Below, in pieces: positions 1 through 64,000 of a DNA stretch of 64,000 nt. The position numbers and the translations under genes were made by a program. Source of the DNA: Centroberyx gerrardi (lineage: Eukaryota > Chordata > Actinopteri > Beryciformes > Berycidae). The stretch covers positions 16,802,185 through 16,866,184 of the forward strand of contig NC_136004.1 in the NCBI RefSeq assembly GCF_048128805.1. Reading direction: 5' to 3'. Each line of letters starts with the position of its first letter. Within the stretch, counting starts at the first letter, position 1. The notes under the pieces are model-generated. The model worked only from the letters and a program-made list of their open reading frames with translations, ran no database searches and had not been told where the DNA came from.

Positions 1-24
1 TATTCTCCTGTTGATGTGTCTTGA

Positions 25-479
<455 letters not shown>

Positions 480-3394
480 CTCAGTTGCACCAGGACAGTC
501 TGCGCAGGAGCGCTGTGTCGAGCGGCCTGACCCAAGCAAGGGGCGAGGCTTACCTGGACTGGAGCCTGTCACATCAGTGGAGCATCACCGAAACAAAAGG
601 GCAATCATAAAGGACCCACATACTTTCCTTTTGTCTCTGCTAGTTAAACCAGATGAGCTCCACTCTACTTCTGCCCGGTTCCTCTGGAAGGTTCGGCCTC
701 GAATGGCTCCTCCAGCCATTTGCTGCCTATGATTTTCTTTTTTCTTTTGATCGGCCGTCATATATTCTGTTCTGAAAACAACAACAAAGGGAATGCTGTT
801 TTTGCAGCACAGTTCAATTTTTTAGCATCTTCCTTTGCCTCTCCCAAAATTCAATATGTCCTGTATTTAACTTGATGAAATACTGAAATATAATGGCTAG
901 ATCTCTATTTCTCAGGCTTAACAGAATCATTCTTGGATTTTACACTCCATTTGAAGTGAACTGGAAAGCAATACAGATGCAATGCAAGCCATTAGACACG
1001 TGGTTGACTCACTTGAGCAAATCCAAGGGATGCATTGTTAAGCTTGGACTCCATTATCCAAGCAACTTTCAGCTGATATTGGATAAGTCTTAAATAGCTT
1101 TGCTGAACATAATGCATCTTTTATAAATGGAGGACAAATCATTGTCTCATGTTCAACTTCCATGAAGGAGAAATGGCTCAGACGAAGCGGTCCTGTGTTG
1201 ATTACATTATGTCCCATATGGATTAAGAGGGTAAATCCTGGTGACCTCATTCCATTTCTCCCCACTTAAGACACTACAGTCACCTGACAGAGACTTTTGC
1301 CCTCTGGTTTTCTGTTCTCTATACAGAGATGTGTCTGAAAACTTCAGATCTGCCTCAGTTATGGTGAAGCAGCAATGTATTTCTTAATGCAAAACGATTA
1401 TTTGATTATGCTGTTGTTTATTTTAGACAAAGATGTCCCTGCTGTAGCATCTTTTACTTTTGAGAATGGAACAGCAAGTCTTTGAAAATAATGAAACTGC
1501 AAATAGTTATTTGCAGTTTCAGTATCTGTCCAGTACAGCAGACAGCTTTTCCTTGTCACGTCTTGACATCCACCCAAAAAATGAACAGTAAAGTCAATCA
1601 ATGATGTTAGTCTTTGTACTAATTCCTGGTAAGACTGAAGATTTCTCACTACACCTTTGAATAATGCTGAGTGCCTCGTGTATGTTCCCCCTTGCCATCA
1701 CATGTCTGACTGTATTTCAAGTGCAACCAATAACCACGTCTCTCGGAAACAAGCCATACATATGGGGGCAAGGTACTTGGACTGTTCTCTGCTCCTGCTA
1801 AGAAGAAAGCGCAGAAACCCAACCACTGTACTACCACTACAACAACCAAGGAGGGTTTTAATAGGATGCTCTCTCATCTCTGTGGACTTTTTAAGCCATG
1901 TGGAAAAGAATTTGAGGTTGAAACCTCTCAACATGATGTCATGGACTGGTTCATCACCCAAATCTGACTCCTTGATTTGATGTCCCCTTCAGTAGAAACA
2001 TTGCACACAAAATTCTGCTCTTTGTGGCTATTGATAAAGGGAGAAAAGGGTGAATGTTACCTTATAGGCCTAAATATTGCATTAAACAGGGTTTAATTAC
2101 TAGTGGAGTTAATGAAGAGACTTGTTAGTCAATTGCCAGGAAGGGGACTGCACCTTTAACACACTAGAAAGGGTTTAAACAAATAATTATTGCATATTTA
2201 CTAAGTTCTCTATTATGCAAAAGTGTTTTCTGTGTGGTGAATGGCTATTGATATCTTTGTTAGTAGGAACCCCAGACTAGTCAACCATGTTGGTCATTAT
2301 TGCCATGTCTCTAACCAATAATATGGCCACTAACTTGAGTAAAAACAACAAAAATCTTATCCTAATTAAAATGCAACCATTATATGCCCCTGGTTGTATT
2401 CAATTTACCTGCAATCTGCTGATGAGGGGAAACCTGCAAACCATTTTCAAGTCTCTGACAAATCAGTCTGGAGGATGTCACCTCTATCTTGGCTCCTCTT
2501 TCCTTCAATCTATTGTTCAAACGAGTGGCAACAGTCTGGAAATGGAGTTGTCCTGAGTGTGTAGTGTGCAAGAGATGAAAGATACCTCACAAGCTTTGTC
2601 TGTGTGTCTGATGAGATCACTCATCAGTTTTAAATGATGTCAAGAAATCTATCAACAGTAGGCTAGACTGTAAATGCTCCAGTGGACTGCTGATGCTGGC
2701 TTTGAATATCCATTCTTTATTAAATAAAAATTTAAAAAAAAGGATCCAGGAACTGTTCCCACCCTCCCATGAAAGTACTGTTTCCTTCTCTTTTTTAAAA
2801 GTGTCTTTGAACCTGGCTGCACTATGTGAAATAAGTTGTTGAAAAGGCGATTCCCGTGTAAAACTTGTCCATGTGTAAGATACTCTCTCTTCTGTAAGAC
2901 ATAATTGTTAAATCATGTACACCATTATTATATAAATCATTTACTCATAATGAGTGTGTTTTTGCTTTTTGCTTTACACAGCATAGACTGACACGTATAT
3001 TCTCACAATTTATTAATCAGTTTATTACAGACACCTGCTGAGTTTGATGTGAGTGGAAGCTACAAGACCCGTACACTTACGGTACTGGAGTACTGCACTA
3101 TTTTTAAATATCGTTGAGATCAATGATTGACGAGCAAATATTAGCAGACCGACTCGGTTTGTCACATTAATACGAGGATATGGGAATGAGAAAGTCTCTG
3201 ATAATCGTTTTCTCGAATAACGTGGCGGATTATGGTGTAAATGCGCGCGCCTGAATCCCATTTTCTGTTGTGCTCGGCCCCTGCGCTGTGTTACTCTTCT
3301 TGACAGGTGAGCGGTGCAGGTGGGATCTCCATGCCACTTGGGAATTTGGACACTATAGCTCAGCTGTCTACCTGCCACCACAGGATCAATAACT
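480..3394 (+). other. ube3b 3' UTR and spacer up to the ALDH3-like gene
   Basis: No coding exon is seen in these 2.9 kb. The left part is presumably ube3b 3' UTR. ATTAAA hexamers occur at 2081-2086 and 2365-2370, and the first AATAAA is at 2723-2728. The last 250 bases are richer in CpG, including a gcgcgcgc run near 3243, and probably contain the promoter and 5' UTR of the next gene. The open frames here are short and do not resemble a known family. Confidence 0.6.
2723..2728 (+). terminator. Putative polyadenylation signal of ube3b
   Basis: This is the first canonical AATAAA after the ube3b stop, followed within a few bases by an A-rich run. It would give a 3' UTR of about 2.25 kb. The weaker ATTAAA hexamers upstream could provide shorter forms. 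Confidence 0.45.
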
Positions 3395-6300
3395 ATGAGC
3401 AGTCCGCCGAGCCCTTCTCCCACACGATGGTTCAAGGCACTGCGAAGGTAAATGCACAGATGGGACATAATAATTTGATAGTGGGGTAATCTGAATTGGA
3501 TATTTTTTAAGCAAGCTTAGCGAGATAACGACTTTGACCTACAGTAACCTGTCACATGTGTGTGTTTAATCCATTCATGAAAAACTAAAATGAGATGCCT
3601 CTGTTGATGCTGGCCTTGGTCCAAATCTACACAATGGGTTGACATGGCAGTGTTAAAACCTCCTGGCCTTTAGTTGGAATAGAAACCCACGCTAGAGCTG
3701 ATTTGATTTTTGCTTTGTTGGTGTGCATCACCTGATTGGTTGGAATTATTAGGAATTTCACTATCCTCTCTGCTACTGGGGCTTTCCTCAACTGGTACTG
3801 TGACTAGGCTTAACTGCACACTAAATCTGTTCAGAAAGGCCAACACTATAGAAGTCCTGAATAGGGTAAACATGAGTGGAAAAGTAAGGGCATGTTATGC
3901 TTGCCAAAGGAACGGCCGGTTAACCTGCAGAAGGTATGATGTGATATGTTATGGATAGACTTGATATGTAAATGCCCTGTGGTGTTAACTGGCGACTTAA
4001 CTGTTATGTTGCAGGACCAGGCTGGGGGAGCCTTGCTTGAAGACGTATCCTCTGGAGTGTGTGGATCTGCTGAAGAGGGCTAGAGCCGCCTTCCAAGCTG
4101 GACGCACCGCTAAGGAAAGCTTCAGACTGGCTCAGCTGGAGGCCGTAGTGCGAATGCTGGTGGAACATGAGTGTGACTTTGTGGACGCTCTTGGAAGGGA
4201 CCTGCATAAGGTGTGGGGTGAAGCTGTTTGATCAGTTATCTGGAATATTTCTGTCTGCAGTGTTCATGTTAATGAAATAAGTTATTATATTTAAAACTGA
4301 CACTAAGACATAGTGGTTCAAATTGTTGGAACCACTATCCTCCAGAGGTTTTTAGCATTTGTGTCCGTATTCTCTCTTTTAAAATTTTTTTTTTTTTTTT
4401 TTTACCAGCCACGGTTCGAGACAGTTGTGTCAGAACTCATCCTTGTGAAGAACGAGGCTCTTCACGCCATCAACAACCTCAAAAAGTGGATGCAGCCACA
4501 GCGTGTGGAAAGGAACCTGGTGAGATGCATGTACTTGTAAACCTTTTTCACAGCCAACATCTTCATAAACATTATTTGGATTACTAGATTATTTGGATTA
4601 CAAAAATTTGAATTAAGTCATTCAACCTTTTGGAGAGAACATTCCGTCTCCCGGCTACAAAGCAATGCATTGTGCTTGGCCCGCCAAATCAGATTAAAAC
4701 TTCAGCTGCCTTTCCCTGTTTTTAAGATTAAACTGGGCTGATGGCGTTTCCCTTGTATTAGTCAGCTTGCACACTGATGAACTTGGCCCAGTTTGACCCA
4801 TGAGTGTCCCGTATCAGCTTGTGATCTAATGCTGAGCTTGTCTGATTGCTGCAGTCCACCACGTTAGATGAGTGTGTGGTGGTAAGTGAGCCGCTGGGCG
4901 TGGTGTTCATCATGGGGACCTGGTGTAGTCCTGTCCAGCTCTGTCTGGTGCCGCTGGTAGGAGCCATAGCAGCAGGTGCAGTAAAAACTTTTCACTCCTT
5001 CACATAGCATTGCTTTTTCCTCACCCAGGCTCACTGATAATTTGACAACCACTGATGCACTGTGTCCCCCCTCTGTAGGAAACTGTGCAGTCGTCAGCCC
5101 CTCTGAGCACACCTCTCACACAGCAGAGCTTCTCCACCGTCTCATCCCCTCATACCTGGACAATGTGAGTAGTGACAAGACAGCATTGCTCCACATAGCA
5201 AGATGGACCTTATTTGTCTCGAAGTCTCACAAAGATGGATTTCATCTATCATTTTTTGAGAGGTTTCTATTTGCTTGGTAAATAATTTGAAAGGAATCAG
5301 TGGCATTGGATTTTCATCCCGCTCATCAGGGGTAGTGACATAGTGAAATGATAAATGGAGAAATATGATTTTTGAGTGTTGCAGTTGGGACAAAACCAAC
5401 CTCGGTCATTACTGACTTAACAGTTGTAGGCTCCAGCAAAGAAGCTTCTGTGACTCACTGGTAAGAGTCTACTTAGGAGCAGGACACCTCTTGGTCTGTG
5501 TGCTTTATAAGACGGCACTTTTTCACAAAGACTCAGATGAGCAGGGCGACATATGATAGACCGTGAAACCTTTGTACACAGCCTTTTATGTGGCAATGTT
5601 GCGTCCATCAAATACACAAAGGCAAACATAGAGTGGCTTTGTCTTCAACAGGCCTTTGAGCTACTTGTCTGCTCACAGCCAATAAGCTGTGGGTCTGGAT
5701 ACTTAAGGACAATGGGTCTGGTCTGTGTCTAGTACAGACTACAGAAAGTAAAATGAAGTCACCAATCTCCCTTTTCATGTGGTATCCAATGTCTCCTAGG
5801 TGACTTAACAAGATTGAGCTCCAACTCCTCTTCCCTTTTGGAGTGTCCCTGGTTTAAGACATAATCTGTTAGATTTGATCAACCAACTGAAGAACAGATT
5901 TGACTAATAGAATAGCTGATTTTATATGTGCAAATTGCTTTCACCCCATCACCGTTTACAAATGAATAAAACAATTTAAAATGTTGTACAATCTGGTTTA
6001 TAATGGCACAGGTTAAAATGTTTTCTGAATGAACATTGCCATACTAGGCAACTTGTCAAGTTTAGGTTGCTCCAAGACGGCCACAAAAAGTGACACTGGA
6101 TTTGAATTCCAATCGTTATCCGTATTGAGGCTTTATTGGGACTAGATGTGATCAAATATTAGAGCGTGCATCCACCTTTTGTCACCCAAGACTCTAATGA
6201 CTGATCAGTTGGCTAATTGGATATCATGGTGCAACTCTATTATGTACATTGATTGTTGACAGTGTGATATAAGGACACATTATGCCAAACTGAAAAATTG

Positions 6301-7681
6301 TAATCATCTGATCTAAAATTCTTGTTTTCTTCAAGGAATGCTTCCATGTGATACTTGCAGGCACAAATGACTTGGCTGAAGTAGTGGAACTCAAATTTGA
6401 TCATGTCTTCTTTATAGGTAAAGATGAAATGCACTCAGGTTCAAAATTTGTTTGTTTCTGAATCGTTCTTAATGTGTTAAGTGTGACTATCAATCCCCAG
6501 GAAGCAGGGAAGAGGGAAGCAGAGTGGCTCAGGCAGCAGCTCGCACGCTCACACCTGTCACCCTGATTTTGGGTGGCAAGAACCCATGTTATGTGGACCA
6601 GCAGTGTGACATCACCACTACGGCGCAGCGCATTGCCTGGGCACGTTTCCACAATGCTGGACAAAGTCTGGTGGCTCCCGACTACATCCTGTGCCATGTG
6701 GATGTCAAAGCCCAGCTGGTCCAGGCCCTGAAGTGCTGCCTGATGCAGTTCTATGGTTTTGATCCCCGAGAGTCCCAGAGTTTTGGGCGCATGGTTAATG
6801 TGGAGATCTTCAACCATACTAAAGACATGCTGTGGAGGTCTGGCAAGGTGGCTGTGGGCGGGCAAGTGATTGAAGCGGAGAAATATATTGGTAAGAGTCA
6901 TCTATTTGGGATTCTTTTAAATGCACCCAACAGTATAATATGCAATGCATTTGATGCTGTTGTACACATTTTATTTTTCTGTCTGAAGCCCCAACAATTC
7001 TGACCGAGGTGGTGGAATCGGACCCCATCATGCAACATGAAGTTTTTGGCCCGGTTCTTCCAATTCTGACCATAAACAACGTGGATGAGGCAATTGCCTT
7101 CATTAATAAGCAAGAGAAACCTCTCTGTGTGTATGCTTATTCCAGCAACAGCAAGGTAAAAGGCAGAAATGAATGTTATATATTCAGTATTCATTGTACA
7201 GGCCTTGGGCAGCCAATATGTATTGTATTTATGCATTCACCTTCTTGACAACGCAGGTCATCTCAAGGCTAATGAGTGAGACCTCTAGTGGAAGCTTTTG
7301 CTCCAATGACAGCATCCTGCAGAGTCTGATGGTGGTTCTGCCTTTTGGTGGAGTTGGTAAGTCAGTGGCATGCAAGTGTCAGAACTGAGAAATAGGACTA
7401 CAGATTGTGCCAAACATAGTGGTGGAATAATACTGCCAGGAATATATATATCAACTCTCCCAACACCTTTTAACTTGACAGGTGCCAGTGGAATGGGTTC
7501 CTACCATGGGCGCTGCAGCTTTGATACCTTCTCTCACAGGAAATCATGCCTGCTAAGAGGCACGCGGTTTGAGTGTGTCACCTATCTGCGTTACCCACCC
7601 TATGAAGACCGCAATCTGTCTCTAATGACATGGGCCAGTACTCTCTCCCAGAAGAGCCAGGGCTGGTGCCAGATCCTGTGA
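3395..7681 (+). CDS. ALDH3-family (ALDH3B-like) protein lacking catalytic residues; probable pseudoenzyme
   Basis: Ten exons: 3395-3447, 4015-4210, 4409-4519, 4855-4975, 5079-5164, 6336-6417, 6501-6890, 6989-7155, 7257-7356, 7482-7681. All have GT/AG introns and consistent phase, giving 501 aa against about 468 for human ALDH3B1; most of the excess is an N-terminal extension rich in Ser and Pro. The start ATG has A at -3 and is the first in frame with the exon 2 coding sequence. Fold motifs are kept: LVPLVGAIAAGNC, LGGKNPCYVD, APDYILC, HEVFGP (Glu364) and PFGGVGASGMG. The chemistry is not. The PWNYP Asn is Cys144 (TWCSP), the KPSE Lys is Ser167, the LELGG Glu is Ile239 and the GQTC Cys is Leu273 (GQSL). 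The protein ends CQIL, a CaaX box whose final Leu suggests geranylgeranylation and membrane attachment, as in some ALDH3B members. Oxidation of aldehydes by the normal mechanism is not expected; a binding or scaffold role is inference. Exact orthology within ALDH3 is not settled. Confidence 0.9.
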
Positions 7682-8232
7682 CTGTGTGGGAGGGTGATGA
7701 CAGAGCCATGTGGGAAGAAAGCTGAACAAGCAGCCCCGACACTAAAATTTACTGTTAGTGTAATAAAAATAGATGGGAATAAAATCCATTGGCATACAGC
7801 CATATCTAACCGAGGGAGATCATTATCCATTCTAGTGATTAGTGATTCTGTAGTATTTTCAGTGTGGGATCACAATTATGCCATCAAGAATAACAAGGGT
7901 TGATCTCAATTATTTACAGCTTCTCTGGGAAAGTACTATCTGACTGTACATCAACATATCAACTGTATGTTAAATATAGTTGGTAAAGCAAAAATAAATG
8001 ACTTAATACCACTGTTTTTGATATACAAATGTATTGACTGATTGTTATTGACATTCAAGTTTGTTGTGCTGAATATGGCCCCCATCCTCACATTATACTA
8101 GGAAACAAGTTGCATTAGAAAACATGATTTGGACCTGTAGAATTATCTTTAATATATTTACAAGTGCAGTCTTTATATAGTTATCCCATTAACAGATGAG
8201 GCTTCTGTTTTCATCCTCGCACAAGAATCTGG
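7682..8232. other. Convergent 3' region between the ALDH3-like gene and mmab
   Basis: The two genes end tail to tail with 551 bases between stop codons. AATAAA hexamers for the + strand gene lie at 7762-7767, 7778-7783 and 7993-7998. On the - strand a variant ATTAAA lies at 8148-8153, which would end mmab about 85 bases after its stop. If the most distal + strand signal is used, the two transcripts stop within about 150 bases of each other. No other gene is seen here. Confidence 0.6.
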
Positions 8233-9863
8233 TTATTGAGGTCTTGTGTAGATTTTCTCTTCATTGCCTTCTTTCATGGCTGCATATCTGGCCACAGTGA
8301 ACAGGTAGTCGCTCAGTCTGAGGGAAAATGTTAGGACATTTATCAGATGGGGAAAATTGAAATCATGTAAACCATGTTACCATATTCATTATCAAATATG
8401 CGCCGTACTGACCTGTTCAAAAATTTTGCAACATCTGGATCTGCTTCCCCCGAGCGCACAATAGGAGCAACACTGAAACAAGAGCAGAGACCTGTCAACC
8501 AGTGGTGCCAGTGAATCAAGACAATTAGGTCATTTTGAGATTTTGAGGCATTCAAGATGTTACAAGATGTTTAAACTGACCTGCGCTCTGCTCTGCGACA
8601 GATTGTCCGAGCTACGTGCAAAGCAGCACTACTTTTTCCTCCCGACTGCAAGACATAATACATAAATATTACTGCATCATGAAAGACTGGGATCTCACAG
8701 CAACTCCATGTCTCATTCAAGTGTGAATGGGCTTACAGGCAATATGAAGTTGGTCAGTGGTGGGAGTTCTGCTGTAAATGTATCAATCCAGCTTTCCAGG
8801 TCTGCAACTGGTTGAGGTGTAAATTTGGTTTTCTCTTAAAAAAACAAACAAAAAGTTAGTCAATAGATACTAGACCACACAATCAAGAGACAAATCCATT
8901 TCTATTGATATGCTCCACAGCATTAAACTAAAATAAATTACTTATGTGACTTTCTCTTGCAGATGACCGAGGGGTGGCAATATTGGAGCCCACATCTTGT
9001 AAAACACATTGTATCTATGGAATGAAAAGTGGAATTAATATGGAAAATAAGCCTGATTGAAATTGTCAGCACTGAAGGAGGCTAAAGAATACAAGCTGTA
9101 AGTCAAACCTTGTCCAGCTGATATGTGAATGTATGACCTTTGTCGAGGCAAAACTCTCTGGCCAAGCTGTAATGTACAATTCAACATGGTCAGTTTGGTC
9201 AGGCAGACTACAGAACTAAAGTTAAAACAGACTGTGACATGTGAGTAGTACTGAAAGATACCCTATAGCTGATGACAATTCATCTGTAGTTCCTAATGCT
9301 TCAAAAACATGATCTTCCTTTGGCCTCCTTTCTCCTGTGAATGTGCTCGAGAAACCTTTTAAAGACAAGAGCAAAAATCAACTAAACTTTTGAAAGGTCA
9401 ATACAGTGGAACGTGATTTTACAGTGATACCCAAGTTACACACACCAACCTTTGTCTCCAGTTTTGGTGTATATTTTGGGGACCCTGCTGTCTCCTTCAG
9501 TGGCATAACTGTTAGGGAATAAGCAAAAAATAACTTGCTAAGTACAATTCCAGAGGATGTTTTCAGTAGGATTAACAGTTAAGGCTCTAACTCAAGATAT
9601 GTCTTTACTAAAATGTATTTATTCCTGTAGCCTACCCTCCTGTATAGCATGTTACCCAGTAGTCTGGTACATTACATAGCTAACCTTAGCTACCTGAATA
9701 ACGTTAGGCTGTCAACTATTTGCTAATACAGTTGACAGACGACAGGGATGCACAACTACCTTCTCTCTGAGCCAAATGTTTTCTTTGTCCACTGCACGTT
9801 TAGACACCTGCCTGTCCTTACAAAACAACGCAAATGAGAGGGTTTAAAAATGACCGTAGCCAT
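8233..9863 (-). CDS. mmab: Cob(I)yrinic acid a,c-diamide adenosyltransferase, mitochondrial
   Basis: Complete gene on the minus strand in nine exons, in transcript order 9863-9760, 9508-9450, 9355-9262, 9166-9109, 9014-8942, 8834-8737, 8645-8581, 8472-8413 and 8317-8233. Lengths sum to 696 nt, giving 231 aa, with GT/AG introns and matching phases. It transfers adenosine from ATP to cob(I)alamin, making the cofactor of methylmalonyl-CoA mutase in the mitochondrial matrix. The first 34 residues are rich in Arg and Lys with no acidic residue before Glu33, as for a mitochondrial presequence. The ATP-binding segment [20 protein letters not shown], the [12 protein letters not shown] segment, the [19 protein letters not shown] helix with Arg-Arg-Ala-Glu, and [19 protein letters not shown] are all present. 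Start: ATG at 9863-9861, A at -3 and G at +4, a strong context. It is divergently paired with mvk. Nothing is broken. Confidence 0.96.
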
Positions 9864-10413
9864 GTTGTTTTTGGCCCACTCGCAGCTGCAGGGCAGAGGG
9901 ATAGTAGCTAGTGCCTTTTGTCCCTCAGTAGTGTCCGTAGTTCAATGGGAGGCTCTTTTTAATCGCACGACCAATGGCACGAGCATAGTTATTCGGGTGG
10001 TGGGAGAGCGCGGGATGATGATTGGACAGAATAATATATGTGCCAGTAACTCTAGCGCTCATTGGATATTGGAAGCCAAACCCATGTTCGTCCCTCCTCG
10101 TCGGTGTCTTGTGTTTTGACAAGTTCACGCCTGAGTGTACAGAGTCTGTGCTCAATATTAAATGTTAGACTCTACACAGTCTGTCATCATAAATGTACTT
10201 TGCTAAAAGACGTTATAGCTACGACCCTGTATGAGAATACAGTGCGCATCAAGAGCTCGCGAACAGAGGTACCAGTGTTAGCTTGCCTACTGTCTATTTA
10301 GAGAGGATTAACGTTAGCTAGCATTTTTAGTAGTTAATATAACTCGAAACAGCTATTGAACTATCCAGTCTCAGACACTTTTCTCTACTCTTGAAACTGA
10401 ATGCATTATAGAA
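9864..10413. promoter_or_regulatory. Shared bidirectional promoter of mmab and mvk
   Basis: These 550 bases separate the two divergent start codons. CCAAT boxes (NF-Y sites) are seen at 9971-9975 on + and, as ATTGG, at 10021-10025, 10061-10065 and 10068-10072. No clear TATA box was found. In mammals MMAB and MVK share a bidirectional promoter responsive to SREBP-2, and SREBP sites normally act together with NF-Y; the clustered CCAAT boxes fit that. The transcription start sites cannot be read from sequence alone. Confidence 0.75.
10124..10133 (+). promoter_or_regulatory. Candidate sterol regulatory element
   Basis: TTCACGCCTG differs at two of ten positions from the SRE ATCACGCCAG that I remember from squalene synthase promoters. 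It lies about 50 bases from the nearest CCAAT box on the mvk side, the arrangement typical of SREBP/NF-Y promoters. The match is short and could arise by chance. Confidence 0.3.
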
Positions 10414-10720
10414 ATGCACGTCAAGGAATGTATCGTGTCTGCTCCGGGAAAATCGATCCTGCACGGAGAGCATGCAGTTGTGCATGGAAAGGTGAGTGAA
10501 ACTGAAGCCTGCTGGGATGTGCCACCATTTAACTTTATCTCTTATTAAATGTATGAGCTTTTGTGATTTTAAGGCAAGGTTTATCAGTCAGTATCAGACA
10601 TAGTTAGTGAAATAAGCCTATATTAGTCATTAATCTATTTCTTGTTGCTCCATACCAGGTGGCTCTTGCTGTCAGTCTGAACCTGAGAACATATTTATAC
10701 TTGAAGGCCAGCTCCACTGA
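10401..10720 (+). other. Upstream ATG and overlapping uORF at the mvk start
   Basis: An ATG at 10401 lies 13 bases before the mvk ATG in the +1 frame. Its frame stays open through exon 1 (to 10491), continues over the splice junction into exon 2 (from 10659) and stops at TGA 10718-10720, giving about 50 codons that overlap the mvk coding start. The context is weak (T at -3). It matters only if the mRNA begins upstream of 10401. Confidence 0.4.
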
Positions 10721-13700
10721 TAAAGTTTGCATCAATCTCCCAAACATTGACACATTCCTCTGCTGGGACCTGTCTGAACTGAAGCAGCTTATTCCTGATT
10801 CCTGTGGTAAGTGATGGTACAGGGTTGGGGACTGTTAGGACCTATAATATATTTTAGTGAAGTTAAAAGGATGCAAAACCCCATAGTACTTAAAGGAGAA
10901 CAGCATTCAAATGTTTTTCCATTGTCTCAAACAGTGCAATTTGTATTAATGAACGTTCACTGCTGTCCCCTATAGCCAGAAATAAGAGATAAGAGTTTGT
11001 CCACTTCTAAATCTGTGATATCACATCATTGTCCAGCATCACTGGAAAAGGTGACTGTGAGAGCTGTGAGTTTTTGAAGATATAAGTACCTTTTCTGGAT
11101 CAGATTAGTTATCAATGCCTGAAAATGCTCCTCATCATTTGGGTGGTAAAGTCAGTCTTCCATTTACTGTCGAGCAAAGACAGAGAGAGCACCTTCAGTT
11201 TGTATATCGTTATGGTATCACACTGTCTTTCGTTTGTGGCTTCCTTTTTTAAAAATCATACATGTATCAAATATGAAATATGAAATGAAACATGGATAAA
11301 ACAGGTGGGGCAGATCAAACTATGTCACAAAACAGTTGTATGATCATTGCTGTGTTTTGTCATGTCTTTCTAAAGGTAAGAGGGAGGAGGCAAAACGTCT
11401 GGATGCTGAACTTGTCAGGAGACTGCGTGAATTTGTTGGTGTAACCAATGGAAACTTGGACACTCGTAACATGGCCACCTTAGCCTTCCTCTACATCTAC
11501 CTCTCTCTGTTTGGATCAGGGTGAGTTAGTGGTATTCCAGTTGATACAGCAGCTGTCTGATATGTCGGGGCTCTAATACATATTCCTTTTCTCCGCAATT
11601 TTGATATGATTAATAATTTTTTCATTTTATTTTTTAATCTAATGTGCTCAGAGATGGCCACAAATACAAAATCATATCACAGGATATTTTTGCTACACCA
11701 GTTCAACACTTGACATCAGTATATATTGTACACTAGTTAGTTTTAAATTCTTTTCACAGTAGTTGGACATAGAAGCAACGTTATACAATCACACTGATAA
11801 AATACAGTGATTAAAAAACACAAAGAGAAACAAATTATTGATTTGCACAGACAAAATAAAAAACCAAGGGGAAAAGTCGAGCTGACATGCAAAGACACAG
11901 CTGAGAAGGATAACAGAATCTAAATGACAACAAATCCTAACATGGTGGGAAAGAAGTTCTACTTAAAATATAAAAATGATTGATGATGATCAAATGAATT
12001 ACATCTGACCTTACAAGGAACAAAGTAATATTTGTTGCATCTACTGTCAGGGCGCTGTGGCATTGACCCTTACACGACTTACTATTGTTTGCTTATAATG
12101 TTGGCAATCTAGGAATTTAAGCTTATTCTTCTGTTGCGCTCATTGTAAGTTGCTCTGTATCAACTAAATGCCTAAAATGTTAATGTAGAAGGTGCTAGCA
12201 GAATACAAGAAAGGTCAAAGGTACTGTAGGTATTGTAACTCTCTGTTGTCCTGGAGGTTTATTAAACTGGTGCCTGCCTTGAAACTGTCATGCAATCACA
12301 GCTCAAGTGATCTAGTTCTTATATCTTTACTGTTTGACAAACTGAGACAATGAAGAATCACAGATTGGTCAATCTCTTTTAAAGATCTTTTGGAAGTAAA
12401 ACTTGTTTTATCTGGGAAAATTTACTCAGTATGGGTGTAGGTGAGAAGAGGGATCAGTCCTGGACCCTTTTCACTAAATCTGAAAGATCTGCCCTGCTTG
12501 AAATGAAGATGGTGAAAAGAGACAGACAGAGAGACAGGATGTTAGTTTTGGAGACTCCAGCATCTGGGAACAGGGAAGATGCTCAGGAACATTAGAGCTG
12601 CAGGTTGTGTGGAGGCTTAATCGGGGCTGACACGGTGCTGGCGTGTCTGAGAGAGGTGATGGGTTCTGACAGGATGGCCACTAATGAGAGTCTGGCACTG
12701 GGCCACACTGCAGCCTTTAACAAGTCTGGATGTGTTTTTCCCTTGGGAGAAGAGCCGGACAATTAGTTTAGAGTATCCTCCTGTCTGCCCAAAAGCAGCT
12801 TCTCTGACAGACATTGACAGCAGAGCGGAGTTTCTGTTGCACATATACACACTTTGCTCCTCCTCGTAAAAATGATTTACAAGTTTGATCGTGATTGTAG
12901 AAAATGGAGTAATTCTTGATTTAATTTTCTAAAAAGTAACAAAAAAGGCAGTGTTAATGAGGAAAAAAGTCCTTTATTTTCTATTATAAATAGTAATGCT
13001 TTTAGGCTTTGCGGTTATTCTCATTTTTGGGATGCAGTTACAAATTCCTATGGTCAGCAGTGTGATTACTCATATATTTTTACTGTCAAAAACAACCTGT
13101 TATTACAGCAGTATATACTATAATGCAATATTATGGGGAAAAAAAACTTCCAGCTTTATATTTTTTTGTTTTGTTTTTGTTTTCCTAAGCGATTTGCCCA
13201 GCCTGACGATGTGTGTGTGGTCAGAGCTGCCGACTGGAGCGGGACTGGGCTCTAGCGCTGCCTTCTCCGTGTGCCTCGCTGCCGGTCTGCTCTCCGCAAG
13301 TGGAGCCATTTCCACTCCTCTCAAGGAGTGGGATAACACCGCCAGGTAATGACATTACATTAAGAGCCACTCTGTCATGAGCTGTGTATGCCGGCTGCGT
13401 AGAGTAGACCACCGTCGTGCATGGACAGAATAAGAAGGCTGGCCTAATGAATACGCTCTTAAAAGGGCACTTCACTGAAAAACAAAGATGATTTAATATA
13501 CATGTTATCTCACACGCATCCCATAAATTGTAAACAGTCTTGCACAAATTTCTTTGGTTTGAGAGTAATGGAGAATTAATGTGTTTGAATTGCCCCATTA
13601 TAATTCTCAGGTTAGGAAGTTAATATATAAGTAAGATAAGATCACACCAAAGACACAAATTAACTTTCAGATATATTGTGCCTGGAATATTCATTTACTG

Positions 13701-16429
13701 AACATGCCATGTTCCTCCCAGATGTGTTTGGTCAGGAGTTGGTGAGGTAGTTAAGTTGGTAGTGGGGCAGAAAGGGTCTGTAGGCCCACTGAAAGTTACA
13801 CTGCTCAACGCTGTGTGATTACAGGTGGTGTCAGGAGGATATGGAGCTTATCAACAGTTGGGCTTTCCAAGGAGAGATGATCATCCATGGTAATCCTTCA
13901 GGGGTGGACAACGCTGTCGGGACATGGGGTAAGGCCGGAAATGATCTACCATATGGTACAGATTATATTAAATTATACTCCGCTGTGCCTCCACAGACAC
14001 ACAGTGCACACTTCAAGGCAAGCATCTGGGCATTGTAATATCATTGCTTATAATCATTTGATGATTATCTGTTTAATGATGTTGATTTCCCTTCATGCAG
14101 GTGGCATACTGAGATTCTTGTCTGGGAAGATAATACCATTGAGCAGGTACTGTAAAGTGTTTGAGGGGCACATTTTTATTCCATTTCAATTAAAATGATG
14201 AACACACTAATAAAGAGAAACAATCTTGGTATAATTGTTTTTTTACCAAAACAATATAAATGTTGTCAGGATAAGATTATTGCATTAATGGAGCACCTGA
14301 ATGTTACTGCACTATAAACTCTAATCTGTCTGTTTTTTACTTCCAGGGTGCCACTGTTAAGAATCCTCCTCACTAACACCAAAGTACCACGTAGCACCAA
14401 GGTACTTGTTGCCGGGGTGAAGGACAAAATTAATAAGGTACTAAATGGTTACTTCCTCCCCCGTGTGTTACTTCCCGACACTGTAATTAATGTAATCGGC
14501 AGTGCTTTTGCATGGCAGATACTCTGGGGCCTGGCGTTGAGTGCCTTCATAAAATATTGAAATTAAACTCTTAGGCAGCACCCTGTGTGCTGTTGCCTTG
14601 GTGACAGCAGCAGGTGTGCAGATTTCTGCCTCAGACATAGATGGGCCTGGTTGGTGTTGTGGCAGTGTTGTGATCAGGATAGAGCAAAATCTAAGCCAAA
14701 CCTGTCATTTTATATTCCATATTTGTATACAGTTTATTAGTCATAAAGCAGGTATTGCCAACTTTTAACACATGTGAACACTTGTTGCTTAGCACATACA
14801 GTTTACTTGCAGCAAATACATTATGGAGGCATTGTGCTGTGCAGGAGCAAGGGGGGAAGTTGTTGATTCACTATTGTTTTCTTCCTTTCCCATCTCTAGT
14901 TTCCCTCTATCATGAACCCTGTGCTCGATTCAGTTGATGCGGTTTCCTGCACTTGTGAGAAAATCCTCGCAGAGATGACCAGTCAGCCAATCACAGGAGA
15001 GCACTACAATGTTCTAGAGGTACAAAACACGAGTAGATTGTGTGAAGCACTGTGCATTATAAACAAGTGTGTTAGAGGTCTTAAACCCAGAAACTCTTGT
15101 TCCTATCCACTCGACTGATTCCTCCCTAAGAGGCACAGGTGGTGATTACAGCTTGTGTCATGTCACCCGTAGGAACTTATTGACATCAACCAGCACCATC
15201 TGAACGTGATGGGTGTGGGACACCCTGCCCTGGACACGCTGTGCCGGGTCACCCTGGCCAGAGGGCTCCACAGCAAGCTAACAGGCGCTGGAGGAGGGGG
15301 GTGTGGCATAACGCTTCTGAGACCTGGTATTGTAGGCCTGTTCATTTCTACTGAAATTCACTTATTACTCTTAAACTGGCAATTTATCCTACTGTGCATG
15401 TCATTTTAGATTTTTTTTATCAGGAGAAAAACGGTAAAGTCAAGGGTCTATGTCTTTTTTTTTCAAAGAAAAGTAGTTATGTTATGTTATACAAGATATG
15501 TAGTCATCACATCACATCTCAACTCAAGATAATACGCATCATTTAATTTAGTCTCACATGCTGATGAGACTATATTACATCCTCAAATGGATTTATCTCA
15601 TACTGAATTCAATTTGATGAGGACAAGTGAGCCAAACTGTCAGGCTCCTACTGACAACAAATGTTATATTTCCCTCTCTCTTCCTTTCTGAAAAAGCCAT
15701 TTGAGTGGCAGGATATGATGAGAAGCCAGCACAAGAGAGTCCTTTGGTGTGTGGGTACTGTGCAATTGGTTATGAGTAAACTTTTTATCATCCTCTCTTT
15801 GACAAAACAAACAAGCAAAGAACCTGTGAATTCAGTCTTTGTTTATGCCTGCAGCCCTCAGCACACTGAATTTTAATAAGTTTAAAACCCCCTAAATAGA
15901 TTTCCAAATGTTGATTTGTTTTGTTAGCAAGTGTTTCTATCTTTGTGAATTGCAGCTGTTTTCAGAAAGATCCCCCAGTGTCTGCCTCCTAAAACGCTGT
16001 CTGAGAGTCTTGACGGTAAAGCTCTTTGAGTTAAGGAAGCAAGCGCAGAGTGAAGTGACTTGGCCGTTATTTTACCATTCTGTTAAAAGCTTCTCTTGCA
16101 TCTGAAGTCGTAAATTTTCAGGATGATTTATGGTTCGCGTTAGCATTGCTCTGCAGCTGTGTCCTCCCTGTCCAGCTGAAGTGCTAAGCCCCTTCCTGGG
16201 TTTCGGAGCATTTCCCTTGCTCCGCACAGCAGGGAACTACCAGATGTTTATTTTTGTTCATCTGGGGGATTACTGACTTAACAGATCGGGGTGTTTGTTT
16301 GGCTCCAGTTGTGGCACCGCTGGCACATGCCCTTCTGCTGTTAGCGGCAGGTTCACTTCTCACATCTGACACCTGACTCTGAAAGCACCACTATAGAGAC
16401 ATTTGCACTGAATTTCGATCATTACATAC

Positions 16430-16468
<39 letters not shown>

Positions 16469-16753
16469 CTTTATTGTCCTACAAGAGGAAATTTGGTTCC
16501 ACCCTGTATACACAGCCTCACATACATACACATCCTTTAGCAGATGTCTCATTAGTTTGACATGAGTAATCACAACTTTTTTTGACCTGTTTATTTTCTA
16601 GAAACGGATTGCTCCGTTGTCCAGAGCACAATACAGGACTTGAAAGACTGCGGCTTTGACTGCTGGGAAACGAGTATTGGTGGCCCGGGTGTCCAGCAGC
16701 ACTCTGCTCTCTCTGTGAAGGAGGAGATTCTGGAGATTTTAAACAATTACTGA
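10414..16753 (+). CDS. mvk: Mevalonate kinase
   Basis: Complete in ten coding exons: 10414-10491, 10659-10806, 11376-11520, 13190-13345, 13825-13928, 14101-14146, 14347-14437, 14900-15019, 15173-15326 and 16602-16753. They total 1194 nt, giving 397 aa against 396 in human; all splice sites are GT/AG and phases agree. The enzyme phosphorylates mevalonate with ATP in isoprenoid and cholesterol synthesis. GHMP-kinase motifs are present in order: [18 protein letters not shown] near the N-terminus, the ATP loop [19 protein letters not shown], the substrate/catalytic segment [15 protein letters not shown] with its Asp, and the C-terminal glycine loop [15 protein letters not shown]. The valine matching human Val377, a common disease position, is kept (GGPGVQQH). 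In the first motif the residue after PGK is Ser where human has Val. Intron 3 holds a SINE, and intron 9 a GATA repeat with a LINE-like tail. Sterol regulation through the promoter shared with mmab is likely by analogy. Confidence 0.97.
12045..12190 (+). repeat. HE1-like SINE remnant in mvk intron 3
   Basis: The segment ends with attgtaagttgctctgtatc followed by aactaaatgcctaaaatg. This resembles the very common teleost SINE 3' end that reads TAAGTCGCTCTGGATAAGAGCGTCTGCTAAATG, here with a small deletion. The upstream boundary near 12045 is approximate. It is degenerate, so an old insertion. Confidence 0.6.
16431..16520 (+). repeat. GATA microsatellite joined to a LINE-like 3' tail, mvk intron 9
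   Basis: About nine GATA units (16431-16468) run into actttattgtcctacaagaggaaatttgg. Fish genomes hold many copies of a tail of this form (repeat, then CTTTATTG, a short palindromic step and GGAAATT) left by non-LTR retroelements. It lies 82 bases before the last mvk exon but leaves the acceptor intact. A second, related copy is at 61533. Confidence 0.55.
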
Positions 16754-17186
16754 GACCCACCTGTGGCTGTGGCTGAACAAGAGGACGTATGGACTGTTTG
16801 GGTGTTGTTGCCTCCAGACCTGAGTTGACCTGAACTATTACAGTGGCCGGAGTGGATCATATGACATTTCATCCATGCTTAGCAGGCAAATAACGCTGTA
16901 ATGCAATGCTTAAAATCATACCTGATGGATCAACTCATATCAATTTGGACAGAGCTTCTTAGAATGCCCTAATTACAGATTTCCCTGACTAAAAATCATC
17001 TAATGTGATGTTTTGGGACTAACAACAAGGCATCTGTGTCTCTGAGAATTTGCAGATATTTTGTTTTTGTAAACTCAGAGTTCAGAAATATCTTGGAATG
17101 AAACGGATGTTATCTTCAGTTGGAGCATCTCTTGGAGTGATCCCTTGTTCAACGTTGGATACAATTGTGTGTGTAGAGCTCTCTGT

Positions 17187-17198
17187 CCAGTAGATGGC
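17187..17198 (+). promoter_or_regulatory. CTCF-like core motif
   Basis: CCAGTAGATGGC matches the CTCF core consensus CCASYAGRKGGC at all twelve positions, in forward orientation. It lies 434 bases after the mvk stop codon, at the border between the housekeeping gene cluster and the gene desert. Occupancy is not shown by sequence. Confidence 0.45.
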
Positions 17199-18854
17199 AT
17201 CAAAATTGCACAAATGCTTTTTCAAACAGAGGATTGAATGAAAGAGGTTCTGATCAACTGATTAATGTGTAAATTAAGTACTGGCACAGTTTAATTTATA
17301 GATTCATTTAAATCTTTAAAGCAGTAGGGCCAGCCCGTTTTAATGGATTAGATGATCATCAGTCATTGGCTCTTAATCGCTCCTTTCTGGCATCATAACA
17401 TTATGCATTAAGGTGTTGGATAAAACTAGATCTAAAGTGGTTGTTCTGTGGGATTGAATTCACAAAGAGCAATGGAGGGAAAAAAACTGTTTTATCAGTC
17501 AAGTTATTTGGTTAGTCAACAAAACCCAATGACTATTATTCAAAAAAGATTTTTTATTGGTCTTGACAGTCCAACAAAGGAGCCAATGAAAGTGACTGTG
17601 CTTTTATTTCTCTGCATCACAAACACAGTTAGTGAGAACATGTCTTTGTGAATAAGCAGAGACCAGGAAATGATAACTTCACAAATTCAATGTGAATACT
17701 ATTCACATGCAATGTGAAACTTCTCTCTCATGAATCATCATTATCAAGACAGATGTAGGCTGCTTCTGAGCAAAAGCGTCCTGTATAATGCTGCCGCGCG
17801 CTCTTATTGTGTTCTGTTTTTTCCATAAAAGTTTTCAAATGTAAAACTGTGCAGAAACGGAATGAGATTTGATTTGTTCCAGTCTAAGTAAATCAAGAAT
17901 ATCTCCTTTCGGTTTGGTAAAATGTGTCTCAAAATTTGCCCTTTTAAAGTTTTGGCAGGTCTCATTTCAGAATTATACAAGCCATGCGCTGTTCACTTCT
18001 GTCCTAGCAGAGCGACTGGCTGTGTTTTGTTTTGCTAATAAAGGATGGGAAGAGGGGCACAGGAGGAGTGTGTGGCCTCTCTGGAGCCTCTGGATTACCG
18101 TCACTATAATGTGGATCAACAACAACCAGCGTCCTTCTGTGAGTCACACATTTGTGCTGACACATATGCACACACACAAGCTTTCCCAAATTCTTTTTTA
18201 CCTAAGCGCTCATCCTCCTAAGCATTACAAAATATTCTGCAAATGCTGCAGATACCGAATGCGGGCATGTTTAGAATATCCCTGATTTGGGAAAAGGTCA
18301 TTGTGGGATTCATGAGTTTTGAATATCCATTTCATTTTCTATTTTTTAAATGTCAGGAAGATTGAGTAGTACGAATCTGGCAGTGTATGTGAATAAACGA
18401 CATTTGTCACCCTCCCTCCTCTTCCGCCTGGCGCCCCCTCTGTCCTCCTGAATTGTGTCATCTTTATGTCAGGGCAGCCCCCTGTCAGTGCACCGCACAG
18501 TTGCCCCTAACCCCTGCTGGAATTTAATTACCACTGCGCTTTTCAATTGAAATGGCATTGACGAGGGGGGACAAGAGGGAGACAACAGAGCCTGTTTCAT
18601 TTGAAGCCCCTCTCTTTCTTTTCTCTCTCATTCTCTCTCACTCCTTTTACCCCTGCAAGGCACAGATGGTATTTTTTTTTTTTATCAATGTCAGCGCCTG
18701 CTTCTTTCTGCTCTGATGAATAGATTCTAAGGAGGCCCTGAGATTATTTCAGATAACAGAGGGAGTGAGGAAAGGGGGTCAAGGATGGAGGGAGACTGTC
18801 AGAATGGGAGAAATGAAATGAAAACAGTATGCAAGCCTTAAAGAGTTGTCCCAG

Positions 18855-18900
18855 GAGTGTGTGTGTGTGGGGGGGTGGTGGTGGTGGTGGTGGGGGGGGA
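18855..18900 (+). repeat. GT repeat running into a G-rich (GGT)n tract
   Basis: A short GT run is followed by seven G, then several GGT units, then eight G. There are only two long G runs, but the GGT units could add two-tetrad G-quadruplex potential on the + strand. It is most likely simple-repeat DNA. Confidence 0.7.
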
Positions 18901-21782
18901 TGTACAAATCATTTAACTTATAACATTTAAGGAGGTTTGTCTGAATGGATCAATGCGGCAGGATCAAGGATATATATATAATTCATCTTGTTCGAGCAGG
19001 AGGAATGAAATGTTTAATGTGAATTTGCTGAGTGGTCATGATCACTGTGGCACGCTCCCTCTGGTCTCTCAGCAGACTGGAGAAATGCTTGTCAAGAGCC
19101 ATTAACTTTGAATACTGAATTAGACCTGACTGACAAGATATCATGTTGCTGATGGCCGCTGGTTTTACTAACAGGGCTTCAGTGTATGGCTTCCTCCAGT
19201 GATTACATTTAGAGGCCTCTGGATCACAATATGCTGTGATTATGTTATTATGGAAAAATTAATGTGTGTATATTTCGCTCTGTGCTTTGCATACATTATA
19301 TAATGACATCTATGCCATAAATTGAAGGGAAAACGGGCTCAGCGGGCGGCCCAGCCTTCATATAGATTCACTGACAGGAGCAACATCAACCTCTGGAGCC
19401 CCTCTCAGTCATGATGAGCTGTGTGACCCTCCTGGAGGTGTGTGCCCTTTCGGTAAGTAGGGGGTGGCTGGCAGTGTTCGTAGCAGGGGTCTGTTGACCC
19501 CATTAAGGCAGCGGGGTATTGAGGACTCTGTCACCGAACTCACCACATTTAGTTTTTAGGGAGAGGCATGAGGTTGTTCTCTCAGTCCCAGCTCTTCGTA
19601 CACCATTGTAGACCATTTGTGTAATGTGAATGTCTAGCTTTCCTATAAATATTCAGCTGGAATACAGGGTTGTCGGTCGTGGAGTTCCAGCATTCACCAC
19701 ATATTGGGTTGATTTAATAGACATGGATTTAGCTTAGCCCTAGACTGAAAAATGTCTTTCAACTGAGGTTTCCATTTGAAGGAGCTGTTAAGTCTACGAC
19801 TATAGGCTCCATTCATGTTTTGTGAAACTGGCCCATAGCGTATAGACCTTCTGGATGTGTATTATTGTAAACATAAAGCTTCGAAACACATTACACAGAT
19901 AGCGAGACTCCAGTCCACATTCCATTTTCCATCATGGAATTGTATCATGTCATTGTATTGATCCTGTAATTGATTCTGTGAAGTAGAGGGCACCTGCAAC
20001 GTAGTATGTCATCCCTTAGTGCCGGGAGCTCTCTTGTTTAATTGCAGGCTAAGGCCCTGGTTTTCTTGTTGCCTTTGAAAAGCCTCATTGATTTTTATAC
20101 CACCCTTCATCCTTGCTCTGCTCCGTTTTAAGAGCAAATCCCTTGTGTCGAAGTTGCTCAGAATGTAAAAGTATTAAATCTGTCAGCGCTTTTCGCAAGT
20201 CTTCCAGGTGCAATCGAGACACGTTGACATTGAAGTTTAAAAAATCAGACTTCTATTTTTTTTTAAATAGGAGAAAGAAGAGAGGCTGTACTTTATTCTC
20301 CCTGTCTGTCTCTCAGGTGGGAAGGCTCAAGGCCAGTTAACGATAGGTTGTGTTGGAAAGACACTGTCCAGACTGTATCCAGGAAGTCTGAAGTTCAGCC
20401 CCTTGCTGAAGTAACTGCTAGTGCTGTGGTAAAAAGAACTGATCCTGAGAATATACTGTATACCCAGTACTATATTGATCTGAGCTTTACCAGTGTTTTT
20501 GTATTTTTTGGTATAATCCAAGACAGAAATGTTCTATCAGTTTAATTCAATTGTTTTTTGATGTTCTGTATGTAGTTATGGCTCTGCTACTAGAAATATA
20601 TTATACTGTTATAATTCATTGCATTTAATAATCTGGGGCTAGTAATCCAAACATGAATGGTAATGTTTTTAGCCAGGCTTTAAACTGCAGTTTAAAAACT
20701 GGCATAGAAATATATTCAGTACATTTGGGTCTATACAGAACAAAAATATCCTAAATGAAATTTGATTTGCATTAATTTGAGAACCAGCTTATCTAACATT
20801 CATACTTTGAACTCGCTTTGAATTAGAAATAGGTTCTCATCATTTCCCTGGGATAGCAGCCAATTCATTGGATTCAGTGCTTCTTGGAGGCTCGGGGAGG
20901 AGGATGATCTCAAAATGTTATCACATGACACCATGTGATTGATGGACCATTAAAATGTCAGCCAGTTGTACTTAAAACCACAGCTTTTAGGTTGATAAAT
21001 CATGGCACAAATGGATACATGAAACTGTTAGAAACAAATATTCCCATCAAGAGCTATCTGCAGTCAGATAGTAATGGATGTTCTATCTGCTTGCCTGTCT
21101 GTTTGTCTGTTTGTCTCTCTGTTTCTTTCCTCACCTTTTTCTCTCCCCCACTGTATCTCTAGACCACTGCACTCATGTAATTACAATGGGACAGGTAGGA
21201 GTGTTCATATTTCATCTGCTGCATTCACGATAACATCTAATAATCCGAAAGCGTTGCAAAATTGGTATCTCGTTGCTCATGCATTATGAATGAGTCACTG
21301 ATTGCTTTTTTGCATAGATTAGCAATCATTTCACAGAAATCCTTCATATAAAAATGTGCCAGGAGGGTTCTATCTCTCTTTTTCTGAAGAGTTGAGGTGA
21401 CACATCCCGCCGCTTTTAAGATATGACAGATCAGGTGATACCACTTCTCCCCCTTGCCCCTCTGCTCCTTCTTTTGCTCTCTGATTTATTTGTCTATGCA
21501 TATCATCATGGGGGGGATAAGTGTAATTTTCTGCCCACTTTGCAACTGATTGCTCACTTAGTGAATATATTCAGCATCTGCAATGTTATTGTGTTTGGAG
21601 CTGAGTGGCTAAGTACCACTGAGATTCTCTGGCATCAAAGTAAACATTTGCCGACTCCAGAAGTGCACAGAGAGAAGCAAATCTTCCTCTTCAAAGCTCT
21701 GAGATTGTAGGCCCTACACATGGATTTCAATGACCTCCAGTTGTCCTGGCTTGTACCCACAGATTGGCATAAAGCATAAGGG

Positions 21783-21850
21783 GCTTGTATGGTCTAGTGG
21801 TTAGGAAAATAGACTGGTGACTAGGTCACAGTGTAAACTCCCAGGTGAGC
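21783..21850 (+). repeat. tRNA-derived SINE fragment
   Basis: TGGTCTAGTGG at 21790-21800 is a good RNA polymerase III A box of tRNA type and is followed by ttaggaaaatagactggtga. About 40 bases on, cagtgtaaactccc is a decayed B box. There is no closed tRNA fold, so this is the tRNA-like head of a SINE rather than a tRNA gene. Confidence 0.45.
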
Positions 21851-21995
21851 TTTACATACTGCTTTTGTTTCCTGTCAGGCAAATGACCTGTTTGACACTC
21901 ACGTTGATCTGCATTAACCAGTGAAATCACCGAGAGCACTTAAAAAGTTTACCACCACAGACAATTTTACTAACAGCCTGTGCAGCTCCATTTTC

Positions 21996-22029
<34 letters not shown>

Positions 22030-22030
22030 T
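21996..22030 (+). repeat. (ATT)n trinucleotide microsatellite
   Basis: Eleven or so perfect ATT units, continuing into a T-rich stretch. Confidence 0.95.
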
Positions 22031-22183
22031 TTTATTTTTTTGAATATTGAAGAGTTTTGAATGTGTAAAAGCTCAGAGAGAGCAGCATGTAGACTCCACA
22101 CAAAACAAAGGGGTTTTCACAGTTACAGGGAGCACCTCTTTATGACTGAGAAAGCTTTTGTTTGATGCTTAGATACTCTTACT

Positions 22184-22465
22184 TACACTGCCAGTCAAAC
22201 GTTTGGACACACCTGATTGAATGTACTATGTTTTTCATTATCTTAAAGCCATTTTGATTTCAAGATGCTTGAAATTTGTTTCTTAGACAAATATAAATAG
22301 TGAAGTTGATGCCTATGTATGAATTTCTTTCCAAAGCCTTTGCCTTTCCATATTATTATTTCATGTTATTTCATAGTTTTGATGTCTTTACTATTATTCT
22401 AAAATGTGGAAAATAGTTAAAATAAAGAAAAATGTGGTGTGTCCAAACTTTTGACTGGTAGTGTA
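22184..22465. mobile_element. Non-autonomous Tc1/mariner-type MITE with 30-bp terminal inverted repeats
   Basis: The left end (22184-22213) begins TACACTGCCAGTCAAACG and the right end (22436-22465), read on the other strand, begins TACACTACCAGTCAAAAG. The 30-base ends agree at all but two positions and both finish with GTTTGGACACACC. The outermost bases are TA, the target duplication of Tc1/mariner elements. The length is 282 bp and there is no transposase reading frame, so it depended on a transposase in trans. Ends with the wording CAGTCAAAAGTTTGGACACACC are familiar from teleost genomes. Confidence 0.85.
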
Positions 22466-25400
22466 TGGACCTCAACTTTAGCACATTGTTGATTCTTAAC
22501 ATAGTGCTATCATTAGATGATGAATAAAAAGTGTAAACAGTACGTGGGTGTGTGTGTGCATGTGGTGTGCGCATGTGTGGACGCCTGCGTTGCGACTCCC
22601 TTTGTAACCCCTGGCCTTTGCCCCCTCCCCCAGATGGGCAGACTCTCAGCCAAGGCCCTGTGGAGGTTGGTGCCCTCTGCCTGACAGCCTGTCACAGTGC
22701 TATGGTGGTGATTTTTTTCTGCAGGAGATGGTGTCTGATTGGGAGCAGTGTGTGAATAGCCCTGTCACACTCGATAAGCCAGCAAGACGACCTGTGACGG
22801 GGACATATGGCATGTTTGACAGGGAGAGAGGGTGCGAATCGCACTGAATGATAAAATGGTGTTTTTCCCCCTTCGGCAATGTCATGCTTTCAGGCAAGCG
22901 TGTGGACCATCGCTCACTCAAGCGGTTGACTCCGGCCTCCTTGTGACATCTCCTTCAAGGTCCTGGGTTTCTCTGCCTCGCGCCTGGCCAATTCTGACAC
23001 TGCAAGCCTATGCCGCTCACAGCTGCTCCGTTAGCTTGTCGATGTGGGGAACATAATTGGATATCAGTTTAGTTTAGTGATGCAGACTGGGAAATTCATC
23101 TTAAGAGGCCGTTCGTCAGAGCTCCTCTTTAAAGCTCTCTGGGACCGCGGCCCTTTCGTCCCCGTCTCTTCTCGGCCTGTCACACGCCGCACACTGTTGA
23201 TTAATACACATGCAGTCCCATCAGACGACTCTAATTGATGGGATCAAGCTCCTCAGGCCCCTGATTTATTTAAAGGGCCGTGTACGCTTGAGAGAGAAGA
23301 GAAGAAAGGGAAAAGAAGGAGACAAACAAGCTTGGATTGCAGTGTGTCGGGGGTATTATTGAGTTTAACTGCATGCCCCTCATCCTCACTGTCAACCTGG
23401 GTCTTGACTTCTGGTGTTGCAGCCTCAACTCCTGTCCTGTCAAGTGTCACATAGTCTGTGTTTGTGGCCGTGACAGACAGCCCAGGTGTCACACTCAGGC
23501 TTCAGTGCACCATCAGGCACCTCTGCTCTGGTCCCCAGTGGCTCACAGTCAGAGAGACAGCACAGTCCAATAACCCCCCTCAAACCCACCATGCCTGGCT
23601 CCTTGGGGACGCTCCCGTGGAGTTTACTCTGTGTCCATTGGGCCAGAACTTAGAAACTCTGCCAACGGTCACATGATCCCGCAGTCACTCTGAATATGAA
23701 TTATAATACTCCTACTACTGCAGTGCTAGTACTGCCGCTCCATCTGCCACTATTACTACTACTTCTGCTGCGCCATTCCAGAAGGTGAGAACAGAGAAGG
23801 TCCTGTCACTAAATTCGATGGATGTTTCCTGGTGATGGAGGTGGGACTGTTGGCATCAGCTGGTCTTAAAGTGCAAGTTAGTTAGGGTGGTTGAGGATAT
23901 CACAGAGGTAAGATGATGCTGTTTAGAGCCTGGTCCGTGAAGGAGTTCAAACTGGATCCTCTATTTGACTGAAGGCCTGCGGAAGTCTTGAAGGTCTGAA
24001 ATTGAAGTGAGCACGTGAGCAGTTATGAAGTTTATTCAGAACTTTTTAGCACCAATCAGACTGCAATTACCATAGATAGACCAGCAATATTTTTTTGCAA
24101 CCAGAGTATTGAGCCTAGATGAGGAAGCATTTATGGATTTATGGAAATTACATAATATGATTCAAAAAATGAAATTATTTTGTCTGAATTATTTAATATT
24201 TACTCAAAAAGGGGAATTTTGATCTAAAATGTTCAGATGTAAAATGGATCTTCTGTAAATTTAAATGAGCCGGAGTTCATGGTGTTTGATCACATATGTT
24301 TCGAAGGTGTTGTATAGTTCAACCATATTTAGGCCCATACGGTTTTTGAATATCTGTAAACAGTTTTGACATTTTTCTGTTCCTCAGAAGCACCTTGTGT
24401 GCCCCTGCGCTCTGTGTGACAGCTCCTGTTCCACTGGACACAGTGACAAGCTGAGCAGAGATAGGCCAGGACCTTCCCTCATTGACCCGGCATCAGATTT
24501 TTTTTTGTTCTGGATTCCATCAATAAGGCTTGAGTGGCAGGCTCCCCTCTCATACAGGCTGCCTGCTGAATGCTAAAGCGGACTTGGCCTTGCAGCGAGT
24601 GATGACCTCAGTGTTGTGATCCTCCTGCTGCAGTGCCATTAGGGGACGAGGAAGGGTCTTTATCATCCGCTGCACACTGCGGTGTGCCCTCTCCGTCTGC
24701 TCGTCCAGTCGGTAGGGTCTTAGTCGTCAAAGACATTTTAGTCAAATAGCCATCTGAAGGATTTTTTCATGCTGTATTTCACATAGTTTCCTAAAAAAAA
24801 TTAGAGGCACTTCTCTGGCACTACAACAGTATTCATAAATATGCATTGGGCTTTGTTAAAACACTAGAAACACAAAAGTGGCCATTTTGCATGATTGCAT
24901 TCATTTACAGGAGGATAATATTGTGGGGAAGCAATTTAAAAGAATTGTCAAATAAATCAGCTCTTTGATTTGTCAACAAAATCTGTGACTATAAGGATTT
25001 CTTTGGGACATTGGTACAGCCCATGAAACAAATCACTTATTCCAGGATTGAAGACAGGATGCTGTTATGATGCAGAATATAATAGGAGCACAGCTGAAGC
25101 AGGCTTTTTGCCAGTGTGGAGGATTGCTTTAATATATATTCAGATTTAGGGTTAACAGATTATATGCAAATCATATGTGGTAATGTGATTATCAAATGTC
25201 AACAAAATTGTTATAGTTACTAAAATAACAGAAAAAACAGATTACAGATGCTCTTTAAAATAAGTAAAGTAAATTATATGTTGGATTCCGAAGAAAACTG
25301 AAAGCCAAAAGGCATTTTGACTGTGAGAGTATGGACACAAGCATCATATTAAACATCTTAAAATGATGGTTGATAATGGTTGGTTAAAAGCTGCAATTTG

Positions 25401-26185
25401 TAAACTCAAATTCATTGTCCATTTAAATGTCATATATTCAGTGTTTTTTTTTTTTTTAATTAATTATTTTTTACTTTCCCTGCAAAATTCATTGAATTAA
25501 TTGAAAAGTAAGAATGTCTACTAAATGCAGTCAGATGACATTAAAATATATACGATTATATTACTTTTTACTATGTAGAAAATGAGTCGACAGTAAGAAT
25601 ACATTTTAAAGTCTCCTTCTCTAACCCTGCATGCATTACATCCATATCAGGAATCCAGTGATTACTTTTTTATTACCTTGACTGCAAATACTGTATTTTA
25701 TGATCTTCTCCATTAGTTGTGTTGCTAGAAGAATAAATTCACAATCACAGAGGATACACACTAAAGTATTTAGCCCTCATCTTTAGTCATGAGGGCATCG
25801 GCACTGATGAGCATGGTCAGGGTCACAGCACTTACTCTCAAAAGGAGGGCCAGTGCTTGTAATCACATAATATGTATGATCTCTTATTCAAGTGGAGCTG
25901 ACATTCAGCAAATGCAAATGCATTTTATGGACTGTGTAGGCTATCTGTGAGAGTTTTGCTCTCTGTACGCTTGGTATGATGTATATGCCTGTTATGTAAG
26001 GCATGCCAAATGTGGGCTGTTTTGCACAGATTTGACGAATGATTGACATAATATTGACTATTTATTTTTAGCAGTGTGTGTACTGTCATGCTGCAGTAGA
26101 TGTTCAATTTGTCTGCGTTCTACAGTTCTGAAATTGAACACAAGGGGATCATGTATAGCTGCAGCCCCTCTCTGTGCTGCCTTTC
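22466..26185. other. Gene desert block; no gene seen
   Basis: No supported exon. The stretch 22600-23700 is less AT-rich than its surroundings and holds several short open frames without recognisable products. The stretch 24000-26100 is strongly AT-rich, with a poly-T run near 25443. Confidence 0.55.
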
Positions 26186-26189
26186 CCCC

Positions 26190-26335
26190 TCTGTAATTAA
26201 GAACAACATTTTGTGGTAGATTATAGGGAGACCCATCGTGCCATTCTACCGGTCTGCCTGATTAATAAAAGGCAGCTAATTTCAGTGGTGGAAGGCAGCG
26301 CTCCAAAATGGCTCCTAATTACACATTAGGAGTGT
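26190..26335. promoter_or_regulatory. Candidate conserved non-coding element with homeodomain sites
   Basis: The block contains several TAAT cores: gtaattaag near 26192, gattaataa near 26260, and a perfect inverted repeat CTCCTAAT (26312-26319), five-base spacer, ATTAGGAG (26325-26332). It is neither simple repeat nor a known mobile element. Its character resembles developmental enhancers in vertebrate gene deserts. Conservation could not be tested here. Confidence 0.35.
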
Positions 26336-26898
26336 GAAAGGCTCCTGCCGCTCCGGCCCCAATCCTCCACCCCACCCCCAACCCCTCCCCAGCCGGGGTG
26401 CATGTGCTGGCCCACCAGCACATTAACGCCGCTCCCAGGAGTGGCTAATTCCAGCCAACCCATCGGCACAATCAGTGGCAGATGTCAGGAATCGAAGATG
26501 ATGAATTATGAATATCCCGGAGATGTGGATAGGATACCGGCGTTACGGGAAAAAGATCCCTTTTTCTGTGCCATTTTGGGCAGCCAAATAAGCCGACAGA
26601 TTCAGGAGGAGTGTGGAGTGGTGGGGTGATTGATTTCTATTCGTCATTATAAATGGGGTCCGACTGAAATTGGATGTTTTAGTGAAGTCGTCAAGGACTT
26701 TATGAGTTGGAGGGGCTGTCTGGCAGTGTAGGGACTGTGGCTGACTGTGATAGCAGTAATGACTTCCTCTTCTCCCTCCCCTGGGTGGTCAACTCAAGGG
26801 CTCAGACAGCTGGGAATGATGTCCCGGAGAGGGCAACATGAACCTCTCACTGCACAGCATTTGCATGGCTACATGATTACAGCTGAAATGGAGGAGGT

Positions 26899-26920
26899 GG
26901 GGTGAGGGTCGGGGTGGGGG
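26899..26920 (+). other. Canonical G-quadruplex motif
   Basis: Four G runs of 4, 3, 4 and 5 bases are separated by loops of three (TGA), two (TC) and one (T) base. This fits the standard four-run rule with short loops, which favour a stable fold on the + strand. Confidence 0.65.
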
Positions 26921-29900
26921 TGGAAGGTGGTGACAGTAACAGCTGCAGAGAAGGCGACAGGAAATTATAGAGCAGTTGTTTTTGTTGCCATCGAGCCTCG
27001 TCCACAGAGGCAAGATGGGAAAGTTTTGATGTGAGAAATAACTGATACCTTGGCACCAGTATATAATAAAACTGGACCTGATATAATTGTAGCTTGTATT
27101 CAATTTGTAACTTGTATCAATTAAGACTGAATTTCAACAAAGACTGAGATGAACTGAGCTCAAGTTCAATACAGTGAATTGTTATCTACCTGAACAAATG
27201 CAGTGCTTTTAAGCTTGAGGCAGTGCAGATGCTTGAACTATGTCTGACCTTTAAAGCATACCCTTTTGATATGGATGGAGGAGAAGCAATGGACACTGTC
27301 TGCAGTGTCCAGGGACCTTGAGACATGATGATGGAATCAGACACCTTGTCAAAACAGATGTCCAACTGATGCTGTGGTCTATTGCTGGCTGACCATCCAG
27401 CCGACTGATGAGCTGGCTGCTGGTATGTGAACGTACACCTGGACGTCCATGGGGGGTCAGAGCCGCGGTGTGGGGGGAGAGAAAGGTGAAGTGGGAGACT
27501 GGGGCAGTTTGCCAGGCCAGACTTCACCTTGCCACCTCGGATGAGCCCACAGTACATTTCCTCAGCCCTTCCTGCCATTCATCACCAGGCCATGACAGGC
27601 AAATTCATCTGAGCAGGAAAGAGGAGCTAATCCTCCATATCTGAGACAGTGATAGACTGGCTGCTCCACAGGACTGCTGCAGGACCGATGAAATTAGGCT
27701 AAAACTGCTGTGGGGGATCACAGGAAATTGGCCTTGCCAATCATATAGAGCAACCTACTGTTGCACCACAAGCCTCAAATTTAATGCCAATCTAGCATGC
27801 ATCCGTTCATTTTCTCTGCCCTACTTTCATATAAGTGCAAATTTATCCATTTCCTGCTTTGATTGCGCTCTCACTGCAGAGTTTTTGTTACTGCAATGGA
27901 TCTTCCTATCATGGTGTAGAGATTAATGCAGAAAATATTTTGCATTCCCAATTTGGGGTATCAGAGGTAAACTAGTAGCCTTATATCCATAGTAGAGGAT
28001 AAAGTATATATTATTTCAGATATCTCCAACGGTCTCTGTGGCTGTATTGATGTAATTTCAACCCATTTTCCTGATGAGTGCCTCAGTTCTGACGCCCACA
28101 CAGCTTCTCATAATCGCAACGGTCAGCATATAAGTGGGCTCTCCACCAGCAACTCAGCAATATTGAAAAGTGAAAATCTATTCATCAACATGTTTTTCTG
28201 TTAACTACATCTGAATGCAGAGTGGAATCCCCAGTTGGGTTGAGTCATTACTTTCAGTAAAATAACTCCATTAAATAACAGTGAACACAAAGCTGTCCCA
28301 CTACACACAGCCTCTACTTTTCCCTGAGCCGCCGTCCCTCCTGCTGTCTTCCAGAGCCTTGGCTTCAGAAACACTAATACTGTCTGCCAGTTCAGTTCTA
28401 CATAGATTTGTGAGGAGACCAGGAGTGATCATTTCTTCCGTTTTTTTTCTCCCCCCGGGTGACACTGTGAAATATATTTTGTGTGCCCTTTCACTTCAGA
28501 CGAGCTCTGTGTGGAGGAAGCCCAGAGGAGACTAATGAGAGAGCACAGGGGTACGGCTCCGTCTGCCTCCATGCCTCATTTTTCTTGATTTCAGCCGCTC
28601 CAGTGTCGGCATGGGCTCCTGCTGGTCAGGTGATGGCGGTGCCAGCTGGTGCATCCAGCTCGGACGGACAGCGATTCATTTCCCCCAGCCGGTGATTTAT
28701 GGCACGGCAAAGCAGAGAGAAGCTGGTGTGCGTGGCACCGGGCCGCCTGAGTTAGTGCACTGTCCGGCCCCGTCATGCTTTACCACACAGCGGGCTGGAC
28801 TGCCTAATTTACGCTGGCAGACAGTCACATATATCACACCCCGTCTGGCCAATGAAGATTGGTGGTGTTTGAAAGGGTCTGTATACACAGTCGATTTTAC
28901 CCATGTGTTACTCCCTGCCCCGCCTTGCACTGAGGAATATTGTTTTTCTTTTCCTCTCCTTCTTTGTCTATTCGATCTTTCATGCTTCATTTCTGTACCT
29001 CTTTTTTGCTCTTTCTCATCTCTATCTTGCTCTCTCTCGCTCGCCCCCTCTCTCAGTATGTGGATGTAATGTGAAGTGACTGTGTTGGAGGGAGGCCCTC
29101 TCTCGCCGGACCGGCTCCTGAGGACTGTGCCCTTCTGTTCAGGGAAACTGGGGGAGGTCACAGTAGGTAGCTCCCCCGAGCCACGGCGTATTAATGCCTG
29201 GGCTGACCTCGGTGATAAGAAGGAAGCTTCAGGCGCATGTTTGATTCATGAGTCCATCCTCAGTGGGCCCTGGGGGGCTTTTTCCACTGCTGTCCTTTTA
29301 CTGGCAGGGTGGAGGGGTGCTGCAGGGGAGATCAGTCCTGTCTGTCACAGTGAGGTTGGGGTGCGATAAAGGCGCAGGGCTGGGAGTGGGCCAGAGCGCA
29401 CAGATCGGCCCCTGTGTCGGACACATGCGATGACTTAATGGTGGGTGGTGATGCGACAGCAGAGTGTTGAGGAATATTAGAACGGATATCAGCGATGGGG
29501 CCTGACATCATGAGCAGCCTACCTGCCTGAAGGAGGGCATGTTCAGGAGCGGGATGACAGAGTGAGTTGAAGGGCACTTGGCACAGTTCCGCTTCCTCCA
29601 GTTTTTTCGCAGTGTTTTACATTTTCCATCATTTCACAAAATTGGACATGTTTGAGGACTGGCAACGAGGAGCCGGATGGCTGAGATGGGGTGGAAGATG
29701 GGGTTTGGGGGAGTAAGCCGACACAGTTTCAGTTCCAGCACATATCTCCAAATTACATCCTCTGGAGTTTGGTTAGGGATTACTCCTGTCTAATCCTGAC
29801 AAATGCTGCAGAGTGAGACACATCTCTGACAACAGAGCAACTGCACAGCCTGTGATGACCATGGTGATCGGTTTAAATAAGTGCAGGGTACAGGACGTAC

Positions 29901-32000
29901 TCTCATGCACTCACAGCTTGGAAAGCTTTACATGCCATGATGAAAATGTTGATATCTTGAATAAAAAAAAAAATAAAAAAAAATCAAAATTGCAAAGACA
30001 GGAGCATGAAATAGAATGAATGTGTTTTTTTTTGGTTTTTTTTTGCTCCACTTCATGGTAAGATAAACAAAAGTTAGACTGAAAACAAAAGTGTAGAACA
30101 TGAGTATTCAGGCTGTGGTTGCATGCCTTGGTAAGAAATGGTTTTCTGAAAGCCCAGATCTGGGTAATTACAGTGCACACAGAGAGAGAGAGAGGCATCC
30201 TTGAACAACAGTATCTTGCCAGACACTTCAGAGCTCCTAATGCCAGCTGTTTGAATATGGCTATGTAATACATAATCCTGATTTGTGTTCCTTTCAGTCA
30301 CCAAAAGATCTGTACATGCCTCAAAGAAACTTGTCAAGGCTTTTCAGCGCACATTGCATACTTACAATCAAGTCGATGCTTGTCAACGCTATTGCTATCA
30401 AAATAGTCACAGAAGGGAGGGGCAATCCACATTTCACATATCCCATTGCTGTCACCTCCTTCTGCCCGTCACTAATCTTTAAAAGCTATTTGCAGTTTTA
30501 ATATAGATCTCAAATCCCTTTTCCCTTCCTCTCTGTCTCTCTCTCTCTTACACACTCATTGTTCTTCTTTTGTGGTTTGCTGGAGAGCTGGGTTTGGTGG
30601 GTAGAGCGAGCCTTCTCATTCCTCCATGCGTTCCCATGGTCGTGCTTTTGTTTTTGCTAAGCTGGTGCCCCCGGATTAAAGGGAAAATAATCTTTCTTTC
30701 ATTGTTGTTTTTGTTTTGAAAACCTGCTGAAAAGCGATCTGTTGATTTTTCTCTCATCTTTCACAGATTAAGTTTAAATTGGACGATGAAAGGAGAATTT
30801 GTTGGTAATGTCTGTTTATGTTTGTGCGTGCTAAGGCAGGGGTAATGTTGACATAATTTTAAATTGTGTTTTTTTGGGGGGTGATTTTGTTTGAATACAG
30901 TTGTGCATCAAAGAAAGCGAAGGAGCTCTCCAAACCGTTTGAGTCTTACAGTTTGTAATGCACGTTTACTGTGAAATGTACGTTTAATTCATCCAGTCCC
31001 TGATTCATATCCACATGAATTATTGTCTGGCCCGGCAGCCAAGCTACCCATTTGTGTCAGATGGTAGACTAATGGTGATATTAATGAAGTCATTGCTTTA
31101 GTCAGAAAATCAATAGTCACTCGAAACAGTCAATGCAAGCGAGTGGGCTTGAATAGTGACCTAGTTCCCATGTAATGACAGATCCTAACCCATTCTGTAT
31201 TGTTTGATGCTCACAACATCTGCTGTGCCATACAATCATATTTATGCAACAAAACACAGCGAAACACAATACACAGCAGAGCAGAGTATATGAGGGGGAA
31301 TTGGGGCAGCTGTAATTTCTTTGTTTGTGTGTGGCAATAAACACTGCTGAGTGAAAATGAATTTGCTGATGCTTCACACAAATAGTAATACCAATATTAT
31401 TCCACATCATTAGCTGTGAAAAATAGCTCTGCAAACTATCAACCCCTCTCTTCCTTTGGCCACAGAAGGCAGGGGCCAACTGGGGCCGGGAGGTTAACTT
31501 TGGTTTGGCATTAAACAGCCTGTCCGCCCGCATTAAACAGCAGCGTCAGAGTTGGAGTGGGGCCACGCAGAGGTCAGTAGGCCTCGGTGGTCAACTGAGG
31601 AATGGGGAGAAGGTGAGGGGGGCCGGACACCGGCTCTGCTCCCAGCCTGCACAGCTCAGCCCCGAGCCACACCGAGTTCAGTCAAAACTCATGACTGTGT
31701 TATTACTGCGTTCTGTTGTGCAGTCGGAGATGAATAGGCTCTGCATTCATTCTAACAAAAAGCCTTGGCATGCATGTGGGAGCAGGAAGTGGGAATTCTA
31801 ATACTGCTTTATCTCGGGCAGTAAAAGAAGACAATACGAGCTGTCCCCTCTGAACTGGGGGAGTGAACACTCAAATCCCTGTCTTTCTGTATAAAAACAC
31901 TCCCTTTAACTGCATTTCTTCCAGTGAAGTAATGTGGCAATCACTTCTTTAGACATGCAAGTATCTTTTAACATGAAGGTGACTATTCATGTAATGTTAA
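26921..32000. other. Gene desert block; no gene seen
   Basis: Open frames up to about 150 codons occur (for example 28611-29069 and 27186-27578), but none resembles a known protein or has matching splice sites. A polypyrimidine tract occupies about 28946-29056. The intervals 28500-29500 and 31440-31740 are GC-richer and of ordinary complexity. Two A/T homopolymer patches lie near 29961 and 30027. Confidence 0.55.
28946..29056 (+). repeat. Polypyrimidine-rich tract
   Basis: More than 100 bases almost all C and T on the + strand, without a perfect repeat unit. Tracts of this sort can adopt triplex structures. No coding signal is seen. Confidence 0.6.
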
Positions 32001-32090
32001 CATAACAGATGCCATTTGGTAGACACTTTTTGTTCCCCCTCAAAGTGCCTTGCAGTCTTACAGTGGCATGAGTGCATACTTGTTTAAGCA
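32000..32090 (-). repeat. HE1-like SINE 3' end, minus orientation
   Basis: gatgccatttggtagacact followed by caaagtgccttgcagtctta resembles the reverse complement of the teleost SINE end reading TAAGTCGCTTTGGATAAAAGCGTCTGCTAAATG. It is degenerate and belongs to the same type as the remnant in mvk intron 3. Confidence 0.5.
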
Positions 32091-32440
32091 TTGACGGCTC
32101 TAGCAGTGTTAGTGCCCTACTTTACCCCCGGAGACACCAGTCATCAATCACTCATCTCTTAAGAAGAAAATCAACTGATTCCAATCAGATACCAATTTAG
32201 CTTCTTTTTTTTTTTCACAAAAAATGTTGGCTTTGATATGATCCCACACTGATACATTGTGGTAAATGGTTCTAAATGTCAACTTTGATTTTATTTTTTT
32301 ATTTTTTTAATCCTTTTTTTCTTTCCATAGGTGCATAGTTTTCATTAAATTAGAAAATAATATTTAGCAGCTATGTCTGAAGGATTCAGTTTAGTGGCCT
32401 AGAATAGCCACTAAATTGCAAATAACTATCGTATGTGCAG

Positions 32441-32473
<33 letters not shown>

Positions 32474-32486
32474 GTCTATCTGTCTA

Positions 32487-32529
<43 letters not shown>

Positions 32530-32564
32530 GCCTGTCTGTCTGTCTGTCTGTCTGTCTGTCTGCC

Positions 32565-32597
<33 letters not shown>

Positions 32598-32599
32598 GC

Positions 32600-32635
<36 letters not shown>
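32441..32635 (+). repeat. (TATC)n/(TGTC)n compound tetranucleotide array, 195 bp
   Basis: The array begins as TATC, passes through mixed TATC/TGTC and becomes nearly pure TGTC, ending with TATC again. Single T-to-C changes making CCTG units begin at 32531, 32563 and 32599, spaced 32 and 36 bases. Because the unit is four bases long, three frames stay open and give Cys-Leu-Ser-Val repeats; these are not genes. Confidence 0.98.
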
Positions 32636-35600
32636 TGGGTGACATATATATGTTGCGCAAGAGTGAAATCAAAACTTCACATTAAGGTTAAAATGTGAAG
32701 AATTGAATAATACTAATTGCTTGTGCACAAAGGGCCACACCTTGTGTCAGTGAAGGCTAACTGGGGAATAGTGATGGGAGTCAGCCTTCCTTCTATGCGC
32801 TACAGAGCAGATGAACACAGAATACTGTTACAGGAGGCAGCCTGCTCCTCAGGCTACGCTCAGATCCCCCCCACCCCCCTCAGCAAAACTTCCACATTTT
32901 AATCCAATAGTGTGCATAGAGCTCAGGGAAATGATATTTAGGAGACAATGAGTGCCCTGCAGAGACAAAGAAGGGAGGGGGGATTAGAGTGTGTCTCTGG
33001 AGTGGCTTTGACTCCTCCACTGATGGAGAGTAATTAAAGCAGCCTACTGTGTTGTCGATGTAGCTAAAGGGGGATAATAATGAAACATCACAGCTCATAG
33101 AGCTTGGGCCTGCAGCACCTTACTTGAGCCTAAAGCCGTGATTAGGAGCACAGTCACCATGTAGGTTGTTCCTAGACATAGTACTTTGTATCCTAACACA
33201 CACTAATAAACGACTGTTTTCACATTTAGGTTGATAAGTTAGGTATGTTCGGTATTTTTTCAAATTAACAATTAGAAATGTATTGAATCACAGTAAATCA
33301 CTTGGGAATGTAAGAAATGATCACAAGTTCCTGTTCTCTGCTATATTTTCATGAAATGTAACATTTTTGATCGAAGATATATGAGGCAAAAGTGCAGACT
33401 GTCAACTATGGCCCCTCCAATTTCAACTAAGCTGAGTAAGTACTGGGACAAATTAACTTTAACTAAATCCAAGTTATCTAAATTCATTGTTTCCTCACAG
33501 GCCAATTACACATAACAACTGTGTAAAGTCTGTGACCCATCAACATTGCCAGACTCTTGTTATCTTCCTTTAAGATAATCTGGCAAGCCCTAAATGTCGC
33601 CTCTTGCGTCTTGATCCATCTCAGTGGGTTTTCAGCTAAGGTTAGGTACTGTTCGAGACAGCATGGAAAACAGTGGATGACTGACTTGTACATAACGTCC
33701 AGACTCTGAGCTGTGGTATCGGCCAAAAACCTGCGCTCTCCTGTCTGCTTTCCTCAGGTTACATTGCGTCACTTCAACTGTGGGACTTCCAAATTCCCAC
33801 CGAACCCCTTAGGAAAATTAACCATCAGGAACCTGACTGCTGAAGTGACCCTCTGTAACTTAAAGCATATTGGTAGAGGAGTAATATGTTACACTTTCAC
33901 TACACTAACCCAGGGTCTGGACACTGAGTCAAGGAGAGAGTCATCCATTTGCTGTACAATATTATACTAAGGTCTACATTTTAGCAAAGTATTTGAAAGG
34001 AAGAATCTGGTTGTATTCATTGCTTACATTGGATGAAACAGTTAGGTAAGCAAACATTAACTTCACATGGCATGAACTTACTTTGAGTTATTTTTCCTAA
34101 TACTAATAAGAGATGTGCTTCAATGATTCCCAAGGCTATATAGAGTCATTGCAGCTACAAAGAACATGGCATAGATAAATATACACTAAAATAGAAAAAT
34201 CAGTCAGAGAATGGTCTCAGAATGAGGTGAAACTGAAATGCATGGTTTGATTCTGTTAGTTAACAATCACCAGTAAAAACTAGGTACAGCTAATGCTAAA
34301 TGAATAGGAACCATAGGCAGCCACACTGGTTTTCTACAGTGAATCATGGTTAGATTACCTTCAATTGACTGAAATCAACAACACTTTGTTTCATTCTAAA
34401 TGAGGATGATTTTGCCCAAAATTTGAAAAATTGCTATCCACATGACTCAAATTTATTCAGCAGTAGTGGTTTGCTGTTTTGGCTAATCTCAGAGAACCAC
34501 ATATTCCATTTTCATCTGGATCAAAGATGACTCATTAACCCTCACACTTAATAACCATCAGAATATCGTATGAAGAAGACAATTACCTCTAACATGTAAG
34601 CAAGAAATACTCACATCAGTAGCTAGCTATACATAAATCTTTAAATTCAAAATATAAATAAACAAGCAGCAAAAAGAACAGATATCCTTACAGTATTCTC
34701 CTCCATTATTTTTGACACTGAATCTACATCACATAGAGCCTAATAATGTAAAGCGTGGAAAATTATGCATTCGTTTTTGAGAGAAAGCAGATATTCATTA
34801 CAACAGGGTTGTCCTTAATTAGCATGTTTAATTTTGGACATTGTTTCCCATTTGTTCCATGACAATACTTTTTGTATTGTATCATTAATTCACATTAGCT
34901 TGTGTCTTTCTCCCTACTGCATTCCCCCCTTGTTTATCATTAGAAAACAATTTTTGAGGTTTAAAGTAAAGGGTTAAATAGAGCATCTGAGGAGTAAGAG
35001 ACCTGTTTATCATTAATGGCTCATTGTTTCCTCTGTCTGTATAAAACACCATCATTAGAAGATGAAGACACACTTGTTTGCACATAAATGTTCCTTAAAG
35101 GCATCTATATGAATGACAGATTCCACTGAAAGACGGGGACTCAGACAGATTTTGCTCAATCAAAGCCTTGGAATAATTCAATTTGGTTGTACAGTTACTG
35201 GCACATGGTTAAAAGGAGAGTGGGAACGCGGATGAGAGACAATGGCAGGTTGCACACCGTCTATTTTTGTCAAGATCAACAGTTGCCTTCTCATCATGAG
35301 TGTGGTTTTGGAGCCGGTTCAGAGCGTAATAAAGCAGAGATCACAGCGACAGGAAGAAACAGCTGGGCACACAGCTCACTCTGCCCAGACACATGTGGAT
35401 AATGGATCATTTTCATTCCAACTCCCATGCGTTAGGGGGTATAGAGCAGGGATTGAGGAGTCAGTAGGTGTTCAATTAAGCATGGAGTGAATACATAATG
35501 AGCTAATAAGGCAGGAAAGAAATGTCCTAAATACGGTGGTATTTTGCACGCAGATCCCAAATGGTCGAGGGACTCAATCTATCTCAAAGCCTTACACCCT

Positions 35601-38340
35601 GTGGTGGTCCTGGTAGGGGAGGGGAGATGGGAACGATGGTCTTTGAGGAGGGTAATTCTGCATTTTGAATTTTGGATTTCAGCATTTAGGTCAAACTTTA
35701 CCCCAGGTCTCACAACCATCTGCTCCTGGGATACAGGCCAAGGCCACAGGGCAGGGTTCTGCTCGCATGGAGGAGGCTCAGTAAAGAGCTCAGCAGATCC
35801 CTCAACCCCTCTCTGACGTGCCCTCTCCCTGCCTTGTGTTTCAGGTGTTTTCCCTTTTTAGCTGCATCCTCCAGGGAGCCGGCGTTAAAATGGATGATTG
35901 CCTGCGACCGTCGCATTAAAAGCATTAATCCCGCTCTTATCAAGCAGGGAATGATGAATTAGGAGCGTCAGCTCTGGGCTCACCTTTGTTGTCATTTGAA
36001 CAGAATCAAAGCTTTAAATCACAGGGCTGCACCTGGTAATAGGAGGGGGGGATGGCATTCTAATACTGTGTGTGACAGAGCTGCACTGCTTCCAGCTGAT
36101 TTAATAACTCCAGAAGGAGGGGGTGGCACTGGGCTAAATGAAAATTTGAGCAAAGGTTTTAAAAAATATGATTGCTGGATGAAATGGCGGTTGCCCCCAT
36201 TTCTCTCTGGTTAATGCTCCTTTTCCTTGCTGTGTAATACAAGTCACCTGAGTTTTGGCTGTCACTCAATCATTGTCGGGCCAGTTTTGATAAGGTTTGT
36301 AATAAAGCTGCTACTGTATGTGCTCAGCATACAATACTTGCTTTCTCTTTTTGCTGCTGGGACCAGTGGGAATTCAAGTCCTCTTTGAAGGATCAGGCTG
36401 ACTTGCTTATGTTTTTGACAAGTTTCCACTGGGGAAGGCCTTGTTATAATCAACGTTGATTTGTTTAGAGGTAGTGTATGCGTCAGTACAGGAGCAGAGA
36501 ACATGCTCTGCTCACAAGCTGCCAGGGGTAGGACATTCACTCCCACTGCTGTTGAGCTGCTCCAACACTATTTGCAACTCACAACAATAGCATGGCATAT
36601 TGCTTTTATAGCAGAGTACCAGACTACTGATCTGATAAAAAATGTCTATACTGAGTAGCTTTTACTAACTGCACTGCGAATGGTAGTTTGATTTAACCTT
36701 TGCAATCTTTTCAGATAATTTTAAATAAAATATGACATTGAGGTGGAAGAGTATATTGATCAATGTTATGACAAAACAGATCAAACTTTTCTTTGCATGT
36801 TAAATTGTTTATGAGCAACACTGAAGCAACTAAACTCTCTTTTTCATAGAGTACTGCAGTGTATTTATGAAAAAAGAAACACATGGAAATAAACGTCAAT
36901 TTTAATGAGGGAGAACAATATAACTCTATTATTGAAATGATTTCACCACGTTCATTTCTGTAAATTCCCAGATCAAAGCAGCTCATTACATTTTGTTAAT
37001 TAGACCTAGATAAAGTGAACCTCACTTCAAAAATGCAGGAATATGAGAGAATATCGTTTGTTGTTCATTGAAATGTGAATTGGACTTCAGTAGCCTACTT
37101 TTCCACGACATTTGAAACAGGGAATTTCCGCTTTCTAAATTCCATTATTATTCCCCCGTCCTCTTCTTCTTCTCTTCCTATATTTCTCTTTTCTCCGTCT
37201 CTCTGTCGTTTTCTTTTCTGAACACTCACAAGGTCTATAAAGCACTCAGCCGGCTCGATCCATACCCTTCAAGTAGGATGGAGACCACTCTCCTTTGAGT
37301 CTGTAAATGCTGTGGAGAAATATGTGAAAAGACAGTTATGTTGCAGTGAATATTAATGGCTCTTTGAGTGCTTGCTCCCTGGTAAACAGGAGGATTGAGT
37401 TGACATGTAGCCAAAGACATAATTTAAATCTGGGGAGGTCACAGGAAACATTAGCAAATTATCTACCCAATGCCTTCCAAGATCTCCCGGCCGATAATGG
37501 AAAAGCCAATCTATTTGGCTGATCTGTATCTTATCGGAATAGGCTGAGAAAAGCTCACAGTAATTTCACTTGATATGATAGGAGATTTCCCTTCACTTTG
37601 AGATTAAGTTTGCCTCAGGGGTCTGCGCTATAATTGTAAGCATCTAACAAGGTGAAACATTTGTGGAATTCACAACTACATTTTTCATGAAACATGCAAA
37701 GACGGGCGGTACTGTAAGGCATGCGGGGGCAAAAAGTGTGTGTCCTGTGGTTAATATTTACGGTGAGCTAACTATTAATACTGCATTATGTTACATTTTA
37801 GGTCTTGGATATAGGGGTATAATTCTTGAGCAAATATGTTTAATTTATTGTATTGTATTGTATTGTAACATTTTACTTTTTAATTCTGGCATTGCATGTT
37901 CAACATATGTAACTATGTACACCTTACTAATGCATTTATTGCTGTCATTATAGTGTTATTACACAAAAAATGGGACCCAATATGAAAGGTTATTTTAACA
38001 TGTCTTTAGTCATATTTATAAACATTGATTTTACTGTACATGAACTTTGATCTCATATACGCTATGCATCTAATAGTTCTCAAAATTGAAAATCCCAAAC
38101 AGAAAGCTGGATGGATGGATCAGTAATTTAGTTATGACCTGATTCTCAGTGTAGCCAAAATGTCATAACAGTCTATCTGAATTATGCTTTACCATACCCT
38201 GACAGGGTCATTATTGGTGATATATGTTTACATATCCTGTTGGTAAAGCAGTTGTCTGTGACCTTAAAGACATGGAAACGAGCCATCAGTGAACTGGGAG
38301 CCATCTGTCGCACATCTGTAGGGGAGACAGGAGATCCATC
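32636..38340. other. Gene desert block; no gene seen
   Basis: No supported exon. The stretch 33200-35100 is AT-rich and plain. At 35850-36030 there is a denser element with SOX-like, LEF-like and TAATCC motifs (see the separate entry). The remainder carries no recognisable mobile element. Confidence 0.55.
35850..36030. promoter_or_regulatory. Candidate conserved non-coding element with SOX/LEF/OTX-like motifs
   Basis: Within 180 bases there are gcattaatcccgctcttatc (a TAATCC OTX/CRX-type core and a GATA core CTTATC), cacctttgttgtc (SOX core), atcaaagc (LEF/TCF core) and an E-box CACCTG. There is no simple repeat. Function is inferred from motif density only. Confidence 0.3.
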
Positions 38341-38347
38341 CACTTCT

Positions 38348-38381
<34 letters not shown>

Positions 38382-38386
38382 GGGGG
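38348..38386 (+). repeat. (GA)n microsatellite
   Basis: An imperfect GA run with one CA interruption, ending in six G. Confidence 0.9.
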
Positions 38387-38846
38387 AACCTTACCTTAAC
38401 CTTACGTCCATCCAGTGAGATTCCATTAGTCGGGTTCCTACCCAATATTGCCCTGCCCTCTAAGGTTTTGTTTTAGTTAAGCCCAGCTGAGCTACCTTCA
38501 GACACGGTGGTCCATCTTGATGGGAATGAGCTCTGACAGCTGTGGCTATAAAGTGGAAACAGATCCGTGGCCTTCTCTATGGCCTCTGGAATTCCACAGC
38601 TCTCCGGGGCCAAATCAGCTGTCCTTTAGACCGATCGATCCAAGACCATTGATTCCTCGGCCGATTTAATTTGCTTTCTGATGTCTGATTAGTAATGATT
38701 TACAGGGCCCTTTGTTCGCCGTAGAATCCTCTGAAAAAACGACGAGGTTTATGCTTTGATGAATGATCTTCTTTTCTGGCCCTTTCATGTATGAACCTTA
38801 AAATTCATAGGTTATGACCCCACCCACAAAGAGACAAGCACGCTCT

Positions 38847-38858
38847 GCCCTCTGGTGA
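38847..38858 (-). promoter_or_regulatory. CTCF-like motif, reverse orientation
   Basis: GCCCTCTGGTGA matches the reversed core GCCMYCTRSTGG at eleven of twelve positions (last base A for G). It faces the forward motif at 17187. The single mismatch makes it weaker. Confidence 0.3.
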
Positions 38859-39769
38859 TCAGTGGGAATTGGAGGAGCTTGTTTTCACCTTGCCACAGTA
38901 AATCTAGTAGCAGAGGTCAGTGGCTCGAGAGACACTCAGACCAAGAGACTGACTGACTGACTGGATGCAGTGAAAAGGTCTCTGCTGCTGCTCCGCTGAG
39001 GTATTGACATCTGTACCTAGTTACAGATGTGTCTAGAAACCAATTACTATCAATCTTTAATTAATTGTTTGATGTTTTCTTTATATTTTGAATTTTAGTG
39101 TGTTATTTTTTTTCCAGGGAACTAAATGGTTTACTTGGATGAAAAGCATTCTCAATTAAAACCAATGGGCGATACTAGCTGCAAACTAGCTAAGGGAGCT
39201 TGTTAATAGATAGTGCTAACAAAGCTAACAAGCCTGTTTTCATTGAAATAAGGTATCAATGCAGAAACTTTACCACAATGCCAAGTGCCAGAGAAAGAAA
39301 AATAGACTTGAGTCAAATGAACAAATCTAGTTCTTGTTACTGTGTAATATCCTAACATGAGAGTCCTGTGCTCTCAGACTTTCAAATTAGTACTGTGCAA
39401 TGCTATGATTAGCACTGGCATTGCATTGGATTACACTGAATGTTTCATCAAGGTTTCAAATATTATTTAAATCATAGTACAGTCAAAATAACTGCAGTTC
39501 TGTAGGTGCCAAACCTTTGATAGACATTCTGTGGATCCTGTGGAAACCAGATAGGTCTAGTAATAGTGTTGATCATTTGAATTTTGCCTCTTTTGAACCT
39601 TGTAATGATGAAAATTACATGCTAATTTTTCAATTAAAGCACAGAGTTTCATTATTCATCTATTCAAATCTTTGGATCAGGCCATGGCTTGTGAGATGTG
39701 TGATTTGAGCTTTAGATAAAGGCAATAATGGCAGAGCGTACATTGAAAAATACATGATAGAGACCAGTC

Positions 39770-40090
39770 CTGTCCTCTCGCTCCAACCTCCTCGCGCCAT
39801 GCGGTGCGGAGCGAGCACTGAGGTCACAGCTGCAGCGTGCGGGGGGCATCAGGGCAGGCAGGGCGGAAACCTGGGCCTGGGAGGAGAGCTGTTGTTGGAG
39901 GGAAGATTTAGAGACTCTCTCCTGCTGTCAGGACGAAGGGCAGGAAGTGAAACTTGTACCGAAGCAGCCTCATCAGCAGAGGCCTGTGGGTAAATTGAGC
40001 TTCACAGCTGGAGCCCCCCCCCGCCGCGCCCTCAGTGGCCCCTGCTGCAGGTTGCTGCGGTGTTTACAGCCCCATGATAAAACACGGGAA
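39770..40090. other. GC- and CpG-rich island inside the desert
   Basis: About 320 bases stand out from AT-rich surroundings, with ctcgcgccatgcggtgcgga near 39790 and a C run followed by gccgcgcc at 40013-40030. A possible donor (gtgggtaaat near 39988) follows an open frame, but no known protein is recognised. It may be an enhancer or the start of a non-coding transcript; neither can be shown here. Confidence 0.35.
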
Positions 40091-43000
40091 CGACTTGCAT
40101 GGAGAACAAAGTGCCGACATGATGACTCGAAGGCAAAAATTAGTGCTGAACTCCTACCAAGAGGAGCCTTCTCAGTAACCATGCTAGCATACCGCCCAAG
40201 GAAATTCAAAGACCTTTTGCAGGATTTTTTTTTATTTGCGTTACAGTACTGTGATAACTGTATTGACAGCTTGCTTGATAGAAGTCACATACTGTAGCAA
40301 TTTAGTAGTTCCACTTTCAAGCAGAATAAAGGCTAGCACCCATTTCGTTTTTGTGTATATACTTAAACTTTGATCATATAAAAACAATAAATTGCAGAAA
40401 TACTGTGAAATTTAAAAATGGTAGAAAAGGTAGTAAATTGCTATTACATTGTTGTTAACGTTTCTGGTAACGAAAACACTAACGCTGTCTCTAAAGCAGA
40501 GATGACAGTGCGTCAGCCATCAGTGTGTAAGAGTCAGATTTCCATATGGAGCCCCCCTGATGGGAGTGCAGCGCCATGTGAAAGAGAAGAAAGGCACGTA
40601 ACCTCTGGTGTGTAAATGTGAATGTTTGCCCCGAGTCATTTGCCTGCCAACAGACATGAAGGCTCAGGGGAAATGAGGTGTGACACACGGGCCCACACAC
40701 GCCAGGTTGTGGCAGTTGTTGCTTTGATGATCCTGTGAGCTTATGGGTCTCCAGGTGAAACGCAAGTCCTTGTCCCTGACGTTGACTGTAAATATCCTAA
40801 TGTTGTCCTCACCACACAAGTAGGGGTTGGTGCTTTGACTTTCCCTTCGCGACCTTTCACGGTTATCCCACCTTATGAATTGTTCATGATCTTCCTGATA
40901 ACCTTCCCCCGTTCGCTGGATTACAAAACAATGGCACAGTAGATTATTATCCTTTGTTTGGTGGTTGGCTATATGGAGCAATGAGAGGAGATCAGCAGAG
41001 TTATTTGGAGACTACTGAGAATTGATTATGATATTTGAGCTCCGTCTGCAGCATTCCAGTAGATTAGAAGCTCTGTTGGGCAACGGGTTTTGTGATAATC
41101 CCACACCTGGCCTGATGGTGAGATAGAAACAAAAGGAGCCTTGATCACCTCAAGATACCCCGGCTCAACGTAGTTAAAAGCACAACAGTTGAACAGTTGA
41201 GAAAAACAAACTTCTCAGGGATGAAAGCAGTCCGTGTTCATGCATTCCCAAAATCAAAGCCCACCTATGCTCCTTGGTATGTAAGATCATGTGAGGTGAC
41301 AGTGATAATAAAACCAATTTGTTTTCAATCAGAAAGAACATCTTGTGCTGAGATTCCCCTGTGTTCTCAGAAACAGGCCTTGATTATTGTTCTGCCCTTG
41401 CCTTCAAAGTAAGCTTCAATAACACTGCCTCACTCGGGGGTGTCAAAAGTACAAGGCCTCCGAATACACATTGTCACTTTCTCTATTGCTGTCAAATTAT
41501 TCCTCTCTGTCTTTGCGCTTTGTTTGCCATCAAAAAAACATCAAGCAGCGGTTCATCTGTTGTTTTCAAGCTTCTGTTTGTGTTTGTATCTGCGTGTGTG
41601 TGAGTGAGTGCGTACGTGTCTGCGTATATGTGTGTATGCATGTTTGCATGTGTGCGAGTGCATGCATCCTGCGTGCACAGTGGGTGCGCACTTAGACACA
41701 TAAGAAGCTGATGATGGTTTGTGACGGCCTGATTGATTTCTCTGAATTGAAAAAAAATTGCACTGAGACAGCAGGTGGAGATTTCTGTTAATGGAGTTAG
41801 CATAACCATAGAGCCATCTGGATTGGATATATAGCACTTAAGGTCAGGGGACATGTGTGTACGTGTATATACTGTATATTACACACACACAAACAGACAT
41901 TACTAGAGCACAAAATATGCTTGTTTGATAAAGGATGCTTTCCTTTATTCTCATTTGACAAAGGATGCGTCTGTCTAGAGAGTCTGCTTCTCCTCAAGTC
42001 TGGCCTGGTCACTGTGGAGCTGCTGCCAGCCCCCACCTTCACTCCTCTCCTCTTTCTTTTTCTCTTCCCCTCTCCTCTCCTCTGCTGCGGGAGTGGTGGT
42101 GGTCTGGTGTCCTCTCACCTCTCCTCCCCAGAGGGCCCTCTCCCTTATTCAGTTCCCCCTTATCTGCCACATCAAAGGATCTCATTACGAGCTGTCACAC
42201 CGGCCCCACCCCCGGCCAACCTGTTCCTGCCGTCACATTTAAATAGCGACGCATTGTATTCGTAATAGGTAATGTCATGCAGTGTGGTCTCTGATGTCTC
42301 CCAGATCCCCCTTTACCTTCCTTTGCTATCTCTTTCTCCCCACTTCAACCCCATGTGCCCGACAGACGCCCCTCTATAAAATTCTCTTTTATTTATAGCT
42401 TGTTTGCTTTTTATTAGGCAGCTGTGTAGACCAAAGTCGCTCGTCTTGTTTGATGTGCACATCTCTCATCTGTGATTACGAAGTGAATCTTAAAAAAAGG
42501 ACAGGCTGTTAAATGAAACGACTGGAGCGGAGCCTCCTTAGTGGAGATGATTCTGCGAGGCTTTTATTTGTCTCCTCTCCATCTGCATCTTACAGTTCGT
42601 GTCTCAGACCCTCGCCGATGTTCCTGCTCTACAAGCCCCCGAGCAGCTCCTCCGGCAGACAGAGGTTCCTGTTTTGGCAATCCCGCCCAAAAACCTTCAG
42701 TATCCCAGACCCCACCTGTTAGCCCAGGAGTCCCAGAGCTGCAGCCAAGGGCGTAATTAACGGGAGTGGGGTTCCACTCCTGCCGCTCGCCGCCCTCATT
42801 TACCCACTTAATTTATTTACTAAACGGAGCAGTGCCACTGGCTCGGCTCTGCTCGTGTTCCCGGTAGCGCTCTCCACACCGGCAGGGCTGTTAAAGAATA
42901 GAGCGGTGCCTTCCATGTGTCGTAAATAATCTCCATGGCAGACTTTACTGGGGCCACTGAGCACAGCCAGGGAGGAATCTGATTGTAATAGTGGATGGGG

Positions 43001-44093
43001 CGCTTTCGTGAGCTGCATTTATCATGACCAATGTGAGGACAATGCCATCCGGGAGGAATGATGAATCTTAGAGTTTGTTTCCTCCCACTGCTCCTGTTCT
43101 GTGATATGTTGTACAGCCCTGCTCACTAGTTTGACAGGTATCACTCATTCCCCACCTACAGACAGCCAATTAAGTCAGTATGCAGTGGATCCTAGATGGT
43201 AAGCTTTCACTTGACTGACCCAGCTACAGTATGGAGGTGTGTGTCAAAGTGTGTGACTGTGTAGGAGGGCGTGAGGAGGAGGACGAGGAGGGGGGGCGGG
43301 ATGTGTTGGAGTGGGGGGTTATGCAGAGAGTTTAGACAGAGAAAGCACAACTCCAAGGACAACTTCTCCATCTCTTCCAGACATTTATCTGACACTTGAG
43401 AGTAATAGATGAAGGTTGCAGCATTTTTGGAAGGGGATGCTAGAGTTTTATTTCACAGGATGTTTTGTTTTTCCCATGGAGGATTTATTTTGGCAGGGCT
43501 GTTACTCAGAAGCGGTTCTCTTTCCTCCCTCCTCTCTTCCTCTCTATCCATCTCTCTCCTCTCTTCATCTCCATCCTTTATTTCTCTCTGAGGCTGTATC
43601 TCTCCTTCTTGCTCTTTGTCTCAGCCTCCCTCTGTTTGATAAACTTTGGAGATTTTGTATAACAAAGCACACAAGAAACACCAGCAGCAAAAAAAAAAAA
43701 AAAAGGACAATCACATTGTCAAGGTGCTTTGAAGAGCAGAGCACTGCACCAGCAGATTAATGTCCTCATAAAGCGAGGGAGCTGATTTTGATGGAGGACT
43801 TTATAGATTTTTAGGTGGACCACCTCCTTTGGGTGATATTTCTTTTCTCTTTTGTTCTACATACTTGCGGGGAACTGTAGGTAAGAGAGAGACGGAGTGG
43901 GGGAAATCTAAGCATGAGAGAGAGCACAGGGGTTGACAGTGGCACTGATAATAACTAGATCAACTACACAACCAGCATGCATATGAAACTCTACCTTATG
44001 GGAGAATGGCATACTGTTTCAATGACATTTGCCAATGAGGAACGGTGTAGTGTGTTTGGCCTTGTGCTGACACACACACACATGCACACATGG

Positions 44094-44142
<49 letters not shown>

Positions 44143-47100
44143 GCTGAAAGCTGCCAGTGATATTGCACCATTAAGAGGCAATTGTCGAAGAATGATTGGC
44201 CCTTACAAACAATGAATCAATAGTTACTATGGAAATGGAGTCAAAAAGAAAACAACAGTGGCTATTGATGTGGGCAGGTAATGAAATGATAATACCTTGC
44301 AGATGGAACGGTTGTCAAGGAGTCATTGACCTTGATTCCTCCCACAGTTCCTCTCTCCCCTCTGCTCCGGGTTGATAAGAGCCAACAAGAAACATGCAGG
44401 ATCAAAAGATCATCCATTTCAGCACTTTTGGCTCTCTACACGTTTGTTTTTTAATACAAAATTTGAAATATTTTAGGATTTCTCCCACATGATGCTAAGT
44501 GTATCTGTGTTTGATGGTAAAAAAAACCCAAAAGTGAGGGCAGAGGCTCTGGACTTCCTCCAGAGAGTATCCTCTAAAATCTACTGGTGAGTAAAATCTA
44601 CTGGTGCGCGACTGAGTGATAGCTCAAGATGGTATTCGTTTTTTTATAAAATCAAAAACAAACAGCAACCCCGGCTGAACATTGACTGTGTGTGATTGCA
44701 TATTTGTCTGGAGGGCAATCGGAGAGTCTGTGGAAAACAAAAGCCTTATGCTATATATCTTTCCTTTTTTCCTGAGACCTTTTGATGAAATTCAATTTGA
44801 TGGCCCAAACAGCAGTAAAAAGAGAGCCTTGATGGAGGAGAGTTGAGCCTGAGCCACGCAAGCCGGGGTAAGGAGACCTCCCTCTGGGCCTGGCAGCCCA
44901 ATCCAGCTTATTGATTTTCTGTCCTCTCCTTCAATATCTGGAATGCGCCATACCCAATAGATTATGACAAACGTGCCCGCCAGAGACCACCGATCCTCTA
45001 ATTGAACTTGATGGAGTACAGCTGAGGATCAAAGGTTAGGAAAATTCGGTGACATAGCAGGTTTCTCTACTCCTCTGAAAGACACTCCTTCAAAGTCTAT
45101 AAAACATACTGGGGTCTTAGGGAAAAAAGGTATTATCTTCCTTCCATCCAACCTCCTCTTCTCTCTTCTTGTCTTCTCCATGGCTATGGACAGCTAGACT
45201 TTCACCGCACCGCTGAGCACAATGGAGTCAGTGCTTTACAATAACAACCTCCTGCCAAAAGCACAAAAAAACAAGGCAGAAGAAAAGCTCAGTGCTCTAT
45301 TTTGATGAAAGTAACAAGCACAGCTTGTTGTAAATAGGCTTTCTGAAGCCTGAGGCAGCTTTTCTCCCCAGGGGACGTGCTTTCTGCATCTCTCCCAGGG
45401 TTGCTGTCGCCAAAAGGTTCTCTCTGTAAGGGAAAAAGGAGGCACAAACAAGAACTTGCTTCAGCTCTTCTGACAAGAGGAGGAAATCATCCTTCAGTGG
45501 GGCACACTAGCTGGGATTTACCATCCATTCAGATTGGGAATAAGATGCGTGGGTTACATGACATGATTGTGTATGGACCTTTTTGTTAGCTGTATTGTTA
45601 GGATTACAGTCCAGGTGCACGGAGAGACACATTGTTAGCTGAGTGTGTCTAGGTGTTGAGCTACTGAGGAAAGAGGCAGCGCTCTGTCTGTCTGTGAGCT
45701 CTTCCTCCTGATCCCAGATAACTCGGATGTGTGCTTATTCAAATGAGATCTGCTCCGGGCACCCTCTTGCAAATCAGGTGCCATCCGCACTGGCATTGTC
45801 ACACAAATTAGAAACGGCTGTTTTGGGCAGAGCAGAGGTGCAGAGTCTGTGGACATAGTTAGCCCTGCCTCCTTTGATGTGGTGGCTGTCTCCACACCTC
45901 CACAGGAAGCCCAACCACTGGACCACGTCTCTCTCACCTCTTTCTCCCCGAGGAGGGAAAAAAGACGTAAAAGATGATTGTCTCCAGCCTGCCACCCACA
46001 TTTGAGAGAGTAGTTTTTTTCTTTTAATAAATCTCCTCAAACCTCTCTCTTCAGTTACCTTTCTCCCCAATGCCTATAAGCCCCTCTGATCCTTTCCAAT
46101 AATAATGGCATTGCCAGCCAATCTCTCTGAAAATGGGTTCAGCGCATACCTAATCCCATTTAATTACTTAGACACACAGGGCTCAGGACACACTCCTCAG
46201 GCGGCGGCCCCCCCTCTGTAAGCATGCCCTGTTTGCACCCCCATCCACCTCTTCTCATGAATTATGGATCCCTGGCTGCAAGGCGAGGGGCGATCATTCC
46301 GCCTGCTCTGTCATAAGGCTCAGGGAGAGCCTTAGCTCAGTGTAAATATGGTGCCTGTCTGGGGTTGAGGTGCCCTATTGTGCGTGGTATTAAAAGCTCA
46401 CCACTCTCCCTCTCAGTCCCTCCACCGCTGCAGTGCTCACAGCAGGGGGGCAGGGGTAATCGCACAGGCCTTCCAGCACTCTGCTCAACTGCAGCCGGGC
46501 TCACGCTGACCAGCATTATGGCTGACAGTCATCATACCTGAGAGGAGGGGAGAAATGAAAAGGAGATGGAAGCTGAAAGCGGGAAAAATGGGCTGAATCA
46601 GCCTGGTTTTACTGTTGATTTGTCAGCACAAATGCTGTTTTACACAGTAAGAAAACATAAAAACTTTCAGTGTGATCAGATGTCAAAGTCCCCCTGACCC
46701 TGTCCTCTTGTGATGTAATGGTGAGACGACTTGAAACAGACATTCCCTGAATGATAGGGTTTTATTGGCCACTTCTGACAATGCCAGACTGTAGGTTTTT
46801 GACTGTTTTAACATAGATTCCTGTCAGGGATATCTGTATGCTATCTGTACGCTCTCAGTTGCTGTTGATTCCTGTGGCTGCCACAGCATAGCAGCTGAGC
46901 AGAGCAGAGGAGTGCACTGGATAAATCATGCTGTCCACTCCTTATGAGCTTGGCTGAGTGGATCAGACCTCTCCTTTCCTGCTGCTATCAGATGCTTCAA
47001 CTGCACATACTTCTGGGCATGATATACCATTCTCTCGTGTCACTACCTGGTTGGAAATGTGATGACACGTTTATTGAGGAATAAAGGTCTGCGAGAGCCT

Positions 47101-48100
47101 TCATCGGGGGTTACAGACACATTCACAGAAACGGCTAAATAAAGTACAAGACGGCCACCTAAGGACTCTATAATTGGCAATGTCACAGTCCTCTCCTTGC
47201 CTTAGGAAAAGAAAAGAAAGATGATGTCTGTGTCAGCTCTGAGATGGTCCGATGCTGTCTGTCAGGGCCCTGAGCACATTTCCTTGAGCTCGGTACAGAC
47301 AGGGCTTGTCTCGCTGCCCTCAGCAGCAGACAGACGTCTCATCTTTATCTCTCCAGATTTCTACCTAATCTGTTTCTCTCCCCTTGGCCTCTCTTCATGA
47401 ATCTGTCATAAATCATTTTTTGGATTCTGGCCCCGTTTGCACAGACGGTTTCATAAAGGGAGAGGAACGGGCATCAGATATCCAGACTAAATAGCAATCA
47501 AATTACACGGGATATGAAATGCTGTAGTTTGGAATCCATTATACTACTCAATAAGAGTCTTTTCACTGTAATATGTCAGCTCTGGCCCTGGAGGGACAAA
47601 AGCACAGATGGTACTGTATATGTGCAATATGCATATGACTGAACATTCTAATAACTCTGGCAGACAGCTGAGCGAACGATATAGAAGCTGAGTGCACACA
47701 GTCTTGTTCAAAATCCAAGGGTGCTTTAGTATCACCCGCACCATATATACATCAAAATTAGCCTGATGGAAGTTAATTTTGTATATCATAAAAAAGAAGC
47801 TCCAGAACACAGTAAAACAGTCGGGGACCTTGAAATGCTTTTGCGGCTGTTTTCATACCGCCCACACCAGGTGCTCTAATCCACAGATGAGGGTTCACCT
47901 TGTGCTTAGCCTTCTTTGCTGGTTACATTGATTCTAGGGGTTAATTGCAGTGTTTTTTTGCTTTTTTTTTTGTTGCTTTTTTAAGTTCACATGAAAACAA
48001 CTAATTACATTTAATCACAAACTAAAGTGATGATCACGCTAAATGGACTGCACCTATCTCTGCCTGCATCTGTTAAAACCACTGCCTGTTTTAAAGGGCT
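40091..48100. other. Gene desert block; no gene seen
   Basis: No supported exon. It contains degenerate TG-rich DNA at 41590-41680, polypyrimidine DNA at 42035-42090 and 43500-43625, an A run at 43689-43704 and a CA array at 44070. The intervals 44780-45120, 46110-46420 and 47100-47500 are of ordinary complexity with scattered TAAT cores and could hold regulatory elements. Confidence 0.55.
44070..44138 (+). repeat. (CA)n microsatellite
   Basis: CA units interrupted by atg and tggat early on, then about 22 uninterrupted units. Confidence 0.97.
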
Positions 48101-48132
48101 CTTCATTTTGACAAGTATCATCGAAAAATTCT

Positions 48133-48146
48133 GTCACCATGACAAC
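48133..48146 (+). promoter_or_regulatory. RFX X-box-like motif 1
   Basis: GTCACC-AT-GACAAC fits the RFX consensus GTNRCC(N0-3)RGYAAC except for one base in the second half. The surrounding sequence is rich in TAAT cores. Confidence 0.35.
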
Positions 48147-48396
48147 GGCAGACTCATTACATTTAATCCACTAATTGCTAACTAGCTCCACAATTGCTTG
48201 TAATTGCTTTGGGGACACAGTTAACCCCTTGGTTGGTATGCAGAGCAAGGCTACTTCTCCCTGCGTCGGACAAAGGCCAGAAATGAAAGATGGTACAATG
48301 GAACCCCCGCCCCAATAGACAGAAACTGTGCACACTCCGTCCTCATCCTCTGTGCATTCCTAAATCTCCCCAGCACAATATTAATTAATGGGGATG

Positions 48397-48420
48397 GTTG
48401 CCATGGTGATTGATCACCAT
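48397..48420. promoter_or_regulatory. RFX half-site overlapping a perfect inverted repeat
   Basis: GTTGCCATGG at 48397-48406 is a perfect first RFX half-site with the start of the second. It overlaps ATGGTGAT (48403-48410), TG, ATCACCAT (48413-48420), an inverted repeat with perfect eight-base arms. The ten-base palindrome ATTAATTAAT lies just before, at 48380-48389. Confidence 0.4.
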
Positions 48421-49707
48421 ATTCTCTGTCAGCAGTATTTAGTCAAATGGGCCCTGATGTTTGTTTGTTAATGGAGCAGTAAACAATACTGCTGGAAGTC
48501 TTTTATTACCTCCTCAGCGGCTCTGCTAGCACCTGGGCCATTCAACAGCAGACTGTACACCTAAACATCAAATCAAAGAGGAGAAATCTACTCTCTCAGA
48601 TAAATTACAATTCTTTTGGCTCTTAGTGAGACACTGTACAGTAGCAGTCACGAACCAGGAAGCAGTGACTGATATAGAGAACAAACATGAAGATCATTTC
48701 TTATTGCTTAATAATAGCTTAAGGCTTGCTATCAATTTTGAGGCTATGACAGAAAAAAAAACCCCGTCCGTTTAATGATTTGAAAAAGCAAACTACATTA
48801 CAAAGGACATCAGAGTACACTCGGTACATGTCTGCCAGCTGTGATCACAGCACAAACAAAGGATTGTTTTTCGAGATTGGCAATCTCTCTCTTTATTTCT
48901 TTTATGTCTTTGATAATGTCTTCATACGAATGGCAGCTACTCATCCAAATTACTATGTGATGACCAATGTGAAAAGTGCTTTTAGTGCAGTGTGTGTGTG
49001 TGTGTGCGCACGCGCTTCCGTCTGCATGTGTGCATTCACATGTCAGTGTTAGAGTATGTGTTAGTGTGTGTATGAGTCGGGGCACTGAACAAACCCAAAC
49101 CCCTTTGAAGAGTGAAAGGCTCAAAGGATGGAGAGGCAATCCGAGAACTTCACAGGCGCAGAGGGGAAATTGCCTTGAACCTCGAGGTGTATGAAAGTGC
49201 AATTTGTGTCCCATCTGTTCTGCTTCCCTTCCATTAGGAGGAAGGGTGCTCTAAGGCCACCGAGGAGAAAATGCCCCCGTGAGGGTCTCTGGGTACACAG
49301 AGGCTCTCCTAGATTTAATTTGCCAGACTAGTCATTCTCTTTTCCCTCTGTATTATTTAGAGCTTTGAATGTTATTACCTCAGTCCTCTTTGTAATTTTC
49401 AAGATGAAAGAACAATGCATTTTGGTTTTGGAAAATGTGAAATGTTCCAGGAGGTAGCTTGGGTTCATGCGTGTGTGTGAACCACTAAGGAATTGAACTA
49501 TTAAATTTCCCTCCTATAGTGAGCACCTTTCTAGAAGAGAGGAGAACAGCGGAGAAGAGAATAAGAATAAGACTGAGAATGAGAATGAGACAGCCCAGCA
49601 GCTCTATTGACAAGAGTCTCTCCAACACACTAAATCCTGTCTCTATCATTGGACTCTGCAAAGTGGCTGGATTGGCTTCCTTAACTTTTTGCCCTTTCTT
49701 CAGAGGG

Positions 49708-49752
49708 ATTTGCATGACAGAAGCCAGGAGAGAAGTTTGTTGCCCAGGCAAC
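49708..49752. promoter_or_regulatory. POU octamer plus perfect RFX X-box
   Basis: ATTTGCAT at 49708-49715 is an exact POU octamer. Twenty-three bases later, GTTGCC-CA-GGCAAC at 49739-49752 is an exact palindromic RFX X-box with a two-base spacer. Both lie in non-repetitive DNA. Binding is inference. Confidence 0.5.
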
Positions 49753-51869
49753 GGATTGCCTCCATTTGCAGTTGGAGCAGAGGTGTTACTAGAGGAGTTG
49801 GAAACCATGGCATCAGAGATTAGATGGGCCCAAAGGGTACATGTTTGTCAGAAGTAAGGCAGGGGAGTGCATTACTGGCACCAAAAAGACGCCCTTTCAT
49901 TGGAATTCTGTTTCACATTTTATATTTCGCTTTGAAGGAAAGAATATTTGAAGCATTAGCGGTAAATTAGGTCAACTGTTGACCATTTTGGCATGCAGAG
50001 ATCAGTTGGCCCATTTCTGTTTGTGTGATTAGATATGTGGACATCTTTCAATTTAAATGGCACGAATTGGTAAATTTACCATTTCATTCTGCAGAAGATT
50101 TATTCAAAATCTGACAGGATAATCCAATTATGTTTCTTTCAGTATGTTGCCATTATTCCATATTGAGTTATATTCACCTTAATGCAGGTAATCATGTCTA
50201 AAACAAATCTAACAAATGTAGTGTGTGAGATGTGGTGCCTTCAGAGCAACCCATTTAAAAGGAGCAAGGCAGTGGGCGCAGACACCACGACCTCTTCACC
50301 GGGGATATTAGCGAATCATAATGGCACCTTTCAGTGAAACACTCGTCTCAACAAATTGATTTCCAGGTGTGAAACAGAGAGTTGTCCCCCGAGACGGCAA
50401 CACCTAAAACCCTCTTCACACATATATGCTGCTAATTCAGAGGAAGGGATAGAAAATGAATGTGAAATAGAAATGGGGTTGCATAGCGAGGGAATATTAA
50501 CGGAGTAGAAGGGGTGAAGGGGTGTGTGCAGTTGGCGATTAGAACCACAGTTTATACAGAGGAGAGTGCACACAGTCCCTATTGCCAACTGTGAAACAAA
50601 TGGCATCTAAATTGAATAATTCAGTCGGCAGGAGAAGAAGTGGGATTTGCACACAAAGACTGACTGACAGATAGAGTGAGAGGAGAGGCAGCCAACCTTT
50701 AACAGAGCCGGAGAGAAAAGACAGTAAAATGGCAAGTTAGATTAATAGATTGGCAAGGTCTCACAGAAGATGGGATAATAATTCACCAGAAAAAGAAAGG
50801 CAGATTTTTTTGAGGTCAGAGTTGAGCAAGGAGGAATGATGAAGATGGGAATATGAATATTGAATAATGCAGTCCAGATCCTTTCTTGGGAAAAAAAAAA
50901 GAAAAAAAGATTAAGGGTGGTGGAAGGAGTCAAAGGTAGAAGCAGTTGTGGAAGAAGATAGAAATGAGTCAGATGGGTGTAGAGGAGAAATCTGTGAAGG
51001 AACTCAAGCGTAGTGGAGACAGAACAGCTGGAGCATCGTGAGGAGGGAGAGGAGTGTGCAGCCCGAGACAGAGGTCAAGGCATTATTACAGTCCCGATCC
51101 GGCATCCAGCTAGAAGATCCACCTCTATCTCTGTGCACCTCTCACCAGCAGCTGACGTGCAGACGTGGAGCTGCAAACAGACATGTAAATGAACACCTGG
51201 ATTTTTGTTATTGAAAGCTTCTTTGGATCCAGTTTCTTACAGAGCAATTTTAGCTGAATAACTAAAAATCACTCCGAAAGTCAATTAAGTCCTGGTGAAA
51301 TGGGAAATGGACTATTTAATTGTACACAGCTCCAACCTCTAACTCCAATTAATTGCATGCTGCTTATTTCAGCTGGTTTCTCCCTTGTGAGGTGATTGCA
51401 TGTTCCTTTCTTGCTCCGGCTCTCCGGCTCTCCGGCTCTCTGCCCCCAGGACCTGGTTTTAGCTTTTTCTCTGATCTCATTCATACTTAGTGCTTTGAGC
51501 TAAGATGCCCTGCTGTGATTGTTAACCAGCTTCTAGCACAGACTTTTAACACAGTTTCTCATCCATGATTATGCCAAAACCTTTTTTTTTTTTTTTTTCT
51601 TGCCATGTCTTTTTTGTCAAGTTATTTTTGACTGACAACAGTGTGATCCCATTGTGGGAGTGGAGCAGCCCCCAAACACAACAGATTTGCTTTGTGAAGA
51701 TTTTTTTTTTACTTTAACAATATCAATTTGCATCTGGTTTTCTATACTTTGCTCCAACATTAGCACTGAGCAACTGTGAGGACAATATATGAAATACAGG
51801 TGTGATTTCAAAAAATGCAGCATCATGTATAAAGGCTAAAAAAAAATCAATAAGCTAAGAAGGACATGA

Positions 51870-51956
51870 TATCATCATTATCATCATCACCCTCATCGCT
51901 GTCATCATCATCGTCATCATCATCATAGTCATCATTGTAATTATCATCATCATTGT
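51870..51956 (+). repeat. Imperfect (ATC)n trinucleotide repeat
   Basis: Runs of ATC/TCA units with interruptions over about 87 bases; no open coding context. Confidence 0.9.
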
Positions 51957-52352
51957 ACTTATAGTAACTAAAACCCTTCAATTTATAACCTAAACTCATT
52001 GAAATCATATTTGCTCGCAATTCATTGTTTCACTCAAATCTAGGACAATTTGTAAGGAGTTAAGTAATTGGACCAAGAATCCAATGAGACACTTTCAGCA
52101 TGGTGATTGCTTCCAGGAGACAGCAGAGAGCTTGAGTGTTGTGGAGAGGTTGTCTCTAATGTGATTAGCTGTCTGTTTCAAATGAAACACAAGCCAATAA
52201 TGAAACTAGGGACAAAGTATCCCATTGTCCTTAGCATCCCTACAGATATCCTCACTTCTCTGTTTCTTTCTTTACTCTGACAGCTTTTGTTCCGCCTATC
52301 ATTTCCAGCCCTCGTCCTTTTAAGAGACAGACAGTAGAGAGGAGGTGAATGC

Positions 52353-52356
<4 letters not shown>

Positions 52357-52407
<51 letters not shown>
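52357..52407 (+). repeat. (GT)n microsatellite
   Basis: About 25 uninterrupted GT units. Confidence 0.98.
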
Positions 52408-52409
<2 letters not shown>

Positions 52410-54654
52410 CACTCAAATCCCAGTGGCTCTGGGGAGCTGTCAGAACTGATAGTGCTCTATCACTTGCGAACGGAGGTGCAAAATTGGGCAGAGTTGAGCA
52501 CTGCGCAAAGCAGAGGATGATGGTCCCTCTGTCCACTGGAGCCTGACTGACTGAGATGGAGAGACATAGAAAGTGTTCAACCAGCTGCCTCACAACTTGA
52601 AACGAACAAGCCCGAGCAATCCAGAATACAACACAAGGATTTCAGAATACAGTAATTGGCTATAGGCACAACAAAATCCTCTGAATCTTCTCTGTTTTAC
52701 CCATTAATGCAACTTAATGATACTGCAACAGACTAAGTGATATTGCTTCTAGCAACAGATGAATAATAATTCCACTAGTTTACAGTAGCTATTTTTAAGT
52801 TCTTTTAAGTTGTGTTAATTGATTTTTAAAGGGGCATTAAGTAATCTGACTTTTCTCAACCTCTATATCTGTGACCAAGAACATCACAGGCACAGCTTAC
52901 GGTGGCCTGTAACTGACAGAAATCACAAAGTCACATTTTCATAATAGAAGCAAGCTAGCTAATTAAAGTGCGATCCAACAGAAACATCTACGAAGAGATA
53001 ATATATCACAATACAAATTACTGTAATAATAATACTGCTTTTTCATTTGCTTTTTTGGCTGGAGACCAAAATGTCTTGTGATGCCGATCGCTCAGTAGCT
53101 CCGTCCTCCAACACTGAGCAGTGGAAAATGAGTGCGGACGGGAAAGTGAGTTTTGAAAGCCAGAAATCTCAGCACCTGGCGAAGTAATCGTTGAGTCATC
53201 GTATTGATCAACAACCCTATCAAACCCCTGCAGATAAATTATGCTCATTTTGTGCTACAGGGCAATAAAAATCTTATTTATTACACTTTTCATTTGTTGC
53301 CATATGTCATGATGAGGAGTTACATTTTACATACATTTTACAAACACAAGTTTATCCGTTTGCCTGTCTGCTCTGTTCTCTCGGGGGCATTTCATGAAGA
53401 ATAGCGAAACTGAAACAAAGCGTTGGTGTTTTCAGTGTGCGGTAGTGGCCTGTCAGCTGTCACAGACACCAGTGCTGTAGCTGGCCTCGCATTGTATGGA
53501 GAGAGGGGAGATGCACCATATAAAGCTCAGGCAACAGGAGAAATGCCTGTGTTCTTGGCAGCCCTGCCCAAACCAGCTGCTGGGTTTAGGAGGGAAAACA
53601 ACAGTGTAACTAGACAATGTGTGTCTAGTCGCATCAAGACTTTTCCTTGATCGAGGGGAGGGTCAATGAACTCGTTAATATTGTGTACTTCATGTGTTAG
53701 GATGTCGATAATTTTTACTTTACCGCTGCAAACACTTTTACTCAGTGTATAATACTATTTATATTTAGTTCAAGTTCCTTATACATAAAAGCATGTGGGA
53801 AAAAGTGTCTTTACTCTTTTACTGAAATCTTTACTCTGACTACAGAAATATGCAACTGGGAGCTGCTGCTGGTGCAGAGGTGCTGACAAACACCAGAAAA
53901 AGGTGTGAATTCTTTTTTTCCTTTTCTTACAGGACAGTGACAGCGACATTCAACAGCTTGCACTTCAAAGCATCCCAATTAGAGAAACATAACTTCCTAC
54001 CACTGGATTTAGCAAACTCATATAGTCTGAGCATTCACATTACCTCCTGTGTGACTGTCCTCTGCTTTTATGAGTAGGAAGAGCCGCCGTGACCTTTCAC
54101 ACCCCAGGCGAGAGGAGTCACACTGCGCCTGACCTCCCCACACCTCTTTGGTGTGCTCCCATCTAGGAGTCACATGCTTCTGTTTAGTGGAGACATGTAA
54201 GGACTTGACCACATGAGACAAGCAGCGTTACGTCTCTAGTCATCCGAGCGCTGTATCTATTTTATATTAAAAATGCAAAAAAAGAGCTGGAAATGAGCAT
54301 TGTTGCATACAATTTACATTTCATTTTCAGTTTAGTTTCTGTTTTTTCACACATTTTAGCTTTCATTTGGATTTCACTTTGTTTTTTTTTTATTCCTAGA
54401 TTTGTATTTTAGTTAAATATAATAATTTTGGTCCAGTGAATAGCTAGAGGAGTCACCACCCATCCCAAACATGGGCACATTACAACCTCAGTTCATCCAC
54501 ACAGGTCCGCTCCCCAGGCGGGTGTCGAGGTCTGGGTGTGTCCCTCACACCGCTGCAGTAAAGCACAGAGACGTCTGTGACACTTCCGCTGGGTTGGACA
54601 CACACAGGAACACGGACGACGGCTTTAGAGTTCAACTGAAACGCCGTTCAGCAA

Positions 54655-55080
54655 CACGGCCCATTTAAACATAAAAAAAACTCAGCTTAATTTGGATTGC
54701 ACCTTAAACACAACACACTGTTAGAAAGGTTACAAGGTTAACAGAAAAGATAGCAGAACGAGACACAATCAAAACAGAACAACAAAACAAAAAAGAGGTT
54801 AAAAAGTGGGATCAATTTTTAAAGATAGCCTTCTGCTAACCTAACACTTTGGAGGAGGTTGTTCCACAGTCTCGCAATAGCAAAAACACAGAAACAGAAC
54901 AGGAAAGTTCAGGAGCTTGTCTGTCACTAGTGCGTCCCTTGAGAGACATCTATTTGCCAACTCCTGAGAGTAAAAATATTGCAAAAAGACACTGATCTTT
55001 TCAGGCACTTGCAACAGCAGGATTTTATATATGCCTATACTTAAATTATCATAGCCAATAGCCTTCCACACTCACTTGAA
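54655..55080. repeat. Probable degenerate retroelement remnant
   Basis: An A-rich lead is followed by ggaggaggttgttccacagt, a wording resembling interspersed repeats common in fish (a 'group of genes/elements ending with ...TTCCACAG TCTGGG...' style). The match is loose, no reverse-transcriptase reading frame survives, and the boundaries are guesses. Confidence 0.3.
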
Positions 55081-57739
55081 TTGAAGTTGGCCTACTGGTG
55101 CACTTCTAACATTTAGAACAGGGGTCACTTGCTTCATGTGAGGCACACCCACACCTGAATTCAAGCACAATACTGTTGATGTGGTCAGTAGGAGATAGAA
55201 ACCTTGGTTTGATTGATATCATGGTGTTAGCTTTAAGCCTGTTGCTCCTTCAGTTAGCTCTGTGCTTCCATCTTGCCTCTGTCAAAGACGTTTAATGCAA
55301 CACTGTGGAGACTCGGCCCAGCGTAGTGCTGGTGTCATCCCGGGAACATTATCCTCTCTTATCAAGTCTTTTGTCTTCCCTCCTCTTCTGTTTGATACTT
55401 GGTGCCCTTGCTCCCACTCCCGTCTGCCCTTCCTCCCCTGCCACCTCTCACTGCCCCCCCCCCCATCTCCTCCTCCACCTCTGTGTCCTCTAACCACTTG
55501 ACACCTTTTCAGATTCATCCCCATCAGTTGGCAGACAGCGTGCGTTTCACCCAGAGGGCACGATGCAGCGATCCTGGCGAATCAATGGCAGATAAATCAA
55601 TGCTATCTCTTTTTTCCATGCCTCTGCTGCCATTGATTTTTTTCTGTTACTTTGCTGTTTGTGGAGACTTGAACTTCGCTCAATTAAACTGAGTTCACTT
55701 TGCCTTAGGAACAAATTGCAACAGCGCAAGGCTTTCAGCTCTGAGACAGACACCAATGTTAGCTTGAGATGAGACATACAAGAGCTTTGTTTATGAGACG
55801 CCCCATTAAAACGGAAACTGCAGTAGTTTTAACTGAGGCTGAACCTGGATTTATTGGTATTAGTAGCAATTGAACCTTCCTTCAGATGCGGCATGCCACA
55901 GCTCACAGACTCGCCGTGCCATTGCTGTCTTTCATTGGGAACTAGAGGTTGTACCTAAGACAGACACAGAGCAAATATCCTTTCATAATATTTACCAAGA
56001 AAGATGTACGCATGTTTAGCATGTGAATAACCCTTTGCTTTGCTCTCCATATGGTGTTTTAGTGCAGTGCTCATAGGTTTCTTGGCAGGGAAATATCTAA
56101 TGTGATTTTATATCCAATTTCCAGACTCTAGATACAGATACACTGTCACTGGGGATGATTTCTGGGAAGTGCACAGACTCAGACATATTATTTTGAAAAC
56201 TACATTTAATATAGCCCACAGAAAATTATCCACTGTGATATTTCGCTAGTCTCCTGCATAAATAATTCATTGTTTTTATGTGCCCTCATGCTGCCTTGGG
56301 GATTGGAACAGCTGAGTGTTTTCACAACGTATTTGTGTCCAATCTTCTGCGTATTGGGCGTACTCTAATCAAACCACAGTAAACATGCCTTGAATGTTTG
56401 TTGAGTCATCTGCTTATCAGCTAATCAAATGGCTTATTTGCCTGCCTGCCTGCCTCGCTGGAGCACAACAGAGCGCTGGTTGAGTATTTTTCAATTAATA
56501 GTTCATCTGTTTGATTGACTATTCAGCCACACAGTGTAGGTGATATGATTGAACTCCACAGGCTATACTGTGTGCTCTATATCTATAGGTCCACTGCACT
56601 GATAAGGGAGAGACATGGAAACTGAAGCAAGTGCGTTTAAAGGCGTGAGTAAGTCCGGGACTCCATTGTTGTTGAGTATTAAAATTCTTAGGAAGCACTT
56701 GTTCACTGTTTTTCCCTCCATGTAGGTTTCAGACCACATAAAAGACCACATACTGTATGTTCCTATTTTCCCCAGAGGTGTTTCTGTGAAAGACTAGCAT
56801 GAAAGTGCAAGTCATAGAGAGAATTTCAAAGGCAGAAGCCAGGACAGCGACATGGAGCTGCCAGGGATTGGTGAGCAATCAGATAGGGCAGAATTGATGA
56901 CCTGGCTCAGGATGGATTTCTTGGAGCGGGCTGCCAGACCGAGGTAATACTTTCAGGCTCTTATCAGCACTGGCATAAGCTGAGTGCTGCATCACCCACT
57001 TCCCAGCGTCAGCTTATTATGAGAGTCCATGATGTGTGATTGCTTGTACTGCCTTTGTGTGTTCCCGGGTCTGTGTGCACTGGACAGAGTTGGCAAGACG
57101 AAGAAGAAGGCCAAGGTCCTCTGTCACCGTAAACCCTCCACTTCCCCACTGTTGTAATGACATTTTGCAAAAATAGGTGTTTTGCGAAAAGATTTCCTGT
57201 GACTCATAAGCTGTAGGTGTCAATGATGGAATTCTGCAAACTTAAGTAGACAGATATGTCTAACTTTTCAATATTGTCCCATTCTTGCTGAAATATATTT
57301 AGGTTAAGTCAGTGTTCCTATATGTGTATAGGTGAGTTTAATTTCATTCATGCAGTTTCAAATGGTTGATGCAAGGAATGATTACGTTTTATTTCAATTC
57401 AGGACCATATAGCACCCATCATTAATAAAGAGCACAGGCTTATACCAGTGAAACACTTCAAAGTATAGGCTTGAACTCAGACTACGTGGTCCTTATAATC
57501 ATAGAGCAGCCAAACTGTTGATGTTAAGGATTATGACAAGAATTTATAACCTCTATCGAAATATTTGGCCTATAGGAGTGTCAAACCAATTGGGTTAACA
57601 AGTTAAAGCACATCTTGAAATCACCCATACATTCATAACAGTAGACTAGATCTATTCGGTATCCTAATCAAATTTAATTGTAATCCTTATCATGGATGCA
57701 TAAGAAGAATAATCATCATAATTTATTTTTAACTTTTTT

Positions 57740-57841
57740 GATTCAGTGTCTTGCTCAAGGACACTTCAGCAGGGCAGCCAGCAGGTTTGAACTCAGGTTG
57801 TCCAGCTGAGAGATGGCCTCTTTAACCACTAGGCCACCCTG
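57740..57841 (-). repeat. tRNA-derived SINE, minus orientation
   Basis: On the minus strand the element starts CAGGGTGGCCTAGTGGTTAA with an A box TGGCCTAGTGG (57836-57826). A B box GAGTTCAAACC follows (57794-57784), then a conserved stretch ending AGTGTCCTTGAGCAAGACAC. The last part is a familiar central domain of fish SINEs. It is not a tRNA gene, since the 3' half does not close an acceptor stem. Confidence 0.75.
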
Positions 57842-57949
57842 AATGAAAAAGATAAAAAAAAACAAAAAAAAACGTGACAGACTGAAACACTGTAAAAGAT
57901 AAAAGAGTGATTAAAGATCTCAATCTGCATTATGCCACGGCAATTTATA

Positions 57950-59078
57950 TCAGACGTCTTTTCCGCGAATAAACAACGTGGTTTCAGACGCTTGGACGCC
58001 GAGCATCTCTATGGTAACAGTCCTCAATTACCGATGATTGGCCAACCCGTGGGAATGTTTCTATTCCCTCAGTACAGTGATTGGTCGGTGGGCGGTCTGT
58101 GCTGCCTGACAGTCTGCAGCGTTCCGGGTTATTGTCAGTCTCGGCAGCTCGGCACAAGGGCAGGACCGCATCCCGGAGCTGCCTGCAGCAGCTAGCTCTT
58201 TATTCAGACTTCACCCGTTTGTTCTTTGGTTAATACACCAAAAAAGAGGATCTCGGAGCATTGTTTCGCGAGGTTACTCTACAGCCTCAATTGGAAACCT
58301 GAGTCTGGATCGGGAGGCAAGACGTCTCGAAGAGGCTGCCGACACCACCGGAGAAAGTGACGGACGGACGGAGCATAATCACTGGGATTTTACATCGCAT
58401 CGCCTATCAATTTAGGATATTTCTGGCAGCTGCTTTGGCCCAACCTTGATTTTTTTTCAGGGTACCTCGACACAATATTGCCTAGATAATATACTAACAA
58501 TTGCATGATAAATTCCACACAATAAGGTCGTCTATACTGAACAGGCGGAACACTTTAAACCCATGCGTAACAGCGGAGGATTTTGGAATACTGCGTAGCG
58601 ATTCAGCCATCCAGTCTTTCGATTGACAATTACAATTTTAGAAAAGCGCTATTTTGGAGATATACTGCAGGAGAAAAGAAGAGCAACCAGGACCTTATAC
58701 TTTGTTCCGGAGGCTAAACGGTGAAAAACCGAAGCGCGCTTGGTGCGCAATTCATCCGAGGACGCTCCTAAAATTGCCGACCTGCGCTTTTGCCCTCAAC
58801 AAAAATTGGCAACCGAATCGAGAAAAGAGCAAAGCTTATTAACTTTGCATGCTAGAGGCTATAGTGTGGAATCTAATTCGCTGGGTTCACAGTATATTTG
58901 CATACCATCGAAAGAGGAGGACAAACTTAATCAGCATTTGACATCGATAAAGCCGTTGCTGGATTTTGGAGAGCAGAATGAAACCTTTTTAATTTGGACC
59001 ACAGAAGTATGAGGCAGATTGCTCAGTGATTGCTACAATCTGCATGGAGTTCTAGTCTGCACTACGAAGCAATTTATG
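57950..59078 (+). promoter_or_regulatory. CpG-rich promoter and possible non-coding first exon (fam222a candidate)
   Basis: From 57950 to about 58400 CpG density rises sharply above the flanking DNA. ATTGG boxes are at 58037-58041 and 58080-58084, and a GC box GGGCGG at 58090-58095. The following 900 bases have several short open frames but no recognisable protein, like a long fish 5' UTR. A fair splice donor (atg|gtaaatat) occurs after 59078. In human the gene after MVK is FAM222A, which has a distant first exon, so this could be its promoter. Direction and identity are inference; no coding exon of that gene is seen before the window ends. Confidence 0.4.
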
Positions 59079-60977
59079 GTAAATATAGACTCTTTTTATC
59101 TAAGTCACTCTCCGCAACCATCCAGTTTGTGTTACAGCCTCGCTGCATCCTTCTGGGATGGAAAATAGACGAGCAGCAGAATATACTGAATGTTTGGAAA
59201 TGCTCCCGTAGACAGGATGCTGCTGACATAACGCTCTCTGAGATTTAAACCCTTTGTTTCCATGCGTGACCCACAATAAAGGAAGTGTTGTAAAATCGAC
59301 GTGTCAGAGAGCTGCTCCCGAATGGCTTTAGGAACTGCTTTGATGTGTAATATTGGTCTTTTCAACTATGGGTAGCAATTAAGTCTATTGTCGAGGGTAT
59401 TGCACCGCAGGCACCACAGGCATGAATATGTGGCACTAGAGGAGTTGCGGCTCAGAGCAAAAGGTGCGAAATTCTCATCTGTACGCCCCCGTGCGTCACA
59501 ACGTGCGGGAGCTGAATAGTTCCTGCTGCAATTAGTGATTTTCACCCTCGAGTGTTAATGGCAGCTACACTGTCTTTTTATAGTAGACGCGCATATTGTG
59601 AGAGGTTTTATCAAGGAGCTCGTAAAATTCATGGAGATGTGTGCGTAACACTGTAAAAGTTTTCACACACGATGCTCTGTGCTGTGCTCTATGTCTCTAT
59701 GAATTTTACAACATAATTGTTCGTCTCTGCGATCTAGTCCTTGTCTGCACGAGTCAGATTATCTGGGATGTTACCTGGAAGTTATTTGAATATGAAACGT
59801 GATAATTGTTAAAGGATAATGCGTTTCGACTCCTGAACTTTGAGCTGCAAGGGTTGCTGAGGTTGCTTTGTAATATTTAGAGTCATAGCTCACACTGCAC
59901 ATAAATGAGCCTGCACATTATGCTGACAGTGCATTGGAGGGAAAAAACTGCACACTGTATGTTTTATCATTAGACTACAAGGATTCTCAGAATGTATCTT
60001 CCTCACTTGTTTCAGTCACTCTCAGACAGCCATCTCGCTGGATGTAATATGGGCCCCTACAGCAGGCTGGGCGCCCCCACAGTCGGGGCACCTGCCGTAC
60101 AGCCTTCCTGGCTGTATTGAATAAAACATCCAGTGATGTATGAGGCAGGGGCTGCACCCGAGGGGGCAGAACTGCCTCATTTACTTCCTCCACTCTGCGC
60201 CTATGACCTGCTGAGCAAATTGTGCTCATATTAGCTCTGCGGCTGCTCCTCACCTAAACAAATAGTCTTCCCAGCATAATGCTTGCCTTAACTCAACATG
60301 ATGGTTGGACAAGGCAGGGGAGAATGGGATGGCAGAAAAGCCTTAATATGTAGGTCACTGAATTACCTTTTGGAGTTTGTAGTTCTTGTTGTGCCTCTTT
60401 ATTTTCTGGCATACTGTAGCTCTTTTTTTCTGTTACACTGGACCTTTGTGTTGAAGATATGATTGCAGTCATGCCTAAATGCTGATCACACTGGCAGTTT
60501 ATTCTAACTATACTTGTTGATGAAATTATACAGTATATTATAGCCTTAAAATTAGAGACTTAAAGTAGTGAAGTAAATCCTGATCTACGCTAAATGTCAA
60601 GCCCACATCCTTCTTTATGCTACTGACAGTATAGTATGCTAGTATTTGAGAACATATGCAGTTTTAGGGAGGTATTAACAAAAGTAATACACTAAGCAAG
60701 CCTGACGTTTTATCAATATGCAACTCTAAAATTGTATATCAATTTGATTGATTGATAGCATTTGGATGAGCGCACTGTATTCTTTGCTTATTAAAGTGCC
60801 TGCCTGAAGTGAATAAGTGAGCTTCACTCATGAATATCGTTATAGTAGCTGAAGTTTAATTTCCTGCACTGTGTATTAATCTTTTTTAATCCCTGCATGG
60901 TTTGATTGTCTCAACACCTACCCAGAGGCAGCAAAACTCATTTTGGCACTTAAGATTACTAAAATAGTAGATACAGA

Positions 60978-61006
60978 GGTGTGTGTGTGTGTGTGGGGGG
61001 GGGGGG
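60978..61006 (+). repeat. (GT)n followed by a run of 12-13 G
   Basis: About eight GT units end in an uninterrupted G run, a simple-sequence tract with G-quadruplex potential only through slippage of the single long run. Confidence 0.85.
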
Positions 61007-61532
61007 ATAATGTGTTCATGTTTATGTGTTTGCATGTTATTGAAAAACTACCCAGCCCTGAAAAGGTTGTAGGCAAAGCATGTCCAGTCTTGTGCGGACT
61101 CCATTTCTGAAAGTGCCTATTTGTTTTTCTTTCCACAAATGGAATAACAATTTAATACCAGATTTACTGTCCAGACATTCTATTTATAGAGTAATATAAA
61201 TGTAAATAGTCATGAAAAAAAAAATCTTCTCCTGTTAAAGCCCAGAGAACAGATAACTGTCCCTAGAAACTGATGTATCCTATAGAAAAGCGTACAGCAT
61301 CTTACTTGGAAATATCATCGGACACATGGGCTTTAAGGAACAACGTGAGCGTTTCCTCTCAAAACCACGTCAACAGCAGCTCATTAGATACTTGATCAAA
61401 GTGTTTCATTTCCGGGGAAGTCGCTGTATACATCTATGCTACATTCCTTGTTATAACAGTTTTCACATGCATACAAACAAAAGAGATGTGCCCTTTTAGC
61501 ATTTTTTTTGTGCTGTACGATATTACATTATT

Positions 61533-61640
61533 GAAGATAAGATAAACTGTATTGTCCCTGCAGGGAGATTTGTGTTGCACATCACAGCAGCAGTACCCAG
61601 GACATAGAAACAGAACATGAAAACAGCAAGATTAAACAAA
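61533..61640 (+). repeat. LINE-like 3' tail remnant
   Basis: agataagataaactgtattg then tccctgcagggagatttgtg, then a CAGCAGCA-type segment and an A-rich end. This is the same style of tail as at 16431 (repeat, CTTTATTG-like word, short palindromic step, GGARATT) and is common in teleost genomes. Confidence 0.5.
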
Positions 61641-64000
61641 AACATCATACACAAATCATTGTGGGGGAAAAAAACATATCCTTCAACTAGTCCATGTAAA
61701 TGAAAATAGCTGAAAGCAAGCTTCTGTGTAGAGGATGGTGTTGATGGGACTTGGCATTAGCAGCACAGGTAGGGTAACCAGCATTGTTTCTGTGTTTGCT
61801 TATTTGGCTTTAGTGTTTGCATACTCTAGGTCTTTTCTGCTGAGCTAATGGCACTAGACAGGACTACTTGATTTCTATGTTACTCTTGTTATATAGTTAG
61901 CTAATACAGTACATCAAACTCTACACTGTCTTTTTTAGAACTGGATGATTGACCCTCAGTTTTAGTGTTCGGCTGTACTGACATTGGGCCACCAGCTCTC
62001 CTTTTCTGTCTGGTCTGTCGATGTTCCCACAATGCCAGGGTCAAGCACTCAAACACTGAACTAACTTAATTGGTTGAGGGCCGTTCCTGGCGAGGGCTGG
62101 TACTCGGGGCATAACATTTTGTCAGTTTTAAATTATATACTGTATCTGTAAAATTGCTTTCCCCACATTGTTGCCCTCCTGCAAATGAATGAAATCATAC
62201 CGCTTTAAGATCTAATTTTATGAAAGGCAAGTGCGTATGTATTGTGCCAAAATGTGATTTACAGTTCTGTGTTGTATAAACAATTCATGCAGCATGAAAA
62301 ATAATCAGAAATGAATGCAGAAATCTTAGTTGACTAAGATTTAACATTAAATTGGTAGATTGTGTCAGTAATTGTCAGCAACTGCCTTTCAAATATAGTG
62401 CAGGCATGTTTTCTTCATAAACATGAGGCTGAACATTCAATTCAAGCACTCTTTGTGTTGGACTTGGAGTACACTAGAAAGTGATTGCATACACGCTCCC
62501 CTGCAGCGCTACTGGTGAGTGTTATATTTTAGCTGGATGGTGTTGTATTAGAAACATATTGTTATGTTTCAGTGTAATAATCAGCACCCATGATTACCTG
62601 CATGTGGGCTGCTGTGAAGGTTCGCCTGACCGCTGCTCTGCTCACCTCATCTGATCTGCTGTGATGGTAGATAGTGGTTGGTCTTCATCAGTGGTGTCTG
62701 CAGTCATTAAGTGCATGAAGGACAGCGATGATCCTCCATCCTCTCATCCCTTCTCATCCCCTGTCAGGCTGAATGGAAGTCAGGTCTAAATGGGCCCGAG
62801 GTTAATGTATAGTCTTTATTTTTAAATGGTTGGGGCAGCCAGTCCGTTTTTTTTGCTTGAAAATGTACTTGCGCATGTGAAATGTAGCCAACAGGAGCTA
62901 TGCAGTTTATATCTGGTTAATGAATATACTGGTGTGGGTTAGCCTGAGTGCTGTGGCTGCAGTACAGTTTGTAGTTGGCTCTATAACCCAGTCAGAAAAG
63001 TAGGAAAGGCATGCTCCTTCCAAAGTGTTCTTGGGGGAAGAAAGAGAATAAAGCAAATCTGACAAGCTCTCCAACAGCGAATTTGCTCTCCTTAAAAACA
63101 ATGCCGCTCTTGCCTTCCTCATGGTCACATTGATTTGTTCTGGGTGACAGTGCAGGCTGCTGTGAAATCACCCCAGCGCCATTGATCTCAAGGAGAGGAG
63201 GAGGAGAGGGAATGAGAGCTTGGCGACAGTGAGCAACATGGGAAAAACCTCACAGTGACCTCTTCAGCCTTAACCAGTAATAAAATGAAGGCCTTGGATA
63301 CTATCAGATCAGCTCCTGCTGTAGTTCTTCAGCCACTGTATCATAGTCAGCGCTTTGATTTGTTTTGGAGGCTTGTACATGCTGTTTGATTTGCTATTGT
63401 GCTTTGCCATGTTTCACATTATCTGCTGAACTCTTTATTGCCACTGTTTTCCATGCCAGAAGCAAGGCTGTTTTTATCTCATGCAGGCCTCTGATTAATC
63501 TCTCCCTCTATGCTGGTGTACTTTAATCTTGAATGGGAGATATCTGATTCTCCTCGGCTATTGAGGAAGATCAAACTTTAATGGAACAAGGAACTGCACA
63601 TCATCCTAATCTCCATCTCCCTGCATTTTGGTTGACTGCTCTCCCTCGGGCTTTGTAGCTTTCTGCAATAGCAGGAAATACATCAGACAGATAAGATGTT
63701 TTCTCTTCATGCTTTGGTAATTTATTCCCTGTTGACAATAGCCACCACTTTACATCTCTGCTGTTTGATTACCTGGTTGAAGGAACAGCGAGTAAAAGCA
63801 GGGGAATTGATTGACACTTACAAATGGCTATGCTGTATGACCTAAATGTGTGAAACTTTTCCAGAAGCTTTAATTGGGTTTTTCTTACCAATTCAGTCCT
63901 TCCATGAGAAACGTGCTAGCCCTCTCTCTATTTATTGACATTCTCGCATGAGAGACGGGGCCATGTGTGACCTGCGTCATCTGTCTATAATAGCCTGAGG

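Follow-up and report, generated by a model that had tools for sequence, protein, structure and literature searches.

The window analysed here, a 64-kb stretch of Centroberyx gerrardi DNA (64,000 nucleotides), contains an ALDH3 gene at positions 3395-7681 of the + strand, with ten exons and GT-AG at all of them. Its neighbours on either side are read as UBE3B and MMAB, with exon pieces read as MVK (mevalonate kinase) further on; two of the three MVK-like pieces match Pfam and the third has no Pfam match.

357..476, + strand: upstream neighbour, read as UBE3B; the 40 C-terminal codons of a HECT ligase (Pfam HECT, E 2.8e-15)
3395..3447, + strand: coding exon 1, 53 nt; ATG start, N-terminal extension, donor GTAAAT, in frame
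4015..4210, + strand: coding exon 2, 196 nt; donor independently recovered with human ALDH3A2
4409..4519, + strand: coding exon 3, 111 nt; length equal to that of the C7 paralogue's exon; ALDH3A2 alignment
4855..4975, + strand: coding exon 4, 121 nt; holds N144C and Y145S; ALDH3A2 alignment
5079..5164, + strand: coding exon 5, 86 nt; holds K167S; ALDH3A2 alignment
6336..6417, + strand: coding exon 6, 82 nt; holds T216I; ALDH3A2 alignment
6501..6890, + strand: coding exon 7, 390 nt; holds E239I and C273L; ALDH3A2 alignment
6989..7155, + strand: coding exon 8, 167 nt; ALDH3A2 alignment
7257..7356, + strand: coding exon 9, 100 nt; ALDH3A2 alignment
7482..7681, + strand: coding exon 10, 200 nt; ends in stop TGA; acceptor recovered with ALDH3A2
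7762..7767, + strand: AATAAA poly(A)-signal match, with further matches at 7778 and 7993
8236..8471, - strand: downstream neighbour, read as MMAB (its end); two exon pieces of a cobalamin adenosyltransferase (PF01923, E 1.7e-6, pieces joined)
13194..15328, + strand: GHMP kinase exon pieces, read as MVK (PF00288 and PF08544)

As originally predicted, the ten exons join without frameshift: the spliced frame of 1506 nt encodes 501 aa plus a stop, is stop-free across its 501 codons, and matches the ALDH superfamily domain PF00171 over residues 36-457 (222.5 bits, E 1.1e-65). A splice-aware aligner written for this analysis, with human ALDH3A2 as the query, returned exons 3-9 with identical boundaries, together with the donor of exon 2 and the acceptor of exon 10. 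For exon 1 and the acceptor of exon 2, the support consists of the open frame, the splice signals (GT-AG) and an A at position -3 of the ATG; the first 34 residues of the protein have no homology support, and exon 2 has no in-frame ATG upstream of the ALDH3 core.

Six codons encode residues that depart from otherwise invariant ALDH3 positions, as judged against 80 bacterial ALDH3s and the paralogues of the same genome.

4924..4926, + strand: TGT, catalytic (oxyanion) Asn to Cys144; Asn in 80/80 bacterial ALDH3s, AAC in 4/4 paralogues
4927..4929, + strand: AGT, invariant Tyr to Ser145; bacterial ALDH3 and paralogue comparison
5096..5098, + strand: AGC, cofactor-binding Lys to Ser167; Lys in 80/80 bacterial ALDH3s and 4/4 paralogues
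6414..6416, + strand: ATA, invariant Thr preceding the Rossmann glycine to Ile216; bacterial ALDH3 and paralogue comparison
6566..6568, + strand: ATT, general-base Glu to Ile239; at least 3 nt changes; bacterial ALDH3 and paralogue comparison
6668..6670, + strand: CTG, nucleophile Cys to Leu273; at least 3 nt changes; bacterial ALDH3 and paralogue comparison

In the alignment, C144, S167, I239 and L273 lie opposite the Asn, Lys, Glu and Cys of ALDH3A1, which are numbered 115, 138, 210 and 244 in PMC6941052. Where a catalytic aldehyde dehydrogenase has its nucleophile Cys, its general-base Glu, its Asn and its cofactor Lys, this protein has L273, I239, C144 and S167, the four replacements having been predicted at exactly these codons. 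At least 10 of the 12 nucleotides of these codons have changed (11 of 12 relative to C7). The original prediction mentioned neither the Y145S and T216I losses nor the C-terminal CaaX box described below. A sequencing error or a missed alternative exon was considered and rejected, since none of the four codons could have arisen by fewer than two nucleotide changes and searches with human ALDH3A1, ALDH3A2 and a provisional human ALDH3B1 sequence (used for every human ALDH3B1 figure below) found no alternative exon with intact motifs in the 64-kb window. The same three queries matched these exons only, save for one 15-aa hit (E 0.21) taken for a chance match.

Four other ALDH3 genes were found in the genome, all with intact catalytic residues. 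One of them, on contig C7, has an exon pattern in common with the present gene (111-121-86-82-390-167-100 here versus 111-121-86-82-393-167-100 in C7) as well as a CaaX end, and beyond the N-terminal extension the two frames differ by a single 1-codon gap; the three ALDH3A-type genes have exon lengths of 232-86-209-118-142-167-100. C7 was labelled 3B from the tree and its CaaX, and the structures compared are all from this genome. The protein is 48% identical to human ALDH3A1, 46% to ALDH3A2 and to C7, 43% to C6a and C6b, and 39.8% to C11. Under the rule that sets ALDH family membership at 40% identity or more and subfamily membership at 60% or more (PMC10650815), these values place it in the ALDH3 family, with the C11 pair just under, and its best solved relatives are ALDH3s. 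Its 46% to C7 and 48% to the provisional human ALDH3B1 fall short of the subfamily value, as does C7 itself, which reaches only 54% with provisional ALDH3B1. In a tree with 10 of the 80 bacterial rows as outgroup, the gene formed a clade with C7 and provisional human ALDH3B1, apart from ALDH3A (support 97/93), and with C7 alone when the provisional row was omitted (96/91). The best tree pairs C7 with provisional ALDH3B1 (78/63), alternatives that pair the gene with C7 (p-AU 0.313) or with ALDH3B1 (p-AU 0.233) being unrejected. At residues separating 3A from 3B, 15 are 3B-like, 18 3A-like and 29 neither. The proposed ALDH3B identity thus holds by the exon pattern (via C7), the CaaX tail and the tree, all points of likeness to ALDH3B1/ALDH3B2, although the protein differs from these in having all four catalytic or cofactor residues replaced and in an identity (46-48%) under the 60% rule. 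One scan of viral contigs with exon 7 as the query turned up no relatives.

The protein retains 50 of 57 columns invariant in the 80 bacterial ALDH3s. Eight of the 57 fall within two stretches used for finding the bacterial rows, so that their invariance is partly by choice, and none of these is lost. The seven losses are at N144, Y145, K167, T216, E239, C273 and F397 (F397Y being conservative and mild), compared with none in human and rat ALDH3A1 and one each in human ALDH3A2 and the 10pq chain. The other four ALDH3 genes of the genome lose 1 (C7), 2, 2 and 4 columns, keeping 53-56, and none of their losses falls at the seven positions lost here; when bacterial rows were left out in turn, the maximum loss was 4 (2 of 80 rows) and the mean 0.25. 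The chance that seven random losses among 57 columns would include the Asn, Lys, Glu and Cys is 8.9e-5. Moreover, with residue sets taken from a figure legend in PMC6941052, four of five published ALDH3 chemistry residues are lost versus 1 of 15 others (I to V; Fisher p 0.0049). At columns conserved at 95%, 21 of 98 are lost, where the comparison rows lose 2 to 6, and constraint on the protein is partly relaxed. Divergence relative to the ALDH3A1-ALDH3B1 comparison is greatest at residues 161-238, where identity to provisional human ALDH3B1 is 34/78 versus 48/78 for ALDH3A1 (p 0.037, uncorrected), whereas outside them it is 185/363 versus 191/363; conservation is somewhat lower at residues 347-440 as well (52/94 versus 62/94).

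Another explanation considered is that the protein has been neofunctionalised, such that aldehyde oxidation is gone and the pocket catalyses another reaction or binds a small ligand, e.g. an aldehyde or lipid. Retention of E364, F366 and the Rossmann glycines G217 and G222 would suit such a role, as would the thiol that N144C places at the oxyanion position. However, Thr216 and the cofactor Lys are gone along with the Asn, Glu and Cys, the most diverged segment is residues 161-238, and no observation here points to a ligand; we regard this alternative as unlikely.

The C-terminus carries a further feature.

7667..7678, + strand: CaaX box C498-Q-I-L501, preceded by Trp486 and Trp497

The ends are CQIL here and CALM in C7, and none of the three ALDH3A-type genes has a CaaX end when translated up to its first in-frame stop. 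Mouse ALDH3B2 and ALDH3B3 are described as having CTLL ends and being prenylated (PMC10619140), and lipid-droplet localisation of ALDH3B2 as requiring its geranylgeranylation (PMC13314531). The present protein is probably lipid-anchored via its predicted CaaX box. Because the C7 box ends in Met, which predicts farnesyl, C7 and the present protein need not co-localise. Recruitment of an abundant ALDH to a structural bulk role, as in the ALDH crystallins (cephalopod omega-crystallin and corneal ALDH3A1), would likewise put the ALDH fold to non-catalytic use but is improbable here, where the CaaX box suggests membrane attachment over a bulk soluble protein.

That the gene is simply a decaying duplicated pseudogene, its frame open by chance, would accord with the lost catalytic residues, with the 21 missing 95%-conserved columns and with its branch, the longest among vertebrate rows (0.98 versus 0.65 for C7). 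Codon models argue against it. With omega free on the branch to the gene lnL was -6799.85, compared with -6803.98, -6814.41 and -6830.37 at omega 0.1, 0.3 and 1.0, so that omega = 1 is rejected at a cost of 30.5 log-likelihood units; these values were estimated among paralogues of one genome with one omega for all sites, on a branch that also spans time preceding the loss of catalysis, and omega is an upper bound only because synonymous sites are saturated and the free fit hit the branch-length upper bound (54.6). The C7 branch behaves likewise when freed (lnL -6792.86, omega 0.013). The best-fitting terminal neutral period on the gene's branch is 0.00, and imposing 0.25 per codon lowers lnL by 5.5. 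Simulated neutral periods of 0.3 substitutions per codon were missed in 2 of 10 cases (fitted 0.05 or less), and a recent period of about that length may escape the fit. At 0.75 neutral substitutions per codon, changes at 10 or more of the 12 catalytic nucleotides would have a probability of 8e-6, and a stop-free frame one of 1.5e-6. GC3 is 0.60 in the coding frame versus 0.39 in introns, and the 50 retained invariant columns likewise speak against decay, which we consider highly improbable; recent decay in particular was rejected, given at least 10 nucleotide changes over the four catalytic codons. Thus, catalytic residues are lost while frame and fold positions are kept and dN/dS is below 1, as estimated among one genome's paralogues with saturated synonymous sites. 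Intact paralogues, rejection of omega = 1, a zero neutral period and near-saturated catalytic codons support the original prediction, in which selection maintains a pseudoenzyme and the copy is not in decay, and the gene is very probably a selected pseudoenzyme of ALDH3B type.

On balance, we favour the fuller explanation of an old, selected, lipid-anchored ALDH3B pseudoenzyme that would act non-catalytically at membranes or droplets. Purifying selection would have maintained the gene after Cys273, Glu239, Asn144 and Lys167 had been replaced. The protein would fold as an ALDH3-like dimer and be geranylgeranylated at Cys498; localisation to membranes or lipid droplets would follow from this anchor together with Trp486 and Trp497 close by. 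There it would most likely work, without catalysis, as a scaffold or as a subunit partnering either the active ALDH3B (C7) or some other membrane protein; that it does so with the active ALDH3B in particular is put forward tentatively. It is very doubtful that the active site has been rebuilt, with the Cys144 thiol in the tunnel next to the position vacated by the nucleophile (now Leu273) and weakened cofactor binding allowing the lipid-anchored protein to trap aldehydes reversibly at the membrane rather than oxidise them and, in a sensor or carrier role, to regulate active ALDH3B or pass aldehydes on to it.

The ALDH16 family has tandem ALDH domains, whereas the ALDH3 protein here has one such domain by Pfam and ends in a CaaX box; with ALDH3s as its best solved relatives, it lies outside ALDH16A1. 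The two are alike in having lost catalytic residues, ALDH16A1 being described as lacking the entire catalytic triad and thought to work through protein interactions (PMC10650815, PMC8160307). Human ALDH3B2, also of the ALDH3B group, was at one time suspected of being a pseudogene, but there a premature stop is described with highly conserved residues kept (PMC6941052), whereas the present gene has an intact frame and lacks the residues. Among the matches listed in the open-access literature there was no ALDH3B pseudoenzyme, leaving uncontradicted the earlier remark that none was known, and ALDH3D1 had no match in that literature. The gene would be a second, independent pseudo-ALDH beside the already described ALDH16A1, within the lipid-anchored ALDH3B group, and the intact ALDH3B of the same genome makes a natural pair with it for asking what the ALDH fold does without chemistry: it might serve as a scaffold, join other proteins as a partner subunit, or sense aldehydes at membranes and lipid droplets. 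A fish gene annotated by similarity as aldehyde dehydrogenase 3B may also have no detoxifying role at all, a point that matters for gene lists in fish toxicology.

The original prediction of an intact ten-exon ALDH3-type frame was confirmed for the window gene (3395..7681, forward strand). Each of its nine introns has GT-AG ends, and splicing yields 501 aa followed by a stop. Human ALDH3A2, aligned using a small splice-aware protein-to-genome program made for this analysis, gave identical boundaries from the exon 2 donor to the exon 10 acceptor; for exon 1 and the acceptor of exon 2, beyond the homology region, the structure is predicted. The protein terminates as W486...W497-C498-Q-I-L, and three motif matches follow downstream of the gene:

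7762, poly(A)-signal match
7778, poly(A)-signal match
7993, poly(A)-signal match

The four catalytic or cofactor residues claimed to be replaced were indeed found so, precisely at the positions given, with codons TGT (Cys144), AGC (Ser167), ATT (Ile239) and CTG (Leu273). Among solved structures ALDH3A1 (E 1.4e-135) and ALDH3A2 (E 4.7e-133) are closest, and the match to the Pfam ALDH profile reaches 222.5 bits. We compared the protein with the best 80 of 316 bacterial ALDH3 loci, all 80 used, among which 57 alignment columns are invariant (eight partly by choice, as they fall inside the stretches used to find the loci, GGK[NS]PCYV and IAW[GA][KR]F[MH]N, where the window protein has no loss). 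Human and rat ALDH3A1 retain all 57, human ALDH3A2 and the 10pq chain 56, and a provisional human ALDH3B1 sequence 55; the window protein retains 50, having lost N144C, Y145S, K167S, T216I, E239I, C273L and, conservatively, F397Y. Y145 and T216 presumably line the active and cofactor sites, judging from their adjacency to N144 and the Rossmann glycine. Leaving out each bacterial row in turn gave at most four lost columns (2/80 rows; mean 0.25). At columns 95% conserved the window protein loses 21/98, versus two in human ALDH3A1 and six each in 10pq and the provisional ALDH3B1, indicating a general loosening as well.

The functions of the ALDH3 Asn, Lys, Glu and Cys are described in PMC6941052, a figure legend of which independently names residues conserved in ALDH3. 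Four of its five chemistry residues (Asn, Lys, Glu-210, Cys, Glu-334) are lost in the window protein, versus one change, Ile to Val, among 15 others (Fisher p 0.0049); excluded from this test were Gly-212, Pro-318 and Pro-341, which are retained, and Pro-103, not aligned to a Pro here. Divergence was also uneven along the protein. Over residues 161–238, a portion of the cofactor domain, it matches the provisional human ALDH3B1 at 34/78 positions versus 48/78 for ALDH3A1 (Fisher p 0.037 without correction for the six regions compared), and elsewhere at 185/363 versus 191/363, although residues 347–440 are also lower (52/94 versus 62/94). This pattern agrees with cofactor use having been lost and the fold largely retained. 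The Rossmann loop at residues 217–223 (window 6417 and 6501–6520) reads GSREEGS, versus GSTGVGK in ALDH3A1; its two acidic residues, which we place near the expected site of the cofactor phosphates, are possibly a further sign of lost cofactor binding.

Searching the 779 Mb genome, where the window is G000:C8:16802185-16866184, with the window protein revealed at least four further ALDH3 genes, one of them on contig C11 and the others as follows:

G000:C7:5110955-5120807, catalytically intact ALDH3B-type paralogue (C7)
G000:C6:3252500-3261500, minus strand, ALDH3A-type gene, spliced, first of a tandem pair
G000:C6:3262900-3271500, minus strand, ALDH3A-type gene, spliced, second of the pair

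Each of the six residues Asn, Tyr, Lys, Thr, Glu and Cys is retained in all four (C7, the C6 pair and C11), which keep 56, 55, 55 and 53 of the 57 invariant columns, respectively. Exon lengths of C7 (111-121-86-82-393-167-100 nt) match those of the window gene (111-121-86-82-390-167-100 nt), while the C6 pair and C11 have 232-86-209-118-142-167-100 nt in common. The C7 and window proteins end in CaaX motifs (CALM and CQIL), absent from the C6 and C11 proteins read to the first in-frame stop. Both group with the provisional human ALDH3B1 in trees (support 97/93), and with each other when that row is omitted (96/91). Their split may be fish-specific or older, the alternative topologies having p-AU values of 0.313 and 0.233. 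The active sites of zebrafish Aldh3b1 are reported as conserved (PMC13079744), consistent with an active ALDH3B alongside the window gene. The C6 proteins are near-identical in one stretch, NEINLAVEKLAEWAAPR, and in another, from YLDKDLYPVV to CEPCIQ, but divergent between and outside the two, a pattern that suggests gene conversion within the tandem pair.

A selected pseudoenzyme rather than a decaying copy had been proposed, with dN/dS below 1 as a check. In codon models over 460 codons common to the five genes of this one genome, omega = 1 on the window branch was disfavoured (lnL −6830.37, versus −6799.85 with omega free, −6801.30 at 0.05, −6803.98 at 0.1 and −6805.29 with a single omega over all branches). 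Because synonymous sites are saturated, the branch length reached its upper bound and omega is bounded from above only; freeing the C7 branch too (lnL −6792.86) gave a similarly low omega there, so saturation is not peculiar to the window gene. In a constrained-then-neutral model the neutral stretch fitted zero, and setting it to 0.1, 0.25 or 0.75 substitutions per codon instead cost 2.1, 5.5 or 18 lnL units. Simulations without a neutral period gave fitted values of 0 to 0.17 (10 runs) and those with 0.75 gave 0.36 to 0.91 in 10/10, but with 0.3 the fit was ≤0.05 in 2/10, so that this test alone leaves room for a short recent neutral period. Against such a period, at least 10 of the 12 nucleotides in the four catalytic codons have changed (11 of 12 versus C7), with a probability of 8e-6 at 0.75 neutral substitutions per codon and 3e-9 at 0.3; for the stop-free frame the values are 1.5e-6 and 0.005. 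If the catalytic codons drifted neutrally, the loss of catalysis far predates any neutral period compatible with the data; a change under positive selection would likewise not be decay. Aside from the N-terminal extension, with differences of 28 and 1 residues, the comparison with C7 shows a single gap, of one codon. GC3 is 0.60 versus 0.39 in the gene's own introns; six neighbouring-gene pieces range from 0.35 to 0.90 (pooled 0.645 over 228 codons).

A selected pseudoenzyme of this kind would have the ALDH3 fold, a lipid anchor and no oxidation chemistry, and would act through binding, most simply as partner or scaffold for an active ALDH3B; it may also dimerise. Two C-terminal tryptophans are reportedly also involved in lipid-droplet localisation of ALDH3B2, as the title of one study has it. 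Mouse ALDH3B2 and ALDH3B3 are prenylated at a C-terminal CTLL (PMC10619140), and lipid-droplet localisation of ALDH3B2 requires geranylgeranylation, which a final CaaX Leu predicts, Met predicting farnesylation (PMC13314531). By this rule geranylgeranylation is predicted for the window protein (CQIL) versus farnesylation for C7 (CALM), and the two may occupy different membranes. ALDH16A1 is described as lacking the entire catalytic triad (PMC10650815); no ALDH3B pseudoenzyme was among the matches listed from an open-licence PMC library.

Upstream of the window gene, a HECT ligase read as UBE3B comes to its end (Pfam E 2.8e-15). Downstream are a minus-strand cobalamin adenosyltransferase, read as MMAB, and a GHMP kinase, read as MVK. 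Upstream of the window lies:

G000:C8:16793000-16802300, interval with a minus-strand BTB-domain protein read as KCTD10 (Pfam E 2e-5)

The same interval holds putative further UBE3B exons, identified by eye, of which the piece tried had no Pfam match. The block resembles human 12q24, where the order is KCTD10-UBE3B-MMAB-MVK with no known intervening ALDH gene. Elsewhere in the window, two or more of the forward frames read as SVCLSVCLSVCL across low-complexity sequence at 32415-32695, an expanded simple repeat.
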